Positions 1-64,000 of a stretch of DNA of 64,000 nucleotides are shown one piece after another. Location: positions 1 to 64,000 of the forward strand of contig CANPGB010000004.1 in the NCBI GenBank assembly GCA_947573485.1, written 5' to 3'. Made by a program: the position numbers and the translations under genes. Position 1 is the first letter of the stretch, and every line of letters begins with the position of its first letter. The notes beneath the pieces were generated by a model, which did no database searches, had not been told where the DNA came from, and saw only the letters and a program-made list of their open reading frames with translations. The stretch comes from an uncultured Porphyromonadaceae bacterium. Its GTDB lineage: Bacteria; Bacteroidota; Bacteroidia; Bacteroidales; Muribaculaceae.

Positions 1-125
1 GCGAGCAGTTCCAGCTCAGCTGCTACAAGCGTCTCATCGACATCTACAACGCTACCCCCAAGATTGTAGACGCCCTGATGAAGCTCGAACTTCCCAGCGG
101 TGTAGAAGTGGAAATCAAGTGCTGA
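1..125 (+). CDS. rpsJ: 30S ribosomal protein S10, C-terminal part
   Basis: The window opens inside this gene. The frame beginning at base 3 reads about 40 residues of the S10 C-terminus ([20 protein letters not shown], then a tail ending EVEIKC) and stops at TGA 123-125. S10 belongs to the 30S head and, with NusB, to the antitermination complex. It is normally the first gene of the S10 operon, which fits rplC following 58 bases later. The promoter and N-terminal half lie outside the window. Confidence 0.93.
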
Positions 126-183
126 TACCCTGTAACACCAAAGTCACCTCACAACAACAACCAATATACAAATTAACAGAGAA

Positions 184-801
184 ATGCCAGGATTAATTGG
201 AAAGAAAATCGGAATGACATCCGTTTTCAGTGCCGACGGCCGCAACGTGCCGTGCACTGTTATCGAAGTAGGTCCTTGTGTTGTCACTCAGGTTAAGACA
301 GAAGCTACCGACGGCTACAATGCTATCCAGCTCGGCTTTGAAGAGCAGAAGGAAAAGCACCTCACACAGCCCGAACTCGGTCACTTCCGCAAAGCCGGTG
401 TGACTCCCAAGCGTCACTTGGCCGAGTTCAAAGGATTTGAAGGCGAGTACAAGCTCGGCGACACCATCAGCGCCGACTTCTTCAGCGAAGCCGACTTCGT
501 AGACGTTGTCGGTACTTCGAAGGGTAAAGGCTTCCAGGGTGTAGTTAAGCGTCACGGCTTCGGCGGTGTCGGCCAGGCTACACACGGCCAGCACAACCGT
601 CTCCGCAAACCCGGTTCGATCGGCGCCTGCTCCTACCCCGCAAAAGTGTTCAAAGGCATGCGTATGGCCGGTCAGACCGGTAACGAACGCGTGACCGTAC
701 AAAACCTCCAGATCATCAAAGTGATTCCCGAGCACAACCTTATCATGATTAAAGGTTCCGTCCCCGGTGCCAAAGGTTCAATCGTCTTAATTGAGAAGTA
801 A
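184..801 (+). CDS. rplC: 50S ribosomal protein L3
   Basis: Core 23S rRNA-binding protein placed early in 50S assembly, with a loop reaching towards the peptidyl-transferase centre. The 205-residue product has the L3 start ([15 protein letters not shown]), the [19 protein letters not shown] loop region near residues 110-130, and the [18 protein letters not shown] segment. Length is normal for the family. Only two bases separate its stop from rplD, so translational coupling is likely. Confidence 0.98.
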
Positions 802-803
802 TA

Positions 804-1424
804 ATGGAACTCGCAGTATACAACCAGAATGGCCAGGATACCGGCCGCCGCGTAAACCTCAACGACGAGGTATTCGCTATCGAGCCCAACGAGCACGCCC
901 TCTACCTCGACGTTAAGCAGTACCTTGCAAACCACCGTCAGGGCACACACAAATCGAAAGAACGCAGCGAAGTGAGCGGCTCTACCCGCAAGCTCCACAA
1001 ACAGAAGGGTGGCGGCGGCAGTCGTATCGGCGACATCAACTCGCCCGTCCTCGTTGGTGGTGGCCGTGTGTTCGGTCCCCGTCCCCGCGACTATCGCTTC
1101 AAACTCAACCGCAAGCTCAAAGAGCTCGCACGTCGCTCGGCTCTCAGCCTTAAAGCTGCTGCCGGCGAGATCATCGTGGTTGAAAACGTTCAGTTCGAAG
1201 CTCCCAAAACTAAAGAATACGTAAATTTTGCTAAAAATCTTAAAGTAGAAGGCAAAAAAGTACTCCTCGTTTTGTCGGAAAAAAATAATAACGTATATTT
1301 GTCGATGCGTAACGTGCCCGATGCTAAAATCATGACTGCATCGGACATTAACACGTATGCCGTACTTGACAACAACGCGCTGATCCTCTCCGAGGCCAGC
1401 GTTGACGTGCTTAATAAACTTTAA
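804..1424 (+). CDS. rplD: 50S ribosomal protein L4
   Basis: Early-assembly 50S protein whose extended loop lines the peptide exit tunnel. In some bacteria L4 also represses its own operon. The 206 residues contain the diagnostic [18 protein letters not shown] stretch near residues 86-103. Codon use changes inside the gene: from about base 1205 to 1350 AAA, AAT, CTT and TTG codons replace the AAG, AAC and CTC preferred elsewhere in the operon, while the protein stays L4-like. Confidence 0.98.
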
Positions 1425-1445
1425 TCCACCGGAGGATACCCAACA

Positions 1446-1736
1446 ATGGAAATCTCTATCAAACCCATAATCACAGAAAGAGCAACCGCCCTCTCCGAGA
1501 AGCGGAACTGCTACACTTTCCGCGTATCGCCCGACGCCAACAAATACCAGATCAAGTCGCTCATCGAGCAGCTCTACGGCGTAAAGGTGGAGAATGTGAA
1601 CACAGCAATCATGCGCGGCAAGAACAAATCACGCTGGACCAAAAGCGGTCTCCTCAAAGGACGTACCGACCGCTGGAAAAAGGCCTATGTAACAGTTGCC
1701 AAGGGCCAGTCCATCGAATTCTTTAGCAACATCTAA
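1446..1736 (+). CDS. rplW: 50S ribosomal protein L23
   Basis: L23 sits at the tunnel exit and docks trigger factor and SRP. The 96-residue product begins [19 protein letters not shown] and keeps the [20 protein letters not shown] core. A good Shine-Dalgarno core (GGAGG, 1431-1435) lies 10 bases before the ATG. This is notable because most genes in this window, as in Bacteroidetes generally, lack a recognisable SD. Confidence 0.97.
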
Positions 1737-1741
1737 CTAAA

Positions 1742-2572
1742 ATGGCAGTAAGAAAATTCAAGCCCACAACTCCTGGGCAGCGTCACAAGGTCATCGGTGT
1801 GTTCAAGGGTACAATCACTGCTACCACACCGGAAAAATCTCTTACAGTCGGCAAGCGCGCCTCCGGAGGTCGTAACAACGAAGGCCATCTCACCGCTCGC
1901 TACCTTGGCGGTGGTCACAAGCGCAAATACCGTTTCATTGACTTTAAGAGAAATCGCGACGGCATCCCCGCAGTAGTAAAGACTATCGAGTACGACCCCA
2001 ACCGTTCGGCTCGCATCGCACTCCTTTACTACGCCGACGGTGTGAAAACCTACATCATCGCCCCCAACGGCCTCGAAGTAGGCGCTACACTCCTCAGCGG
2101 TCCCGATGCAGCTCCTGAAATCGGCAACACTCTCCCCCTGAGCAAAATTCCCGTAGGTACAGTTATACACTGTATAGAACTCCGTCCCGGCCAGGGCGCC
2201 TTCATGGCTCGTTCTGCCGGTACTTTCGCCCAGCTCGTTTCCCGCGAAGGAAACTACGCTATCATCAAATTACCTTCTGGCGAAACACGCAAAGTCCTCT
2301 CCGAGTGCCGCGCCACTATCGGCACCGTAGGTAACAGCGAGCACTCGCTCGAACGCTCCGGCAAAGCCGGCCGCTCACGCTGGCTCGGTCGCCGTCCCCG
2401 CAACCGCGGTGTGGTAATGAACCCTGTCGACCACCCCATGGGCGGTGGTGAAGGCCGCGCTTCAGGTGGCCATCCCCGTTCGCGCAAGGGCCTCTACAGC
2501 AAGGGTCTCAAGACTCGTGCGCCCAAGAAGCAGTCGAGCAAGTACATTATCGAGAGAAGAAAAAAGAAGTAA
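1742..2572 (+). CDS. rplB: 50S ribosomal protein L2
   Basis: One of the most conserved 50S proteins, needed for subunit association and peptidyl-transferase activity. The 276 residues carry the SH3-like and OB-like RNA-binding core and the C-terminal [18 protein letters not shown] segment. His231 there matches the functionally important E. coli His229. It lies five bases after rplW. Confidence 0.99.
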
Positions 2573-2592
2573 TCTGAAATAGCTAATCTAAT

Positions 2593-2862
2593 ATGAGCCG
2601 TTCATTAAAAAAAGGCCCCTTCATCAGCGTTAAGCTCGAAAAGAAAGTGGCCGACATGGCTGCCTCCGGCAAAAGCAACGTCATCAAGACCTGGAGCCGC
2701 GCTTCAATGATCGCCCCCGAATTCGTGGGCATGACGTTCGCCGTGCATAACGGTAACAAATTCATCCCCGTGTATGTGACCGAAAACATGGTAGGTCACA
2801 AACTCGGCGAATTTGCCCCCACCCGCACCTTCCGCGGCCATGCAGGCAACAAGAAAAAATAA
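2593..2862 (+). CDS. rpsS: 30S ribosomal protein S19
   Basis: 30S head protein that contacts S13 and the A-site tRNA region. The 89 residues begin [18 protein letters not shown] and contain the family hallmarks [15 protein letters not shown] and [15 protein letters not shown]. Standard position between rplB and rplV. Confidence 0.98.
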
Positions 2863-2904
2863 GCCTGATAAAAATTTACAGAAATTCTAAGACGACTAAA
2901 TACA

Positions 2905-3318
2905 ATGGGTGAAAGAAAAAGACTATCAGCCGACCGTCGTAAGGAGGAAAACAAGAGCATAGCCTTCGCTAAGCTCCTCAACATACCCACCTCCCCCCGC
3001 AAAATGCGTCTGGTTGCCGACATGATCCGCGGTAAAGAAGTTTTCCGCGCTCTCGGCATGCTCAAATTCTCCAACAAGGAAGCCGCTGCCCGCCTCGAGA
3101 AACTCGTGCGCTCCGCAGTTGCCAACTGGGAAGAGAAGAACGACCGCAAAGCACAGGACGGCGAGCTCTATATAAGCACTATCTACGTCAACTGCGCTCC
3201 CATGCTCAAGCGCCTCCGCACCGCCCCCCAGGGCCGCGGCTACCGTATCCGCAAGCGTGCCAACCACGTTACGGTCATAGTTGACACAATCGAAAACAAA
3301 CATATTACCGAGGCATAA
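2905..3318 (+). CDS. rplV: 50S ribosomal protein L22
   Basis: L22 helps form the exit-tunnel constriction and is a site of macrolide resistance mutations in other bacteria. At 137 residues it is longer than the ~110-residue E. coli protein. A charged N-terminal extension of about 20 residues ([17 protein letters not shown]) precedes the conserved [20 protein letters not shown]. The ATG at 2905 is the only in-frame Met before the conserved core. Three bases separate it from rpsC. Confidence 0.97.
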
Positions 3319-3321
3319 TAT

Positions 3322-4056
3322 ATGGGACAGAAAGTAAATCCTATAAGCAACCGCCTGGGCGTTATCCGCGGCTGGGACTCCAACTGGTCTGAGAAAGGCA
3401 AATATCCCGACAACATTCTCGAAGACTACAAACTCCGCGAATACCTCAACGTACGCCTGGCTAAATGCAGCGTCTCGCGTATCGTGATCGAGCGCACGCT
3501 CAAGCTCATTACAATCACCGTCTGCACCTCGCGTCCCGGTCTGATCATCGGCAAGGGCGGACAGGAAGTTGAGAAACTCAAAGAAGAGCTCAAGAAAATC
3601 ACCGACAAAGATGTTCAGATCAACATCTACGAAGTGAAACGCCCCGAGCTCGACGCAGAAATCGTAGCATCTACCATCGCCCGTCAGATCGAAGGCAAAG
3701 TAGCTTACCGTCGCGCCGTGAAAATGGCCGTCGCTTCTACAATGCGTGCCGGTGCCGAAGGCGTCAAGATTCAGGTTTCAGGCCGTCTCAACGGCGCCGA
3801 AATGGCCCGCTCCGAGATGTTCAAAGAAGGCCGCACACCCCTCCACACCCTCCGCGCCGACATCGACTACGCCCTCGTAGAGGCACACACCAAAGTAGGT
3901 GTAATCGGCGTTAAGGTATGGATTTGCCGTGGCGAAGTTTACGGCAAGCGCGACCTCGCCCCCAACTTCACCGCCGGCCAGAAAGAAGGCCGTGGCCCCG
4001 CCGGCAAAGGCCGTGAGCGCCGTGGCGGTTTCCGTTCGCAGAAATCAAACCGTTAA
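3322..4056 (+). CDS. rpsC: 30S ribosomal protein S3
   Basis: S3 forms part of the mRNA entry channel and its helicase activity. The 244-residue protein begins [20 protein letters not shown], has a type II KH domain with [17 protein letters not shown] near residues 70-90, and the C-terminal domain with [13 protein letters not shown] and [13 protein letters not shown]. It ends in a basic Gly-rich tail. Confidence 0.98.
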
Positions 4057-4079
4057 TCACTCCGTAAGCACAACAATTC

Positions 4080-4511
4080 ATGTTACAGCCTAAGAAAACA
4101 AAATTCCGCCGCGCCCAGAAAGGCCGCAGCAAAGGCGTTGCCCAGCGCGGCAATCAGCTTGCTTTCGGATCCTTCGGAATCAAGACACTCGAGACCAAGT
4201 GGATTACCGGCCGTCAGATTGAGGCTGCCCGTATCGCGGTAACCCGTTACATGCAGCGCCAGGGTCAGATCTGGATCCGCATATTCCCCGACAAACCCAT
4301 TACCCGCAAGCCTGCCGACGTCCGAATGGGTAAAGGTAAAGGTAACCCCGAAGGCTTCGTAGCGCCCGTTACCCCCGGTCGCATCATAATTGAAGTTGAA
4401 GGCGTAAGCTACGACATTGCCAAAGAAGCACTCCGCCTCGCTGCGCAGAAACTTCCCGTGGTAACTAAATTTGTAGTACGCCGCGACTACGACCCCACCC
4501 AAAACGTGTAA
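4080..4511 (+). CDS. rplP: 50S ribosomal protein L16
   Basis: Late-assembly 50S protein near the A-site tRNA elbow. The 143 residues start [19 protein letters not shown] and contain [20 protein letters not shown] and [16 protein letters not shown]. Length and gene order (rpsC-rplP-rpmC) are standard. Confidence 0.98.
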
Positions 4512-4518
4512 TTAAGCT

Positions 4519-4716
4519 ATGAAGAAAGAAGAAATACGCGAGATGTCGACTGCCGACCTCAAAGAGCGTCTGCAGCAGATGGAGAAGGAGTACGTACAGC
4601 AGCGTGCTAACCACGCCGTTACTCCCCTCGACAACACCGCAAAGATCACAGCCGACCGCCGCATGATTGCCCGTGTGAAAACCGAGCTCCGTCAGCGCGA
4701 ACTTAACAACAAATAA
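4519..4716 (+). CDS. rpmC: 50S ribosomal protein L29
   Basis: Small helical-hairpin protein at the tunnel exit next to L23. The 65-residue product ([18 protein letters not shown]..., ending [10 protein letters not shown]) shows the expected two-helix pattern with the [11 protein letters not shown] signature. Confidence 0.96.
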
Positions 4717-4727
4717 GCAAGCCAACA

Positions 4728-4988
4728 ATGGAAGTAAAACGTAATCTGCGCAAAGAGCGCATCGGCGTGGTCTCCAGCAACAAGGGCGACAAGACTATTA
4801 CCGTCACCGTCAAATGGAAGGAGAAACACCCCATCTACGGTAAATTCGTCAACAAGACCAAAAAATACCACGCTCACGACGAAAAGAACGAGTGCTCTGT
4901 AGGCGACACCGTTCGCGTTATGGAAACCCGCCCCCTGAGCAAGACCAAACGCTGGAGATTAGTAGAAATTATCGAAAAAGTTAAGTAA
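4728..4988 (+). CDS. rpsQ: 30S ribosomal protein S17
   Basis: Primary 16S rRNA-binding protein with an OB fold. The 86 residues start [20 protein letters not shown] and contain the S17 signature region [20 protein letters not shown]. Two bases separate it from rplN. Confidence 0.97.
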
Positions 4989-4990
4989 AA

Positions 4991-5356
4991 ATGATACAGA
5001 CCGAATCACGCCTTACCGTAGCCGATAACAGCGGTGCCAAGGAAGTACTCTGCATCCACGTCCTCGGCGGAACAGGTCGTCGCTACGCTTCTGTTGGCGA
5101 CATCATCGTGGTCACCGTCAAGAACGCTATCCCCGGCGCCGATGTCAAGAAAGGTACCGTAAGCCGCGCCATGGTAGTGCGCACTAAAAAAGAAGTGCGC
5201 CGCCCCGACGGCTCTTACATCCGCTTCGACGACAACGCCTGCGTACTCCTCAAGAACGACGGCGACCTCCGCGGCACACGTATCTTCGGCCCCGTGGCCC
5301 GCGAGCTTCGTGCCAAGAACATGAAAATCGTTTCACTGGCACCCGAAGTGCTCTGA
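4991..5356 (+). CDS. rplN: 50S ribosomal protein L14
   Basis: L14 forms the intersubunit bridge to helix 44 and is the docking site of the silencing factor RsfS. The 121-residue protein has the canonical [19 protein letters not shown] start and the FDDNACVLL and [13 protein letters not shown] motifs. Confidence 0.98.
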
Positions 5357-5382
5357 CAAACTGTTAAACATTTCACAACTCT

Positions 5383-5700
5383 ATGAGCAAGATACACATC
5401 AAGAAAGGCGACACCGTCTGCGTCCTTGCCGGCGAAGACAAAGGCAAGACCGGGCGCGTGCTCGCCGTGCTCCGCGACAAGAACCGCGCCATCGTTGAAG
5501 GCGTAAACATTGTCACCAAGGCTACAAAACCCTCGGCTCAGTACCCCCAGGGTGGCCTTATCAAGAAAGAAGCACCTATCCACATCTCCAACATCAACCT
5601 CGTGGACCCCAAGACCGGCAAGCCCACCCGCATCGCTATCAAGCGTGAGGACGGCAAGGTTGTCCGCATCGCTAAAAAATCCAACCAGGTAATCAAATAA
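5383..5700 (+). CDS. rplX: 50S ribosomal protein L24
   Basis: Assembly initiator of the 50S subunit with an N-terminal KOW motif ([20 protein letters not shown], residues 7-26). The product has 105 residues. The last base of its TAA stop is the first base of the rplE ATG, so the two genes overlap by one base. Confidence 0.97.
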
Positions 5701-6248
5701 TGAGCACAACACTGCAAAAAGACTACAAGGAGCGCATCGTTCCGGCTCTTGAGCGTGAGTTCAACTACTCCACCGTGATGCAGGTGCCCCGCCTTGAGAA
5801 GATCGTTATCAACCAGGGCATCGGCGCCGCCACTCAGGACAAGAAGCTCATCGAGACAGCCATCAACGAGCTCACAGCCATCACCGGCCAGAAAGCCGTG
5901 GCTACGCTCTCGAAGAAGGACATCTCCAACTTCAAGCTCCGTAAGAAAATGCCCGTGGGCGTGCGTGTGACACTCCGCCGCGAGAAAATGTACGAATTCC
6001 TCGAGCGCCTCATCCGTGTTGCCCTTCCCCGTATCCGCGACTTCAAGGGCATCGAAGGCAAACTCGACGGCCGTGGCAACTACACCCTCGGCATCACAGA
6101 GCAGATAATCTTCCCCGAAATCAACATCGACAACATCAACAAACTCATGGGTATGAACATCACCTTCGTGACATCTGCCCAGACCGATGAAGAAGGTTAC
6201 GCACTGCTCAAGAACTTCGGCCTCCCCTTCAAAAACGCAAAAAAATAA
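5700..6248 (+). CDS. rplE: 50S ribosomal protein L5
   Basis: 5S rRNA-binding protein of the central protuberance that contacts P-site tRNA. The 182 residues include [17 protein letters not shown] and [20 protein letters not shown]. The start overlaps the rplX stop (TAATG), implying coupled translation. Confidence 0.98.
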
Positions 6249-6260
6249 TAATACCGATCT

Positions 6261-6578
6261 ATGGCTAAAGAATCAATGAAAGCCCGTGAGGTGAAGCGTG
6301 CACGTCTTTGCGCAAAATACGCACAGCGCCGTGCCGAGCTCAAGAAAATCGTGAACGCCGGTGTTCAGGACACCGACGAAGCACGTCAGGCAGCCTACGA
6401 AGCCGCTCAGGAGCTCCAGACCCTCCCGAAGAACTCGTCGTACATCCGCAAGCACAACCGCTGCTCCATCACCGGTCGTCCCAAAGGATACATGCGTCAG
6501 TTCGGCATCTCCCGTATCCAGTTCCGCGAAATGGCCTCCGCCGGCCTCATTCCCGGAGTCAAGAAAGCAAGCTGGTAA
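6261..6578 (+). CDS. rpsN: 30S ribosomal protein S14, zinc-independent form
   Basis: 30S head protein. At 105 residues it is the long form without the CxxC...CxxC zinc ribbon. The conserved tail [20 protein letters not shown] through [11 protein letters not shown] is intact and only one of the old zinc-ligand cysteines remains. From memory, Bacteroidales S14 proteins are often near 90 residues. The extra length lies in the helical linker around residues 30-52 ([20 protein letters not shown]). Confidence 0.96.
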
Positions 6579-6707
6579 TTAGCTCTCCACAGTTTGCTTG
6601 AGCGGCAGCGCCCCTATCCGCCCATGGCCGACATTAGGCGCCGCCGATACCGAGAGTATTAAATATTGTTGGGCACTCCGGCCCAATCAATTTAAACAAT
6701 CAATAAA
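6579..6707 (+). other. Unusually long spacer in the spc operon (rpsN-rpsH)
   Basis: This 129-base spacer interrupts an operon whose other gaps are mostly 0-40 bases. I see no ORF or tRNA fold. Near its 3' end lies a hairpin with stem TTGGGC/GCCCAA around a 6-base loop (about 6669-6686), before an AT-rich lead-in to the rpsH ATG. It could hold an RNA-processing or regulatory structure. S8 represses the spc operon in E. coli, but I cannot match its site here. Confidence 0.4.
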
Positions 6708-7109
6708 ATGACCGATCCTATAGCAGATTATCTCACAAGATTGAGGAATGCGATCAAAGCCAACCACCGCGTGGTGGAGGTGCCTGCCTCAAACTTGAAG
6801 AAAGAGATCACCAAGATTCTCTTCGAACAAGGCTATATACTTAACTACAAGTTTATAGACGGCGAAAACAACGCTCAGGGCACTATAAAGATTGCCCTCA
6901 AATACGATCCCCAGGACCGTGTGAACGCTATCAAAGGCCTCAAGCGCGTATCGCGCCCCGGTCTGCGTCAGTACACCGGATACAAAGACATGCCCCGCGT
7001 GCTCAACGGCCTCGGCATCGCCATCCTCTCAACCTCACAAGGCGTGATGACTAACAAAAAGGCTGCCGACCTCAAAATCGGCGGCGAAGTCCTCTGCTAC
7101 GTATATTAA
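6708..7109 (+). CDS. rpsH: 30S ribosomal protein S8
   Basis: Primary 16S rRNA-binding protein of the 30S platform. The 133 residues begin MTDPIADYLTRLRNAIKANH and end in the conserved block STSQGVMTNKKAADLKIGGE. S8 is a known translational repressor of the spc operon in enterobacteria. The odd spacer just upstream makes local regulation here worth testing. Confidence 0.98.
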   Translation: MTDPIADYLTRLRNAIKANHRVVEVPASNLKKEITKILFEQGYILNYKFIDGENNAQGTIKIALKYDPQDRVNAIKGLKRVSRPGLRQYTGYKDMPRVLNGLGIAILSTSQGVMTNKKAADLKIGGEVLCYVY

Positions 7110-7133
7110 TCAACCCGCTAATACAATCCGAAT

Positions 7134-7694
7134 ATGTCAAGAATTGGTAAAGCACCTATCGCAATCCCTGCAGGTGTAACAGTGACGGTTGATGAAAAGA
7201 ACAACGTTGTTACCGTCAAAGGAAAATACGGCGAACTCACCCAGAAGGTGCACCCCGACCTCAAAGTTACCGTAGAAGACAACACCGTGCACATCACCCG
7301 TCCCAGCGACGACCGTGAGCACCGTGCACAGCACGGCCTCTACCGCGCCCTCATCCACAACATGGTAGAAGGCGTGCACCAGCGCTACCGCAAAGAAATG
7401 GAGCTCGTCGGCGTAGGTTACCGCGCCGCAGCCACAGGGCAGGTTCTCGAACTCTCCCTCGGCTACTCCCACGCCATATATCTCAAGCTTCCCCCCGAAG
7501 TGGCAGTTGAAGCTAAGTCGGAGCGTAACAAAAACCCGCTCATCATCCTCGAAAGCCAGGACAAACAGCTCCTCGGCCAGGTATGTGCCAAAATCCGCTC
7601 CTTCCGCAAGCCCGAACCCTACAAAGGCAAAGGTATCAAGTTTGTCGGCGAAATCATACGCCGCAAGTCCGGCAAGAAGGCCGGTGCTAAATAA
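7134..7694 (+). CDS. rplF: 50S ribosomal protein L6
   Basis: Two-domain 50S protein near the sarcin-ricin loop and factor-binding site. The 186-residue product starts MSRIGKAPIAIPAGVTV and carries the C-terminal signature PEPYKGKGIKFVGEIIRRKSGK. Length is near the family norm. Confidence 0.98.
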   Translation: MSRIGKAPIAIPAGVTVTVDEKNNVVTVKGKYGELTQKVHPDLKVTVEDNTVHITRPSDDREHRAQHGLYRALIHNMVEGVHQRYRKEMELVGVGYRAAATGQVLELSLGYSHAIYLKLPPEVAVEAKSERNKNPLIILESQDKQLLGQVCAKIRSFRKPEPYKGKGIKFVGEIIRRKSGKKAGAK

Positions 7695-7710
7695 TTAAAA
7701 GCACACTGTC

Positions 7711-8055
7711 ATGATTTCAAAGATAGAAAGACGAAATAAAATCAAGACCCGCATACGTGGTAAAATCTCCGGCACCGCCGAGCGTCCCCGTATGACCGTC
7801 TTCCGCAGCAACAAGCAGATCTACGTGCAGCTCATCGACGACCTCGCAGGCCGCACTCTCGTGGCTGCCTCTTCAAAAGGTCTCGACCAGAAGGCTACAA
7901 AATGCGAAATCGCTGCCCTCGTTGGCACAGCTATCGCTGCCAAGGCCCTCGAAGCCGGTATTTCCGAAGTCGTTTTCGACCGTAACGGCTACCTCTTCCA
8001 CGGCCGTGTTAAATCACTCGCTGATGCTGCACGCAGCGCCGGCCTCAAATTCTGA
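7711..8055 (+). CDS. rplR: 50S ribosomal protein L18
   Basis: 5S rRNA-binding protein acting with L5. The 114 residues have the basic N-terminus ([19 protein letters not shown]), [20 protein letters not shown], and a final [20 protein letters not shown] block typical of L18. It sits six bases before rpsE. Confidence 0.98.
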
Positions 8056-8061
8056 TAAACT

Positions 8062-8580
8062 ATGGCTAAAAGAAACAATAGAGTAAAATCGACAGGCGAC
8101 CTCGAACTCAAGGACCGCCTCGTGGCCATCAACCGCGTTACCAAGGTAACAAAAGGTGGCCGTACTTTCACCTTCGCAGCCATTGTCGTTGTCGGTAACG
8201 AAGACGGCGTGGTAGGCTGGGGCCTCGGCAAAGCCAACGAAGTTCAGGCCGCTATCGCCAAAGGCGTTGAAGCTGCCAAAAAGAACCTCATCCGCGTGCC
8301 CGTTCACAAAGGCACAATACCTCACGAGCAGATTGCCAAATTCGGCGGCTCGCGCATCATCCTCAAGCCCGCATCTCACGGTACCGGTGTTAAAGCCGGT
8401 GGTGCTATGCGTGCCGTTCTTGAGAGCGTAGGTATCACCGACGTGCTCGCCAAGTCAAAAGGCTCTTCAAACCCCCACAACCTTGTGAAAGCAACTATCG
8501 CCGCTCTCGACGAAATGCGCTCACCCGCTATCATCGCCCAGAACCGCGGTATCTCGGTAGAAAAAGTTTTCAAAGGCTAA
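8062..8580 (+). CDS. rpsE: 30S ribosomal protein S5
   Basis: S5 lies at the mRNA entry site with S3 and S4 and affects decoding accuracy. The 172 residues include the N-terminal dsRNA-binding motif region ([20 protein letters not shown]), [20 protein letters not shown], and the C-terminal [16 protein letters not shown] block. Confidence 0.98.
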
Positions 8581-8592
8581 ATCGATCCAACT

Positions 8593-8772
8593 ATGGCACA
8601 GATCAAAATCACTCAGATAAAGAGCCGCATCGGTGCACCCGCTGTTCAGAAGCGTACACTCGATGCACTCGGCCTCAAGAAAATGAATCACAGCGTGGTT
8701 AAAGAAAACACCCCCTCTGTGATGGGTATGGTCAACAAAGTACACCACTTGGTAAAAGTGGAAAACGCTTAA
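8593..8772 (+). CDS. rpmD: 50S ribosomal protein L30
   Basis: Short gene between rpsE and rplO. ATG at 8593 and TAA at 8770-8772 give 59 residues starting MAQIKITQIKSRIGAPAVQK and ending VNKVHHLVKVENA. The LGLKKMNHSVVKENTPSVMG core is diagnostic of L30. Twelve bases follow the rpsE stop and 15 precede rplO. Confidence 0.97.
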   Translation: MAQIKITQIKSRIGAPAVQKRTLDALGLKKMNHSVVKENTPSVMGMVNKVHHLVKVENA

Positions 8773-8787
8773 AACAAAGGTACCACT

Positions 8788-9234
8788 ATGAACTTAAGCA
8801 ATTTAAAACCCGCAACTGGCTCTGTTAAACGCAGCACACGCATCGGCCGCGGCCCGGGTTCGGGCAAAGGCGGAACATCGACCCGCGGTCACAAGGGTGC
8901 GAAGTCGCGTTCGGGCTACAGCCGCAAAATCGGCTTCGAAGGCGGTCAGATGCCTCTCCAGCGCCGTCTTCCCAAGTTCGGCTTCAAGAATATCAACCGT
9001 GTGGAATACAAAGCTATAAACCTTGATCTCATCTCCGCTCTCGCAGAAGCTCGTCAGCTTCAGAAAGTAGGCATTCAGGAGCTCCGCGAGGCCGGTTACA
9101 TCCGCGCCAACCAGCTCGTGAAGATCTTGGCTAACGGCAACGTTACCGCACCCCTCACCGTTGAAGCCAATGCCTTCTCCGCAGCTGCCAAAGCAGCAAT
9201 CGAAGCTGCCGGCGGAACTGCCCAAACCATCTAA
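8788..9234 (+). CDS. rplO: 50S ribosomal protein L15
   Basis: Late-assembly 50S protein with a long basic Gly-rich N-terminal arm (RIGRGPGSGKGGTSTRGHKG) and a globular C-terminal domain. 148 residues. Its stop lies two bases before secY, the usual rplO-secY coupling. Confidence 0.98.
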   Translation: MNLSNLKPATGSVKRSTRIGRGPGSGKGGTSTRGHKGAKSRSGYSRKIGFEGGQMPLQRRLPKFGFKNINRVEYKAINLDLISALAEARQLQKVGIQELREAGYIRANQLVKILANGNVTAPLTVEANAFSAAAKAAIEAAGGTAQTI

Positions 9235-9236
9235 TT

Positions 9237-10586
9237 ATGAGATTTGTAGAAACCCTTAAAAATATCTGGACAATCCAGGAGCTCCGCCAGCGCCTCCTCA
9301 TAACCGTCCTGTTGGTATTCATCTACCGACTGGGCTGTTATGTGGTGCTGCCCGGCATCTCTCCCTCCGACATCGACGCCCTTGCCAACTTTACAAACAA
9401 GAGCGGCCTGATGCAGCTTCTGGATATGTTCTCCGGAGGTGCCTTCTCCCAGGCATCTATCTTCGCGCTCGGCATCATGCCCTATATCACGGCCTCAATC
9501 GTGATACAGCTCTGCGGCATGATCCTGCCTTCTTTCCAGAAGATGCAGCGCGAAGGTGAGAGCGGGCGTCAGAAACTCAACCAGTACACCCGTTACCTCA
9601 CAGTGCTCATCCTCTTCCTCCAGGCTCCCGCCTACCTCATCAACCTCCAGGTACAGGTAAACGGCGCCGCAAACGGAAGCACCCTCCAGCTCGGTTTCTG
9701 GACCGTAGCCTACCTCACGGTAATCCTCGCCGCAGGCTCCATGTTCATCATGTGGCTCGGTGAGCGCATCACCGACCGTGGTATCGGCAACGGTATCTCT
9801 TTCATCATCCTTGTAGGTATTATCGCCCGTCTCCCGGGAGCCCTCTACTATGAATTCGTAAGCCGTCTGCCGGGTGCCTCAGGCAGCCAGGGCGGCCTCG
9901 TGATGTTCATTGTCGAGGTAGTTCTCCTCTTCGCCGTTACCGTAGGTGCCGTTCTGCTCGTACAGGGTACACGTAAAGTGCCCGTGCAGTATGCAAAGCG
10001 CATCGTAGGCAACCGCCAGTACGGAGGCGCACGCCAGTACATACCCCTGAAAGTCAATGCCGCAGGCGTTATGCCTATCATCTTCGCGCAGGCTATCATG
10101 TTCATCCCCATGACACTTGCCGGCTTCCGCGGAGGCGAGAGCGGATTCATGCACGCTTTCACCGACATCAACAGCTTCTGGTATAACTTCGTATTCTTCG
10201 TGCTCATCGTAGCCTTCACATACTTCTACACCGCCATCACAGTGCGACCCACCCAGATGGCAGAAGACATGAAGCGCAACAACGGCTTTATCCCCGGCGT
10301 CAAACCCGGCAAGAAAACGGCAGAGTACCTCGACGCTATCATGTCGCGCATCACACTCCCCGGCTCAATCTTCCTCGGTATCGTGGCAATCCTGCCCGCC
10401 TTCGCGCGCTTCTTCGGCATCAGCCAGAACTTCGCGCAGTTCTTCGGCGGAACATCGCTCCTGATCATGGTGGGCGTAGTTCTCGACACCCTCCAGCAGA
10501 TAGAGTCGCACCTGATGATGCACCACTACGACGGTCTGATGAAAGAAGGCAAAATCAAAGGCCGCACCACCGGTCAGGCCTATTGA
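9237..10586 (+). CDS. secY: Preprotein translocase channel subunit SecY
   Basis: Central pore of the Sec translocon in the inner membrane, exporting signal-peptide proteins such as the many lipoproteins in this window. The 449-residue sequence has ten hydrophobic segments. The plug region follows ALANFTNKSGLMQLLDMFSG. The cytoplasmic loop NNGFIPGVKPGKKTAEYL, which contacts SecA and the ribosome in other species, is conserved. Standard spc-operon position. Confidence 0.98.
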   Translation: MRFVETLKNIWTIQELRQRLLITVLLVFIYRLGCYVVLPGISPSDIDALANFTNKSGLMQLLDMFSGGAFSQASIFALGIMPYITASIVIQLCGMILPSFQKMQREGESGRQKLNQYTRYLTVLILFLQAPAYLINLQVQVNGAANGSTLQLGFWTVAYLTVILAAGSMFIMWLGERITDRGIGNGISFIILVGIIARLPGALYYEFVSRLPGASGSQGGLVMFIVEVVLLFAVTVGAVLLVQGTRKVPVQYAKRIVGNRQYGGARQYIPLKVNAAGVMPIIFAQAIMFIPMTLAGFRGGESGFMHAFTDINSFWYNFVFFVLIVAFTYFYTAITVRPTQMAEDMKRNNGFIPGVKPGKKTAEYLDAIMSRITLPGSIFLGIVAILPAFARFFGISQNFAQFFGGTSLLIMVGVVLDTLQQIESHLMMHHYDGLMKEGKIKGRTTGQAY

Positions 10587-10623
10587 TAGAGCATAGACAC
10601 CACGTATCATTCGACACAATTAA

Positions 10624-11406
10624 ATGATTTATCTCAAAACACCGGAAGAAATCGAAACCATGCGCTCGGCGGCGACACTCGTCTCACAGACACTCGCCGA
10701 AGTCGGACGCTGGATAGAACCCGGCGTAACCACACGCAAGCTTGACACCATTGCCCGGGAATTTATCCTGGACAATGGCGGCAAGCCCGCTTGCCTCGGT
10801 TACGAAGGATTCCCCGGAACACTTTGCATAGAAGTGAATGAGACCGTAGTGCACGGATTCCCCTCCGACCGCGTACTCGTCGACGGCGACATCGTCGGCA
10901 TCGACACCGTGGTCGAGAAAGACGGTTTCATGGGCGACAGCTGCTACACATTTGCCGTAGGAACAATATCGCCCGAGAAAATGGCACTCTGCCGCACTAC
11001 ACGCGAATCGCTCTACGAAGGCATAAAAGCCGCAAAGATAGGCGCACGCATCGGCGATATATCAAACGCCGTGCAAACCTATTGCGAGCGCCGCAACTAC
11101 TCGCTCGTGCGCGAGATGTGCGGGCACGGCATAGGCCGCAACATGCACGAAGCCCCCGAGGTGCCAAACTACGGTCGCCGTGGTATCGGACCCCGCCTCC
11201 AGAACGGCATGTGCATCTGCATCGAACCCATGGTCAACATGGGAAGCCGTAATATCGTAATAGAGTCAAACGGCTGGGAATGCCGCACCCGCGACCGCAA
11301 ACCCTCCGCACATTACGAGCACACGCTCGCTATCATAGGCGACCGCACCGAAGTACTCACAACCTTCGACTACATTCACCAGGCAATCACAGATAAATTT
11401 ATTTAA
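10624..11406 (+). CDS. map: Type I methionine aminopeptidase
   Basis: Removes the initiator Met from nascent proteins in the cytoplasm. The 260-residue pita-bread fold protein retains all five metal ligands at the expected spacing: Asp94, Asp105, His168 ([11 protein letters not shown]), Glu201 and Glu232. His77 ([10 protein letters not shown]) is the conserved substrate-side His. It follows secY, as in many Gram-positives and Bacteroidetes, and precedes infA by 10 bases. Confidence 0.97.
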
Positions 11407-11416
11407 CCCCCAATCT

Positions 11417-11635
11417 ATGGCAAAACAATCAGCAATCGAACAGGACGGAACCATTATCGAGGCGCTGTCGAACGCAATGTTCCGCGTCGAACTCGAGAAC
11501 GGTCACGAAATCACCGCCCACATCTCCGGCAAGATGCGCATGCACTACATCCGCATCCTCCCCGGCGACAAGGTGCGTGTCGAAATGTCGCCCTACGACC
11601 TTTCTAAAGGACGGATTGCTTTCCGCTATAAATAA
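11417..11635 (+). CDS. infA: Translation initiation factor IF-1
   Basis: Single S1/OB-fold protein that occupies the 30S A site during initiation. The 72 residues start [20 protein letters not shown] and contain the family block [19 protein letters not shown]. Normal length. Confidence 0.98.
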
Positions 11636-11653
11636 TCGAAAAAACTAAAAGAT

Positions 11654-11770
11654 ATGAAAGTAAGAGCTTCCGTTAAAAAACGCACCCCGGACAGCAAGAT
11701 CGTCCGTCGCAAAGGACGTCTGTACGTCATCAACAAAAAGAACCCCAAGTATAAACAACGTCAAGGATAA
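11654..11770 (+). CDS. rpmJ: 50S ribosomal protein L36, cysteine-free form
   Basis: 38-residue gene, ATG 11654 to TAA 11768-11770. The start [10 protein letters not shown] and end [10 protein letters not shown] identify L36. The canonical zinc ligands (CxxC...C...H) are absent: residues at those places are Thr, Ser, Asn and Tyr. This is the C-minus L36 type, expected to fold without zinc. It follows infA as usual. Confidence 0.96.
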
Positions 11771-11812
11771 TTCTATTATTTTTGAGGAAATAATAAGCTG
11801 ACACATTAAAAT

Positions 11813-12193
11813 ATGGCAGTACGTATAGTGGGAGTTGACCTCCCCCAGAACAAAAGAGGTGAAATCGCCTTGACATACATCTTCGGCATCGGCCGGAGCG
11901 CCGCCAAGTCGATTCTTGAGAAAGCAGGTATCGACGTAAACATCAAAGTACAGGACTGGACCGACGACCAGGCAGCGAAAGTTCGCGAAGTAATCGGCAC
12001 AGACTACAAAGTAGAGGGCGACCTCCGCAGCGAGATCCAGCTCAACATCAAGCGCCTTATGGACATCGGCTGCTACCGCGGCATCCGTCACCGTAACGGT
12101 CTTCCCGTCCGTGGCCAGAGCACCAAGAACAACGCACGCACCCGCAAGGGCCGCAAGAAAACCGTTGCTAACAAGAAGAAAGCTACTAAATAA
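11813..12193 (+). CDS. rpsM: 30S ribosomal protein S13
   Basis: 30S head protein bridging to the 50S subunit and P-site tRNA. First gene of the alpha-operon block. The 126 residues include [20 protein letters not shown] and the C-terminal [20 protein letters not shown] basic tail. Confidence 0.98.
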
Positions 12194-12202
12194 TAAATCA
12201 AC

Positions 12203-12592
12203 ATGGCAAAAAAAACAGTCGCAGCTAAGAAGAGAAACGTCAAAGTCGGCGCAGAAGGCCAGCTTCACGTTCATTCGTCTTTCAACAATATTATCGTTTG
12301 CCTTGCCAATAGCGAAGGACAGGTCATCTCGTGGTCATCGGCCGGCAAGATGGGCTTCCGCGGGTCTAAGAAAAACACTCCCTATGCAGCCCAGATGGCA
12401 GCTCAGGATTGCGCAAAAATCGCTTACGACCTCGGCCTCCGCAAAGTGAAGGCATACCTCAAGGGCCCGGGCAACGGCCGCGAAAGCGCCGTCCGCACCA
12501 TCGACGGTGCCGGCATCAAAGTAACCGAAATCATCGACGTTACCCCGCTGCCCCACAACGGTTGCCGTCCTCCCAAACGCAGAAGAGTATAA
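12203..12592 (+). CDS. rpsK: 30S ribosomal protein S11
   Basis: Platform protein near the mRNA exit. The 129-residue product has [20 protein letters not shown], the [20 protein letters not shown] block and the invariant end [13 protein letters not shown]. Confidence 0.98.
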
Positions 12593-12860
12593 AATCAGTA
12601 TCGAGGGCTTAGAGCCTCACAACTCACAAGCCCCCGACCTCTGCTTTCACTTTTAGTAACAATATCTTTCAACAAGCGGGAGCCTCTTGCGGCAAGCCAG
12701 TGCCGCTACCCCGGGCAAGGCTGCAAGCCACAAAACACCTGTGGCAAGCATTACAAAGGCGAATAGACCATATTTCATCACCTCTCTATGGTCGCGGCTG
12801 CGCCGGCGAAATGCCACCGACAACAGCCTTGCCGCTCCCGATAAACTGATTTTAACTACA
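12593..12860 (+). other. 268-base spacer between rpsK and rpsD
   Basis: The largest gap in the superoperon. It contains inverted short repeats (for example CCACA...TGTGG near 12729-12745 and several GGCAAGCC-like stretches) suggesting RNA structure. A + strand frame open from 12687 continues into rpsD but has no homology to S4. S4 represses the alpha operon in E. coli through a structured leader. This spacer is a plausible place for such control, but I cannot assign a known motif. Confidence 0.4.
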
Positions 12861-13466
12861 ATGGCAAGATACACAGGTCCCAAGACCAAAATAGCCCGCA
12901 AATTCGGCGAACCCATTTTCGGCGAAGACAAGGTTCTCGCCCGTCGCAACTTCCCCCCGGGCCAGCACGGTGCCAACAAGCGCCGCAAAACCTCTGAGTA
13001 CGGCGTACAGCTCCGCGAGAAGCAGAAAGCCAAATACACCTACGGTGTACTCGAGCGTCAGTTCCGCAACCTCTTCGAGAAAGCATCTTCGCTCAAAGGT
13101 ATCACCGGTGAAATCCTCCTCCAGCTCCTCGAAGGCCGCCTCGACAACGTAGTTTACCGCCTCGGCATCGCCCCCACACGTGCTGCTGCCCGCCAGATTG
13201 TGCTCCACAAGCACATCACCGTAAACGGCGAAGTCGTTAACATCCCCTCGTTCGCCGTTAAACCCGGCGACATCGTAGGAGTACGCGAACGCAGCAAGTC
13301 GCTCGAAGTTATCGCCGACTGCCTCGCAGGCTTCAACCACAGCAAATATCCTTGGATCGAATGGGACGAAGCCACAAAGAGCGGCAAGTTCCTCCACGTG
13401 CCCGCACGCGAAGACATCCCCGAGAACATCAAGGAGCAGCTGATCGTCGAGCTCTACTCTAAGTAA
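12861..13466 (+). CDS. rpsD: 30S ribosomal protein S4
   Basis: 16S rRNA assembly initiator at the mRNA entry site. I choose ATG 12861 because the product then begins [18 protein letters not shown], the normal S4 start, giving 201 residues. The in-frame upstream ATG at 12687 would add 58 unrelated residues. The S4 RNA-binding domain is clear around residues 90-155 ([32 protein letters not shown]). Confidence 0.97.
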
Positions 13467-13488
13467 TAAATTCCAAATCCAAAGATCC

Positions 13489-14481
13489 ATGGCTATATTA
13501 GCATTCCAAAAACCTGAAGAGGTAGTAATGGTAGAAGCCGGCAACTTCTACGGCAAATTCGAATTCAAGCCTTTGGAACCCGGCTATGGCATCACCGTAG
13601 GCAACGCTCTCCGTCGCGTGCTCCTTTCGTCTCTCGAAGGCTTCGCGATCTCGTCGATTAAGATCGACGGCGTTAAAAACGAATTCGATGCCGTGCCCGG
13701 CGTTAAGGAAGACGTTACAAACATCATCCTTAACCTCAAGCAGGTCGACCTCAAACAAAAGGTCGAAGACAGTGAATTTGAACGCGTCACCATCACCGTT
13801 TCAGGCAAAGAAGTGTTCACAGCCGGCGACATCTCCAGTGCCCTCACAGGCTTCGAGGTCATGAACCCCGAACTGGTGATCTGTCATTTGGATCCCGACG
13901 CAAGTTTCACCATCGTACTGACCGTCAACAAAGGCCGCGGTTGGGTTCCCGCTGAAGAAAATGTCACCCCTCAGGACGACATCAACACTATAGCGATCGA
14001 CTCAATCTACACGCCTATCAAAAACGTCAAATACACTGTCGAAAACTACCGCGTAGACCAGAAAACCGACTACGACAAACTTACCCTCGAAATAAGCACC
14101 AACGGCTCTATCCTCCCCAAGGACGCCGTTAAGGAAGCCGCTAAGATTCTCATCTACCACTTCATGCTCTTCTCCGACGAGAAGATCACCATCGAAACCT
14201 CTGAGCCCGATCCCGGCGAAGAATTCGACGAAGAAGTACTCCACATGCGTCAGCTGCTCAAGTCGAAGCTTGTGGACATGCAGCTTTCAGTGCGCGCCCT
14301 CAACTGCCTAAAGAGCGCCGAGGTTGAAACTCTCGCCGAACTGGTGGTATTCAACAAAACCGATTTGCTCAAATTCCGCAACTTCGGCAAAAAGTCCCTC
14401 GTCGAACTCGAAAGCCTCCTTACGAGCTTGAACCTCTCCTTCGGCATGGACATCTCCAAATACAAACTCGATAAAGAATAA
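13489..14481 (+). CDS. rpoA: RNA polymerase alpha subunit
   Basis: Assembly platform of RNA polymerase and target of activators. The 330-residue protein has the N-terminal dimerisation domain with [18 protein letters not shown], a linker, and a C-terminal domain with the helix-hairpin-helix region ([18 protein letters not shown], then [14 protein letters not shown]). It is co-transcribed with rpsD and rplQ in the usual alpha-operon order. Confidence 0.98.
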
Positions 14482-14487
14482 TCAACG

Positions 14488-14979
14488 ATGAGACACAATA
14501 AGAAATTCAATCACCTCGGCCGCAAGACTGCTCACCGTGCGTCGCTGCTCGCCAACATGACGGTGTCGCTCATCTTCCACAAGCGCATCAACACTACCCT
14601 CGCAAAGGCTAAGGCGCTGCGCGTCTATGCCGAGCCCCTTATCAACCGCGCTAAGGAAGACACCATGGCTAACCGCCGACTCGTCTTCAGCTACCTCCAG
14701 AACAAAGAGGCCGTAAAGATCCTCTTCCAGGAAATCGCTGAGAAGATCGCCAACCGCAATGGTGGCTACACACGAATCCTCAAGACCGGTTACCGTCTTG
14801 GCGACAACGCCCCCACATGCTTCATCGAGCTCGTTGACTACAACGAGGCCATGCTCAAAGACAACAAGGAAGCCAAAGCCAAGACCCGCCGCAGCCGCCG
14901 CGGTTCTAAAGCTGCAGCTCCCGAAAACCCCGTGGCAGAAGCTGCCGCTCAGGAACCCGAACTTCCCGCAGCAGAATAA
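14488..14979 (+). CDS. rplQ: 50S ribosomal protein L17 with acidic-Ala tail
   Basis: Last gene of the superoperon. The conserved core starts [20 protein letters not shown] and includes [14 protein letters not shown]. At 163 residues it exceeds the ~127-residue E. coli protein. The excess is a low-complexity Ala/Glu/Pro tail (from about residue 135 onward), a common feature of Bacteroidetes L17. Confidence 0.97.
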
Positions 14980-15009
14980 GCCCCAAGGCTATAATACCCC
15001 TAAAAACGA

Positions 15010-15039
15010 GGGCAGTGTCGCGCGACACTGCCCTTTTTT
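15010..15039. terminator. Terminator closing the ribosomal superoperon
   Basis: Perfect 11-bp stem GGGCAGTGTCG/CGACACTGCCC around a 2-base loop (15010-15033), followed by six T (15034-15039). On the other strand the hairpin is followed by a five-T run, so it can also terminate the converging OmpA-like gene. Confidence 0.92.
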
Positions 15040-15051
15040 GGTATTATTCAA

Positions 15052-15897
15052 TCACTGCTCCGTAGCCGACTCGGGAGCCTTGTCGATAAGGTCCATAAAC
15101 TGGTCGAGTTCGGGAGTGATTATAATCTGAGTGCGGCGGTTGAGGCTGCGGCCGCTCTCGGTGTCGTTGCTCGCAATGGGGTTATACTCGCCTCGGCCAC
15201 CTGCAGTGAGGCGCGAGGGGTCAACGCCGAACTTATCCTGCAAGGTTTGCACCACCGAAGAAGCACGCAGGGCGCTCAGATCCCAGTTATTGCGGATGTT
15301 GGTGCGCGATATGGGCACATTGTCGGTGTTGCCCTCCACGAGCACGCTGTAGCTGTTGTAGTCCTTTATAATCTTGGCAATCTTGCTGAGAATATCCATT
15401 GCCGCAGGGCTGATTTCGTAGCTGCCGGAGCGGAAGAGCATATTGTCGGCAAGAGAGATGTAGACCACGCCCTTGAGCACCTTCACATCCACGTCTTTGA
15501 GCTCCGACGTGTCGAGCGAGCGCGTCAATTTGTTGGTGAGCGCCATGAGCATGGAGTCGCTCTTGGCCTTGGCGTCGACAAGGCGCCGTATGTAGCCGTT
15601 CGACTCGCTCACCTGGTCGGCGAGCTTGGCTATGTTCACGTTGCCCGACTGGCTTGCAAGCACACTTTGGTAGAGAGTGCGCTGTAGCGTATCGTACTGC
15701 GATTTGAGCTCACGGTTGGCCGCTCCGCACGATTCGAGCTGCGATTTGAGACTCGCTGCCGTAGAGCGGCTCTCGGCGAGCGCCACCTGCGAGGCGTTGT
15801 AGTCGGCCTCGAGCAGATTGTATTTCTTGTGTGTCACGCAGCCTGTGAGCGATATTGCCGCGGCGGCTGCAATTGCTATAAACCCTTTTGTCTTCAT
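15052..15897 (-). CDS. OmpA-family peptidoglycan-binding lipoprotein
   Basis: Likely an outer-membrane lipoprotein that tethers the envelope to peptidoglycan. I choose ATG 15897 (MKTKGFIAIA) over an upstream Met, because it gives a proper signal peptide with lipobox SLTGC (Cys20). The mature 260-residue protein has a coiled-coil-like stretch (residues ~25-125, Ala/Ser/Gln-rich) and a C-terminal OmpA domain. That domain shows the motif region VEGNTDNVPISRTN, the NWDLSALRASSVVQ helix and the LNRRTQIIITPE end. No partner gene. Transcribed towards the rplQ terminator. Confidence 0.92.
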   Translation of the reverse strand: MKTKGFIAIAAAAAISLTGCVTHKKYNLLEADYNASQVALAESRSTAASLKSQLESCGAANRELKSQYDTLQRTLYQSVLASQSGNVNIAKLADQVSESNGYIRRLVDAKAKSDSMLMALTNKLTRSLDTSELKDVDVKVLKGVVYISLADNMLFRSGSYEISPAAMDILSKIAKIIKDYNSYSVLVEGNTDNVPISRTNIRNNWDLSALRASSVVQTLQDKFGVDPSRLTAGGRGEYNPIASNDTESGRSLNRRTQIIITPELDQFMDLIDKAPESATEQ

Positions 15898-15946
15898 AAC
15901 GTTGAAATCGGTGGAATAGGGAATCCGATAATAATACAACGCATGA

Positions 15947-15968
15947 AGACGCGCTAAGGTTGGCGTCT
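15947..15968 (-). terminator. Weak hairpin after the glp operon
   Basis: Stem AGACGC/GCGTCT around a 10-base loop, six bases below the HAD gene stop when read on the - strand. No strong T-run follows, so termination may be partial and allow read-through into the OmpA-like gene. Confidence 0.35.
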
Positions 15969-15973
15969 CACTT

Positions 15974-16825
15974 TCAGAGCAGTGAGGCGAATACCTCTAC
16001 ATCGCGCGCTATGAGGTCGGGCACGCGCGGGGCTGAGAGAGCCGTGTCGAGCGTGGTCTCGCCTGAGAGGACGAGCACTCCGAAGGCTCCGGCTGCCCAT
16101 GCCATGGCTACATCGGTGTATATTCGGTCGCCGCACATGGCAATCTGTTCGGGGCAGAGCTTGTGACGGCGGCAGATGCCCGCAAGCATGTCGGGGTTGG
16201 GCTTGCCTATCACAATGTCGGGCTCGCGACCTGTGGCATGCTCTATGGCCTTGCACAGCGAGCCGCAGTCCACGAGCACTGTCGGCAGGTCGGTGGGGCA
16301 TACGCGGTCGGGGTTGGTGGCAATGTAAGGCACCCCCTGCGACGCCAGGTAAGCGGCACGGCAGAGCTTGGGGTAGGTGAGGGTGGTGTCGAAAGCCACA
16401 ACGAGGGCATCGGGCATGGTGGTGCTTTCGGGTGCGGTGAGCTCGAAGCCCGCCTCCTCAAATTCCTTCTCCATGCTCGGGGTGCCCACAACATAGAGGC
16501 GCCGTGCATCGGGCAGCTTGGCGCGCAGATAGTCGATTGTCGCCAGTGCCGAGGTATACATCTGCTCGGGAGCAGCCTCTATTCCGAGCCCGGCGAGCTT
16601 GGCTATATAGTCGGCCTTGCTGCGGGTGGGGTTGTTGGTCAGGAAGGAGTAGCCTATGCCCAATTCTGTGAGGCGTGCAAGAAAAGCCTTCGTAAAGGGG
16701 AAAAGGGTGGCACCGAGGTAAAGGGTGCCGTCCATGTCGAGAGCCACGTGGCGAATCTTGCCGAGGGCTTGGCTGAGTTGTTCGCGAGAGAGGGGGCTTA
16801 TATAGCGGTCTTTTTCTTCGATCAT
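15974..16825 (-). CDS. HAD-IIA family sugar-phosphatase-like hydrolase
   Basis: Cytoplasmic haloacid dehalogenase phosphatase of the NagD/phosphoglycolate-phosphatase class, 283 residues. Motif I is DMDGT (Asp30 nucleophile, Asp32 acid/base), motif II is the SFLTNNPTRS region, and motifs III/IV are IGKPNPDM and CGDRIYTD. Two bases separate it from the glpT stop, making it the last gene of the glp operon. Eukaryotic and mycobacterial relatives dephosphorylate glycerol-3-phosphate or phosphoglycolate. A role in releasing glycerol or clearing a toxic phosphate is inference from context. Confidence 0.85.
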   Translation of the reverse strand: MIEEKDRYISPLSREQLSQALGKIRHVALDMDGTLYLGATLFPFTKAFLARLTELGIGYSFLTNNPTRSKADYIAKLAGLGIEAAPEQMYTSALATIDYLRAKLPDARRLYVVGTPSMEKEFEEAGFELTAPESTTMPDALVVAFDTTLTYPKLCRAAYLASQGVPYIATNPDRVCPTDLPTVLVDCGSLCKAIEHATGREPDIVIGKPNPDMLAGICRRHKLCPEQIAMCGDRIYTDVAMAWAAGAFGVLVLSGETTLDTALSAPRVPDLIARDVEVFASLL

Positions 16826-16827
16826 GA

Positions 16828-18336
16828 TTATTTAGCTGAGGATTTCAGACTGTTGTAGAATTCGTTGCTGCGCGCATAACCGTCGCGGGGAGCGCGCCAC
16901 ATGGTAATGAAAGTGATAATACCGAGCACGCCGGTGCCTACTATGATGTAGAACACCATGTTCCACCCCCAGTGGTCGGCCACTATACCTATACCGATTG
17001 CCGAGAGGAAGGAACCCGCGTACCCGAATATGCCTGCGAGGCCGTTGGCCGTTGCCGAAGCCTCTTTTGTGGCCTGGTTGGCCGAGGCTATGCCTATGAG
17101 CGCCTGCGGGCCGTAGATAAAGAATCCGGCCATTGCCAGGACGCTTATCGACAGCCACACGGGCAGCCCCGGGAAGAGTATGAATATGCCCATGAAGAGC
17201 GAGGCTCCAACCATGCACACGAGGCACATGCGGTGAGCTTTGCCGTGGAAAAGCTTGTCGGTGGCCCAGCCTGAGCATATGGTGCCCACAATGGCGAAGA
17301 CCTCGAAGAGACCAACCGACCACGCGGCGTCCTCAATGCTCATGTTGCGGGCCTCTGTGAGGAACTTCGGACCCCAGTCGAGTATACCCATGCGCATCAC
17401 GTATACAAATACGTTGGCTATGCACAGAGTCCATATCCAGCGGTTGGCCCACACCATGCGTTTGAGGAAACGGCTGCGGTTGGGGTCTTTGCCCGTGCCC
17501 GTGGCGGTGTTGCCCGTGGTGGTACCGGGCAACTCGGGTAGCCCTACCGAACGCGGGTCGTCGCGCAGCCCCACGTAGAGCCACACTGCACCGGCCACGG
17601 CAAGGCAGGCAGGGAGCCAGAAGCACCAGCGCCACGCATCCCAATGCTGTGCGTAGCCCATTATGGTGCTCATGTCGGCTGCCGACGAGGGGTCGAGCTT
17701 GAGGTTGCGCGCTATGGTGGCTATAATCTCGCTGTCGCCGCTCATGTCGCGCCCCATGGTGCCCATTATATAGCCGCATACAACCACGGCCAGGGCAGCC
17801 CCTATAGAGTGCGAGGTGTTCCACACCGACATCTTCGTGGCAAGCTCCGAGGGGTGAATCCACGAGGGCAGCAGACGCGCGCACGGCGGGTAACCCACGC
17901 CCTGGAAGAGCTGGTTGAGAACTATTGTGACGGCCATTACGAGCACGAGCATGTTGATGAAGTCGGGCCCTTGGTCCACACCCGTCAGCCACGAGCTTAT
18001 GTTAACACCGAAACCGAAAGCGAAGTTCGACGCCGCGCACAGCAGCAGGCCCAAAGCCATTATCACACGCGAGCTGAATCGGTCAACGACAAAGCCGTTG
18101 ATAAAGCGCGAGAGGCCGTAGATGAGCGACCCTATGCCTATCACGATGCCGAAGCTCGTGTTCGATATGCCATACTGGGCAGTGAGCCCGGGCATGGCTA
18201 TAGAGAAATTCTTGCGCACGAAGTAGTATATGGCATAGCCCACCATTGTTACAATAATAGTGCGCATCTGCCAGCTCTTGTAGCGCTTTATGGTGGCATC
18301 GTCCCACCCGGCGAAGATGTTTTCTTTGCTTGACAT
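16828..18336 (-). CDS. glpT: Glycerol-3-phosphate:phosphate antiporter
   Basis: Inner-membrane major-facilitator protein of the organophosphate:phosphate antiporter family, 502 residues with about 12 hydrophobic helices. The helix-1 end YYFVRKNFSIAMPGL carries the substrate-binding Arg seen in E. coli GlpT. The OPA pattern is clear in QLFQGVGYPPCARLLPSWIH and WNTSHSIGAALAVV. It follows glpC by 20 bases, so uptake and oxidation of glycerol-3-phosphate are expressed together. A hexose-phosphate relative (UhpT) is the main alternative; the operon favours GlpT. Confidence 0.93.
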   Translation of the reverse strand: MSSKENIFAGWDDATIKRYKSWQMRTIIVTMVGYAIYYFVRKNFSIAMPGLTAQYGISNTSFGIVIGIGSLIYGLSRFINGFVVDRFSSRVIMALGLLLCAASNFAFGFGVNISSWLTGVDQGPDFINMLVLVMAVTIVLNQLFQGVGYPPCARLLPSWIHPSELATKMSVWNTSHSIGAALAVVVCGYIMGTMGRDMSGDSEIIATIARNLKLDPSSAADMSTIMGYAQHWDAWRWCFWLPACLAVAGAVWLYVGLRDDPRSVGLPELPGTTTGNTATGTGKDPNRSRFLKRMVWANRWIWTLCIANVFVYVMRMGILDWGPKFLTEARNMSIEDAAWSVGLFEVFAIVGTICSGWATDKLFHGKAHRMCLVCMVGASLFMGIFILFPGLPVWLSISVLAMAGFFIYGPQALIGIASANQATKEASATANGLAGIFGYAGSFLSAIGIGIVADHWGWNMVFYIIVGTGVLGIITFITMWRAPRDGYARSNEFYNSLKSSAK

Positions 18337-18356
18337 GGTATTTTTAAGGGTGATTT

Positions 18357-19604
18357 TTATCGGTTTGCCGCCGCCGTAGCCTCGAAGTCGAGGGCCTCGG
18401 CGAGGATGCTTATGGGGTTTTCAACTTTTATGCCCGTGCTCATCTCAATCTGCCACTTGCAGGTCTCGCAGTCGCATGCCACCACATCGGGTGCTATGCG
18501 CCGCAGCTTGTCGAAGAGCTCGGCGCCTATGGCCTGCGACGTTGCGTAGTTCTCCTTCTTGAAACCGTAGGTGCCCGCTATGCCGCAGCACTGCGACTCG
18601 ACAGGCACAAAAGTTATGCCCGGAATGAGCTTGAGCAGCCGTATGGAGTATATCGCCCAACCGAGCTTCTGTATATGGCACGAAGTATGGTAGGTGACGC
18701 GGCGTGTGTACTCGGGCTTGAACACGAGCTTCACAGCTCCGCGCTCCACCTCGCGGGCAAGCCATGCCGAGGCGAGCATCATGTTGGAGCGCACGGCGCT
18801 GTTGTCAACCTCTAACAGATGCGGATACTCGTCGCGCATTGTGAAGGCGCACGACGAACCCGTGAAGAGCACCGGCGCATCGGCGTCGGCGCCCAGAGCC
18901 GCCTGCATCGCCTTTATATTGTGGCGGGCATCGGCGCGGGCGCTGTCGGTGAGGCGGTTGGCAATCTTTGCCACCCCGCAGCAACGCTCTCCCTTGATGA
19001 GCCGCACGCCTATACCTGCGGCGTTGAGTACCCGCACAAGGTCGAGTCCTAAGGCGGGGTAATTGTAGTTCACATAGCAGCCGTGGAAGTACACCGCCTG
19101 CCTCGGATAGCCCTTCTGCGCGTCGGCCAGTGACTTGAACTGCTGCGCAAAAGTCGTGGCGGAGTAGGCCGGGAAAGTGCGGTGGCTGTCAATGCCCAGC
19201 ACCGCCTGCAGCCCTTGCTTTACTATGCGCCGCCGCAGCATGAAATTGGTGACGGGAGCTAATGCACCGGCTACCGTGCCCATGAAGTCGGTGTTTGCCA
19301 GCATGCGGTCGCGCAGCTTCACCGGCGAGCGGTCGTAGCGTATTCGCGCGCGCTGTATGATGTCGCCTATACGCACCCCCGAGGGGCAGGCCACCTCGCA
19401 GCGCTTGCAGTTCAGGCAATATTTGAGGGCGCTGTCGTAGAAGGCAGGGTTTTTCAAGCGGTACCTCTCGCCGTCGGGGCCGGCCTGCTTGGGTCCCGGA
19501 TAATCGGGATTGACGCTGAGAAGAGGGCAGTATACGGTGCACACCGTGCACTTTATGCACTGCTCGAAGTTGTCGCGGCTTATGTTCTGTACTTGATATT
19601 CCAT
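18357..19604 (-). CDS. glpC: Anaerobic glycerol-3-phosphate dehydrogenase subunit C
   Basis: Membrane-associated iron-sulfur subunit that passes electrons from GlpAB to menaquinone. The 415 residues hold two N-terminal 4Fe-4S motifs (Cys16, 19, 22, 26 then Pro; Cys63, 66, 69, 73 then Pro) and two C-terminal CCG-type cysteine-rich domains (GERCCGVAK; SQCCGIAGTYGFKKENY). Start is four bases after the glpB stop. Confidence 0.95.
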   Translation of the reverse strand: MEYQVQNISRDNFEQCIKCTVCTVYCPLLSVNPDYPGPKQAGPDGERYRLKNPAFYDSALKYCLNCKRCEVACPSGVRIGDIIQRARIRYDRSPVKLRDRMLANTDFMGTVAGALAPVTNFMLRRRIVKQGLQAVLGIDSHRTFPAYSATTFAQQFKSLADAQKGYPRQAVYFHGCYVNYNYPALGLDLVRVLNAAGIGVRLIKGERCCGVAKIANRLTDSARADARHNIKAMQAALGADADAPVLFTGSSCAFTMRDEYPHLLEVDNSAVRSNMMLASAWLAREVERGAVKLVFKPEYTRRVTYHTSCHIQKLGWAIYSIRLLKLIPGITFVPVESQCCGIAGTYGFKKENYATSQAIGAELFDKLRRIAPDVVACDCETCKWQIEMSTGIKVENPISILAEALDFEATAAANR

Positions 19605-19608
19605 TGTC

Positions 19609-20850
19609 TCAGCTGTTTATAATGAGGTCGGCCACATGCAGCGCCGTGGTTATGGCTATGCCCGCGCCCGACTCCTCGGTGAGCGGGTCGGCACCCCCGA
19701 GCACGGCACCGGCAGCGTAGAGGTTCTCCACAGCCGAGCCGCCACGCAGGGGGTGGAAAGCGGCATCGGTGGCAACGCCGAAACTCATGTAGGGTTGCCG
19801 AGCGAAGAAGTCGGCATCGAACCAGCGGTCGCGGTCGTCGGTGGCCTGCACGTCGAGCCCGAAGAGCGGCTCGTATATTTTATGGGGTGCCGCCACTATG
19901 CCGCGGCTGAAAATACCGCCCCCGGCAAGTATAAAGCGGTCGGCCTCGAGATAGTCGTCGCAGAGCGAGGCCGTCTCTATGGCGCGCACACTGCCGTCGG
20001 CGTTCATATGGGCGGCCACTGCCGAGTCGCCGAGCAGATAGGTGCCTCCGAGCTGCCCGAAGCGGTGGCGCAGAAGTTGCTGCGCACGGTGGCCGGTAAC
20101 CGACATCGGCGTGACGGGCACGCAGTAGAGCGGCACACCCACCATGCGGCGCAGGCGCTGAAGGTGCTCCTCGCTGTCGAAACCGATAACCGCAGGTATG
20201 AAAACGGTATCGGCATCGCCGCAAACCTTGTTAATCTCAATGGCTAATTCCTCGAGAGCCTCGCCGCGCAGCAGTCGTGCCACCGAGGCGGCACGCATCT
20301 CCCCCGAACTGCGGCGCAGGCGCTCCACAGCTTCTATTTTCACGCTTGCCGTGCGGCAGCGCACGCCTAAGGCTCCGAGCCCGTCGGCAAGGTACGAGGG
20401 GTAGAAATCGAGGAAGCCCTCGAAGTTCACTATCACGCAGTCTTTCATCGGAGGCCGTTCGCCCGAGAAGGTCATGAAATCGCCCATGGTGAGCCACGAC
20501 GAGCGCAACTTGCCCAGCGGACTGAGGTGCCGGTGGTTGGCGCGGCTCGTGCCTTTAAGGGTGATGCCGGCCTCGGCAAAGAGGAGCGGGGCGGCATCGG
20601 CATAGGCGCCCGTGGCCTCCGCGCCCATTTTGCGGTAAGGGTGCGTGGGCGGCAACAACTCTATGCCCGCCAAGGGCGATTCAAGAGTCTTGCCTCCGGC
20701 TTTGCCTAATAGCCCGAAAGAACCCGAGCAGAAGTGCAGCGCACTTTGCCCGCTTGATATTATCGCTACTTTCCGGCGAGCTTTGGCAAGAGCCGTGCCT
20801 GCCACGAGGCCACTGAGGCCCCCGCCGGTGATTACAACATCGAATTTCAT
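19609..20850 (-). CDS. glpB: Anaerobic glycerol-3-phosphate dehydrogenase subunit B
   Basis: FAD/FMN-type subunit linking GlpA to GlpC. I start at ATG 20850 (MKFDVVITGGGLSGLVAGTA), which places the dinucleotide-binding GxGxxG motif at residues 9-14 and overlaps the glpA stop as ATGA. An earlier Met at 20907 would lie inside glpA coding sequence. The end has the flavoprotein block GAVLGGADPLTEESGAGIAI. 413 residues, normal for GlpB. Confidence 0.94.
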   Translation of the reverse strand: MKFDVVITGGGLSGLVAGTALAKARRKVAIISSGQSALHFCSGSFGLLGKAGGKTLESPLAGIELLPPTHPYRKMGAEATGAYADAAPLLFAEAGITLKGTSRANHRHLSPLGKLRSSWLTMGDFMTFSGERPPMKDCVIVNFEGFLDFYPSYLADGLGALGVRCRTASVKIEAVERLRRSSGEMRAASVARLLRGEALEELAIEINKVCGDADTVFIPAVIGFDSEEHLQRLRRMVGVPLYCVPVTPMSVTGHRAQQLLRHRFGQLGGTYLLGDSAVAAHMNADGSVRAIETASLCDDYLEADRFILAGGGIFSRGIVAAPHKIYEPLFGLDVQATDDRDRWFDADFFARQPYMSFGVATDAAFHPLRGGSAVENLYAAGAVLGGADPLTEESGAGIAITTALHVADLIINS

Positions 20851-22493
20851 AGTGCTGACGTATCGGTTTTGCCGGGAGCGAGGCCGCATACCCCCTGATA
20901 AATCCATGCCGAGAAATTGGCCTCGACCAAAGTCTGCCCCCAGCCCACGGGGCGCATGCCTTTCCAGCGCTCGTTGATAAAAGAGGCAAGGTCGGCAAGC
21001 GCAACATCGTTGCCGAAACTGCGGGCGAGCATCGCCGAAGCACGGCAGGCACAGATGCTGCCCTGGCAGGTGCCCATGCCCAATCGGGTGCGGCGGCGCA
21101 GGTTCACGAGATTATTTACTTCGAGCCTGTTGATGGCGTAGTCAGTCTCGGCGGCAGTAACGCGTTCGCACTCGCACACGAGGGCGTCGTCGCTGTCACG
21201 GCTGAAATCTATGTCGCCCGAGAGTGTGCCGTGACGCCCCTTGGCAGCCAATTGATTGGTGCTTAATTCTATGATATGCGACTTGCGGAAACGCTTCTTC
21301 TCGGGCTTGGGCTCCTCCTCAGAGCCGGGCAGTGGCAGCTCGGCGGTGCGGCAGGCAGCCTCGACGCCCAACTTGCGGCAGGCCATATCGGCAGCCTGCT
21401 CGGCCATGAGGCGGTAGGTCATAAGCTTTCCGCCCGAAATTGTTATCATGCCCTCCACACTGTCGCGCGCGGCATGGTCGAAACACACTATTCCGCGGCT
21501 TATGCTGCGCCCCGAAGGGTCGTCGTCCGACGCTATGAGCGGCCTCACACCGCTGTAGGCGCGCAGTATGCGCGTATAGGCAAGAGCCGGAGCTATCTTC
21601 ATGCCCTCACGCAGGAGTATATCCACCTCCTCCTGTGTAACATCCATGCGGTCAACCGCATCGTAGGGCACGCGGCTCGACGTCGTGCCTATGAGCGATA
21701 TCGTGTCCCCCGGCACGAGAATATCGGCGTCGGCAGGCTTGCGGCAGCGGTTTATAACCACATTGTTCACACGGTGACCGAAGATAAGCAGCGCACCCTT
21801 GGCCGGAAACATATTGATGTTTATCCCCGCCATGGCAGCGATGCCGTGTCCCCATATGCCGCCCGCGTTTATCACCAGACGGCTGCGGATGTCGAAAAGC
21901 TCTTGCGAGCCCTGGCGACGCAGCCTCACGCCGCGCACCCTGTCGCCCTCCTTGATGAGCTCCTCCACGCAGTGATAAGTGAGCACATCGGCACCGTGAA
22001 GCTTGGCATCGACAACATTGGCCGTCGTGAGCCTGAATGGGTCAACGGCACCGTCGGGCACCGTCACCGCACCCGTGATTGCCGGGTTTACCGACGGCTC
22101 CATGCGCAGAGCCTCGGCAGGGTCGATGGCGCGCGCGTCAATACCGGCAGCACGGCAGGCATCGATGAAAGTCGACTGGTAGCCAAGGTCATCTTCGGGC
22201 AGAGTTACAAAGAGACCGCCCGTGGGCTCCACGCAGTGCCGTGCTATGCGGCGGAGAATCATATTCTCCTCAATGCACTCCGTGGCCGACTCCCGGTCGG
22301 TCACGGCATAGCGTGCGCCGCTGTGCAGCAGCCCGTGGTTACGCCCCGTGGCTCCCGCGGTGAAATCGAAGCGCTCTACAAGCAGAGTGCGCAGCCCGCG
22401 CATGGCGCAGTCGCGCGCAGTACCCGCTCCGGTGGCACCCGCACCGATTATCACCACGTCGTATTCCTTTAATAATTGTGTGTTGTTTAGCAT
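20847..22493 (-). CDS. glpA: Anaerobic glycerol-3-phosphate dehydrogenase subunit A
   Basis: Catalytic FAD subunit oxidising sn-glycerol-3-phosphate to dihydroxyacetone phosphate. I start at ATG 22493 (MLNNTQLLKEYDVVIIGAGA), right after a consensus promoter. The upstream Met at 22574 lies beyond that promoter. Residues ~15-20 form the GAGATG dinucleotide fold. A C-terminal BFD-like [2Fe-2S] domain has Cys440, Cys442, Cys476 and Cys481 (CEC...TCQGSICAC). 548 residues, first gene of the operon glpA-glpB-glpC-glpT-HAD. Confidence 0.95.
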   Translation of the reverse strand: MLNNTQLLKEYDVVIIGAGATGAGTARDCAMRGLRTLLVERFDFTAGATGRNHGLLHSGARYAVTDRESATECIEENMILRRIARHCVEPTGGLFVTLPEDDLGYQSTFIDACRAAGIDARAIDPAEALRMEPSVNPAITGAVTVPDGAVDPFRLTTANVVDAKLHGADVLTYHCVEELIKEGDRVRGVRLRRQGSQELFDIRSRLVINAGGIWGHGIAAMAGININMFPAKGALLIFGHRVNNVVINRCRKPADADILVPGDTISLIGTTSSRVPYDAVDRMDVTQEEVDILLREGMKIAPALAYTRILRAYSGVRPLIASDDDPSGRSISRGIVCFDHAARDSVEGMITISGGKLMTYRLMAEQAADMACRKLGVEAACRTAELPLPGSEEEPKPEKKRFRKSHIIELSTNQLAAKGRHGTLSGDIDFSRDSDDALVCECERVTAAETDYAINRLEVNNLVNLRRRTRLGMGTCQGSICACRASAMLARSFGNDVALADLASFINERWKGMRPVGWGQTLVEANFSAWIYQGVCGLAPGKTDTSAL

Positions 22494-22510
22494 AATTGTG
22501 TTCTGTGCCT

Positions 22511-22541
22511 CAAAATTACACAAAAATATTTGAATAACAAG
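22511..22541 (-). promoter_or_regulatory. Promoter of the glp operon
   Basis: On the - strand CTTG (22538-22541) is followed after 19 bases by TAATTTTG (22511-22518), matching the Bacteroidetes -33/-7 pattern. Predicted transcription start is about 12 bases before the glpA ATG. Confidence 0.7.
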
Positions 22542-22607
22542 CTGTCGCCGCTCGAAAAATTTTAAGAATACCATGCCTCGCTATATGCTGAAAATTAATT
22601 ATTGTCT

Positions 22608-22641
22608 TTTGGGCGTGAATTGAAAAAAATCCGTAATTTTG
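22608..22641 (+). promoter_or_regulatory. Promoter abutting the AlbA-domain gene start
   Basis: TTTG (22608-22611), 22 bases, then TAATTTTG (22634-22641). The expected transcription start falls at or within a base or two of the ATG at 22646, predicting a leaderless or nearly leaderless mRNA. Confidence 0.65.
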
Positions 22642-22645
22642 TAGT

Positions 22646-24046
22646 ATGACAGCAGATGAAGTCAAAAATATCATAAGATGTGGTGAGACCTCGACCAAAC
22701 AGTTCAAGGAAACGTTCAAGGTCGCAGAGGATGTTGCCAATGAATTTGTTGCGTTCTCCAATTCGGAGGGCGGTTCTATTTTTATTGGAATTGATGATAA
22801 AACCGGTGAAATTAAAGGTCTTGACTTCGCTCAGCTCCGTAATATCGGTCAGTTAATCTCTGCCGCTGCCGAGAGCAGGGTTCATCCTGCAATTTATCCT
22901 GTTGTAGAGACTATTATAGTTGATGAAAAAGCCGTTATGGTCGTTACTGTCCCTAAGGGGACCGACGCACCTTATACAAACAATAGGGGTGAACTATATG
23001 TGAAGCAGGGGCCGGATAAACGAAGAGTAACGGATAATAATGAGATACTTAGGCTGTTGTCAAATTCAAACAATTTTCAACCCGACAGACAGCCTGTTTT
23101 CAAGACCTCTGTTTCGGATTTAGACAGCAAGGCACTTGATGAATTTTTTCAGCGCAGCCTCGGTAAAACATCCGATAATTTAGGCTTACCGTTGACTAAA
23201 GCTCTTGAAAATCTAAACCTTCTAAATGATGACGGACGGCTTACTCTTGGCGGTCTAATGTTTTTTGCCAAAAATCCGCAGCAGTTTTGTCCTGCATTCA
23301 ATATAAAGGCTGTTTGGTTCTTTGGTAATTCAATAGGTGGTTGTGACTACCGCGATAGTAAGGATATCGACGGAACAATTCCCGAGATGTTTGAGGATGG
23401 TATGCGTTTCCTTGAATCTTGTCTTCATCGTTATCAGGCCGGGCAGAATTTTAATTCTATTGGCGTTTTGGAAATTTCAGAGGTCGCATTAAGAGAACTT
23501 TTGCAAAATGCGCTCGTTCATCGCTCTTGGCTCAAACCTGCACCTATTCGGCTTCTTGTATTTGACGACAGGGTAGAGATCATAAGTCCCGGTGCGTTGC
23601 CAAATAATTTAACTGTTGAAGATATTAAACTTGGAAATGCTTATCAGCGCAACCAACTTCTTGCCAATCTTTGTGCCAAGACAATGGATTACCGTGGTCT
23701 TGGCTCCGGTATTATACGCGCGTTGCAGTTCGATAAAAATATTGAATTTCATAACGAAGTAAGCGGTGACCAATTTCGAGTGATTCTATGGAGAGGAGAA
23801 CTCAATAGTTCAGAGAAAGGTTCAGAGAAAGGTTCAAAGAAAAGTTCAGAGAAAAGTTCAGAGAAAACTGAGGTCTTGATTGTAAGGATAATATCCGAGA
23901 ATAAGAATGTAACAATAAGTATGCTCTCAAAAGAATTGGCTATCTCTGAAAGGGCAGTATCCAAACAATTGAAGAAACTTCAGCAATCAGGAAAGATTCG
24001 TCGTGTGGGTCCTGATAAAGGAGGGCATTGGGAAATTTGTGAATAG
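22646..24046 (+). CDS. AlbA/Schlafen-domain ATP-binding transcriptional regulator
   Basis: 466-residue protein. An N-terminal AlbA_2 (Schlafen-like) DNA/RNA-binding domain covers residues ~10-125 (SEGGSIFIGIDDKTGEIKG). A middle GHKL-like ATP-binding region includes ALRELLQNALVHRSW and FDDRVEIISPGALPNNL. A C-terminal winged helix follows (SMLSKELAISERAVSKQLKK). Between the last two lies a Ser-Glu-Lys linker made by five 12-bp repeats. Base composition is AT-richer than its neighbours, suggesting transfer. It stands alone. Members are often called ATP-dependent helicase-like or regulators; the true function is unknown. Confidence 0.82.
   Translation: MTADEVKNIIRCGETSTKQFKETFKVAEDVANEFVAFSNSEGGSIFIGIDDKTGEIKGLDFAQLRNIGQLISAAAESRVHPAIYPVVETIIVDEKAVMVVTVPKGTDAPYTNNRGELYVKQGPDKRRVTDNNEILRLLSNSNNFQPDRQPVFKTSVSDLDSKALDEFFQRSLGKTSDNLGLPLTKALENLNLLNDDGRLTLGGLMFFAKNPQQFCPAFNIKAVWFFGNSIGGCDYRDSKDIDGTIPEMFEDGMRFLESCLHRYQAGQNFNSIGVLEISEVALRELLQNALVHRSWLKPAPIRLLVFDDRVEIISPGALPNNLTVEDIKLGNAYQRNQLLANLCAKTMDYRGLGSGIIRALQFDKNIEFHNEVSGDQFRVILWRGELNSSEKGSEKGSKKSSEKSSEKTEVLIVRIISENKNVTISMLSKELAISERAVSKQLKKLQQSGKIRRVGPDKGGHWEICE
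23807..23866 (+). repeat. Five tandem 12-bp repeats inside the AlbA gene
   Basis: Consensus AGTTCAGAGAAA, units at 23807, 23819, 23831, 23843 and 23855. They encode SSEK, GSEK, GSKK, SSEK and SSEK. Because the unit is a multiple of three, gain or loss of copies would change linker length without a frameshift. Confidence 0.93.
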
Positions 24047-24111
24047 TCCCTAAATTCTGTTCTTCGTCGCTTCTCCACTGAGTGCCTTATGAAATTTCAA
24101 TTATATTGCTT

Positions 24112-24168
24112 AACTTTGAATTGAGATTTAGGCTGTAATGTCTATTCTTGAAAGATTCTTTACTTTTG
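24112..24168 (+). promoter_or_regulatory. Candidate -7 boxes before the carbonic anhydrase gene
   Basis: Two TAnnTTTG matches, TAACTTTG (24112-24119) and TACTTTTG (24161-24168). Neither has a good TTTG partner at the right distance. The second would start transcription about 17 bases before the ATG. Confidence 0.4.
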
Positions 24169-24190
24169 TGTTGAAGAAAAATATTGACCT

Positions 24191-24730
24191 ATGATCGACG
24201 AAATTCTCCGCCACAACCGCGAGTTTGTGGCATCGGGAGCCTACCGCGCTTTCGAGACTTCTAAATACCCTGACAAGAAAATTGCCATAGTTACGTGCAT
24301 GGATACCCGTCTGGTAGAGCTGCTGCCCGCCGCGCTGGGTTTTCGCAACGGCGACGTAAAACTGATAAAGAACGCCGGAGGCACTATCACCAATCCCTTC
24401 GACTCTACCATGCGCTCTCTGCTTGTGGCTGTCTATGAGCTTGGCGTTAACGAGGTTATGATTATCGGCCATACGGGCTGCGGCGTGCAGGGCATGGACG
24501 CCTCCGAAATGCTCGAGCTCATGCGCTCGCGTGGCGTCGACGAGGAGCATATATCGCTCATGCGCCACTGCGGAATCGACCTCGACAGCTGGCTCCACGG
24601 CTTTACCGATACAGCCGATGCCGTAAACGAAACCGTCGACCTCGTGCGAAATCACCCGCTTATGCCACGCGACGTGCGCGTTGCCGGATATATCATGGAC
24701 TCTACAACAGGCGAGCTTACGCTTGTATAG
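24191..24730 (+). CDS. Beta-class carbonic anhydrase
   Basis: Cytoplasmic zinc enzyme interconverting CO2 and bicarbonate. 179 residues, at the short end for the class. Zinc ligands are Cys36 (in TCMDTR, with the Asp38-Arg40 dyad), His94 and Cys97 (GHTGCG). The NAGG segment at residues 61-64 also fits. Single-gene unit ending at a strong hairpin. Bicarbonate supply for succinate-forming carboxylation is a likely role in a Bacteroidales anaerobe, but that is inference. Confidence 0.92.
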   Translation: MIDEILRHNREFVASGAYRAFETSKYPDKKIAIVTCMDTRLVELLPAALGFRNGDVKLIKNAGGTITNPFDSTMRSLLVAVYELGVNEVMIIGHTGCGVQGMDASEMLELMRSRGVDEEHISLMRHCGIDLDSWLHGFTDTADAVNETVDLVRNHPLMPRDVRVAGYIMDSTTGELTLV

Positions 24731-24757
24731 ACGCCAATCCCGCCAACAGATAAAAGC

Positions 24758-24793
24758 AAGGGGCCGCGCCGGTAGATTCCGGCGCGGCCCCTT
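24758..24793. terminator. Bidirectional terminator
   Basis: Perfect 15-bp GC-rich stem AAGGGGCCGCGCCGG with its complement around a TAGATT loop. It lies between the convergent carbonic anhydrase and SGNH hydrolase genes. On the - strand it is followed by a T-rich stretch (CTTTTATC). Confidence 0.85.
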
Positions 24794-24811
24794 GGGCATC
24801 TTGTTCATGTG

Positions 24812-25501
24812 TCATTCACCGCTTCCCGTAGCGAGAGCTTTCAGAAGCACCTGCTCCATAATGGCGTAACCCTCTTCGTTGGGGTGCACGCCGTCGGTCG
24901 AGAGCCCCGCGCGCATCCCCTTGCCGTCGTCGGCCACCATTGCCGAGTAATAGTCGATGTAGGGCAGACCCTTCTCATCGGCATATGCGCGGATACTGCG
25001 GTTAAGCTCCTTTATTTCCTCGGCCACATCCTGCAGCCCGGGATTCCATGGGAAGGACACTGCCGGAAGCACCGATGAGAGATATACGGCTATGCCATTG
25101 GCGAGCGCTATCTCTGTCATCGATTTTATATTGCCTAAGGTGCGCTCGCGGTTGTAGGGGTGGGTGTTGCGTGCAACATCGTTGGTGCCCGAGTTTATAA
25201 CCACGGCGCGTGGTGCGAGGGCTACAACATCGTCGCGGAAACGCGAGAGCATCTGGTACGATGTCTGCCCCGATATGCCGCGGCCCACAAGGTGATTGCC
25301 GGAGAAGAACGCCGCGCGCTTGCGGGGCCACATATCGGTTATGGAGTTGCCCATGAGCACTATGCGCTGCGGGTCGGCTGCGGCGTTTGCTATGCTGTCG
25401 TTGGCAGCGGCATAGCGCTCAAGGTTAATCCAGTCGGGAACGGCGGCGAAGAGGCTCGCAGAGGCTGCCAGCAACGCTGCCGCGGTGAACAGTCGTTTCA
25501 T
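24812..25501 (-). CDS. Secreted SGNH/GDSL-family hydrolase
   Basis: 229 residues with a Sec signal peptide (MKRLFTAAALLAASASLFAA). SGNH blocks are intact: GNSIT with catalytic Ser53, a Gly in GRGISGQT, GTND with Asn107, and DGVHP supplying Asp203 and His206. The closest recognisable types are platelet-activating-factor acetylhydrolase-like esterases and sialate or xylan O-acetylesterases. Substrate unknown. The 246-bp inverted-repeat element begins three bases upstream of its start codon, so its promoter must lie inside or beyond that element. Confidence 0.88.
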   Translation of the reverse strand: MKRLFTAAALLAASASLFAAVPDWINLERYAAANDSIANAAADPQRIVLMGNSITDMWPRKRAAFFSGNHLVGRGISGQTSYQMLSRFRDDVVALAPRAVVINSGTNDVARNTHPYNRERTLGNIKSMTEIALANGIAVYLSSVLPAVSFPWNPGLQDVAEEIKELNRSIRAYADEKGLPYIDYYSAMVADDGKGMRAGLSTDGVHPNEEGYAIMEQVLLKALATGSGE

Positions 25502-25504
25502 ATT

Positions 25505-25750
25505 TTAGAGGGTGTTTAATAAGAAATGTTAATGGATTTGAGCTGTATTTTTGAGGAAATTTTTGTAAATGAGGAAGGAGCGTAGCGAGCTACGCGACTG
25601 ACGAGTTTGCGGAAATTTACCAAAAAGACGGCCAAAGACATTGACAATTAAAATATGTTGAGTGAGTGAAATCGGCAAATGGTTGGTAACAACCACTTTG
25701 ACGATTTTGCGAACGATTCATTTTAAGTTTTATTATTAAACACCCTCTAA
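25505..25750. mobile_element. MITE-like element with 18-bp terminal inverted repeats
   Basis: The ends at 25505-25522 and 25733-25750 are perfect 18-bp inverted repeats (TTAGAGGGTGTTTAATAA). The 246-bp interior has no ORF of note but holds a tight hairpin GCGTAGC-GA-GCTACGC (25580-25595). A 28/30 match to its right end recurs at 47352. No obvious target duplication is visible. It fills almost the whole space between two genes, as non-autonomous transposon relics often do. Confidence 0.7.
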
Positions 25751-25773
25751 TAGATAATTGCTTGTGAAGATGC

Positions 25774-27105
25774 TTAGCGCACAATAAGCTTGGTAGCCTT
25801 GTTACCCTGGCGGCGGATGTAGATGCCGGGGGCAAGCTTGTTGCCGTCAACGGGCATACCGTTGAGGTTGAAGTACTGCACGGGGGCGTCGTCGGCACTC
25901 TCAATAGCGGCTACCGAGCTGAAATCTTTGTAGTCGGAGTACACCTTGCGCGAGTTGTGTTCCCATACACCTTCCTCGTTCAGCCACATGGAAATCACCT
26001 CGGTAGGATAGCCGTAGGTGCTGTCGTAGGTGACCTCGTTTTTCTCTTCGCGGGTATACGAGTAGTCGTCGCTTACAGAGCTTGACATATAGCTTGTCAT
26101 TATGCCATAGGCGTCGTAGGTGGCTGCCTCTTTATAGCGGGATTCTCCGTCCTCGGTGAGGGCGCCGGTCTCTTCGTTGTAGTCGAAATCAACTTCATAT
26201 TCTTCGGAACTATAGCTGCCGTAGCTGTCGAGCACTGTATAATCCATTGAATAGATGAGCTTGCCGTTGTAGGTGAGCTGCACTTTGTAGCTTCCCTTGT
26301 TGTCGGGATACTCCGCGGTGATGTACACGGGCTCTTTGAAGCTGTCGTATACAGTGGCTGTGGCGCTCTTTATGCGGTTTGCACCCTCGAAGTAGTCTTC
26401 GGCATCGAGGTCGTTATAGTCAGTTATGAAAATCTGGCCGTTGGTGTTCTGCCATACGATGTCTTTGAGCTGCAGTTCTATCTCGTTGTCGTCGGTGTCG
26501 GTATTGGTGATTTCGGTAGCCTTTCCGTCGCTGCCGTATTTTATCTCCGAGACCTCGCCGAGAGTCATCTCGCCGCTGTACGACGAATACTGCTCAACCT
26601 TGGTGATATTACCTGCCTCATTGCGGGTAATCACGTTTTTGTCATCTCCGTTCAGCGACCACTTGTTTTCTTCCTCGTCCCAGAAGAAAGATTTATACTC
26701 AGTTTCCACATCGATGCGTGAGTCGTAGCCGTATTCCGATTTCGAGCTGTTTACATATTTCTCTCCGTCGAAGAAAGAATATGTCACCGAGCTTTCAAGA
26801 CCGCGCTCGTTATATGTATAAGTGGTTTTATTAGAGCTCGATTCTTGAGTCTCGAGAAGTCCGTTGGCAAAGTAAGTGCGCTTCTCGGTCTCGTAGAGAT
26901 TCCAATCCTGCTCGTCGTAGTTCCAAAAATAGGTTGCGATGGTGCCGGGGAGCCACTTTTCAGAGCCTGTAGCGTGGCGCGGACCTTTGCGGGCGGCCTC
27001 CATGCGCTTTTCTGATTTGGCTTTGAGTTCTGCCGGAGTGTTGTCGGCGGCCTGCAGGGTCATAGTGCAGGCAAGTGCAGTGCAGATGAGTAAAAATTTT
27101 TTCAT
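25774..27105 (-). CDS. Secreted YD-repeat-like protein with Por-like C-terminal tail
   Basis: 443 residues. Signal peptide MKKFLLICTALACTMTLQAA. The body is rich in Tyr, Glu and Asp and has degenerate repeats with Y-E-x-G patterns (TYTYNERGLESSVTYSFF; NVITRNEAGNITKVEQY), resembling YD/RHS-like beta repeats. The last ~35 residues (YFNLNGMPVDGNKLAPGIYI... ending KLIVR) match the tail found on many secreted Bacteroidales proteins and resembling type IX sorting domains. No enzymatic motif seen. Function unknown. Confidence 0.75.
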   Translation of the reverse strand: MKKFLLICTALACTMTLQAADNTPAELKAKSEKRMEAARKGPRHATGSEKWLPGTIATYFWNYDEQDWNLYETEKRTYFANGLLETQESSSNKTTYTYNERGLESSVTYSFFDGEKYVNSSKSEYGYDSRIDVETEYKSFFWDEEENKWSLNGDDKNVITRNEAGNITKVEQYSSYSGEMTLGEVSEIKYGSDGKATEITNTDTDDNEIELQLKDIVWQNTNGQIFITDYNDLDAEDYFEGANRIKSATATVYDSFKEPVYITAEYPDNKGSYKVQLTYNGKLIYSMDYTVLDSYGSYSSEEYEVDFDYNEETGALTEDGESRYKEAATYDAYGIMTSYMSSSVSDDYSYTREEKNEVTYDSTYGYPTEVISMWLNEEGVWEHNSRKVYSDYKDFSSVAAIESADDAPVQYFNLNGMPVDGNKLAPGIYIRRQGNKATKLIVR

Positions 27106-27150
27106 AAATATTCCTTGGTTTATTAACTATTGGAAATTGATTTAGAGCTG

Positions 27151-27158
27151 CAAAGTTA
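27151..27158 (-). promoter_or_regulatory. -7 box of the YD-repeat-like gene
   Basis: TAACTTTG on the - strand, 46 bases before the ATG at 27105. It is immediately downstream of the AAA+ gene stop. I do not see a matching TTTG at -33. Confidence 0.45.
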
Positions 27159-27171
27159 CAAAAAATATCAC

Positions 27172-28905
27172 TTATCGCGCTACGCGCATCGCCGGAATAT
27201 CTTCGGCGCTTATCGTGGTGATGTCGTCGAGCCCGGGCTTGGCGAGCATTGCCACGCGCATGGCCATTGAGGGTATTATCTCTGTCTCTATGATGTTGAG
27301 CACCTCGCGGGCGTTGCCGAAGCCCGTGCGCCGCCCAAGGTGCATGGCGTCGATAAGGTGGGTGAGGCGCTGGTAAGCCTCGTCGGTGATAGCGAGGTCG
27401 TGGGCGGCGAAGTAGTCAACGGCCACGCGGCACAGCTCGTCGGCGCTGAGCTCGCCGAAGCGGAATATATTGGCCGCGGGGATGCGCGACTTTAGCCCGG
27501 GGTTGAGCTCGAGCAGCTCAAGGGTGGGAGCGGCATAACCGGCGAGAATCAGCATCCAGTCGCGTTGACTTCCGTCGGCGAGAGCCGTCATGAGGGCGTC
27601 GAGCACGAGGCGCCCGGGGTCGCGCGGGTCGTTGGGCTGGTTGAGCTGGTAAGCCTCGTCGATAAGGAGTATACCGCCCTTGGCATCCTCTATGGCCTGC
27701 AGCGTTTTCTCCGATTCGGAGTTGTAGCTCTGCCCCAAGAGTGTGGCGCGGGTGTGCTCAACCACATGCCCCGACGAGAGTATCCCCGCCTCTTTCAGCA
27801 TCTGTCCCATAAGTCGTGCCACGGTGGTCTTGCCCGTGCCGGGGCAGCCTATGAAAAGCGAGTGGAGCGGGAGCCCTATCTCGCAGAGCCCGGCGTCGCG
27901 CCTGAGCTTGCGCAGGCGTGCCGTGGCTACGAAACTTTCCACGCGGGCTTTGACATCTTCGAGGCCCACCATGGCCGCGAGGGTATCCATGGCCTTGGGC
28001 GTGTAGGGCTCGGGGAGTGCGGCCTTGGCAGGAGCTGCTGTCTCGCGGGCAGCGAGAATCTCCTCGCCTTTTTCGGTAGTGTAGCCCTCTACGGCCTGCA
28101 ACTCGTTGGCGCTGAAAGAGCCCTCGGTCTCGCTGCCGGCCGTGCATATCACAAGGCCGCCTATAACCTCGTCTAAAACCGTGAACTCTATGTAGCCGGG
28201 AGCTTCGAGGAAAAAGCTGCTCACTATGCCCAGTTCATAGAGGTGGCGCCCTTCGTCGTCGAAGCCAAGCGGAGTGGCGAGCTCTTTAACCTCGTCGCCG
28301 TCGGCGCATACATACCGCGCACGCAGGTCGGGCGAGCCCTGCTCGGCGCGCAGGTTGCTCTCGACGGCTATTTTCAAGCTTGTATACTCGGTGTTGTTGC
28401 CGTCGTAGCTCCGCAGCTGCACGCCCTCTTCGGGCTCGAACCAAGCCTTTTCGACGGTGAACTTCGGCGTGCCGAAGAAGTCAGAACAGAAAAATTTCAG
28501 CGGACTCGAAGCCTCGGGCCCGTCATCCTCCTGACCGTAGCGGGTCACTTCTACCGAGTAGCTGCACTCGGGGTGTACGAGCGACGTGGGCAGAATAAGG
28601 TCTACGCGGCGTTTTTCCGACGCCGTGGCAGCGTCGAGACGCACCGAGAATTTGCGGGCGGTAATGGCCTCTCGAGTGTCGGCGTCGTAGATTGTGGCCA
28701 CGAAAGTGTCGTGTACGGCGCGCGGACGGCTGCTGTTCAGGGTGAGATTGAGAAACTCTATGGCAATGGCCAGAGAGCGCATGTCGGGGCTCAGCACAAA
28801 GTGCCGGTGGTGATTGAAGAGATCGAAGTTGGTGTTCTGGGCAGCAAGACGGCTGCCGGCGATTACGGGGTGTATCTGAAGGGTGGATATGAATAGTTTT
28901 GCCAT
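27172..28905 (-). CDS. CbbX/SpoVK-like AAA+ ATPase with a unique N-terminal half
   Basis: 577 residues without a signal peptide. The C-terminal ~270 residues are a CbxX/CfqX-type AAA+ module: GLEDVK entry (314-319), Walker A GCPGTGKTT (353-361), Walker B ILLIDE (412-417), sensor region and arginine-containing segments. The first ~300 residues are rich in predicted beta strand and match no domain I recognise. CbbX-type ATPases remodel client proteins (for example Rubisco). Here no client is adjacent, so the N-terminal region probably recruits it. A ~360-base leader precedes the gene. Confidence 0.85.
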   Translation of the reverse strand: MAKLFISTLQIHPVIAGSRLAAQNTNFDLFNHHRHFVLSPDMRSLAIAIEFLNLTLNSSRPRAVHDTFVATIYDADTREAITARKFSVRLDAATASEKRRVDLILPTSLVHPECSYSVEVTRYGQEDDGPEASSPLKFFCSDFFGTPKFTVEKAWFEPEEGVQLRSYDGNNTEYTSLKIAVESNLRAEQGSPDLRARYVCADGDEVKELATPLGFDDEGRHLYELGIVSSFFLEAPGYIEFTVLDEVIGGLVICTAGSETEGSFSANELQAVEGYTTEKGEEILAARETAAPAKAALPEPYTPKAMDTLAAMVGLEDVKARVESFVATARLRKLRRDAGLCEIGLPLHSLFIGCPGTGKTTVARLMGQMLKEAGILSSGHVVEHTRATLLGQSYNSESEKTLQAIEDAKGGILLIDEAYQLNQPNDPRDPGRLVLDALMTALADGSQRDWMLILAGYAAPTLELLELNPGLKSRIPAANIFRFGELSADELCRVAVDYFAAHDLAITDEAYQRLTHLIDAMHLGRRTGFGNAREVLNIIETEIIPSMAMRVAMLAKPGLDDITTISAEDIPAMRVAR

Positions 28906-28919
28906 AACGGAGGTGGGGG

Positions 28920-28960
28920 TTAGAAGTTAGGAATTAGGGGTTAGGAGTTAGGAGTTAGGA
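28920..28960. repeat. 7-bp tandem repeat (TTAGGAG)n
   Basis: About six units of a heptamer (TTAGAAG, TTAGGAA, TTAGGGG, TTAGGAG, TTAGGAG, TTAGGA) starting 15 bases before the AAA+ ATG. A shorter copy occurs at 32775-32790, also beside a start codon. Confidence 0.9.
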
Positions 28961-29154
28961 CGCTTAAGATGGGCCTTTACTACCGGTTGGCGGAGTTTTT
29001 CCAATATGTCAATGTTCACTTGCGCGCATAAGCGTGCCTCGCCGTTGCGCTGCAGGGGCTTGTCAGCTGTTGCCGTAGGGGCACAGCAATCCCGTGGTGC
29101 GCAGGGCGACTGCTTCGGTATGCGGTAAGTGGAGGCTTTTGGCTTATGTACACG

Positions 29155-29208
29155 TCACCGCAGCCTATGCAGGCAGCACAGCGATAAAAAATGCTTAAAC
29201 AGTGTCAT
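29155..29208 (-). CDS. Possible leader peptide, 17 residues
   Basis: ATG at 29208 to TGA at 29155-29157 reads MTLFKHFLSLCCLHRLR. It lies ~58 bases downstream of a predicted transcription start and ~250 bases before the AAA+ gene. It could be a regulatory leader ORF or chance. No SD is visible. Confidence 0.25.
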   Translation of the reverse strand: MTLFKHFLSLCCLHRLR

Positions 29209-29270
29209 AATCCGGTAGTTAAAATGGTTAGTCCGTTATGGCGGCCGCCTTTTGGCCGACCTTTCGACTG

Positions 29271-29302
29271 CAAATATAGCACAAAAATCTTTTTCCGGCA
29301 AA
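29271..29302 (-). promoter_or_regulatory. Consensus promoter driving the AAA+ leader
   Basis: On the - strand TTTG (29299-29302), exactly 20 bases, then TATATTTG (29271-29278). Predicted start near 29266, giving a leader of about 360 bases before the AAA+ ATG at 28905. Confidence 0.7.
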
Positions 29303-29314
29303 AAATATGCCGCA

Positions 29315-29342
29315 CCTCAGCCGATTTTTTCTCTGGCTGAGG
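29315..29342 (-). terminator. Hairpin after the LEA-like lipoprotein gene
   Basis: 8-bp stem CCTCAGCC/GGCTGAGG around a 12-base AT-rich loop, about 33 bases below the 29376 stop. T-rich sequence follows after a few bases on the - strand. Probable terminator. Confidence 0.5.
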
Positions 29343-29375
29343 GCAGCATTGATGGGGTAGGGTAGTGTCGGGCTC

Positions 29376-29741
29376 TTACTTCAGTGCGTCGCTAACCTTG
29401 TCGGCAGCTTTCTGAGCAGCGTCGGCAGTGGCGTCTTTAGCCTGCTGCACCTTGTCGGCGGCAGCGTCTTTGATTTCTTCAGCCTTTTTCGAGGCGGCGT
29501 CCTTGAGGTCGCCCGCTTTTTCGGCGGCGGCATCCTTCACTTCTCCGGCCTTTTCGGCGGCGGCGTCGGTGGCGGCAGAGGCTGCCGAGCCAAGGCTGTC
29601 GGCGGCTGCCGAGGCGGCATCTTTGGCGGCTTCGATCTTATCGGCGGCCTTGTCTGAGGCCTCGTGGCTTGTCTTTGAGCATGATACGCCTCCCATTGCC
29701 AGCACGGCACAGAGGGCGAGAGGTAATACTAACTTTTTCAT
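29376..29741 (-). CDS. Small lipoprotein with LEA-like 11-residue repeats
   Basis: 121 residues. Signal peptide with lipobox GGVSC (Cys21) places it in the cell envelope. The mature part is almost all Ala, Lys, Asp and Glu. From residue 61 it shows five consecutive 11-residue units (AAEKAGEVKDA, AAEKAGDLKDA, ASKKAEEIKDA, AADKVQQAKDA, TADAAQKAADK). This periodicity and composition is that of group 3 late-embryogenesis-abundant proteins and apolipoprotein-like amphipathic helices. A stress-protective or membrane-stabilising role is inference. Single-gene unit. Confidence 0.85.
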   Translation of the reverse strand: MKKLVLPLALCAVLAMGGVSCSKTSHEASDKAADKIEAAKDAASAAADSLGSAASAATDAAAEKAGEVKDAAAEKAGDLKDAASKKAEEIKDAAADKVQQAKDATADAAQKAADKVSDALK

Positions 29742-30083
29742 TTTAGTCTCATATTAAATAAGTAAAACATATATCTAACAAGCCCCTTGGCCCGAAAGTT
29801 CAGACGGGCATATGCAAAAAAGTTTAGCCCTATAACATTTATTAAGTTTTGTTACCAAAACTTTAAAACCAACTTTCAAAAATTGTTCTTAACTTTGCAA
29901 GCGAAAACAAGGAATAGATACAAGTTCGTTTTCATAGCAGATACATTTTGTTAGACTCACAATATACTTGAATTTTGGTTATGAGGGAGGTGCGTTGCTG
30001 GGAAGTAACGCACTTTCATTGTTTTTATACCTGCTATCCTGGTTTTGTAAGCGAAACGTGAAACTGTGCTCATTAATGAAGGT
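29742..30083. other. AT-rich gene-free region with possible small RNA
   Basis: 342 bases between the divergently placed lipoprotein gene and the end of the DUF4143 gene. It contains a -7-like box TAACTTTG (29890-29897, +) and, ~95 bases on, a hairpin with a T-rich tail (29990-30025). No ORF above 26 codons looks real. Confidence 0.5.
29903..30028 (+). ncRNA. Candidate small RNA
   Basis: Predicted from TAACTTTG at 29890-29897 and a terminator-like hairpin GTGCGTT/AACGCAC (29990-30013) followed by TTTCATTGTTTTT. The -33 element is poor and I recognise no known RNA family. The hairpin could instead act on its own. Confidence 0.3.
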
Positions 30084-31382
30084 TCAGTCTCGTAGGGTTC
30101 CGATTGGAATAACTTTCACTCCATCTTCGCGTGTATAGGCTATTTCACCCCCTGTTAGAACGATAAGTAAATCGGGTTCGCGAAGTTTGGTTTGCTTTTC
30201 TGTATTATTCTTTTCAGCGATTAGTCGTTTTATTTCAAGTAGGTGTTTAGCTCCGACTTCTATTTCCCGGCTGCCAAGTTTACATTCTATCAGTGCATAT
30301 CGTCCGTCGTCAAGGTGTAGCACGGCATCTGCCTCAAGTCCCAGACGGTCGTGGTAATACGATAGCCGTCCCCCTAATGCCTGTGAGTATACTCGGAGGT
30401 CGCGAAAACATAAGCACTCGAAAATGAACCCAAAGGTATTCAAATCAAGCTCCAAACTCTCGGGCGATGCTCCTAACGCTGCAACAGCTATCGACGGGTC
30501 TACAAAACAGCGTTTCTTTCCTGTTCGGATAACGGTCTTTGATCGAATAGCAGGAGACCATGCCTCAATATCATCAATTACAAAGAGTTTTTCTAACGCA
30601 CCGACATAATCATCAAACGTAGGCATGGATGTCCCTTCCATTTCTGCTGATATGTCAGCAAGCATTGACGTTTTCTTAGCAAGAGTGCAAATGTTCCGGG
30701 CGTACGTACGTAGAATTAACCTGGCCAGGGTTGGATTGCGCCGTGTTTTATCAACTCTTGAAATATCATTGTTGCAAATTTCGTCCACATAGTCCTTGGC
30801 GATGAGCAATTTTGCTGTTTTACTCATTTCATCGAGTGATGCAGGCCAACCTCCACGGCAAGCAGCAAAAATAAGCTGCTCAATAGATAACTGTGACACC
30901 TCTCCGTCAATGTCATACTCTGAATCCTCAAAGAGCCTTCCCAACGATATAGAACCGTTGGATTCAAGAGATTCGAACAGACTCATGGGAGCCATCGAAA
31001 TCTTGGTGATGCGGCCTGTGCCGGTGTGCATAATTTCGGCATCGTCTATTACGGTTGAGCCGGTCAAAATAAATTGTCCTTTCTCCTTTCGTTCATCAAC
31101 CGCATGGCGAACCGCATCCCATATTACGGGGGCCACCTGCCATTCATCAATAAGTCTGGGGGCTGCTCCTTTGAGCAACAGCGACGGCTTTGTCCGTGCA
31201 GTGGCAAGATAGCCCTCCCGTCGGTCGGGATCCTGCATTTTAATAACACTTCCCGCCCGACGTTCGGCCGTTGTTGTCTTGCCACACCATTTTGGTCCTG
31301 TAATCTGGACCGCGCCGAAAGCCTCGAGACGCAAATCAAGAGTCTTGTCTGCAATTCTTCTTAGATACTTTCTCTCTTTCAT
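30084..31382 (-). CDS. DUF4143-type AAA ATPase with C-terminal nuclease-like domain
   Basis: 432 residues. N-terminal P-loop at residues 29-37 (GPKWCGKTT), Walker B-like LIDEWQ, sensor FILTGS. The C-terminal DUF4143 region ends in a PD-(D/E)xK-like pattern (YYHDRLGLEADAV... ALIECKLG). I use ATG 31382 (MKERKYLRRI), next to a consensus promoter; a TTG start 12 bases earlier would lie inside the promoter. Such proteins are widespread, often transferred between gut bacteria. Proposed roles in defence or regulation remain unproven. Confidence 0.85.
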   Translation of the reverse strand: MKERKYLRRIADKTLDLRLEAFGAVQITGPKWCGKTTTAERRAGSVIKMQDPDRREGYLATARTKPSLLLKGAAPRLIDEWQVAPVIWDAVRHAVDERKEKGQFILTGSTVIDDAEIMHTGTGRITKISMAPMSLFESLESNGSISLGRLFEDSEYDIDGEVSQLSIEQLIFAACRGGWPASLDEMSKTAKLLIAKDYVDEICNNDISRVDKTRRNPTLARLILRTYARNICTLAKKTSMLADISAEMEGTSMPTFDDYVGALEKLFVIDDIEAWSPAIRSKTVIRTGKKRCFVDPSIAVAALGASPESLELDLNTFGFIFECLCFRDLRVYSQALGGRLSYYHDRLGLEADAVLHLDDGRYALIECKLGSREIEVGAKHLLEIKRLIAEKNNTEKQTKLREPDLLIVLTGGEIAYTREDGVKVIPIGTLRD

Positions 31383-31391
31383 AATCTTTTG

Positions 31392-31422
31392 CAAAAATAG
31401 TAGTTAAATCTGATGCTACAAA
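31392..31422 (-). promoter_or_regulatory. Promoter abutting the DUF4143 gene start
   Basis: TTTG (31419-31422), 19 bases, TATTTTTG (31392-31399) on the - strand. The predicted start leaves a 5' leader of about five bases or fewer before ATG 31382. Confidence 0.7.
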
Positions 31423-31629
31423 ATAATTTTCTATTATTGAGCGATTTTGTTTTGTGTTTTTGAAATAAAACACTTTGTTAAATTGAGTTAATCAAACTTG
31501 GCTGATTAGAGAAGTAGAGATTAACTTGCAACTTTGCGTTATGAGAGTCTCTTAGAAGAGGGGTAGATTTTGTAATGGCCGGAGATTGCCGGGACGATAT
31601 GCCCTACATCGCTAAAAAATTATTGATGA

Positions 31630-32772
31630 CTAAATCGTTTGAGTTTTAAGCTGCTCGATTATAAGCGTGGCCGTAGTGGCTGCGGCATTGCTCGTGCCCA
31701 GGCGGCGGCGCATCTCGGCATAACCTGCGAGCTGTGCTTCGCGGGCGGGAGTGCCGTCGCGCAGCAGCGGGGCCAGCGACTCGGCAACAAGGTCGGGAGT
31801 GCAGGTGTGGAGCAGGCGCTCGGGCACAATCTCTTTGCCCGCAATGAGGTTGGGCAGCGACACATAGTCAACACTCAGCAGTTTTTTCATTATATCGTAA
31901 GAAAGTTTCGAGCCGTTGGCGCGGTATGTCACCACCTGCGGCACTCCGGCAAGAGCAGTCTCCAGGGTAGCGGTGCCCGACGTTACAAGGGCGCCGCGGC
32001 AGTGGGCGAGCACCTCCACGGCGCTCGACGGGCGCAGCAGCGGCAGGTTGCCAGCGCCGTTGGCACGGTACCACTCATCTTCGATGCCCGGTGCGCAAAT
32101 TATCACCGCGCGGTACTGCGGGAACTGCCCCGTGGCAAGATTCATCACCGCAAGATTGTTGCGAATCTCGCTGCGGCGGCTGCCCGGCATGAGCGCTATC
32201 AAGGGGCGGTCGCGCAACTTATATCGGTCAAGGAAAGCATCGCGCGGTTCGGCGGCTGCCATTAGCGCGTCCACTTCCTCCACCGAGGGGTTGCCCACAT
32301 AGGTAGAGTCGAAGCCGTTGGCGCGGTAGAACTCAGGCTCGAAAGGCAGGATAGAGAAAACGCGTTTCACCGTGCGGCGTATGTCGCGGATACGCCATTT
32401 TTTCCACGCCCATATTTTGGGCGAGATATAATAGTAGACGGGTATCCCCAGCGAGTGAGCTTTGGCTGCTATCTTGAGGTTGAACGAGGGGTAGTCCACA
32501 AGAATCACACAGTCCGGTCGCGCCATTTCCACAGCATTTTTTGCCGTGCGCAGGTTGGCTGCAATCTTGCGGGCATTGCGTATAACCTCGCTGAAGCCCA
32601 TATAAGCCATTTCGCGGTAGTGTACTATCGGGTCACATCCGGCGGCAGCCGCCATTTTGTCGCCTCCCAGGAAGGTGACAACGGCTTCGGAGTCAAGTGC
32701 CCGGAGCGCCGCAATAAGGTGTGAGGCGTGAAGATCGCCGGACGCCTCCCCGGCTATAATAAAGTAATGCAC
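31630..32772 (-). CDS. lpxB: Lipid-A-disaccharide synthase
   Basis: GT19 enzyme joining UDP-2,3-diacylglucosamine and lipid X at the inner membrane in lipid A synthesis. The 380 residues have the LpxB start (HYFIIAGEASGDLHASHL), the VDYPSFNLKIAAKA and YYISPKIWAWKKWR blocks, and MPGSRRSEIRNN. The start codon is GTG at 32772; no ATG exists nearby in frame. It lies 87 bases after tadA, separated by a heptamer repeat and hairpins. Confidence 0.95.
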   Translation of the reverse strand: MHYFIIAGEASGDLHASHLIAALRALDSEAVVTFLGGDKMAAAAGCDPIVHYREMAYMGFSEVIRNARKIAANLRTAKNAVEMARPDCVILVDYPSFNLKIAAKAHSLGIPVYYYISPKIWAWKKWRIRDIRRTVKRVFSILPFEPEFYRANGFDSTYVGNPSVEEVDALMAAAEPRDAFLDRYKLRDRPLIALMPGSRRSEIRNNLAVMNLATGQFPQYRAVIICAPGIEDEWYRANGAGNLPLLRPSSAVEVLAHCRGALVTSGTATLETALAGVPQVVTYRANGSKLSYDIMKKLLSVDYVSLPNLIAGKEIVPERLLHTCTPDLVAESLAPLLRDGTPAREAQLAGYAEMRRRLGTSNAAATTATLIIEQLKTQTI

Positions 32773-32774
32773 AC

Positions 32775-32790
32775 TTAGTTAGGAGTTAGG
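32775..32790. repeat. Short copy of the TTAGGAG heptamer repeat
   Basis: TTAGTTAGGAGTTAGG two bases before the lpxB GTG start. Same unit as at 28920-28960. Confidence 0.75.
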
Positions 32791-32797
32791 TTTGTAG

Positions 32798-32833
32798 GGA
32801 CATGGCTTTGCCATGTTCACTTCGGCCATGTCC
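32798..32833. repeat. Alternative hairpins upstream of lpxB
   Basis: Stem GGACATGGC (32798-32806) pairs with GCCATGTCC (32825-32833). The same left arm can pair instead with GCCATG at 32810-32815 around a TTT loop. Two mutually exclusive hairpins so close to the lpxB start could be a REP-like repeat, a terminator for tadA or an RNA switch. Confidence 0.55.
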
Positions 32834-32859
32834 ACTTTTGACTTTATCCTTTTGACTTT

Positions 32860-33321
32860 TTACTTCGGAGTTTTTCCCGGCCTCAAGCCGGCGAAAAACT
32901 CCTGCATGATAGCCCGGCACTCTCCTTCGCGTATCCCCTCGGTAACGGTGGCGCGGGGGTGGAAAGGCGTGGCTCCGGGTCGCAGTATCCGGCTGTAGCC
33001 GCGCTTGGGGTCAGGGGCGCCGATAACTATGCGGCCAATCTGACTCCAGCCTATAGCTCCGGCACACATGGGGCACGGCTCCACCGTAACGTAGAGGGTG
33101 CAGTCGGTGAGATACTTGCCGCCCAAGGTCTGCGCCGCCGCGCTCAGCGCCAGCATCTCGGCATGAGCAGTCACGTCGTGCAGGCGCTCAGTCTGGTTGT
33201 GCCCGCGCCCGAGTATGCGTCCGCCGCCCACCACCACAGCGCCTATGGGAATCTCCCCCTCGGCGGCGGCAGCACGGGCTTCGGCAAGGGCAAGCCCCAT
33301 GTAATAATCGTCGCCAAACAT
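32860..33321 (-). CDS. tadA: tRNA-specific adenosine deaminase
   Basis: Converts adenosine-34 of tRNA-Arg(ACG) to inosine. The 153 residues have the zinc deaminase motifs HAE (His53, Glu55) and PCPMC (Cys83, Cys86). The start codon overlaps the rnz stop as TAATG, so the two tRNA-processing genes are translationally coupled. Confidence 0.95.
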   Translation of the reverse strand: MFGDDYYMGLALAEARAAAAEGEIPIGAVVVGGGRILGRGHNQTERLHDVTAHAEMLALSAAAQTLGGKYLTDCTLYVTVEPCPMCAGAIGWSQIGRIVIGAPDPKRGYSRILRPGATPFHPRATVTEGIREGECRAIMQEFFAGLRPGKTPK

Positions 33322-34241
33322 TATATTATCTCAATTTTAAGCCCCTCGGTGGCCGTTATCACCGTGCCCTCGTATTCCTGCGCGGCCTCGGCGGCGAGTA
33401 TGCTCTCATCTTTTATCGTCTTGGAGTAGTGCCCTAACACAAGCGTGCGGGCACCGGCGGCAGCCGCTATGCGGGCGGCCTCGCGGGCCGTGGAGTGGCC
33501 GCGGGGGGCGGCATGGTGGGCGCGCTCGTCGCTGTAGGTGGCCTCATGGTAGAGCACATCCACGCCGCGCACAGCCTCGGCAACGCGGAGGTCGAAAGCC
33601 GTGTCGGAGCAGTAGGCATAGCTTGCGGCAGGGTCGGCAGGTGTCGTCAGCCGTGCGTTGGGCACAACCGTGCCGTCGGCGCGCACGAAGTCGGCGCCGT
33701 CCTTAATGGCGTTCATCATGTAGTGCGGAACCCCGAGGTACTTGGCAAACTCGCCGTTGATATGTGGCCGTTTGGGCTTCTCCTCAAAGATATATCCCAC
33801 GCAGGGCACGCGGTGGTAGAGCGGAAAAGCCCGCACCTGCAGGTTGTTATCCTCGTACACCGTGCCCGGGTTCTTGGGGTCGATGATATTGAAGGCAAGG
33901 CGGTAGCTGCGGTCGCGGCAGAACATATCCATAAGTTTCCGAAGTATCTCGGCGCCCTCGGCAAAGGTATGCACCGTCACCGTGCCCTCCACATCGTGCA
34001 GAGCCATGGTCGAGAGCAGCCCCGGCAGTCCTAAGAAATGGTCGCCGTGAAGGTGCGAGATAAATATATCGCTCACCTTGGCAAACGAGAGCCCGTAGCG
34101 CCGCAGTTGCAGCTGCGTGCCCTCGCCGCAATCAACAAGCATCAGACGCCCGCGGTACTCAACCGCCTGCGCGCTGGGGTTGTGCCGCAGTGTAGGCGTG
34201 GCGGAGCCGCAGCCCAATATTGTTACGTTGAAATATGACAT
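33321..34241 (-). CDS. rnz: Ribonuclease Z
   Basis: Endonuclease maturing tRNA 3' ends. I start at ATG 34241 (MSYFNVTILGCGSATPT), which begins right at the metallo-beta-lactamase fold; an upstream Met at 34322 adds a poorly conserved stretch. The HxHxDH motif is His63, His65, Asp67, His68 (SHLHGDHFLG). The late block VLGHYSKTIKDE fits RNase Z. 306 residues. Confidence 0.95.
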   Translation of the reverse strand: MSYFNVTILGCGSATPTLRHNPSAQAVEYRGRLMLVDCGEGTQLQLRRYGLSFAKVSDIFISHLHGDHFLGLPGLLSTMALHDVEGTVTVHTFAEGAEILRKLMDMFCRDRSYRLAFNIIDPKNPGTVYEDNNLQVRAFPLYHRVPCVGYIFEEKPKRPHINGEFAKYLGVPHYMMNAIKDGADFVRADGTVVPNARLTTPADPAASYAYCSDTAFDLRVAEAVRGVDVLYHEATYSDERAHHAAPRGHSTAREAARIAAAAGARTLVLGHYSKTIKDESILAAEAAQEYEGTVITATEGLKIEII

Positions 34242-34245
34242 AATG

Positions 34246-34253
34246 CAAAAGTA
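34246..34253 (-). promoter_or_regulatory. -7 box next to the rnz start
   Basis: TACTTTTG on the - strand, four bases before the rnz ATG. It would make a leaderless transcript. The -33 partner is weak. Confidence 0.4.
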
Positions 34254-34418
34254 AGCAAAAAAAGCCGCTCCACTGTAAAAAATCGGTAAAAAACTGCCTC
34301 CCCCGCCCGCTCCATGCAACATTTACCCCCTCCTCCGCGTATTAAGAATAGCAACAGCAGAAAGAAGTAAGTATTGAATTAGTTTTTTCATAGGATTAGA
34401 TTTTTAAGGTTTAGAGAT

Positions 34419-34446
34419 ACATGGCAGGTCGTGAGACCGGCCATGT
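34419..34446. promoter_or_regulatory. Interrupted palindrome just upstream of the tnaA promoter
   Basis: ACATGGC-A-GGTC, loop GTGA, GACC-G-GCCATGT, ending six bases before the -33 element. Its dyad symmetry suits a regulator operator. The T-rich stretch after it also fits a terminator protecting tnaA from read-through. Confidence 0.5.
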
Positions 34447-34452
34447 GTTGTT

Positions 34453-34484
34453 TTTGTACATCTCGAAGAAAAAGTGTATATTTG
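34453..34484 (+). promoter_or_regulatory. tnaA promoter
   Basis: TTTG (34453-34456), 20 bases, TATATTTG (34477-34484): a full consensus Bacteroidetes promoter. The predicted leader is only about 25 bases, leaving no room for a TnaC-type leader peptide. Confidence 0.8.
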
Positions 34485-34516
34485 CCGAACCTTAACCAAT
34501 CTATTACTTATATACC

Positions 34517-35893
34517 ATGGAACTTCCTTTTGCCGAATCTTGGCGAATTAAAATGGTGGAGCCTATCCGCAAGAGCTCCCGCGCCGAGCGCGAACAGTGG
34601 ATCAAAGACGCCCACTACAACGTTTTCCAGCTCCCCGCCGAGCAAGTCTACATCGACCTCCTCACCGACTCGGGCACAGGTGCCATGAGCGACCGTCAGT
34701 GGGCCGCCATGATGACAGGCGACGAAAGCTACGCCGGTGCGCGCTCTTTCTTCAACATGAAGAACGCCGTGGAGCGAATCACCGGATTCCCCATCGTGAT
34801 ACCCACACACCAGGGCCGCGCAGCCGAGAACGTCCTCTTCAGCGCCCTCGTCAAAGAAGGCAACATCGTGCCCGGTAACTCTCACTTCGATACAACCAAA
34901 GGCCACATCGAGAGCCGGAAGGCTTTCGCCGTCGACTGCACTATCGACGAAGCCAAAGACACCCAGCTCGAGCACCCCTTCAAAGGCAACGTCGACATCG
35001 ACAAACTCGAGAAAGTATGCGCCGAGAACCCCGGCAACATACCCTTCATAATCGTCACCATCACCAACAACACCGCCGGTGGTCAGCCCGTGTCAATGGC
35101 CAACCTACGCGCCGTGCGTGAGCTCGCCGACCGCCATGGCCTGCGCGTGATTTTCGACTCCGCACGCTTCGCCGAGAACGCCTACTTCATCAAGACACGC
35201 GAAGAAGGCTATGCCGACAAGACTATCAAAGAAATCGTCCGCGAGATGTTTGCCCTCGCCGACGGCATGACAATGTCGGCCAAGAAAGACGCTATCGTCA
35301 ACATGGGCGGTTTCATCGCCACTCGCCACGACGACTGGGCTGAGGCTGCCAAGAAATTCTCCATACCCTTCGAAGGCTATCTCACCTACGGTGGCATGAA
35401 TGGCCGCGACATGGAAGCCCTCGCCGTTGGCCTCGACGAAAACACTGAGTTCGACAACCTCCACACCCGCATTCATCAGGTAGAATACCTCGCAAAGCGC
35501 CTCGACGAGTTCGGAATACCCTACCAGCGCCCCGCCGGTGGCCACGCTATATTCGTCGACGCCTCCAAGATTCTCACCAATGTGCCCAAAGAAGAGTTCC
35601 CCGCCCAGACTCTCACCGTAGAGCTATACCTCGAGGCAGGCATCCGCGGCTGTGAGATTGGCTACATCCTCGCCGACCGCGACCCCGTGACTCGTGAAAA
35701 CCGCTTCGGCGGCCTCGACCTCCTGCGCCTCGCTATTCCCCGACGTACCTACACCGACAACCACATGGACGTCGTTGCCGTAGCCCTCAAAAACGTATTC
35801 GACCGCCGCAACGAAATCACCCGCGGTGTCGAAATCACATGGGAGGCTCCCCTCATGCGCCACTTCACCGTGCAGCTCAAGCCTGCAGAGTAA
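34517..35893 (+). CDS. tnaA: Tryptophanase
   Basis: PLP enzyme splitting L-tryptophan into indole, pyruvate and ammonia. 458 residues starting MELPFAESWRIKMVEPIRKS. The PLP lysine is the second Lys of MSAKKD (Lys257 by alignment with E. coli Lys270). It reads like Bacteroides tryptophanases along its length. The related tyrosine phenol-lyase is less likely, because the segment IFDSARFAENAYFIK follows tryptophanase rather than TPL (DATRCVENAYF). Stand-alone gene with no adjacent tryptophan permease. Probable source of indole in the gut. Confidence 0.92.
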   Translation: MELPFAESWRIKMVEPIRKSSRAEREQWIKDAHYNVFQLPAEQVYIDLLTDSGTGAMSDRQWAAMMTGDESYAGARSFFNMKNAVERITGFPIVIPTHQGRAAENVLFSALVKEGNIVPGNSHFDTTKGHIESRKAFAVDCTIDEAKDTQLEHPFKGNVDIDKLEKVCAENPGNIPFIIVTITNNTAGGQPVSMANLRAVRELADRHGLRVIFDSARFAENAYFIKTREEGYADKTIKEIVREMFALADGMTMSAKKDAIVNMGGFIATRHDDWAEAAKKFSIPFEGYLTYGGMNGRDMEALAVGLDENTEFDNLHTRIHQVEYLAKRLDEFGIPYQRPAGGHAIFVDASKILTNVPKEEFPAQTLTVELYLEAGIRGCEIGYILADRDPVTRENRFGGLDLLRLAIPRRTYTDNHMDVVAVALKNVFDRRNEITRGVEITWEAPLMRHFTVQLKPAE

Positions 35894-35931
35894 GAAATCC
35901 AAAGGGCTCTCCGAGCTCATTTGTCTTTAGA

Positions 35932-36004
35932 CCCGAGCTTCAGCTCGGGCGCCATTTCACCTCTGACCCGTACGCCGAAGCTTTAGCGGAGGCGTGCGGG
36001 TCAG
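35932..36004. terminator. Two hairpins between convergent tnaA and the thiamine permease gene
   Basis: First hairpin CCCGAGC-TTCA-GCTCGGG (35932-35949). Second has a 14-bp stem with one G-T pair, CTGACCCGTACGCC/GGCGTGCGGGTCAG (35963-36004). They could end transcription from both sides; their form also resembles dispersed REP-type repeats. Confidence 0.6.
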
Positions 36005-36027
36005 TCCTATTTTAGCGTGGGCGCTAT

Positions 36028-36606
36028 TTACACACTCATCATCCGCTTCCACTTGCGATACCCGGCCACGGCCACTATGGTATATATGGTATATAGGGCG
36101 GCATAGGGGTAGATGCCCTTGTAGATATACAGCCCCACGCACACCGTGTCCACCGCTATCCACATGAGCCACTGCCCTATATACTTGCGGGCGAGCATCC
36201 ATGTGGCCGTTATACTTGCGGCGGTGGTGAAAGCGTCGGCCACGGGCACGGTGCTGTCGGTGGCTTTGATTAGGAATACGGCGATAGCGGCCCAGAGGAC
36301 CACCGTGACGCCGCCCACGCCAAGCCATACACCGGCGGGGGCATGACGTATGGGCAGCGGAGTCTCCTTTTTCTTGTCTTTGCGGCTCAGCACACCCGTC
36401 CACGCTAAGTAGCCGTATATTGCCATTGCAAGGTAGTAGATATTCATGCCGAAGTCGGCGTATAGCCCCTTGCGGAAATACACCCACATCGAAATCATGG
36501 GCATGAAAAGCCCCGCTATCCACACCTTCGGGTTGGCATGATACTCATAATAGAGGTATACGAGCCCTATGGCAAGACCGGCGAACTGTAGAATAGTGTC
36601 GAGCAT
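36028..36606 (-). CDS. pnuC: PnuC-family vitamin permease, probably thiamine (PnuT)
   Basis: 192-residue inner-membrane protein with about seven hydrophobic helices and PnuC-type sequence (VYLYYEYHANPKVWIAGLFM, NIYYLAMAIYGYLAW, WMLARKYIGQWLMW). Named for nicotinamide riboside transport, but the operon (TPP riboswitch, TonB receptor nine bases upstream) points to thiamine. PnuT thiamine transporters regulated by TPP riboswitches are known in Bacteroides. Confidence 0.88.
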   Translation of the reverse strand: MLDTILQFAGLAIGLVYLYYEYHANPKVWIAGLFMPMISMWVYFRKGLYADFGMNIYYLAMAIYGYLAWTGVLSRKDKKKETPLPIRHAPAGVWLGVGGVTVVLWAAIAVFLIKATDSTVPVADAFTTAASITATWMLARKYIGQWLMWIAVDTVCVGLYIYKGIYPYAALYTIYTIVAVAGYRKWKRMMSV

Positions 36607-36615
36607 AGCTGTGGC

Positions 36616-38841
36616 TCAGAATTTTATGGCTACAGAGCCCATGAAGTTTATCGGTGCCTGCGCGGCATAGCCCGCGTAGCGGTAAATCTCGGGCTCGCCC
36701 TCCTTGTTTACAGTGTAGCCCGCTCCGCAGTAACCGTTGCTGAAATACTTGGTGGTGAACAGATTGTATATCGATACGCCCACGCGGAGGCTGCGAAGCC
36801 CGAGCACACCCTTGAAAGTGTAGCCCGCGTGCAGGTCGCTCACGAAGTAAGGTTTGAGTATCGTCTCCTCGGTGCCTGCGTTGTTGAGGTACTGCTTGCC
36901 CACATAGTGCGAGGCAAGCTGACCGTCGAAGCCCGCGGCGCGGAAGTTGAAAGCGTTGTTCAGCGTGAAGCCCGGCGAGAAAGCTATGGGCGTGTCGCCG
37001 CGCTCTATGGCTATGGGGTTCTGCCACTCGTCCTCGTAGATATATTCCACGAAATCTTTGATGCGGTTGCGCGAGAGCGTGGCATTTATCTGCCAGTCGA
37101 ACCACGACACCGGCCTCAAGGCCGCCTGCAGCTCTATGCCCATGCGGTAGCTGCGGGGCACATTGATGCTCAGCGCGTTGCCCGTGTCGGAGAGTTGCCC
37201 GGTGGTCACTAACTGGTCCTTGTAATCCATATAATAGAGATTGGCACCGGCGGTAATCAGAGGAGTGGTGAAGAAATACCCCGCCTCATAGTCGAAAAGG
37301 CGCTCGGCAGTGGGGTAGTGCGCAGGGTCGCCGTCGGTGAAATTATCGCGCACAGGCTCCTTGTGGGCCACGCTCCACGAGGCATAGGCACGGTGAGAGC
37401 CTCGCGTCCAGTTCACGCCCGCCTTGGGGTTGAAGAAGCTGTAGTCGCGCACGATGTTGAGCTTCCCCATGCCGCCCGTGTTCCAGTCGAAATTATCGCT
37501 TATACCCTTTATGGTATAATGTATGTAGCGGTACTGCAGGTCGGCATAGGCCGAGAAGCCCGCGCCGATGTCGTAGGAGCCGCGGGCATATATGTTGGCG
37601 TCAAACTTGTCACCACGGTTGCGGTAGTACTCCTGCAGAGGGTCGATTGGCCCGACGTAGTTGCGTACCCAGTCGACCTGCCCGTAGTGATTGCCGCGGA
37701 ACTTGTTGGCAGCCCCGCCGAAAGTGGCGCTCAGGCGCCGCCCAGCGTATTTGAAAGTGAAAGTGCCGCCCCCGAAGTAGTTGCGGTTATATTTCAGGCG
37801 CACGAGGTCGCTTTTGCTCACCGTGCTGCCGTCTGCCGTCTCGAAAGGCTTCAGCCCGTACTCCTCAAGCGTGCGCGAGGTCTTGTACTGGCGGTAGTAG
37901 CCGTCGTCGTCGGTATAGAAAAGCGCCGCCGAGAGGTTCCACGCATCGCCGAGACTCTGGCTGAGCAGGAGCTGGAAGTGGTGCTGTACGAAATTGTCGG
38001 TCTGGTCGGGGTAGAAGGCCGTGCTTCCGTCGTCGGCAGTATACTTGCCGCAGGGGTTGTAGCGACGCCCGTAGAGCGCCATATCCTCTTTCGAGGCATA
38101 GTCCCACGCCATGTAAGTCTGCTCCTTGCCACCGAAAGCCACAAGGCGCAGCAGAGTGCCGGCGTTGCGGTATGCAACCTGCCCGAAGTAGCTCCAGAGC
38201 TTCGAGAAAGCGCGGTCGATATATCCGTCCGACCCTAAGTGACTGAGGCGGATGTCGGCGCTCCAGTGGTCGCCGAGCAGACCCGTGCCCGCGCGGAAAG
38301 TTTCCTTGTTGGAGTTGTAGGAGCCGTATGAGGCGTTGAGCTCGGCATAGGCGTCATCGTCGGGCGCGTCGGTAATCATGTTTACGCTCGCCCCGAAAGC
38401 CCCCGCGCCGTTGGTCGACGTGCCCGCGCCGCGTTGTATCTGCACATCGCGCACCGACGATGCAAGGTCGGGCATATTAACCCAGTACACGCGGTGACTC
38501 TCAGCGTCGTTGATAGGTATACCGTTGGTCGTCACGTTGATACGCGAGGCGTCGGAGCCGCGCACGCGCATGTAGCTGTAGCCCATGCCAGCGCCCGCAT
38601 CGCCCGTCATAATCACCGAAGGCGTCATGCCCAAGAGGTAGGGTATATCGCGCCCGTCATTGATTTTCTCGATGTCAGCCTTGACGATGTTGGTAAAGGC
38701 CACGGGGTCTTTCGCCGTGGCGCGGTTAGCTACAATCTCCACAGCGGAGAGAGCTACGGTGTCGGTGCTCTCTGAGCCCGACACGTGCCATGCCGGAGCC
38801 GCCATAAGGGGCAGGCACGCACTCAGCAGTGCTTTTTTCAT
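36616..38841 (-). CDS. TonB-dependent outer-membrane receptor, probably for thiamine
   Basis: 741 residues. Signal peptide (MKKALLSACLPLMAAPAW), plug domain at residues ~30-160 (VRGSDASRINVTTNGIPIND, GAGTSTNGAGAFGASVNM) and a C-terminal beta-barrel ending in Phe (SVAIKF), the outer-membrane insertion signal. It lacks the carboxypeptidase-like N-terminal domain of SusC proteins, as expected for a vitamin or siderophore-type receptor. Its start codon is 10 bases after a TPP riboswitch. Confidence 0.9.
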   Translation of the reverse strand: MKKALLSACLPLMAAPAWHVSGSESTDTVALSAVEIVANRATAKDPVAFTNIVKADIEKINDGRDIPYLLGMTPSVIMTGDAGAGMGYSYMRVRGSDASRINVTTNGIPINDAESHRVYWVNMPDLASSVRDVQIQRGAGTSTNGAGAFGASVNMITDAPDDDAYAELNASYGSYNSNKETFRAGTGLLGDHWSADIRLSHLGSDGYIDRAFSKLWSYFGQVAYRNAGTLLRLVAFGGKEQTYMAWDYASKEDMALYGRRYNPCGKYTADDGSTAFYPDQTDNFVQHHFQLLLSQSLGDAWNLSAALFYTDDDGYYRQYKTSRTLEEYGLKPFETADGSTVSKSDLVRLKYNRNYFGGGTFTFKYAGRRLSATFGGAANKFRGNHYGQVDWVRNYVGPIDPLQEYYRNRGDKFDANIYARGSYDIGAGFSAYADLQYRYIHYTIKGISDNFDWNTGGMGKLNIVRDYSFFNPKAGVNWTRGSHRAYASWSVAHKEPVRDNFTDGDPAHYPTAERLFDYEAGYFFTTPLITAGANLYYMDYKDQLVTTGQLSDTGNALSINVPRSYRMGIELQAALRPVSWFDWQINATLSRNRIKDFVEYIYEDEWQNPIAIERGDTPIAFSPGFTLNNAFNFRAAGFDGQLASHYVGKQYLNNAGTEETILKPYFVSDLHAGYTFKGVLGLRSLRVGVSIYNLFTTKYFSNGYCGAGYTVNKEGEPEIYRYAGYAAQAPINFMGSVAIKF

Positions 38842-38850
38842 CTGTTAATT

Positions 38851-38930
38851 TCTCTACGCCGGTATTACCCGGATCAGGTTCAAAGGGTATGATCTCAGCT
38901 TGGCGGCAACTGCCGCTTCGCACCCCTATA
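38851..38930 (-). promoter_or_regulatory. TPP riboswitch
   Basis: Read on the - strand it has the conserved thi-box elements in order: GGGGTGC, GCTGAGAT, ACCC, TGAACCTGATC and GTAATACC, closing with GGCGTAGAGA. It ends ten bases before the receptor start codon, so thiamine pyrophosphate binding probably hides the initiation region rather than terminating transcription. It controls the receptor-permease operon. Confidence 0.96.
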
Positions 38931-38954
38931 ACTATGTATGGTGCTTTCGCGCTG

Positions 38955-38962
38955 CAAAGGTA
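38955..38962 (-). promoter_or_regulatory. -7 box upstream of the TPP riboswitch
   Basis: TACCTTTG on the - strand, placing the transcription start near 38950, ~20 bases before the first riboswitch stem. The -33 match is weak. Confidence 0.5.
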
Positions 38963-39120
38963 CGGCAAAATTTGCAATATTCGCTATCATTTTATAATTT
39001 CGCGCCGAATTTCTCCACAGGCGCTGCCGGGCTGGCATCGCTGTGAGGAGGGGGCCTCTCTCACTCCATTGCTTGACCATCTCTTTTTGCTGTCTCAAAA
39101 ACCAACATCAATTCTATATA

Positions 39121-41010
39121 ATGACCAAACTTTACCAGCATTCATTTGCCGGCTTAGTAATGGCTATGTGCATGTGCACCACATCGTGCTCCGAACAGCC
39201 TGCCGGCCCCGAAACTTTCGACGACGATAAAGTGGTGATGTCGTTCTCCCGTGCAGGTGTGCCCGCTGCCGACGGCGGTCAGCTTGAAACCGACGTATAT
39301 GTTTTCCGCGGAGAGACGCTCGTAAAATGGCTCCACTCAGCCGACGCCGTCGCTTCTCCCATAAAAATCAAGGACGTGGGCCAAGGTATGGTTTACGTTA
39401 CATCGGGCCTCCCCCTCGACATTGAGGAGGGTGTGACTTCTGTCGCCGACATCCTCGCCTCAACCACAAGCTGCTTTGCGCTCGACGACGGGGCTCCACT
39501 CTTCTACGCAGGCCGCGCGGCTCTCGGCGACGACGTGTATTCGGCAGGCAAACTGTCGGTCGACCTCGAGCGCTCGGTGGCACGTATCGACCTTGTGAAC
39601 GCCGAGTTAGGCGACCTCTTTGTAACCGAAGTGGTGGTGGAGAACGCTCCTCAATCAACTTTCGTGTTCAAAGGCGACAGCATACTCGAATGCCCCTCGG
39701 TGCGCCTGGTGCATGTCTTCGATGAGCCTTTCAAGGGAACATGCCATGGTGTGACAACGGTTTTCGAATCAAGCCACAGCGTAAACATCCGCATACGTGG
39801 CTACTACAATAACGCCGAAGTCGACATGACAGCCACGCTTCCCTCGGTGCAGCGCAACAAGGTGTATACGCTCAACGTGGTTAACGCCGGCACAAAGGTA
39901 GAGACAAGCTTCAACATCTCAGACTGGAAAGACGGCGACTCCGTGAGCGCAACCCCCGACCCCGGTGACGGCATACACATCGACCCCGAATACTCATTCC
40001 TCCCCGAAGGGGTCACGGTAGACTACGACAACAATATCGTCACAGTTCCCGCCGCCGGTGTCTCTGGCTTGAAACTCGCCTTCAGAGCCGACGCCAAAAT
40101 AGAAATGCAGCCCGACGCCGATCTCGGCTCGGCAGTGACTGTCACAGAGAACCCCGTCGAGACCCTCGGGCAGGGATATGTGTCGTCGTTCAACATCGAT
40201 GTTGAGCCCGTGAGCAAAGGCAGCCTCGGCTACAACTTCACAATGAACCTCAGCAACGCTCTCCTGACCTACAGCTACGATTTTGTCGAAGTACGTGTCG
40301 AGGCCTCGCCATATCAGGTTGAAACCGTCATGATAGGCGGCCATGAGTGGATGTGCTTCAATGCAACATCTGCCAACATCGAAGAGCAAATCTACCTCCT
40401 CGACGACGTCGAGACCGTAGAGGATATGTACAACAATCACTTTGTGGAGTGCGTCGGAAATTACTTCCAGTTTGGGCGCCCCAACCCATATTCGCCCTGG
40501 ACAAGCAACAACCCCAATGCCGTTACAAAGCCTTTCAACGGCGCTTGGACAAATTCGGTCTATTTCCCACTGCCCGCAGGCTACCACATAGCTTCTTTTG
40601 CCGAGTGGGAAGACCTCGTTCCCAACAACGTCACCATACCCTCGGAGTACACCTGCCGAGCCGGTGAGCGCATAAGGGTTTCGTTGGTGACCCTCCCCGG
40701 AACCCTCGAAACGCCCGTCGATGAAATCAACAGCCGCAATTTCAAAATGCGGTATGTGCTTTTCGAGTCGCTCGATACAGGCAACAAACTCTTCATACCT
40801 CACTGCGGTAGCAAACCCAACACAACAGTGGTCGTGCCCGGTGTAAACAATCTCAAGTACGAAGATTTTGCAACATATTGGGTCTCCGACGACCGTTGCG
40901 TGTGGTACACCCATTGCACTTCTGCAAACCCTCTTACGGCAACTATGGAGGAATCGAAATTCAATTACAATGGCTTCTGCCCCGTGCGCGGCATTAAGAA
41001 CGCACAGTAA
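39121..41010 (+). CDS. Fimbrillin-like lipoprotein with C-terminal FISUMP domain
   Basis: 629 residues. I use ATG 39121 (MTKLYQHSFAG), giving a lipoprotein signal with Cys23 (CTTSC); the earlier Met at 39043 lacks one. The N-terminal half resembles Mfa/FimA-type fimbrillin sandwiches (VVMSFSRAGVPAADGGQLET; SVARIDLVNAELGDLFVTEV). Residues ~430-629 match the Fibrobacter major-paralogous domain, with HEWMCFNAT, PLPAGYHIASFAEWEDLVP, ATYWVSDD and a CPVRGIK end. Likely surface-exposed adhesin or pilus-tip-like protein. First of a three-gene + strand cluster; 28 bases to the next gene. Confidence 0.75.
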   Translation: MTKLYQHSFAGLVMAMCMCTTSCSEQPAGPETFDDDKVVMSFSRAGVPAADGGQLETDVYVFRGETLVKWLHSADAVASPIKIKDVGQGMVYVTSGLPLDIEEGVTSVADILASTTSCFALDDGAPLFYAGRAALGDDVYSAGKLSVDLERSVARIDLVNAELGDLFVTEVVVENAPQSTFVFKGDSILECPSVRLVHVFDEPFKGTCHGVTTVFESSHSVNIRIRGYYNNAEVDMTATLPSVQRNKVYTLNVVNAGTKVETSFNISDWKDGDSVSATPDPGDGIHIDPEYSFLPEGVTVDYDNNIVTVPAAGVSGLKLAFRADAKIEMQPDADLGSAVTVTENPVETLGQGYVSSFNIDVEPVSKGSLGYNFTMNLSNALLTYSYDFVEVRVEASPYQVETVMIGGHEWMCFNATSANIEEQIYLLDDVETVEDMYNNHFVECVGNYFQFGRPNPYSPWTSNNPNAVTKPFNGAWTNSVYFPLPAGYHIASFAEWEDLVPNNVTIPSEYTCRAGERIRVSLVTLPGTLETPVDEINSRNFKMRYVLFESLDTGNKLFIPHCGSKPNTTVVVPGVNNLKYEDFATYWVSDDRCVWYTHCTSANPLTATMEESKFNYNGFCPVRGIKNAQ

Positions 41011-41038
41011 AAGGTGTTGAGTAATAGATTGTAATGAT

Positions 41039-42907
41039 ATGAAGAAAAAACATGCAATCCTCCTGCTGCCCGCACTGCTGCTAGCGGCATGCGACGATTA
41101 CAACTTCAACGCGCCCGACACTGCCGCTGCAGGCTCGGCAACCTTTGAAATCAGCACGCAGCACGCTTTCGGCCTCGAGGTGAGCTCCCGCGCCGGTGAA
41201 GGTGTGGTCGAAATGGCCGACTCTATCGCGACCTACGCAGCCCCTGAAGGTATAACCAAGCTCGAATACATTCTTACCGACGGCGAAGGGCGCCTCATTA
41301 ACCACCGCTACGCCCGCCTCGAAGACGACTACAGCCGTCTTACCCTCGAAGGTCTCGCCTGCGGAAGTTATTCAATCATGTTCCTCGCCACAGGCACAGA
41401 TGCAGGCAACGCGGCCGCATCACAGCCTGCCGCGACCGCCGAGCCCTGGATTGTGAATAAGGTGGAGAACGAGCCCGTAAACTCACTGCACTACTATAAG
41501 AAAGTCGACTTCGCCGTAGGCTTCGACCAAGCACCCGTGCGCGGGCAGGTGGAACTCGACCTCGCCGTGGCAAGGGTCGATGTCGTGCTCGATATGGCCA
41601 ACCTCTCGCTCTGGCGAAATATTAAGAGTGTATCCTTATCGGTCGACGGCGAAGTATACACCCACATGAAGGCCGACGGTACTTACGGGGGCTCGGCAAG
41701 CCTCGACACTCTCGCGTTCGACTGCAGCAAAAGCCTGATGTCGTTCACCACTTTCCCCTCCGAAGAGCCCGTGAACGGCACCGTTGAGGTAGTCGCAGCA
41801 CTGGAGAACGGCACTGAGTTCACAACCCGCTACAACTTCTCAGGCCTTAGCCTGCAGCAAGGCCGGCTTTCGCGCATAGTGGTGCCTTTCCGACACCCCG
41901 AGGCCTCGTCGGGTCGCCTCTACGTGCTCGAGAAAGAGCTCTCGCGTTTCGATACCGACACCATGTTTATGTCCGACGAGCCTCGAGAGGTTTTCTACAA
42001 CACCTCCCGTCGCTCGTTCTACACCGACACCCCTCTGCAGCTCTCAATTGGTGCAGGAGGTGCCCTCAGCGTGAAATACTTCTCGCCCATTGGCCTAAGA
42101 GACGTGCGCGTGCTCGCTCGTCTGCGAAGCATCGGAGGCGAGTATACCGACGACGAGTGGTTCGACATCGCTTACCTCGAGGCAATACCCGCTTTTCTCG
42201 AAGGCCTGTTCAAAATGCCTCTTGTAGAGCGCGAGTGCACTTTTACAACCACCACAGGCCGCAAAATCCGTATCCCGGCGCAACCGGCGCTTCAGGCCTC
42301 CGACATCGAGTTCAAGTTCGAGACGCAATCGGAGTTCCTCGATAAAATAGCCAAAACAGAATCGCGCTATTATATCTGTTTCTCTAAATATGGTGCCGAC
42401 AGCGGACACGCAAGCTGGCGCCACATGACACCCGAGCTATGCCGCCACGCCATAGCCCTCGCATACAACATGGGATTCATGTTCTCTTCGCCCGAGTTCA
42501 GCGCCGAGCTCGACACCTACGACGGCATCCTCAAAGACAACGGCGGCAATGCCATCGACCTTAACGTGCTCCGCACCAAACTCCGCAATTTCAATAAACT
42601 GCAGTTTGGCCGTGTGGTAGGCGTCGGCGGCCTCGGTGGTGGCAACGGAACTTATGGTCTGGCCGATTACTGCTACAGAGGCGTTTATCACGATGCCACA
42701 GCTCCGGGCTCCAACCCCCACAACTATGCACGCATGGCAATGTTCCACGAGTTCGGCCACTGTCTCGGCTACAACCACAACTCCAACATGACCTACGGCG
42801 ACCAGTGGACGGTGCTCTGCGCAAAGGTTTTCGTCCAATTGGGGCAGGAAGGCAAGCTTCCCGTATCAAACCTCACCGATATAACCAGCCTGCCATACAA
42901 CCGCTAA
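41039..42907 (+). CDS. Fimbrillin-like lipoprotein fused to a metzincin-type metalloprotease
   Basis: 622 residues. Lipobox LLAAC (Cys18) followed by Asp-Asp, like Bacteroidetes surface-export signals. Residues ~30-290 resemble a fimbrillin/anchor beta-sandwich (VDFAVGFDQAPVRGQVELDL; AVARVDVVLDMANLS). The C-terminal ~160 residues hold a complete zinc motif HEFGHCLGYNH (570-580, HExxHxxGxxH) followed by a Met-containing turn (NSNMTYGD), the layout of metzincins. This predicts a cell-surface zinc protease. Precise family and substrate unknown. Confidence 0.75.
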   Translation: MKKKHAILLLPALLLAACDDYNFNAPDTAAAGSATFEISTQHAFGLEVSSRAGEGVVEMADSIATYAAPEGITKLEYILTDGEGRLINHRYARLEDDYSRLTLEGLACGSYSIMFLATGTDAGNAAASQPAATAEPWIVNKVENEPVNSLHYYKKVDFAVGFDQAPVRGQVELDLAVARVDVVLDMANLSLWRNIKSVSLSVDGEVYTHMKADGTYGGSASLDTLAFDCSKSLMSFTTFPSEEPVNGTVEVVAALENGTEFTTRYNFSGLSLQQGRLSRIVVPFRHPEASSGRLYVLEKELSRFDTDTMFMSDEPREVFYNTSRRSFYTDTPLQLSIGAGGALSVKYFSPIGLRDVRVLARLRSIGGEYTDDEWFDIAYLEAIPAFLEGLFKMPLVERECTFTTTTGRKIRIPAQPALQASDIEFKFETQSEFLDKIAKTESRYYICFSKYGADSGHASWRHMTPELCRHAIALAYNMGFMFSSPEFSAELDTYDGILKDNGGNAIDLNVLRTKLRNFNKLQFGRVVGVGGLGGGNGTYGLADYCYRGVYHDATAPGSNPHNYARMAMFHEFGHCLGYNHNSNMTYGDQWTVLCAKVFVQLGQEGKLPVSNLTDITSLPYNR

Positions 42908-42954
42908 ACATAAAGAACGATGCAATGCAGTTAATGCCTTATGCGTGGCTGTCC

Positions 42955-43042
42955 TTCCCCGGAGGGGAAATAGCACGTTAACCGCGGGCGCTCGCCGCCC
43001 GTGGCTTCCGAAGATAAGGCTAAAGCCGTGCCGGAGGTACGG
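42955..43042. repeat. Cluster of three small hairpins
   Basis: TTCCCC-GGA-GGGGAA (42955-42969), a 9-bp stem CCGCGGGCG/CGCCCGTGG (42982-43004) and CCGTGCC-GGA-GGTACGG (43026-43042). Two share a GGA loop. REP-like intergenic repeats or processing sites between the protease gene and the next gene. Confidence 0.6.
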
Positions 43043-43088
43043 TACTTAACTGTATTACAGAACATTTATCAAACAGAACTAATAAATT

Positions 43089-43481
43089 ATGAAATTCATA
43101 ACTATAATATCCTCGGCCCTGCTTGCACTTGCATGCCCCATGGCAGCCCTTGCCGACGATTTCAAGTACGACGACGAGCCCACCGTCGAAGTGGGCGGTG
43201 CCGACGGTGGCACGCTCTGGGACGGCGAAACACCCGGCGTCGACATCGAAATTGACGACGAAGTGCCTACCGGCGTGCAGAAAGTGGTAACCACCCCGGT
43301 GGCGGTTACCATAAATCGCCCGGGTGCCACAATCACAATAATATCCGCCGCCGAAAGACCCCTGCAAATCTATCGCATAGGCGACCCGGCAGTTTCTGTG
43401 CTCTCACTCTCTCAGGGCTCCAACGTCTTCACCATGCCACGCGGTATCTACATCATAGCAGGCCGCAAATACATGCTCTGA
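43089..43481 (+). CDS. Small secreted protein of the metzincin cluster
   Basis: 130 residues with signal peptide (MKFITIISSALLALACPMAALA, likely cut before DD). The mature part is acidic (DDFKYDDEPTVEVGGADGGT) and ends in a beta-rich tail (PRGIYIIAGRKYML) resembling C-terminal tails of secreted Bacteroidales proteins. No enzyme motif. Same strand and direction as the two lipoprotein genes; it could be a substrate, inhibitor or structural partner, which is inference only. Confidence 0.65.
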   Translation: MKFITIISSALLALACPMAALADDFKYDDEPTVEVGGADGGTLWDGETPGVDIEIDDEVPTGVQKVVTTPVAVTINRPGATITIISAAERPLQIYRIGDPAVSVLSLSQGSNVFTMPRGIYIIAGRKYML

Positions 43482-43492
43482 TTCTCTCTCTC

Positions 43493-43583
43493 GAATTTAC
43501 CACCACTATCCAAATTTACCACCTTTCAAGTGGTAAATTCCGCAAAATAAAGGGTGCCGGCTAAGTCAGTCGGCACCCTATTT
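43493..43583. repeat. 91-bp direct repeat, downstream copy
   Basis: Identical over all 91 bases to 44730-44820. It contains AATTTACCAC at 43494 and 43513, its inverse GTGGTAAATT at 43530, and the hairpin GGGTGCCG/CGGCACCC (43552-43578). It lies between the convergent 43089 gene and fic and serves as terminator for both. Confidence 0.97.
43552..43583. terminator. Bidirectional terminator in the downstream repeat
   Basis: 8-bp stem GGGTGCCG/CGGCACCC with an 11-base loop, A-rich on one side (AAAATAA) and followed by TATTT on the other. Suits termination of the 43089 gene (+) and fic (-). Confidence 0.8.
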
Positions 43584-43602
43584 ATATATTCGTTATGACC
43601 GG

Positions 43603-44691
43603 TTATCGCTTGAATCCTTTGGCATAGGAAACAGTGTTTTTGGCATTCACTATCCAGCCCCTTTTCTTCCCTGCAGGTCGTGAAATATACTGTTTTTGAG
43701 CCAGAGAGGCAATATGCTTCTGTATCGCCGATCTGTTTATGCCAAGGGAGGTAGCCATATTGTCAAGGGTAATGTCAGGCTCTGCCTGGAGCAGCGACAA
43801 TATCTTACCCGGTGTCTCGGTCGAAAATCTTATTATCTCGCCTTCGTACCACCACGACATGTTCCTATCAGTGGATACCAAAGAAATGTAATCAGTGACA
43901 TCACTCATGAGAATTTTCTTCATATGCTCTACGAAAGGCTTGATGTCGGCGTAAGAGGCATGGGCGCCGTCAGAGGGTATGAGGCCAACATTGGCATCGG
44001 CCTGCGCGAGGGCGGTAAGGTACGATGCCTTGTTTTTGGTCTTCACAACCATCATAGGCCAATTATGCTGCTTGAGAATATAGTTTACAAGCAGGCGGGC
44101 TATGCGCCCGTTGCCGTCCTCAAACGGGTGAATCCTGATATAGCGGTAGTGGAATATCGCGGCCAGTTCAATAGGGCTGTATTCTTCAGCTGCCGCCGCC
44201 TCATTATACCACTTTACCAAATCATACATCAGTGCCGGAGTTTCTTCGGGGCTGGCATAATAGAACATGCCGCCTCCGGGGAGCTTTACTGAATTGGGGC
44301 GAGTTTTATAAATTCCTGCATGAACCGTGTAGCCCGAAAGGACTCCCGATGGCGATTGCACGGGCACTTCATAATCTTCACGCAACATTACTTGGTGGAG
44401 CTGCCTTATGAACGCTTCGGTCAACGGTTGGCCGCTCAAAGCCTCTTCAAGCATTATATTCAAACAGAGATTATGTGCCTTCATCTCCTCAAAATCTCTC
44501 ATGGGGGCATTGCCTGTCGCTTGTCCGAACAGAAGGAGCACCTCCGTCTGGCCATATGTCAGGGTATTGCCCTCAATATGGTTGCTGTTGTAGTTGAAGT
44601 CAAGCATAAACTTGTTCTGCAGCCGCAGTGTGTCTGTCTCACTCAAGGGCTGCAGTGCCTGCCATGCTTTTATTGTATCGGTCAAATCCAT
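43603..44691 (-). CDS. Fic-family AMP-transferase with winged-helix domain
   Basis: 362 residues. The Fic motif HPFEDGNGRIAR (188-199) is complete, so nucleotidyl transfer (usually AMPylation) is predicted. An inhibitory motif SNHIEG (36-41, S/TxxxE-G/N) precedes it, making this a self-inhibited class II Fic. Residues ~290-345 form a winged helix (LDNMATSLGINRSAIQKHIA). That domain and the operator-like repeats at its promoter suggest autoregulation. Flanked by perfect 91-bp direct repeats. Target unknown. Confidence 0.92.
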   Translation of the reverse strand: MDLTDTIKAWQALQPLSETDTLRLQNKFMLDFNYNSNHIEGNTLTYGQTEVLLLFGQATGNAPMRDFEEMKAHNLCLNIMLEEALSGQPLTEAFIRQLHQVMLREDYEVPVQSPSGVLSGYTVHAGIYKTRPNSVKLPGGGMFYYASPEETPALMYDLVKWYNEAAAAEEYSPIELAAIFHYRYIRIHPFEDGNGRIARLLVNYILKQHNWPMMVVKTKNKASYLTALAQADANVGLIPSDGAHASYADIKPFVEHMKKILMSDVTDYISLVSTDRNMSWWYEGEIIRFSTETPGKILSLLQAEPDITLDNMATSLGINRSAIQKHIASLAQKQYISRPAGKKRGWIVNAKNTVSYAKGFKR

Positions 44692-44719
44692 TTTATCGGG
44701 AGCTTGTGCGTTGTGCCCG

Positions 44720-44751
44720 CAAAGTTAATGAATTTACCACCACTATCCAAA
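44720..44751 (-). promoter_or_regulatory. fic promoter with overlapping operator-like repeats
   Basis: On the - strand TTTG (44748-44751), 20 bases, TAACTTTG (44720-44727). One GTGGTAAATT site (44731-44740) lies between the boxes, a second (44750-44759) overlaps the -33 box, and an inverted one (44767-44776) lies just upstream. A protein bound there would block polymerase. Confidence 0.78.
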
Positions 44752-44820
44752 TTTACCACCTTTCAAGTGGTAAATTCCGCAAAATAAAGGGTGCCGGCTA
44801 AGTCAGTCGGCACCCTATTT
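44730..44820. repeat. 91-bp direct repeat, upstream copy
   Basis: Identical to 43493-43583. Here the same sequence supplies the fic -33 box and operators, and its hairpin (44789-44815) ends the long SusCD operon reading from the right. Confidence 0.97.
44789..44820 (-). terminator. Terminator of the SusCD-type operon
   Basis: Same 8-bp hairpin in the upstream repeat copy, about 30 bases below the GH3 stop. On the - strand it is followed by TTTATTTT. Confidence 0.82.
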
Positions 44821-44846
44821 GTTTTGGATTCAAGGTTTACCTTGAT

Positions 44847-47336
44847 TTACAGGCTTATGGTTTTTCGCAGTGCGATATTGTCGGAGGCAGGTCCTACAAG
44901 CACCTCATATTTTCCGGCATCGTAGCCGAAAGTCTTGCTTTCGGTGCGGAAGTACGAGAAAGCCTCTTCGTCGAGCTCTATCTCGTATTCAACAGTTTCT
45001 CCGGCTTTTATCATCTTTTTCTCGTAGCCTTTGAGCTCCTTGTAGGGGCGCTCTACCTTGGGGTTGATAGGGCGGATGTATACCTGCGCCGTTTCTTTGC
45101 CGTCGCGCTTGCCGGTGTTCTTCACCTTGAAGCTCACCTTGCACGAGATTTTGCCATTGGCCTCGGTGGTCTTCACTTTCAGACCCGAGTAGGCGAAAGT
45201 GGTGTAGCTCAGGCCATGACCGAAAGCGTAGCGCGGTTTCACGCCCGAGGCATCGTAGCCGCGGTAGCCAACGTTGAGCTTCTCGCCGTAGGTCACGCGC
45301 TTGTCGCCGTCCTCATCGTAGTACCAGTTGTAGGCAGGGTTGTCTTCCCAACGCTTCTCGAGTGTAACGGGCAACTTGCCGCTGGGATTGACGTCGCCGA
45401 AGAGAATTTCGGCGGCTGCCTGACCGCCTTCCTGACCGGGATACCAGAGGTAGACGAGGGCCGGAACGGCATCGGCCCAGCGCGACATGTCAACATTGCT
45501 GCCTGCGTTGACGAGCACGGCAGTATTGGGGTTGGCCGCAAGCACGCGGCTCACAAGACTGTCCTGATATTCGGGGAGAGCGAAGGGACGGTCGTTGCTC
45601 TCGCGCTCGAGGCTCTCGTTGAAACCTATGCTCACAAGGGCGAGGTCGGCTCCGGCGGCAAGCTCTGCGGCTTCGTCGAAGAGCATGCGGTCCTCACGCC
45701 AGCCAAAGGCTATATCCACGGGGTGAACGGCGGCGAAGTATTCGAGCTCTACGGGGTATTCGCGTCCGGCCTCAAGCGGAAGCACCACCTCGCGCAGGGT
45801 GATACCCTGGTTGCGCCACTCGTTGATAACCTGCGCACCGTCCACTTTGAGGCGGAAGCCGTCGAAACCGCGCACCACAAAGCGGTAATTGGCCGTCTTT
45901 TCAGGACGGACAACGCCGCTCCAGCGCATCGAGCAGTGGTCGTAGGGCGACCCCTTGCGCTCGGCGGCTATGTGGTAGCCGTTGGGTATGTTCACTATGG
46001 TGTCAACAGTGGTCTTTATAGGCTCGCCCTGCAACTTGTGGTTGCCGTAGTATTCGGCTTTCAGACCGCGCTCTGCCGAGCCGGGGGCGGTGTAGAACAC
46101 CGAGTTGGCGACTGTCTCGGGCAGTGTCGGAAGGCCGGGAGAGTATACTATTTCAATATCCTTGCCCGCGCGGCTGCTTATGCCCTCGAGCAGCGATATG
46201 CTGTGGAAGGGGAAGGTATATGAGCTGCCACCGCCCGAGATATAGCTGTTGGCGTTCGGACCGATTACGGCTATGCGTTTCACCGTGGGGCGAACGGGCA
46301 GAAGCTCGCCCTCATTTTTAAGAAGCACTATACCCTCGCGGGCGAGGTTGAGAGCGGCCTTGGCGCCTTCGGGGTTATCCATGGGCACAGAGCTGTCGAG
46401 CTGGGGGCGGTCGAAGAATCCGTTGGTGAAGATGAGGCGCAGTATGCGGCGCACCTTCTCGTCGATTGTGGCCTCGCTCACGCGGCCGTCGGCAATGGCG
46501 GGCAGCAGTTGCTCGCGGTTCATCCACTTGGCGCGCGGCATTTCAAGGTCAAGACCGCCGTTGGCTGCCTCCACGGCGTCGTAGGTGGCCGACCAGTCGC
46601 TCATCACCACGCCGTCGAAGCCCCACATGTCGCGCAGAACGGTGTTGTTAAGGTAGCCGTTCTGTGTGGCGTGTACGCCGTTCACAGGGTTGTAGCTGTC
46701 CATTACGCTGCCCGCACCGGCTTTCTGTATGGCGGCCTTGAAGGCAGGGAGGTAGATTTCGTGGAGGGTGCGCTCGTCGATATCGCTGCTCACGTTGTTG
46801 CGGTCCCACTCCTGGTTGTTGGCGGCATAGTGTTTGAGGGTTGCCACCACGCCTTGGCTCTGCACGCCCTCAACATAGGCGCAGGCTGTCTCGGCGTTGA
46901 GGTAGGGGTCTTCGGTGAAATACTCGAAGTTGCGGCCGCACATGGGCGCACGCAGTATGTTCATGCCCGGCCCAAGGAGGATGTGTACGCCGCGGGCACG
47001 GCTGTCGCGCCCGAGCTGGGTGCCGAGCTCACGCACGAGCTCGCGGTTCCAGGTGGCAGCACTGAGCACACCGGCGGGGTAAGCAGTGCTGCGGCCGTCT
47101 TTGTGCGTGCCCACAGGGCCGTCGGTGAGTTTGATTTCGGGTATGCCGAGGCGCTCTACGGCGCGGATATAGAAGTCGTTGTAGCCGCCAATGTAGTCGA
47201 TTTTCTCTTCGAGGGTCATGCGGCCCAAGAGGTCTTCGACGCGCGCCTCGGGGGCTGCCGACGCGTCTTTATATACTTGTGCCTGCGCGCCCGTCGCAAC
47301 CAGGGCGAGGGCAAGGCTCAGGAGTGTGTTGCGCAT
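44847..47336 (-). CDS. Family GH3 beta-glycosidase with PA14 insert
   Basis: 829 residues, signal peptide ending AQAQ. The N-terminal TIM barrel shows KHYAANN (168-174) and the nucleophile Asp247 in VMSDW. The second alpha/beta domain is interrupted by a PA14 domain (roughly residues 405-540, GLKAEYYGNHKL...), and FNESLERESNDR is the probable acid/base region. A C-terminal fibronectin III-like domain ends the protein. Likely a periplasmic beta-glucosidase or beta-xylosidase releasing terminal sugars. Last gene of the operon. Confidence 0.93.
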   Translation of the reverse strand: MRNTLLSLALALVATGAQAQVYKDASAAPEARVEDLLGRMTLEEKIDYIGGYNDFYIRAVERLGIPEIKLTDGPVGTHKDGRSTAYPAGVLSAATWNRELVRELGTQLGRDSRARGVHILLGPGMNILRAPMCGRNFEYFTEDPYLNAETACAYVEGVQSQGVVATLKHYAANNQEWDRNNVSSDIDERTLHEIYLPAFKAAIQKAGAGSVMDSYNPVNGVHATQNGYLNNTVLRDMWGFDGVVMSDWSATYDAVEAANGGLDLEMPRAKWMNREQLLPAIADGRVSEATIDEKVRRILRLIFTNGFFDRPQLDSSVPMDNPEGAKAALNLAREGIVLLKNEGELLPVRPTVKRIAVIGPNANSYISGGGSSYTFPFHSISLLEGISSRAGKDIEIVYSPGLPTLPETVANSVFYTAPGSAERGLKAEYYGNHKLQGEPIKTTVDTIVNIPNGYHIAAERKGSPYDHCSMRWSGVVRPEKTANYRFVVRGFDGFRLKVDGAQVINEWRNQGITLREVVLPLEAGREYPVELEYFAAVHPVDIAFGWREDRMLFDEAAELAAGADLALVSIGFNESLERESNDRPFALPEYQDSLVSRVLAANPNTAVLVNAGSNVDMSRWADAVPALVYLWYPGQEGGQAAAEILFGDVNPSGKLPVTLEKRWEDNPAYNWYYDEDGDKRVTYGEKLNVGYRGYDASGVKPRYAFGHGLSYTTFAYSGLKVKTTEANGKISCKVSFKVKNTGKRDGKETAQVYIRPINPKVERPYKELKGYEKKMIKAGETVEYEIELDEEAFSYFRTESKTFGYDAGKYEVLVGPASDNIALRKTISL

Positions 47337-47351
47337 AATATGGTGGTGTGA

Positions 47352-47381
47352 TTTTAAGTTTTATTGTTAAACACCCTCTTA
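47352..47381. repeat. Partial copy of the MITE-like end
   Basis: 28 of 30 bases match 25721-25750 (TTTTAAGTTTTATT, then TTAAACACCCTCT). It fills nearly all of the 42-base gap between the SGNH esterase and GH3 genes; no left end is present. Confidence 0.75.
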
Positions 47382-48881
47382 CTTGTTTATTACTTTGCCG
47401 AATTGCTCGCGCCATATGTCGTAGCCCTCTTTGGCCGGATGCAGACGGTCGGCGAGGAAGAGCTCGGGGCGCACCTTGCCCTCGGAGTCGAGCATGGGGG
47501 TGTGGATGTCGATAAAGCCGGTGTTGGGCTGGCTCAGGGCAAATTCCTCAAGGGCCTTGTTGAAAGCCTGGATTTCGCCCAGGCGGTTGGCGCGCACTGG
47601 CGAGGGCTTCACCGACACCAGGTAGATTTCGGCATCGGGCTTCATGCGGCGTACTTCGTGGAAGAGCTTTTTCATCGAAGCCATCATCTCTTCAAGTGTC
47701 CACTTGAAGCCTATCTCATTGTCGCCCTCATAGATTATGATGCGTTTGGGGTTGAAAGGCTCGATAAGGAGGTGGCGGTAGTTGTAGAGGTCTATGGCCT
47801 TGGTGCCCGACACGCCGCGGCGGATAACGTTCTTGCCGGGGAAGTCGGTCTCAAGACTTTTCCACAGGTCTATCGACGAGCTGCCCACCACGAGGGTGGC
47901 GTCGGTGAGCGCCGCCTGCTCTTCGTCGCGCTCCATATACTTCGTTATTTTCTTCTCCCATTTGAGCTGCTGCTCCATTTTGGGCAGACCTTTCACAGGA
48001 TTGCACTCGGCAATCGTGCCGCGTACAAGCACACCGCCGAGGAAGAGGTAGCTCGGGTCGCCGCCTTTCTCGCTGAGTTTGAGCGTCACCTGATGCACGC
48101 CCGGCTCCACTTTTATGAGGTCGTACTGCAGGGCATAGCCCTCGCCCGCGGCAGCGTTGGCGCGTTTGAGGTAGTGCGAGCCGGTGAGAGCTGTCGATTC
48201 GGCCATACGCACGGTGCTGTCGGCGAGATTTTTGAGGCGTATCATCTGACCGTCGACATATATTTCGAGCCTACCTGCCGCCGGACCGGCTACGTCGTAG
48301 AGCCCGAACATATCGCCCTCGAAAGCGAAGGAGAGCGTTGATTTGGGGTGACCGCTCGCCATAACCTTGCCGAGCTGTGCGGCAAAGGGTTTCAGGCGGC
48401 TGTCGGTGGCGGCGTCGAGATTGTGCCACAGGCCGTGTTTGCGGCATATTGTAGCCGGGGTGTACACGGTGGCCTTGTCCCACTCGCTGCCGTACAGCGG
48501 CGTGGGCAGCCCCTTTGCAGCGTAATGATTGGCAAGAGCCTCATTGGCCTTGCCGGTAAAGTGAATTTCAGCCTCGGGGCAGGCGCTGCGTATCTTGCGC
48601 GCTATGCCCTCGGTGGCGTCAGAGTGGTTGGAAGCGTCGCTGAAGTCGATATACACGGCATCGGGTTTTACGCTCTTGAGGCAGCTGTCGGTGAGGAAAA
48701 CGGCCAAGGCGCTTCCGCAGCCGGGTGCGGTGACGTCGGTCCACTTGGTATCGTCGGTGCCGAGTGTGGCGCGAAGTGAGTCGAGACCTCCGGCGCGGTC
48801 ACCTAAATACAGTACCTCGCGGGCTTCGGGGGCGAAAGCGGCAATTGCGGCAAGAAGCGCGGCGCTTATTATTCTTTTCAT
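47379..48881 (-). CDS. Two-part SGNH esterase of the operon
   Basis: 500 residues, N-terminal signal (MKRIISAALLAAIAAFAPEA). The C-terminal half is a complete SGNH hydrolase: GSSSI (333-337, Ser335 likely nucleophile), EGDNEIG (385-391) and DRLHP (Asp478, His481). Residues ~20-175 resemble a decayed SGNH-like fold without the serine motif, and ~180-290 a jelly-roll (FEGDMFGLYDVAGPAAGRLE). Probably a carbohydrate deacetylase/deacylase. Its ATG overlaps the preceding gene's stop (ATGA). Confidence 0.82.
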   Translation of the reverse strand: MKRIISAALLAAIAAFAPEAREVLYLGDRAGGLDSLRATLGTDDTKWTDVTAPGCGSALAVFLTDSCLKSVKPDAVYIDFSDASNHSDATEGIARKIRSACPEAEIHFTGKANEALANHYAAKGLPTPLYGSEWDKATVYTPATICRKHGLWHNLDAATDSRLKPFAAQLGKVMASGHPKSTLSFAFEGDMFGLYDVAGPAAGRLEIYVDGQMIRLKNLADSTVRMAESTALTGSHYLKRANAAAGEGYALQYDLIKVEPGVHQVTLKLSEKGGDPSYLFLGGVLVRGTIAECNPVKGLPKMEQQLKWEKKITKYMERDEEQAALTDATLVVGSSSIDLWKSLETDFPGKNVIRRGVSGTKAIDLYNYRHLLIEPFNPKRIIIYEGDNEIGFKWTLEEMMASMKKLFHEVRRMKPDAEIYLVSVKPSPVRANRLGEIQAFNKALEEFALSQPNTGFIDIHTPMLDSEGKVRPELFLADRLHPAKEGYDIWREQFGKVINK

Positions 48882-51796
48882 ATCTCTTCTTCTAAGGTTT
48901 TTTCTTTGCCGTTGGAGTCGGCGATGTGTACTTTCACTTTTATCTTGTCGTCAGGACTGAACTTCGTCATCGACCACTCGTAGGGATAGGCGTCCACTGT
49001 GGCTTTACGACCGTTGCATTCAACGTCAACCTTGATGTCGGCCTCGCCCGGCGGCGTCTCGCAGAAACCGAAGAGAGAGTCCCAACCGAAAGGCGAGCGG
49101 ATGCGGAAGATATACACCTTGCCTGCCGCCGTACCACTCTCGGCCACGCGGTACCCGTCGGTGAGCACGGGGCTGCCGCCGTTGTTCAGCAGGCGGCTGA
49201 GGGCTGCATCGTTCGTGGCGGCACCGGCCACAAGAGGCACCGCTACGGCCATGAATCCCTTGGCAGGAAGGCTCACCTCAAGGCTCTTGCCGGTGGCGGC
49301 GAGGCGCGAGCGTTTCTTCTTTGCATTTACTGTGGCGGCTCCGCTGAGGTCGGCGATTGCCGAGGCCTCGGCTCCGAGGGTGATTGTCGTTTTTACCTCC
49401 TCGGGGCTTTCGTTGCACAGAAGCACCCACAGTTGCTTGTCGGAGACAGCGGTGAGGTAGTTCACCTCGGGGTTGGAGCTCTCCACAAGCCCCTTGCGCA
49501 GCCACAGCATGGCCTTGGGATCATCGAAAATCTTGCCGGGAGCACCGCCGTAGATGCGGTTTGAGAACCATACGAAGCCCTCCTGGCGGCCATAGGGGAA
49601 GCTTACATTGCCCCCGCTGCGCTGCACGGCCTCGCTCACAAGATAGTCGGTGACAAAGGCAAGGTGCGCAGGTATATGGTGGTAGTAGATCGAGCTCACG
49701 TCGGGGCCTTTATAGGGGAAATCCTCGTTCATGGTGAGGTCGGTGTAGCCCGTGGCGTAGTAGCCGGGGTAGTTGGTAAAGCGGCCTATCACGGCGTTGC
49801 GGGCGAAGGTCTCGAAAAGCTCATTGCCCGTATGCGAGCCTAAGCGGAGCAGGGCAGGAGCCCACGAACTCATGAACACGGGGCGAGTAACCTTGCCCTT
49901 GGTGCGCAGGAAGTAAGTCGAGGGCTGCTCGAACCCGAGTCCCACGGGCGACACGCGCCACTCTTCCACGGCGTGCTCGGGAGCATCGCCCGCCGTGCGC
50001 GGGAAGCCGAGGCGGAACTGCTCGGAACCCTTCCACCACATCGTGGTATTGCCGTCGTAGACGCCTCCGGGGTGTATGGTCTGCAGGGTGTCGCGCACTG
50101 CCGGCCACACGCGTATGCCTGCCAAGGTATGGGCGGCGCCGCAGCGGGCGGCGGCAAGGAATTTCTCGTCGCCGGTGGTCTCGTAGAGGTCAAGGAAATC
50201 CCACCAGGGGGCATACATCGTGGAATTGTAGAAAGCCTGGTAGCGCATGGGCTTCACGCTGTTCTTGTATATGTGCATGTTGGCGTCGCGCTCTGCCGTA
50301 GAGCGTGCCTTGCGCAGCCATTTGGCATCGCCGGTGAGGCGATAGGCGCCCAAAGCCTGAACCCACGAGAGTATCGGTGCCGAGTAGCCGCGGGGCTTGC
50401 GCAGCGAGTCGCCGGGCAGCGCTATCTCGCGGAGCCACGCGTTCCTGCCGCCCAAAAGGCGGTTGAGACCCTCGTAGTAGGTGGTTGTGAACTGCGAGCC
50501 GAAGGGCGACAGCCTCAGAGTCTCGGGGTCTTTGTTATAGCCCTCATCGGTGGTGCGGGTGCTCCAGCGGTAGCCCTTGCGCGAGAGGGTATATTCTATC
50601 GTTGGGAGCGCACGGTTTATATACATCTCCTCATCGCCTGCGGCTATGGCAGCGGCAACTATGGCCAGAGGCGCCGGATGCACCACTGTAGGAGCCTTCG
50701 TAGGCTTGCCCTCGATGTCATAGTAACCTTTCATCGAGGCGTCCCAGCCGCCGAATACGCTGTCGTTCATAAGGTCGGTAATGGCAAACATCGTCTCTGT
50801 GAGCGATCGGTCGGGCTGGTGGCGGTAGTCGCGCACCTTGTAGATGTCGGCCGATACATGCTCCAGGGTCTCGTTCCACGTCGAAGGCGTGAGACCCACC
50901 ACAAATTTGCGCACCACTTTCTCTCCGGCCTTCATTTTGCTGTCGGCCATGCCGAGCACGGGCGAGAAAGCCACAGCCTCTACAAGTCCCGTGTGGTTGG
51001 TAAGGCTGAATCCCATGGGCGAATAATCGACCCCGCCCCATTCGGCAGCGGGGAAGGTTGTGGCATCGCCGCTCACAAACACCGTCATGGCCTCCCCCGA
51101 GGTGCGGGTCTCAACCATGGCTACGGGCTGAGGCATCATCGCCGACAGAAGCATATGGCGCTGCGCGGGGATGCGTGCATATTGGTACATCGGAGGCATG
51201 AGAACATTGCTCACCGACGTGGGCAGGGCGCCGTGCCCGGCAAGCACGCCGAGGCTGTAGCAACCGGCTGTGGCAGGGGTGAACTCAAGCTCTAAGTCGA
51301 GGCTGCGGCCACTTTCCGAGAGGCGCCAGCGCCCGTGCACCGTGTGGCCGCCCGCGGTGGCATAGTCAACGGCTATGGTGCCGCGGTCCTCGTTCCACAC
51401 TTTCACAGGCACGGCCTCGCAAACGCTGCCACTCTGCCACGGGTCGGTGGAGAGGGTGTCGGCAGCAGTGCGCCACGAGGGGTAGAACGATTTATAGCTC
51501 GGCCTGCGAAGGCGTGCAGGCCCCGTGATTACAAACACTTTGTTATCCTCTAAAGGCGAGAGGTATCGCTGCCACCCCGTGGGTGTCTTGGCCTCCATGG
51601 TGGCGGCTATGGCCTGACCGCCCTCTCCGGCGCGGACGTAGCTCATGCGTATGTTGCCGTTGCCTATAGTGGCTATTGTCTCGGCATGATTGTCGACGGG
51701 GAGCGGTGTCGTCATTATTATACCGCCCTGCTGCTGTGCCCCCGCTGCGAGAGCGGCGGCAAGCACTATGCCCGACAGTGTGTTGCGGAGTTTCAT
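48878..51796 (-). CDS. Large secreted six-hairpin glycosidase-like protein A
   Basis: 972 residues, signal peptide (MKLRNTLSGIVLAAALAAGA). An N-terminal beta-sandwich region (~25-330) precedes a helical (alpha/alpha)-toroid-like region (~340-760) with repeated helix pairs and Trp/His-rich loops (NSTMYAPWWDFLDLYETTGD; TDYLVSEAVQRSGGNVSFPY). A C-terminal beta domain (~780-972) follows. It resembles the neighbouring 840-residue protein over much of its length. No GH or PL family can be assigned from motifs. Overlaps both neighbours by four bases. Confidence 0.7.
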   Translation of the reverse strand: MKLRNTLSGIVLAAALAAGAQQQGGIIMTTPLPVDNHAETIATIGNGNIRMSYVRAGEGGQAIAATMEAKTPTGWQRYLSPLEDNKVFVITGPARLRRPSYKSFYPSWRTAADTLSTDPWQSGSVCEAVPVKVWNEDRGTIAVDYATAGGHTVHGRWRLSESGRSLDLELEFTPATAGCYSLGVLAGHGALPTSVSNVLMPPMYQYARIPAQRHMLLSAMMPQPVAMVETRTSGEAMTVFVSGDATTFPAAEWGGVDYSPMGFSLTNHTGLVEAVAFSPVLGMADSKMKAGEKVVRKFVVGLTPSTWNETLEHVSADIYKVRDYRHQPDRSLTETMFAITDLMNDSVFGGWDASMKGYYDIEGKPTKAPTVVHPAPLAIVAAAIAAGDEEMYINRALPTIEYTLSRKGYRWSTRTTDEGYNKDPETLRLSPFGSQFTTTYYEGLNRLLGGRNAWLREIALPGDSLRKPRGYSAPILSWVQALGAYRLTGDAKWLRKARSTAERDANMHIYKNSVKPMRYQAFYNSTMYAPWWDFLDLYETTGDEKFLAAARCGAAHTLAGIRVWPAVRDTLQTIHPGGVYDGNTTMWWKGSEQFRLGFPRTAGDAPEHAVEEWRVSPVGLGFEQPSTYFLRTKGKVTRPVFMSSWAPALLRLGSHTGNELFETFARNAVIGRFTNYPGYYATGYTDLTMNEDFPYKGPDVSSIYYHHIPAHLAFVTDYLVSEAVQRSGGNVSFPYGRQEGFVWFSNRIYGGAPGKIFDDPKAMLWLRKGLVESSNPEVNYLTAVSDKQLWVLLCNESPEEVKTTITLGAEASAIADLSGAATVNAKKKRSRLAATGKSLEVSLPAKGFMAVAVPLVAGAATNDAALSRLLNNGGSPVLTDGYRVAESGTAAGKVYIFRIRSPFGWDSLFGFCETPPGEADIKVDVECNGRKATVDAYPYEWSMTKFSPDDKIKVKVHIADSNGKEKTLEEEI

Positions 51797-54315
51797 TTAC
51801 TGTAGGGTATTTTCAGTATTTCAAGTCCGTAGGGCTCGAGCTCGCGCTCATAAGCGGCCTCGGCAGCGGCGCCGAGAACCTTGGCATCGGTAGTGATGCG
51901 CGCCTTGCGGGCACGGCCTACGTCGTTAAGAAGCATAATGTAGAGGTTTTCGCTGCCGCGGGCGAGCACGACTTCAACATCGGGGTTGTCGCAGCTCACG
52001 CCGCCGTCGATCATGGCAAGCTCGGCGCTCTCGCCCATAACTTTGCCCGCAGCGAAGCCGTAGGTGCGGTGAGGCCCCACCTTGGGTGTGATGAAGCCCG
52101 CGGGGAAGCTCACCTCGCCCTTGCTGCGCAGCTCGAGCTCGGCAAGAAGATAGTCTGTAATCCAGCCCATTTGCCACCATGCGTGGTGAGGGTAGGGACC
52201 GGCGCCGCGGTTCATGGCTGCCCAGTAGTACGAGGCCACACCCGTGGCATCGTCAACGAAAGCGTCACGGCCGATGGCTGCTGCCCGCGCCATGTCGAGG
52301 AAGAGCTGCTCGCCCGTCATGCCGTAGAGGCGCACAAACATGCCCGCATGCGAGGCAAGGAGTATAGGCCCGTGAAGATTGGTGGAGCCTATTATGCCGC
52401 CGTGCTCATAGCTCAGACCGCTCTGGCTTATCTGCCAGTCCTCAAGCTCTTTACCTTTCACTACGCGCTTCTCGGTGCTCGCCATGGGGTTGGTGTACAC
52501 CGAGGTGGTGTAGAAGCGTGCCGTGCGTAGTGCCGCATCGCGGTAGCGCTCCTCGCCCGTGGCGTCGTAGAGCTCGAGGAGAGCCTGCGCGGCCTGGATA
52601 GTGGCGAAATCGGAGGCAAAGCGCGTGTCGCCGCAAACACCGAGCCAGCGGTGGGTGTCAACGGCATCGGCTATGAGACGGTCGGCACCGCGTCGGGCAC
52701 CGGCAAGATAGCGCTCATCGCCCGTGAGGCGCCACGCTACCAAAAGCCCGTAGAACGTGGGGCGATAGTCGCCGAGGTCGCCGAAAGCTTCCTCGCCTGT
52801 GGCGTCGCTGTAGGCCACGGCCCACTCGCCAGTAGGTTTCTGCCACTGCAGAAGCCGTTCGGCGGCAGCGCGTACGAGTGCTGTAAGTGTATCGTTGGCA
52901 GGCTCGAAGAGGGCAATGTTGCCTGCATCCATAAGGGTGTAGTAAGTTGTGGCGATAGGCTCGGTATAGGGGCCCCACTCCTCAACGAACTCCTTGCCCT
53001 GCGAGAGGTAGTACTGCCCCCGCGAGGCACCTTTCATAGGTCCTTCGGCGTGCTGCTGTTTAACCTTGAAATTCAGTGCATAAGGCAGGCGACGCTTGGT
53101 GATGAGCGTGTCGCCGGTGAGGGCGCCGAGCATCCACATGGCACCGTAGTCGGCGTTTTTCAGTGCGTCTTTCTTGGCCTTGTACACGCCCCCGAGATAC
53201 TCCTGCGCGCCTATGGTAGTGCCCTCGCACTCAACGGTATGCCAGCGCGAGGTGCTGTCGTTCACCACATAGCTGTGGATAGCGTAGAGGCGGTCGGTGA
53301 GCGAACGCTTGTTATGGCGAAGCTCCAGTGTCTTACCGAAGCCGTAAATATCATTGGCAACGTGCTTGAACACAGGCCACCAGCCCTCGCTGCCGCCCTC
53401 TTTGCGCAGAGTGTAGCGGTAGCCGAAGCTGCGGCTCTCGCCCGCTTTCATGTCCGAGCCCTCCTGCCCCAACACGGGGTGGTAGAGCGTAGGCGAAAGC
53501 TCGCCTTGGCGGGTCATGGCCGAGAGTCCCAGGCGCCAAACCCCGGTATTGCGTTTGTCGTAGCCCCACGGCCCGGCGGCGGTGCCGGGCTCGGCGGTCA
53601 CGGCAATGGTGAGTCCATTGCGTGTGGTGAGCATTGAACTCAGGGTCGAAGTACTGCGCTCGCGGAAAAGAACCGGCAGCGCAGGTATGCCCCAGCCGTA
53701 GGCATAGGCGCGGCTGAAATCGGGATTTATGGCATGGCCGTGAAGAACGCCGGGGATAAGGGCAAACTCGAGCTCGCTCTCTTCGGCGCCGCAAACGGGC
53801 GCGCTCGCCTGTGAGTAATAGCCGTCGTGCCCGGCGGTGAGGGTGCTCGTAACGCGTATGTCGCCGTCACAGGCAAGAACCCACTCCTCGTCAAGATTGA
53901 ACTCGGGCGAGCTGTAGCGCAGGCTCACGGTGCTGTCGTTAATCTGCTTTACCTCCTGCGGATTAAACTCCACGGCACGCCCCGCACGGTTGAGAGCAAC
54001 CGCGCTTGTGGCCTCGCGCCACGAGGGCAGCACATAGCGGTATTCTTTCTCGGGGAAACCCTCGGCGCCGCCGTAATCCTTGGGGTCGAGAGCGTCCGCC
54101 GACGGCAGACTGTCGCTCACAAGCACCGTGCGGCCGCTCTTGGGCAGAGGAGCCTTCACCCCTCCGGCCGACACCTCGCTGAGGCGCCAGCCGTCGCGCC
54201 CCGACGTCCACTCAACCTTCACATCGCCATTGCTCAGGCGCACCTTGCGAGCCTCGGCGCAAAAGGCCGAGGCTGCAAGGGCGGCTATGATTATCGCTGT
54301 GTGTTTCACTGCCAT
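51793..54315 (-). CDS. Large secreted six-hairpin glycosidase-like protein B
   Basis: 840 residues, signal peptide (MAVKHTAIIIAALAASAFCAEA). Beta-sandwich N-terminal part to ~residue 310, then an (alpha/alpha)-toroid-like part (KNADYGAMWMLGALTGDTLI; WRLTGDERYLAGARRGADRL; EHGGIIGSTNLHGPILLASH) and a beta tail. Shares the segment TDYLLAELELRSKGEVSFPA with protein A, indicating paralogy. Probably a glycoside hydrolase or lyase acting in the periplasm. ATG overlaps the upstream stop by one base (TAATG). Confidence 0.7.
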   Translation of the reverse strand: MAVKHTAIIIAALAASAFCAEARKVRLSNGDVKVEWTSGRDGWRLSEVSAGGVKAPLPKSGRTVLVSDSLPSADALDPKDYGGAEGFPEKEYRYVLPSWREATSAVALNRAGRAVEFNPQEVKQINDSTVSLRYSSPEFNLDEEWVLACDGDIRVTSTLTAGHDGYYSQASAPVCGAEESELEFALIPGVLHGHAINPDFSRAYAYGWGIPALPVLFRERSTSTLSSMLTTRNGLTIAVTAEPGTAAGPWGYDKRNTGVWRLGLSAMTRQGELSPTLYHPVLGQEGSDMKAGESRSFGYRYTLRKEGGSEGWWPVFKHVANDIYGFGKTLELRHNKRSLTDRLYAIHSYVVNDSTSRWHTVECEGTTIGAQEYLGGVYKAKKDALKNADYGAMWMLGALTGDTLITKRRLPYALNFKVKQQHAEGPMKGASRGQYYLSQGKEFVEEWGPYTEPIATTYYTLMDAGNIALFEPANDTLTALVRAAAERLLQWQKPTGEWAVAYSDATGEEAFGDLGDYRPTFYGLLVAWRLTGDERYLAGARRGADRLIADAVDTHRWLGVCGDTRFASDFATIQAAQALLELYDATGEERYRDAALRTARFYTTSVYTNPMASTEKRVVKGKELEDWQISQSGLSYEHGGIIGSTNLHGPILLASHAGMFVRLYGMTGEQLFLDMARAAAIGRDAFVDDATGVASYYWAAMNRGAGPYPHHAWWQMGWITDYLLAELELRSKGEVSFPAGFITPKVGPHRTYGFAAGKVMGESAELAMIDGGVSCDNPDVEVVLARGSENLYIMLLNDVGRARKARITTDAKVLGAAAEAAYERELEPYGLEILKIPYSK

Positions 54316-55202
54316 TATTCGGTGACGGTAACGCGTACTGTGGTGAGACTTTCCTTGCTTCCGTTATACCATACCGACGAGCTCGCAAAAACTGCATCAT
54401 AAACGCCGGGCTCGCTGTAGGTATAGCTGTACTCGGGGAGCTCTATGCTCAGGTTCTTGATAACAACGCCGCTCGAAGGAGTCGATTCGCGCAGACGGAT
54501 TCCGGCGGTCACAGCCCACACATCCTTGTCGTTGCTGGTGGCATTGCCCGTGATGAGCATCTGCGAGCCGGGAAGTGTCCAGGTCACATCGCCCGATACC
54601 ACAACGTTCTGCAGGCCCGCGGTCTTGATGTCGGCAACAGTGCTTGCCGCGCCCTCGGGCGACACTTTCTCTATATTGAGGCTGCGGAGCACCCAACGGT
54701 TGCGCACGCCGGTGCCGTCGAGGTCGTGGTAGCGGAAAGCGAGATACACCATGGCCTGATTGTCGGTGCCGGTGTACTTGGTGAGGTCGGCGCGACCCGA
54801 GTCGGTGTTCTTCGACACCTCAGTGGGCAGAGTGAACTCACCGGTCACGTCGGTCCAGTGCGCGGCGGCGATGTCGGCGGCATCATATACGCCGCTGAAA
54901 TCGGTGCTCAACAGCACCTGCAGGTTGGGGTGAACTTCCTTCACATAGTCGGTATACGACACGAAGTCAACCATAAGGAGATTGTCGGCATACTCGCGGT
55001 CGCGGAGTGCATACTCATGCCCGTTCTCGCCCGAGTAAAACACTATATTGTCGGGGTCGCCGTTGAAGCGGAAGGTAACAGGCTCGCCGGCCTTCACGCT
55101 TGCTTTATCGAGACTTACACCGAGGGTGGCTTCGGGAGCCTCGTCGGTACATGCAGCGCAAAGCACGAGCGCCGCTGCTATTGTGATTTTGCTGAGTTTC
55201 AT
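54315..55202 (-). CDS. DUF5017-type surface glycan-binding lipoprotein (SusE position)
   Basis: 295 residues; lipobox LCAAC (Cys19). Contains VTFRFNGDPDNIVFYSGENG, a stretch typical of DUF5017 proteins that follow SusD genes, then a second beta-sandwich region (WTDVTGEFTLPT; RNRWVLRSLNIEKVSPEGAA). Likely an outer-surface accessory glycan-binding protein. Twelve bases after susD. Confidence 0.85.
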   Translation of the reverse strand: MKLSKITIAAALVLCAACTDEAPEATLGVSLDKASVKAGEPVTFRFNGDPDNIVFYSGENGHEYALRDREYADNLLMVDFVSYTDYVKEVHPNLQVLLSTDFSGVYDAADIAAAHWTDVTGEFTLPTEVSKNTDSGRADLTKYTGTDNQAMVYLAFRYHDLDGTGVRNRWVLRSLNIEKVSPEGAASTVADIKTAGLQNVVVSGDVTWTLPGSQMLITGNATSNDKDVWAVTAGIRLRESTPSSGVVIKNLSIELPEYSYTYSEPGVYDAVFASSSVWYNGSKESLTTVRVTVTE

Positions 55203-55214
55203 AGTTTAGGAGTA

Positions 55215-56780
55215 TTACCAACCGGGATTCTGGGTCATGAGTTTGTTCACCGTAAGTTCGGTGTTGGGGATAGGGAATACCACATTGCGGGCGGTGGTGT
55301 TGAGGCCCGAGTTGCCGGCGTAGGCAAACGAACCGCCGTCGGCAGCTGCCTCGCGCCCATATTCGTTCATCGTCTCCACATATATGCCCCAGCGGATGAG
55401 GTCGAGCTTGCGCTGACCCTCGAAGCAAAGCTCGCGGAAGCGCTCTGCTTTTACGGCCTCGAAAAATTCGCTTGCCGAGAGACCCTCAAGGTCGTAGGCC
55501 GAGGGTGTGTTCACATCAACCCCGAAAGCGCGGCGGCGAACCATGTTGATAGCCTCGTAAGCCTCCTTGGTAGGGCCGTTGTTCACGGCATTGGCGGCCT
55601 CGGCCTTCATCAGAAGAACATCGCTGTAGCGCACAATAGGGAAGTTCGTCGAGTTGTAGAGCTGCGCTTTCTCGCCCGTCTCATACTCGCGGCGCCACTT
55701 GCCCGGGTTGCGGTTGTAGATCTGCTTGGCGCTGTAGAATTTCTGCTCGGTGATACCCGTCTCCGAGTCGGTGGCATAGTAGTAGGGCGCTATGCTCCAG
55801 TCGCGGCGAAGGTCGCCCTCCTCAAAGGCATCGTAGAGGCGCTTGGTAACCTGCATGGCGCCGCCCGAGTAACCCACCTTGATATCGCGGCAGAGAATAC
55901 CGTTCTCCACGCCCACGCTGCCTGCGAGGTCTTCGGCACCGATTTTGTTGCCGTACATACCCACTTCCCAAATGCACTCGCTCGGGTCGTTGATATCCTG
56001 GCTGTGATTGATGAAGATGCGGCTATAGTCGGCAAGGAGGCTGTGCTTGTGCGAGTCTGTAACCTTGTCGGCATAGGCCAGGGCGTCGGCATAACGGTCG
56101 GTGTCGCCAAGAGGCTGACCGGCCATTTTCAGGAACACGCGGGCAAGGACGGCCTGCACTGCCGTGCGCGATACACGTTCGTTGCTCGGCAGGGCGTCGA
56201 TGTCGAGCACAAGACTCTCGGCCTCCTGCATATCCTTCACAATCTGGACGTAGATTTCTTTGAGGCTCGATTTGCCCAGCGGCTTCTCATCGGGCGAGAG
56301 TGTAGGGTTGAGCTTCAGAGGCACCTCGCCGAAGTAGCTCGTGAGCAGATAGTAGTAATACCCGCGCAGGAAGAGCACCTCGCCTTTCATGGCGCGTTTG
56401 TCGGCGGTGTCGAGTTGGCTGTCGTCAACGTAGGCAAGCCAGTAGTTGGCGCGGCTCACGCCCTCGTAGAGCACCTCCCAGAAGCGCCCTATGTCGAGGT
56501 GGCCGGCATCGAACTGCATCACGCGGATGTTGTTCATCGATATGCTTTTGTAGAAGGCCTCGTCGCTGATTGCGAAGTACGAGAACAGCGCCTTGCTGTA
56601 CATGCGCCCGTTGGGGTCGATAAGGCGGTTGTATACGCCGTTCATCGCCGATTCCATTTGCTCGGGAGTCTGGTAGAAATTCTCAGGCGAGAGGAAGTCG
56701 GGCTCCTTGTCGAGGAAGTCGGAGCAGCTGCTCAGGAGCATTGTCGCGGCCAGGGCTATGGCCGATATATATCGTTTCAT
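55215..56780 (-). CDS. SusD-family glycan-binding lipoprotein
   Basis: 521 residues; lipobox LLSSC (Cys19) and the typical SDFLDKEPDFLSPENFYQTP start. TPR-like helices and the SusD C-terminal pattern (RRRAFGVDVNTPSAYDLEGL, RELCFEGQRKLDLIRWG) are present. Forms the lid over the SusC barrel 24 bases upstream. Confidence 0.95.
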   Translation of the reverse strand: MKRYISAIALAATMLLSSCSDFLDKEPDFLSPENFYQTPEQMESAMNGVYNRLIDPNGRMYSKALFSYFAISDEAFYKSISMNNIRVMQFDAGHLDIGRFWEVLYEGVSRANYWLAYVDDSQLDTADKRAMKGEVLFLRGYYYYLLTSYFGEVPLKLNPTLSPDEKPLGKSSLKEIYVQIVKDMQEAESLVLDIDALPSNERVSRTAVQAVLARVFLKMAGQPLGDTDRYADALAYADKVTDSHKHSLLADYSRIFINHSQDINDPSECIWEVGMYGNKIGAEDLAGSVGVENGILCRDIKVGYSGGAMQVTKRLYDAFEEGDLRRDWSIAPYYYATDSETGITEQKFYSAKQIYNRNPGKWRREYETGEKAQLYNSTNFPIVRYSDVLLMKAEAANAVNNGPTKEAYEAINMVRRRAFGVDVNTPSAYDLEGLSASEFFEAVKAERFRELCFEGQRKLDLIRWGIYVETMNEYGREAAADGGSFAYAGNSGLNTTARNVVFPIPNTELTVNKLMTQNPGW

Positions 56781-56804
56781 GTCTGTTTGCTTTAAGGTAG
56801 GAGA

Positions 56805-59800
56805 TTAGAAGCTGAGTTCAAGGCCGAAGGTCACGGTGCGCGAGCGGGGGTAGGGCGACCAGTCGAAGGCGGGCGTGAGTGCCGTGTCGAAAGTCGATAC
56901 CTCGGGGTCGAGACCCGAGTAGGCCGTCCATGTCAGCAGGTTCTGAGCCGAGGCATACACGCGCAGCGACGAGATTCCCGCACGCTTGGTGAGTGTCGAC
57001 GGCAGTGTATAACCGAGGGTCACGGTCTTGAGGCGCAGGTAAGAGCCGTCTTCGATAGTGCGGTCGGAGTAGGCTGTCGGGCCCTGGCCGCCGATGCGGA
57101 AGAGGGTGTTCGACGGGTTCTCGGGTGTCCAGCGGTCTTTCACCGACGCGAACATGTTGAGCGAGGTGCGGGCTGTGGGGTCGCCGCCCTCAAACTCTAT
57201 GCGGTTGGCGTTCATTATCTGGCCGCCGTACGAGAACTGCAGGAAGAGCGAGAGGTCGAAGCCGCGGTAGCTGAAATTATTGGTGAAACCGCCCGTGAAT
57301 TTCGGGTTCGGGTTGCCGATGATAGTGAGGTCGTTGCTGTCTACGGTGCCGTCGCCGTTGATGTCGCGGTAGCGTATGTCGCCGGGCTTGATGTTGGCGC
57401 GGTCGTTGCCGTTGTTGGGTATGCCCTTTTTGAGCACATAGGTGTCGCCAACCTTGTCGAAGTGCTCATACTGGTAGATACCGTCGAAGAGATAGCCGTA
57501 GAACATCGCTATAGGCTGCCCGGGAATGGCTATGTAGGGGTAGGCGTTGTTGAAGTTGCCCCAGGTGACGCGGGTCGACAGCGAGGGCTCGTCGTCGTTG
57601 AGCGAGATCACCTTGTTGCGGTTGAAAGAGATATTGAAATTCGAGTCCCAGCGGAAGTCGCGGGTCTTGATATTCACTGTGTTGAGCGTAAGTTCCACAC
57701 CGCTGTTCGACACGCTGCCTATGTTGCGGTAAGCCGACAGGAAGCCCATCGAGGGCGCGAGCGTGGCACGCAGAAGCAGGTCTTTGGTGTGCTTGTAGTA
57801 ATAGTCGGCGGTGAAGTTGATGCGCTCGTTGAGGAAGCTCAGGTCGAGGCCGGCGTCATATTGCACCGTGGTCTCCCATTTCAGTTTCGAGTTGCCGAGG
57901 GCCGAGGGCACAACGCCTTTCAGGGGCGAGTTGCTCACCGAGTAGCCCGTGGTGGGAGAAATTACGAGCGATGTCAGCGAGGCATAGTCGGTCACGCGGT
58001 TGTTACCTGTCGTGCCCACGCCCACGCGGAGCTTGCCAGAGTTGAGCCATGTGAGGTTCTTGGCGAAGTTCTCCTGACCGAAGCCCCAGGCGAAAGCGGC
58101 CGAGGGGAACGATGCCCAGCGGTTGTCGCGCGGGAATTTGGAGCTTCCGTCGGCACGGTACGATACCGTGAGCATGTAGCGCGAGCGGTAGTTGTAGTCG
58201 GCGCGCGCAAGGAACGACATCAGCGAGTTCGACGTCTTCGACACCGGGCTTTTGGTCACCGTGCCCTCGTCAAGGCCGGCTATGCCAAGCTCCTCGTTGG
58301 GTACGTTGATAGAGGTGAAGCCATCGGCGAAGTACGACGCATCCTGCAGAGTGAAACCGGCAAGCACCTTGAGGCTGTGACCCTTCTTGAGCTTGAAGTT
58401 GTAGGTAAGGGTGTTCTCGTTGATGAAGTTGGTGCGCTCTATGTGCGAGATGCTGCCGTTAACCTTCTCGTTGGTGCGCGGGTGACCTAAGCGCGAGCTC
58501 GAGTTATTGAAAATCTCGCGGCGCTGGTTTACCTTGTTGTAGCCGCCGGTGATGCGCAGCACAAGGTTGTCGAGTATCTTCCACTGGAAGAAGGCGTTCG
58601 AGATAAAGGTGTTGGTGTGCAGAGGATTGTACTCGTTGTTTACAGCCATTACGGGGTTGATGCGGTAGTCGCGGTTCGAGTCGAGGGTGCTGTCGAAGAG
58701 GTCGTCGAGAAGGTCGTCCTGCCACAGGGTAGGCACAGGGCGGTAGCCCCACATGCTGTACATGATGCTCGCCGTGGGTGAGCTGTTCTGCTCGGCGGCA
58801 ATGGTGCCGAACTTCTTGTTATAGGTATAGTTGAGGTTGAGGCCAACCTTTACCTTGCGGCTTATATTGTGCTCAAGGTTGAGGCGCCCCTGATACTTGC
58901 GGTAGCCGCTGTTGCGGATTACACCGTCCTGATGCACGGCGCTGCCCGATATTGAGTAGCGCGTGCTCTCGGTGCCGCCGCGAACGGCTATGTTGTGGTT
59001 CATGACAAAGGCCGTGGTCAGCACCTTGTCCTGCCAGTTGATACCGGGGTCATTGCGGTAGTCCTCAAGCGATTTCTCGTCGTTGATATACATCGAGGTG
59101 TAGAGCGAGGGGTTGCTCTCTATCTGGTAGCGCACAAACTCGTAGGGGTCAAGCATCTCCTGGCGCTTTACAGCGTCCTGGAAGCCCATATACACGTTGT
59201 AGCTAACCTGCGTGCGTCCAACCTTGCCTTTCTTGGTGGTGATGAGAATTACGCCGTTGGCGCCGCGCGCACCGTAGATAGCTGTGGCGGAGGCGTCTTT
59301 GAGAATTTCCATCGACTCTATCTCCTCGGGGTTGAGCACATTGCCCACCGAGGTCTCGAGGGGGAAGCCGTCTACTACATAGAGAGGCGAGTTGCTCTGC
59401 GTCACCGAGTTGTTACCGCGGATTACGATGCTGAGCTCGCTGCCGGGCTGACCGTCGCTGCTGCTCGACACCACGCCGGCCACACGACCGGCGAGAGCCT
59501 CCTCGAAGTTCGATACGGGAGCCTTCTGCATGTCTTTCACATCTACCTTGGCTACCGACCCGGTGAGGTCTTTGCGCGTGGTGGTGCCGTAGCCCACGGC
59601 CACTACCTCGTTGAGCATCGTGGCCGACGGGCGCATGCGTATGTTGGCGCGCTTTTTATCGGTGATTGTTACTGTTACTGGTTCATAGCCTACCGAGTTC
59701 ACCGAGAGGGTAGCCTCGGGGGTCGATGACACGAGCGTAAATTCGCCGTTGATGTCGGTGATGCCGCGTACGTCCTGACCAGTGAGCAACAGCGACGCTC

Positions 59801-59930
59801 CGATCACGGGCTCGCCGTTCTCGAAGTCTATCACCATGCCGCTCAGGCGGTAGGTACCCTGGGCTACGGCGGGCAACGATGCCAGCACGAAAAGCACAAG
59901 GGCGAGCATGATATTCGATTTAAGATTCAT
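56805..59930 (-). CDS. SusC-family TonB-dependent glycan importer
   Basis: 1041 residues from ATG 59930 (MNLKSNIMLALVLFVLASLP). A TTG start eight codons earlier is less likely. Order: signal peptide, carboxypeptidase-like domain (~32-110, GEPVIGASLLLTGQDVRG), a linker, plug (VAVGYGTTTRKDLTGSVAKV; LYVVDGFPLE), and the 22-strand barrel ending TFGLELSF. Imports oligosaccharides with the adjacent SusD. There is no STN domain, so anti-sigma signalling through it is not expected. Confidence 0.96.
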   Translation of the reverse strand: MNLKSNIMLALVLFVLASLPAVAQGTYRLSGMVIDFENGEPVIGASLLLTGQDVRGITDINGEFTLVSSTPEATLSVNSVGYEPVTVTITDKKRANIRMRPSATMLNEVVAVGYGTTTRKDLTGSVAKVDVKDMQKAPVSNFEEALAGRVAGVVSSSSDGQPGSELSIVIRGNNSVTQSNSPLYVVDGFPLETSVGNVLNPEEIESMEILKDASATAIYGARGANGVILITTKKGKVGRTQVSYNVYMGFQDAVKRQEMLDPYEFVRYQIESNPSLYTSMYINDEKSLEDYRNDPGINWQDKVLTTAFVMNHNIAVRGGTESTRYSISGSAVHQDGVIRNSGYRKYQGRLNLEHNISRKVKVGLNLNYTYNKKFGTIAAEQNSSPTASIMYSMWGYRPVPTLWQDDLLDDLFDSTLDSNRDYRINPVMAVNNEYNPLHTNTFISNAFFQWKILDNLVLRITGGYNKVNQRREIFNNSSSRLGHPRTNEKVNGSISHIERTNFINENTLTYNFKLKKGHSLKVLAGFTLQDASYFADGFTSINVPNEELGIAGLDEGTVTKSPVSKTSNSLMSFLARADYNYRSRYMLTVSYRADGSSKFPRDNRWASFPSAAFAWGFGQENFAKNLTWLNSGKLRVGVGTTGNNRVTDYASLTSLVISPTTGYSVSNSPLKGVVPSALGNSKLKWETTVQYDAGLDLSFLNERINFTADYYYKHTKDLLLRATLAPSMGFLSAYRNIGSVSNSGVELTLNTVNIKTRDFRWDSNFNISFNRNKVISLNDDEPSLSTRVTWGNFNNAYPYIAIPGQPIAMFYGYLFDGIYQYEHFDKVGDTYVLKKGIPNNGNDRANIKPGDIRYRDINGDGTVDSNDLTIIGNPNPKFTGGFTNNFSYRGFDLSLFLQFSYGGQIMNANRIEFEGGDPTARTSLNMFASVKDRWTPENPSNTLFRIGGQGPTAYSDRTIEDGSYLRLKTVTLGYTLPSTLTKRAGISSLRVYASAQNLLTWTAYSGLDPEVSTFDTALTPAFDWSPYPRSRTVTFGLELSF

Positions 59931-59967
59931 ATTGTGTATTGTGACTTGTGACAATGATTGGTTCTTA

Positions 59968-62277
59968 TTATTTGGCTTCTGCTGCCGTATCTTTTACGAT
60001 AAGGTGGAAGAGGGTGGCCGGAACATTGGCCGCAGGGTGCTGCATGCGTATCTTGAGCTTCGATGTGCTCACAGGGCGCGAGAGCTTGAGCATCTTCATG
60101 GCCTGGTAGTTGTTGTCTACCTTGGCAATGGTGTTGCCCTCGCCGTCGCTTATCTCGCAGTTGCGCACGCAGAAAGGCATGACGCTCTCGGAGTGACCCA
60201 TTTGCACGGTCTCCATGGCGTGGTCATAGTCGGTGTCGAAGAAGAGGGTGAGCTCGTCGAAGGTGCGAGGCCCGTCCCACTCAAGGGTAAGCTCGGGAGT
60301 CTTATCCTCCGGAGCAGCCGCCCAGGCGTTGGTGGCGCCCACGGGGCGCGTGAAGCTGTTGGCGAGCTGACCGGGATTGAATATGTGCTGTGCGGGCTCG
60401 AGGCTGAAGGCTATGTTCTTGCCCTCGGGGCGGCGCAGCGGGCACCAGAACTCGAAGCTGTCGAAGCCTATCTCGGCAGGAGCATCCTGACGCCCGTAGT
60501 TCGATACCGCAGGGTTGATTTGGTTAAGAACGGTAGTAGTGCCGCTCACAAGCTCGTCGGTCTCGGCAAGCGATACCTTTTCGTTGGCCATGAAGCATAC
60601 AAACACATAGCTGCTGCGCTCGAAGCTGCTCTTGAAGTTAACGCTGATTTCATGGCGTCCGGCCTCAACGGGCACGCTCACGCTCTCAAGGGTGCGGTCG
60701 GGCGTATAGCTGCCCTCGCGCTCTGAGCTGCGCAGCTCAACGCGCAACTCGGTGGCCTCTTCGGCCTCGACGCTGAGTGTCAGCGTGGGCATCGCGCCCT
60801 GAACGGGGAAGAGAGCCGCTGTCGAGAATTTGAGGCGGCGGTAATTGCCGTTGGCGCGGTAGCCGCTGAAGAGGTACTCGCTGCTCACCTTGATTGACGC
60901 CGAGTTGATAAGGTTTTTATCGTCGTGTATCTCCACGCCGGGAATATATTGCCCGGCCTCGATAAGTGCCTGCTGGAGTTCGCCGATAAGCTCGGGTGCC
61001 ACATAGTCGGCAGGCATGCGGTTTTTCTCAACACACAGTGCAAGTGCCATGCCTATGGCCTGGCCGCCGCTCGCCGAGGTACACATTACGCGGGTCGACC
61101 CGTTGGCTACGTGCGACGAGCTCATTATACGGCCGCCGAACATCAGGTTGTCGATGTTGGAGCCAAGGTAGCAGCGGTAAGGTATCTGGTACACACCCTT
61201 GGAGTGCCACTGGTTGCAGGCACGGCCGTCGGCATAGACGCCGTTCGAGGGGTGAAGGTCTATAGCCCACCCGCCGTACGACACTGCATCGTAGTGCTTG
61301 CGCTGCTCGCTGATATCCTGCTGCGTGAGGGTATAGAGGCCCTTCATGCGGCGCGACTCGCGCTTGCCGGGGATAGTGCCCACCCACTCAAGGGTGTAGG
61401 TGGCCATTTCGGGGAACTTGCCCGAGTTCTTGATATAGTCCCAGATGCCGTAGACCACTTTCCACAGCTCCTGCTTGATATCCTCGGAGTCGTGGATGGT
61501 GTTCAAGCGGCCGCCGTACTCTATCCACCAGTATTTGCAGCCGTGGTGGTGTATCGAGAAGTATTCGTCGTTGTGAATCTTGCTTATGTGCTTCTCCACG
61601 TCTTTGAGGGCGAAAGTCGGGGCCACGTACTCCACGGGGCTGCCCGTGTCTTTCATATAGAAGAGTATGGTATGACCCAGGAGCTCGCCGTAGGTGGTCT
61701 TGTCGGGGGTGAAGCCCTCGCCGTAAACCTCCTTATCCTCCGAGCCCATGCGGTAGGCGGCGCCTGCGAGGTAGCTCACGAGGCCGTCGCCGCTGCAGTC
61801 GGCGAAGAAGCGGCCGCTGATTTCGTAGCGCGTCTCGTTGATAGGGTTATAAGCCGTCACCGACTCTATGCGGTGGTCGTCGCTCTTCGCTACCTTGTAT
61901 ACCACTGTGTTGAGGAGCATCTTGATATTGGGCTCCTGCATTACCATGTCGAGAAGCACCGTGTCGAATATCACGGGGTTGCCCTCGCGGTTGCGGTACA
62001 CGTTCTCGGTCATTATTTCATTTATCACTCCGCCTTCGCGCGACCAGCGGTTGTTGTTGCCCATGTGCGAGGTGGCACCCAGGGCCCACAGACGTACCTC
62101 GCTCGAAGCGTTGCCGCCGAGCACGGGGCGGTCCTGCACAAGCACCACATGTGCCCCGTGGCGCGCTGCCGTGAGGGCGCAGCATACGCCCGTCAGGCCA
62201 CCGCCGATTACAATGATGTCGCCGGTGACAGTATCGCACTTTGGGGTGCGCGATGCTACAAATCCTTGACTGTTCAT
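59968..62277 (-). CDS. FAD-dependent oxidoreductase with C-terminal discoidin-like domain
   Basis: 769 residues. The N-terminus has the FAD Rossmann motif GGGLTG (25-30) followed by VLVQDRPVLGGNASSEVRLW, typical of the FAD_oxidored (PF12831) family, with the later FADCSGDGLVSYLAGAAYRMG block. Residues ~620-765 look like an F5/8 (discoidin) beta-sandwich. No Sec signal peptide is visible, so cytoplasmic. Probably oxidises an imported sugar or glycoside; the acceptor and substrate are unknown. Confidence 0.85.
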   Translation of the reverse strand: MNSQGFVASRTPKCDTVTGDIIVIGGGLTGVCCALTAARHGAHVVLVQDRPVLGGNASSEVRLWALGATSHMGNNNRWSREGGVINEIMTENVYRNREGNPVIFDTVLLDMVMQEPNIKMLLNTVVYKVAKSDDHRIESVTAYNPINETRYEISGRFFADCSGDGLVSYLAGAAYRMGSEDKEVYGEGFTPDKTTYGELLGHTILFYMKDTGSPVEYVAPTFALKDVEKHISKIHNDEYFSIHHHGCKYWWIEYGGRLNTIHDSEDIKQELWKVVYGIWDYIKNSGKFPEMATYTLEWVGTIPGKRESRRMKGLYTLTQQDISEQRKHYDAVSYGGWAIDLHPSNGVYADGRACNQWHSKGVYQIPYRCYLGSNIDNLMFGGRIMSSSHVANGSTRVMCTSASGGQAIGMALALCVEKNRMPADYVAPELIGELQQALIEAGQYIPGVEIHDDKNLINSASIKVSSEYLFSGYRANGNYRRLKFSTAALFPVQGAMPTLTLSVEAEEATELRVELRSSEREGSYTPDRTLESVSVPVEAGRHEISVNFKSSFERSSYVFVCFMANEKVSLAETDELVSGTTTVLNQINPAVSNYGRQDAPAEIGFDSFEFWCPLRRPEGKNIAFSLEPAQHIFNPGQLANSFTRPVGATNAWAAAPEDKTPELTLEWDGPRTFDELTLFFDTDYDHAMETVQMGHSESVMPFCVRNCEISDGEGNTIAKVDNNYQAMKMLKLSRPVSTSKLKIRMQHPAANVPATLFHLIVKDTAAEAK

Positions 62278-62302
62278 AGATGGTTTTATAGTGTTTTTTT
62301 CT

Positions 62303-63949
62303 TTATTTTCGGAAACGGATAATCAGACCTGCCGCAAGCACTATGCACCCCATGGTCGCTGGCACATACTGCGAGCTGTCGGCAAGCAGGCCGAGCACTG
62401 TTATCAGCACACCGGCAAGACTTATGCTCAGCCCCAACACACGGCGGGTGAAGCGGTTGGCAGCCTGACCCTCTTCGGTCACCGCGGCTGCGGCGGCATC
62501 GGCACGGCTCTCTTCCTTGCTGTACTCAAGGTAGCGCGGGTCTACATAGGCGCGGCTCCACAGGTAAAGCTCGGTGATTATAAGCAGAACCACAGGCACG
62601 AAGGCGCCAACGGCCATTTCGGCTCCACGGCTGAGCGTCACTCCCGCAAGAGGCAGCGCGAACTTGCACGAGAGGGTTATACCAAGGCTTATCAAGGTCA
62701 CCGAGAGCACCGTGCGCGCGTTCTGACGCTTGCTGAAAAGCGACCAGATAACGGGCAGATACAGGGGAACTCCCGTGAGCGCCGCTACGCTTATCACCAC
62801 GTTCACAATGCCGCCCATGCTCTTCACAAGCAGTGCCACAACAAGGGCGAGCAAGCCGAAGCCAAGGGTCGAAAGGCGTGCAACAAGCATAAGGGTGCGG
62901 TCGCTCGCCGAAGGCACGAGGCGACGGAAAATATCGTTGGTAAACACGCCCGCAGAAATATTCAGAGTGGCGTTCAGAGAGCTCGCTGTGGCAAAAATCA
63001 TACCGCCGAGCATAAGGCCCAGCAGGCCACCGGGCATGGCAAGTTTGCACATCAGCAGGTAGGCGTTCTCGTTATCGAGACCCGTAAGACCGGGGTCATA
63101 CACGCGGTAGAGCATCGGGGGCAGCATCCACAGAAGGGCGCTCACAAGGTAGAGGGCCCCGAAAAGCCAACCCACCTTGCGGCTGTCGCCGGGTGTCTTC
63201 ACTGAGGTATAGCGCTGAACATATGCCCAGTTGCCGCCAAGGAAGAAGGAGTTGTACACGCAGAAAGCTATCAGGAACCACCACGAGTACTCGCCATGAA
63301 CGGGCATCCCGAAATTCTCGGGGACGGCGGCAAGGAAGGCCTCTACGCCTCCAACTTTCTCAAACGACAGCGGCACAACGATTATCACTGCCGAGAAAAG
63401 TATCACAAACTGCAGAACATCGGTAACAACCACGCCGCGCAGGCCGCCTATCGAAACATAAATCATGCTGAACACGCCCAAGGCGAGTATCGACCACGTA
63501 AGCGGTATTCCCGCAGCTACCTCAACGATTTTCGCCACAGGATAAAGAAAACTGCCCGTGGTGAATACCGATACTATAAGGAAAATATATGTATAGAATT
63601 TCTGTACACGCACGCCAAGGCGGTCGTTGATATAGCCTGCCGCCGTTAGCGCCTGCGTCCGTTGCCAGCGCGGTGCTATCCATGTGCCCACGGCGAAACC
63701 GGCTATCGACATCGTAAGCTGAATCATTACGGCAACAAATCCGTAGGAGTAAGCTATGGAGCCCCACACTACAAAGGTGCCGGCCGAGAAGAAGCCCATG
63801 AAGAGCGAGAGGCCGTTCATACCCCAGGGTACATTGCCGCCTCCGGCAAAGAAACTTTTCATGTCTTTGCCCGTGCGCGAGAAGGCGATGCCCGTGGCAA
63901 GGACGCCTATCGAAAAGAGGACGATTGTGATAAGATCGAGATTGTTCAT
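62303..63949 (-). CDS. Sodium:solute symporter
   Basis: 548 residues, about 13 hydrophobic helices of the SSS family (SGLT/PutP fold), with SFFAGGGNVPWGMNGLSLFM and GGLRGVVVTDVLQFVILF. Likely imports the monosaccharide or aglycone released by the operon's periplasmic enzymes. First operon gene visible; 25 bases before the oxidoreductase. The promoter would lie in or beyond the last 50 bases of the window, where I see no clear consensus. Confidence 0.93.
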   Translation of the reverse strand: MNNLDLITIVLFSIGVLATGIAFSRTGKDMKSFFAGGGNVPWGMNGLSLFMGFFSAGTFVVWGSIAYSYGFVAVMIQLTMSIAGFAVGTWIAPRWQRTQALTAAGYINDRLGVRVQKFYTYIFLIVSVFTTGSFLYPVAKIVEVAAGIPLTWSILALGVFSMIYVSIGGLRGVVVTDVLQFVILFSAVIIVVPLSFEKVGGVEAFLAAVPENFGMPVHGEYSWWFLIAFCVYNSFFLGGNWAYVQRYTSVKTPGDSRKVGWLFGALYLVSALLWMLPPMLYRVYDPGLTGLDNENAYLLMCKLAMPGGLLGLMLGGMIFATASSLNATLNISAGVFTNDIFRRLVPSASDRTLMLVARLSTLGFGLLALVVALLVKSMGGIVNVVISVAALTGVPLYLPVIWSLFSKRQNARTVLSVTLISLGITLSCKFALPLAGVTLSRGAEMAVGAFVPVVLLIITELYLWSRAYVDPRYLEYSKEESRADAAAAAVTEEGQAANRFTRRVLGLSISLAGVLITVLGLLADSSQYVPATMGCIVLAAGLIIRFRK

Positions 63950-64000
63950 TGCTTGGTTTTCGGTTTAAGGTGTGCGGCCTTTTTAGCTTCCGCTCTGCAA

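What the first reader, a model, noticed from the sequence alone, without database searches (positions are those of the whole stretch)
43493..44820. fic gene bracketed by identical 91-bp repeats that carry its operators, promoter element and terminators
Seen directly: 43493-43583 and 44730-44820 are identical over 91 bases. Each has three GTGGTAAATT-type sites (two direct, one inverted) and one hairpin. In the upstream copy the sites sit between and over the -33/-7 boxes of fic. The downstream copy has the sites but no -7 box. Fic carries a winged helix. Inference: Fic represses its own promoter, the second site set could support looping or act as a decoy, and recombination between the copies would delete 1,237 bp and remove the toxin-like AMPylase cleanly.
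Basis: partly seen in the sequence, partly recalled or inferred. Interest (0 to 1): 0.75.

Follow-up and report, generated by a model that had tools for sequence, protein, structure and literature searches.

The report
Self-repressing fic gene between twin operators
A gut bacterium's gene for a protein-modifying enzyme (Fic) sits between two identical 91-letter copies of what looks like its own off-switch plus terminator; relatives show the same switch design, and often the switch left behind with the gene gone.

Summary
The repeats are real: 91/91 identical, the only two copies found in the 2.88-Mb assembly. Each holds a hairpin and three GTGGTAAATT half-sites. In the fic-upstream copy (44730-44820) these overlie a Bacteroidetes-type promoter.

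Relatives support self-repression. Fic homologues whose recognition helix reads xxSAxQ carry GTGGT-type sites just upstream of the gene (25 of 26). A sister class (xx[TA]A[IV]QK) carries another palindrome there, GGTT-N-AACC (26 of 26; none with GTGGT). Where the three-site set is present its outer half-sites lie 26-27 bp apart; the autorepressed Fic toxin CccR has a 26-bp spacer. So the operator design is a variant of something known.

The unusual part is the second set. Full sets follow fic in 5 of 25 class-A homologues, three direct and two inverted, so excision cannot be its general purpose. Of 49 sets in 36 of 397 family genomes, 23 lack fic (sorted by hand). Several share left-flank homology with fic-bearing loci, mostly ending in or just after a set. 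No pair keeps both flanks, so clean excision is plausible but unshown. Binding, looping and decoy roles are untested.

The parts
43603..44691 (-). fic: 362-aa Fic AMPylase (inhibitory-type motif SNHIEGN, active site HPFEDGNGRIAR) with C-terminal winged helix (helices 293-303, 309-316, 320-332)
   Evidence: ORF; Pfam Fic 6.7e-21 and HTH_24 6.4e-07; AlphaFold2 model from 9 sequences, mean pLDDT 75. Meaning of the motifs and class II: recalled
44730..44820 (-). Upstream copy of the 91-bp repeat: hairpin plus three half-sites
44731..44740 (-). Third (direct) half-site GTGGTAAATT, between -33 and -7
44750..44759 (-). Middle half-site, overlapping the -33-like box
44767..44776 (+). Outer inverted half-site; 7 nt to the middle site, 26 nt to the third
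44748..44751 (-). -33-like TTTG
   Evidence: sequence, (Bacteroidetes promoter consensus recalled)
44720..44727 (-). -7-like TAACTTTG, 2 nt outside the repeat; TAnnTTTG follows the set in 14 of 17 homologues with a proximal set
44788..44816 (.). Hairpin of the upstream copy, between the stop codon of the GH3 gene and the fic operator
43493..43583 (-). Downstream copy of the 91-bp repeat, same orientation, no -7 box
43494..43539 (-). Three half-sites of the downstream copy (43494-43503 -, 43513-43522 -, 43530-43539 +)
43551..43579 (.). Hairpin of the downstream copy, between the fic stop codon and the second operator; terminator-like on the plus strand, so it could also serve the convergent gene

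Best explanation
fic encodes an AMPylase that represses its own transcription. Its C-terminal winged helix binds GTGGTA half-sites arranged as a palindrome plus a third direct site over the promoter (inferred from the match between helix class and operator, from conserved geometry and from the CccR precedent). The 91-bp unit is a hairpin terminator plus this operator. The downstream copy ends the fic transcript and adds a second operator; the upstream copy ends the neighbouring GH3 transcript and carries the working operator (inferred). Exact identity means the two were equalised recently, by duplication or gene conversion (inferred). A second set beside fic recurs in other species in either orientation, so it probably has a regulatory use, such as cooperative binding or looping (inferred, weak). 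As a side effect, sets are short homologies at which fic is lost or swapped, leaving solitary sets in relatives (breakpoints shown on one side; mechanism inferred).
For: Class A helix (xxSAxQ) goes with GTGGT sites in 25 of 26, class B with GGTT-N-AACC in 26 of 26 and GTGGT in 0 of 26; with the same tests, random 110-nt windows of these loci match in 70 and 24 of 3727 (strict palindrome alone: 23 of 26, 25 of 26, control 8 and 21 of 3727). Helix and operator labels need 5 and 6 changes on a tree built without the HTH. Of 27 class-A-like loci, 19 match the three-site pattern (32 matches): inner gap 7-8 in 31, outer gap 26-27 in 31, the 32nd being an overlapping second reading. TAnnTTTG follows the set in 14 of 17, at one same offset in 11. 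Downstream full set in 5 of 25 class A and 0 of 25 class B. 49 set matches in 397 family genomes against 1 for the reversed control. Left-flank homology ending in or just after a set in L055/L174, L007/L177, L080/L162, L073/L170. CccR autorepression through N26-spaced inverted repeats (PMC9755527).
Against: No binding data. The operator patterns and helix classes were written after looking at the sequences. Only 5 independent pairs exist on the tree, 2 on well-supported branches, so the sign test cannot reach 0.05. L006 misses the test in one change; 8 of 27 class-A-like loci have GTGGT sites in another arrangement, not the three-site set. 6 of 7 class-D and 4 of 10 class-C homologues show no recognised palindrome. 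L233 and L234 carry a set after a Fic of neither class (helix SENAVLKQ), in front of a gene that looks like hsdS; they were fetched later and are not in the 69-row table. 15 genomes hold a set without a fic homologue at 1e-60, so another protein could bind it. No pair shows both flanks of fic preserved around one set.
Confidence: 0.72

Rival explanations
1. Excision module: the direct copies are kept because recombination between them removes a costly AMPylase and leaves one clean set.
For: Direct, identical, 1237 nt apart. Fic-less single sets exist in relatives. Homology breaks in or just after a set in several pairs. G002 keeps fic codons 1-34 beside a set.
Against: L070 and L091 have inverted downstream sets, where recombination would invert, not delete. 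20 of 25 class-A homologues have no full downstream set. No downstream flank of a fic locus matches the right flank of a fic-less set beyond the set itself (one 30-nt match, inside the set). The closest GH3 relative, G032:C41, shows neither fic nor set in the 276 bp left before its contig end.
Confidence: 0.2
2. Joint of a mobile unit: sets are the ends at which fic and other small defence-like genes are inserted and exchanged, by host recombination or an unseen recombinase.
For: Among the 23 loci listed, class-A fic mostly lies beside different neighbours (judged by eye; L010/L011 and L055/L107 share theirs). Sets also border an ATPase_2 gene and a Gp49/HTH_3 pair; L167 and L169 share about 1 kb at 97% on the left. 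Two class-B fic genes, L073 and L080, lie behind a class-A set. A Segatella copri plasmid has a recombinase gene directly before its fic, though no set there.
Against: No recombinase among the five window proteins scanned around fic; no target duplication seen; the set doubles as promoter operator in a fixed place before fic, which needs no mobility to explain.
Confidence: 0.2
3. The sets are bound by another regulator, not by Fic, which merely sits in its regulon.
For: 23 of 49 sets have no fic beside them; G137 has an own-type set before another gene and only weak Fic matches elsewhere (best 1e-15).
Against: Operator letters switch with Fic's own recognition-helix class; own genome has the palindrome nowhere else.
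Confidence: 0.12
4. Assembly artefact: the second copy is a false join in a 49-contig assembly.
For: Fragmented assembly; sets lie near contig ends in three relatives (L161, L162, L179).
Against: 91 nt is shorter than usual reads (general knowledge); both flanks are coherent genes; downstream sets of differing sequence exist in other species.
Confidence: 0.03

Closest known systems
CccR, Fic toxin and transcription factor of a type VI secretion system (Nat Commun 2022, PMC9755527)
   Same: Fic domain plus C-terminal HTH; represses its own promoter; 10-bp inverted half-sites 26 bp apart near the promoter boxes (section 10 part 1 read); here 10-bp half-sites with outer gap 26-27
   Different: Different letters; here a third, middle half-site and a second complete set after the gene; secretion not examined here; Proteobacterium (recalled)
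BT_2513 Fic, Bacteroides thetaiotaomicron (PDB 3cuc)
   Same: Closest solved relative by sequence and fold: 4.2e-89, 50-51% identity
   Different: The sequence match covers residues 7-269 only and the chain has 291 residues, so it says nothing on the winged helix or operator
SoFic anti-phage AMPylases
   Same: PADLOC SoFic profile 8.7e-31 over residues 25-350, second to PDC-S04 at 5.8e-35; single-gene Fic
   Different: NCBIfam SoFic 31.8 bits against a cut-off of 550: not a member of that equivalog. A 47-aa antitoxin is reported downstream of E. coli Sofic (abstract and passages of PMC12249575); here I listed no ORF under 60 aa, so none was looked for
phd-doc toxin-antitoxin autoregulation
   Same: Product represses its own promoter
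   Different: Enzyme and repressor are one protein here (parallel as drawn in PMC2686095, passages)

Membership tests
Fic AMPylases (Pfam PF02661) | Fic domain above the curated cut-off with HxFx(D/E)GNGRxxR | tested here: met
   75.4 bits against 24; HPFEDGNGRIAR read from the translation; motif recalled
Class II Fic (N-terminal inhibitory helix) | (S/T)xxxE(G/N) motif before the Fic core | tested here: met
   SNHIEGN at residues 36-42; S36, E40, G41, N42 invariant in 9 sequences; motif recalled, activity not tested
Self-repressing Fic with HTH (CccR-like) | C-terminal HTH | tested here: met
   HTH_24 29.3 bits, cut-off 21.9; model helices
Self-repressing Fic with HTH (CccR-like) | Inverted half-sites over the promoter, 26-bp spacer | tested here: met
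Self-repressing Fic with HTH (CccR-like) | Protein binds operator and lowers its own expression | not testable with these tools
   needs gel shift and reporter
SoFic equivalog | NCBIfam cut-off | tested here: not met
   31.8 of 550 bits
Excisable cassette | Relative with one set and both flanks of a fic locus | tested here: inconclusive
   Left flanks match in L055/L174, L007/L177, L080/L162 and others; right flanks do not, and three fic-less loci end near the set

The most novel reading that the evidence does not exclude
A self-repressor's operator doubles as the joint of gene turnover: fic moves, swaps and vanishes as a set-fic-set unit by recombination at its own operators, leaving solitary sets much as solo LTRs mark lost retroelements, and the remaining sets could take part in new insertions.
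Probability: 0.2. Interest if true: 0.8.

Novelty: new variant of a known kind. Interest (0 to 1): 0.55.

Why it matters
It suggests that self-repression is common among winged-helix Fic AMPylases of these bacteria, gives a readable link between recognition helix and operator that can be tested at once, and offers operator scars as a tracer of how single defence-like genes come and go in gut bacteria. If sets really act as recombination joints, regulation and gene turnover would be coupled in one short sequence.

Tried and rejected
MITE or dispersed repeat: rejected, only two copies found in the genome. Phage or plasmid origin: the viral-contig scan found nothing; best plasmid hit a Segatella copri plasmid at 51.5% with no GTGGTA cluster beside its fic; no phage record covers 80% of the query. 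The distant match L004 shares only the hairpin part. Empty-site search at the GH3 gene: one clear relative, G032:C41, shows neither fic nor set in the 276 bp before its contig ends. Upstream 280 nt of the G137 neighbour gene in 12 of its 13 genus relatives (L156 was left out, its contig starts there): no set seen by eye, and no homologous empty site recognised. A first script for this found nothing but L145. Outside the family: 8 of 393 order genomes, two of them the own genome and G022; G423 carries sets beside a fic split over two contigs, L233/L234 between fic and an hsdS-like gene, L236 beside the ATPase gene, L231 152 bp or less from a contig end without fic, and L237 looks like chance. 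Literature; no paper found that holds Fic, AMPylation, direct repeats and mobile together (68), Fic protein with Bacteroidales and operator (69), Fic family protein with Bacteroides and winged helix (52), or toxin, operator, deletion between direct repeats and autoregulat (70); most subscription papers are not held. PMC10628234 was seen only as a listing.

Full report
Observation. The two 91-bp copies are identical and bracket fic. They are the only matches in the assembly. The own genome has the palindrome TTTACCAC-N5-9-GTGGTAAA nowhere else, nor the hairpin core even with three mismatches. fic is on the minus strand, so 44730-44820 is the upstream copy. Read from the sequence, the third half-site lies between a -33-like TTTG and a -7-like TAACTTTG, and the middle half-site overlaps the -33 box; the -7 box lies just outside the repeat.

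The protein. fic encodes 362 aa: Fic domain 75 bits, HTH_24 29 bits. The nearest solved relative is BT_2513. A model built from 9 sequences gives a recognition helix at 320-332; the residues NRSAIQK (319-325) stand at its start. The model's mean confidence is 75, with weak stretches at 38-64 and 351-362 among others.

Relatives. 70 of 397 family genomes have a homologue at E 1e-60 or better; I fetched flanks for those places and also used the loci. 85 loci were oriented, 79 with a start codon aligned, 69 kept for the helix comparison. The close homologues carry a palindrome (17 nt start to start) and a third site 19 nt on, which begins 35-49 nt before the start codon; 6 class-A homologues have a second, distal set further up. 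Of 27 class-A-like loci 19 match the three-site pattern, with 32 matches: inner gap 7-8 in 31, outer gap 26-27 in 31 (the pattern itself allows 5-9 and 21-30). The other 8 loci have GTGGT sites in other arrangements. A TAnnTTTG box follows the set in 14 of 17 homologues with a proximal set, 11 at one offset.

Helix and operator. With classes and patterns written after reading the sequences, class A (xxSAxQ) has GTGGT sites within 110 nt upstream in 25 of 26, class B (xx[TA]A[IV]QK) has a GGTT/AACC palindrome in 26 of 26 and GTGGT in none. A third class shows other palindromes in 6 of 10 (2 GAACGTTC, 3 AGGTATA, 1 GGTT), the rest 1 of 7. With equal tests, random 110-nt windows from the same loci match in 70 (GTGGT) and 24 (GGTT) of 3727; with the strict palindrome alone the counts are 23 of 26 and 25 of 26 against 8 and 21 of 3727. 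On a tree built without the HTH the labels change 5 (helix) and 6 (operator) times; 5 independent pairs exist, 2 on starred branches, and those 2 agree. This is good but not conclusive evidence that Fic binds its own operator: near-copies inflate the raw counts.

Second sets. Within 150 nt after the stop codon a full set is found in 5 of 25 class-A and 0 of 25 class-B homologues: own, L007 and L054 direct, L070 and L091 inverted. L007 and L054, from two genera, share about 25 nt around their downstream palindrome but not the genes beyond (by eye). Among these five, only in our window are the two copies identical, and that identity includes the hairpin. Inverted cases argue against excision as the general purpose.

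Sets without fic. The pattern TACCAC-N7-8-GTGGTR-N13-GTGGTR gives 49 matches in 36 of 397 family genomes, its reversed control one. Sorted by hand against the fic places: 21 upstream of class-A fic (two of these before the gapped fic of G199, helix SRSAIQKQ), 3 downstream, 2 upstream of class-B fic, 23 without fic (21 loci, 19 genomes; 15 of these genomes have no homologue at 1e-60). Of 70 homologue-bearing genomes 21 hold a set, of 327 others 15. Three of the fic-less loci stop within 200 bp of a contig end on the fic side (L161, L162, L179). In the 20 stretches searched, two hold fic remnants: L165 codons 1-34 (nearest a class-A fic) and L172 residues 335-355 (nearest a class-B fic). Left-flank homology links fic-less L174 to fic-bearing L055 (885 bp, 79%), the second set of L177 to L007 (672 bp, 86%), L162 to L080 (477 bp, 91%), L161 (1281 bp, 73%) and L170 (167 bp, 85%) to L073, and, more weakly and ending before the set, the first set of L177 to L055 (829 bp, 65%). 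Homology stops at the right end of the distal set in L007/L177, inside the proximal palindrome in L055/L174, and a few bases after the set in L080/L162 and L073/L170. In L053/L160 only the operator region is alike, and L161 ends 17 bp after its set. L073 and L080 are class B, so there the set stands before a fic of the other class. No downstream flank of a fic locus matches the right flank of a fic-less set beyond the set itself (one 30-nt match; same strand, E 1e-6). So sets mark breakpoints on one side; clean excision is not shown.

Known parallels. Fic-HTH fusions were predicted to regulate fic (PMC2686095, passages). CccR represses its own promoter through two 10-bp inverted repeats 26 bp apart (PMC9755527, passages and section 10 part 1). 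The outer half-sites here have the same spacer, which may be coincidence but fits a dimer with widely spaced HTHs. Hence: works like CccR, with extra sites and a second set; a new variant of a known kind.

Verdict. Self-repression likely (about 0.8); the second set as a functional operator about 0.5; loss or exchange of fic at sets about 0.5 as a process in the family, about 0.2 as the reason for the repeats.

Noticed in passing
L233 and L234 (G667, G733): A fic gene is followed by a set that lies just before a gene that looks like hsdS (type I restriction specificity; named from recall), so the operator may also control a restriction gene.
   Followed up: partly
L163 and L164 (G265:C3), L236 (G682), L176 (G043): An ATPase_2 gene with a set beside it occurs twice, 3 kb identical, in one genome and at 96% over 1.7 kb in a genome of another family; L176 shares only the region around the set. 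Hairpins containing TTGGCTATAAGTGGG or similar stand next to the set.
   Followed up: partly
L167 and L169 (G285, G272): A Gp49-like/HTH_3 pair (toxin-antitoxin-like; scanned in L167) lies next to a set; about 1 kb is 97% identical between the two, then the sequences part soon after the set.
   Followed up: partly
L177 (G022:C27) 4011 and 8788: Two sets 4.8 kb apart with similar sequence continuing past each set, another direct repeat that brackets genes.
   Followed up: no
L068, L073, L080, L014, L099, L104, L013, L094 upstream of fic: Other Fic classes carry their own palindromes (GGTTGTA, AGGTATA, GAACGTTC) before the gene.
   Followed up: partly
44826-44841: Near-perfect palindromic stretch around TCAAGGTTTACCTTGA between the GH3 stop codon and the upstream repeat.
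   Followed up: no
43603-44691: The window's Fic has a long end branch (0.87) in the tree; it may be evolving fast or lack close sampled kin.
   Followed up: no
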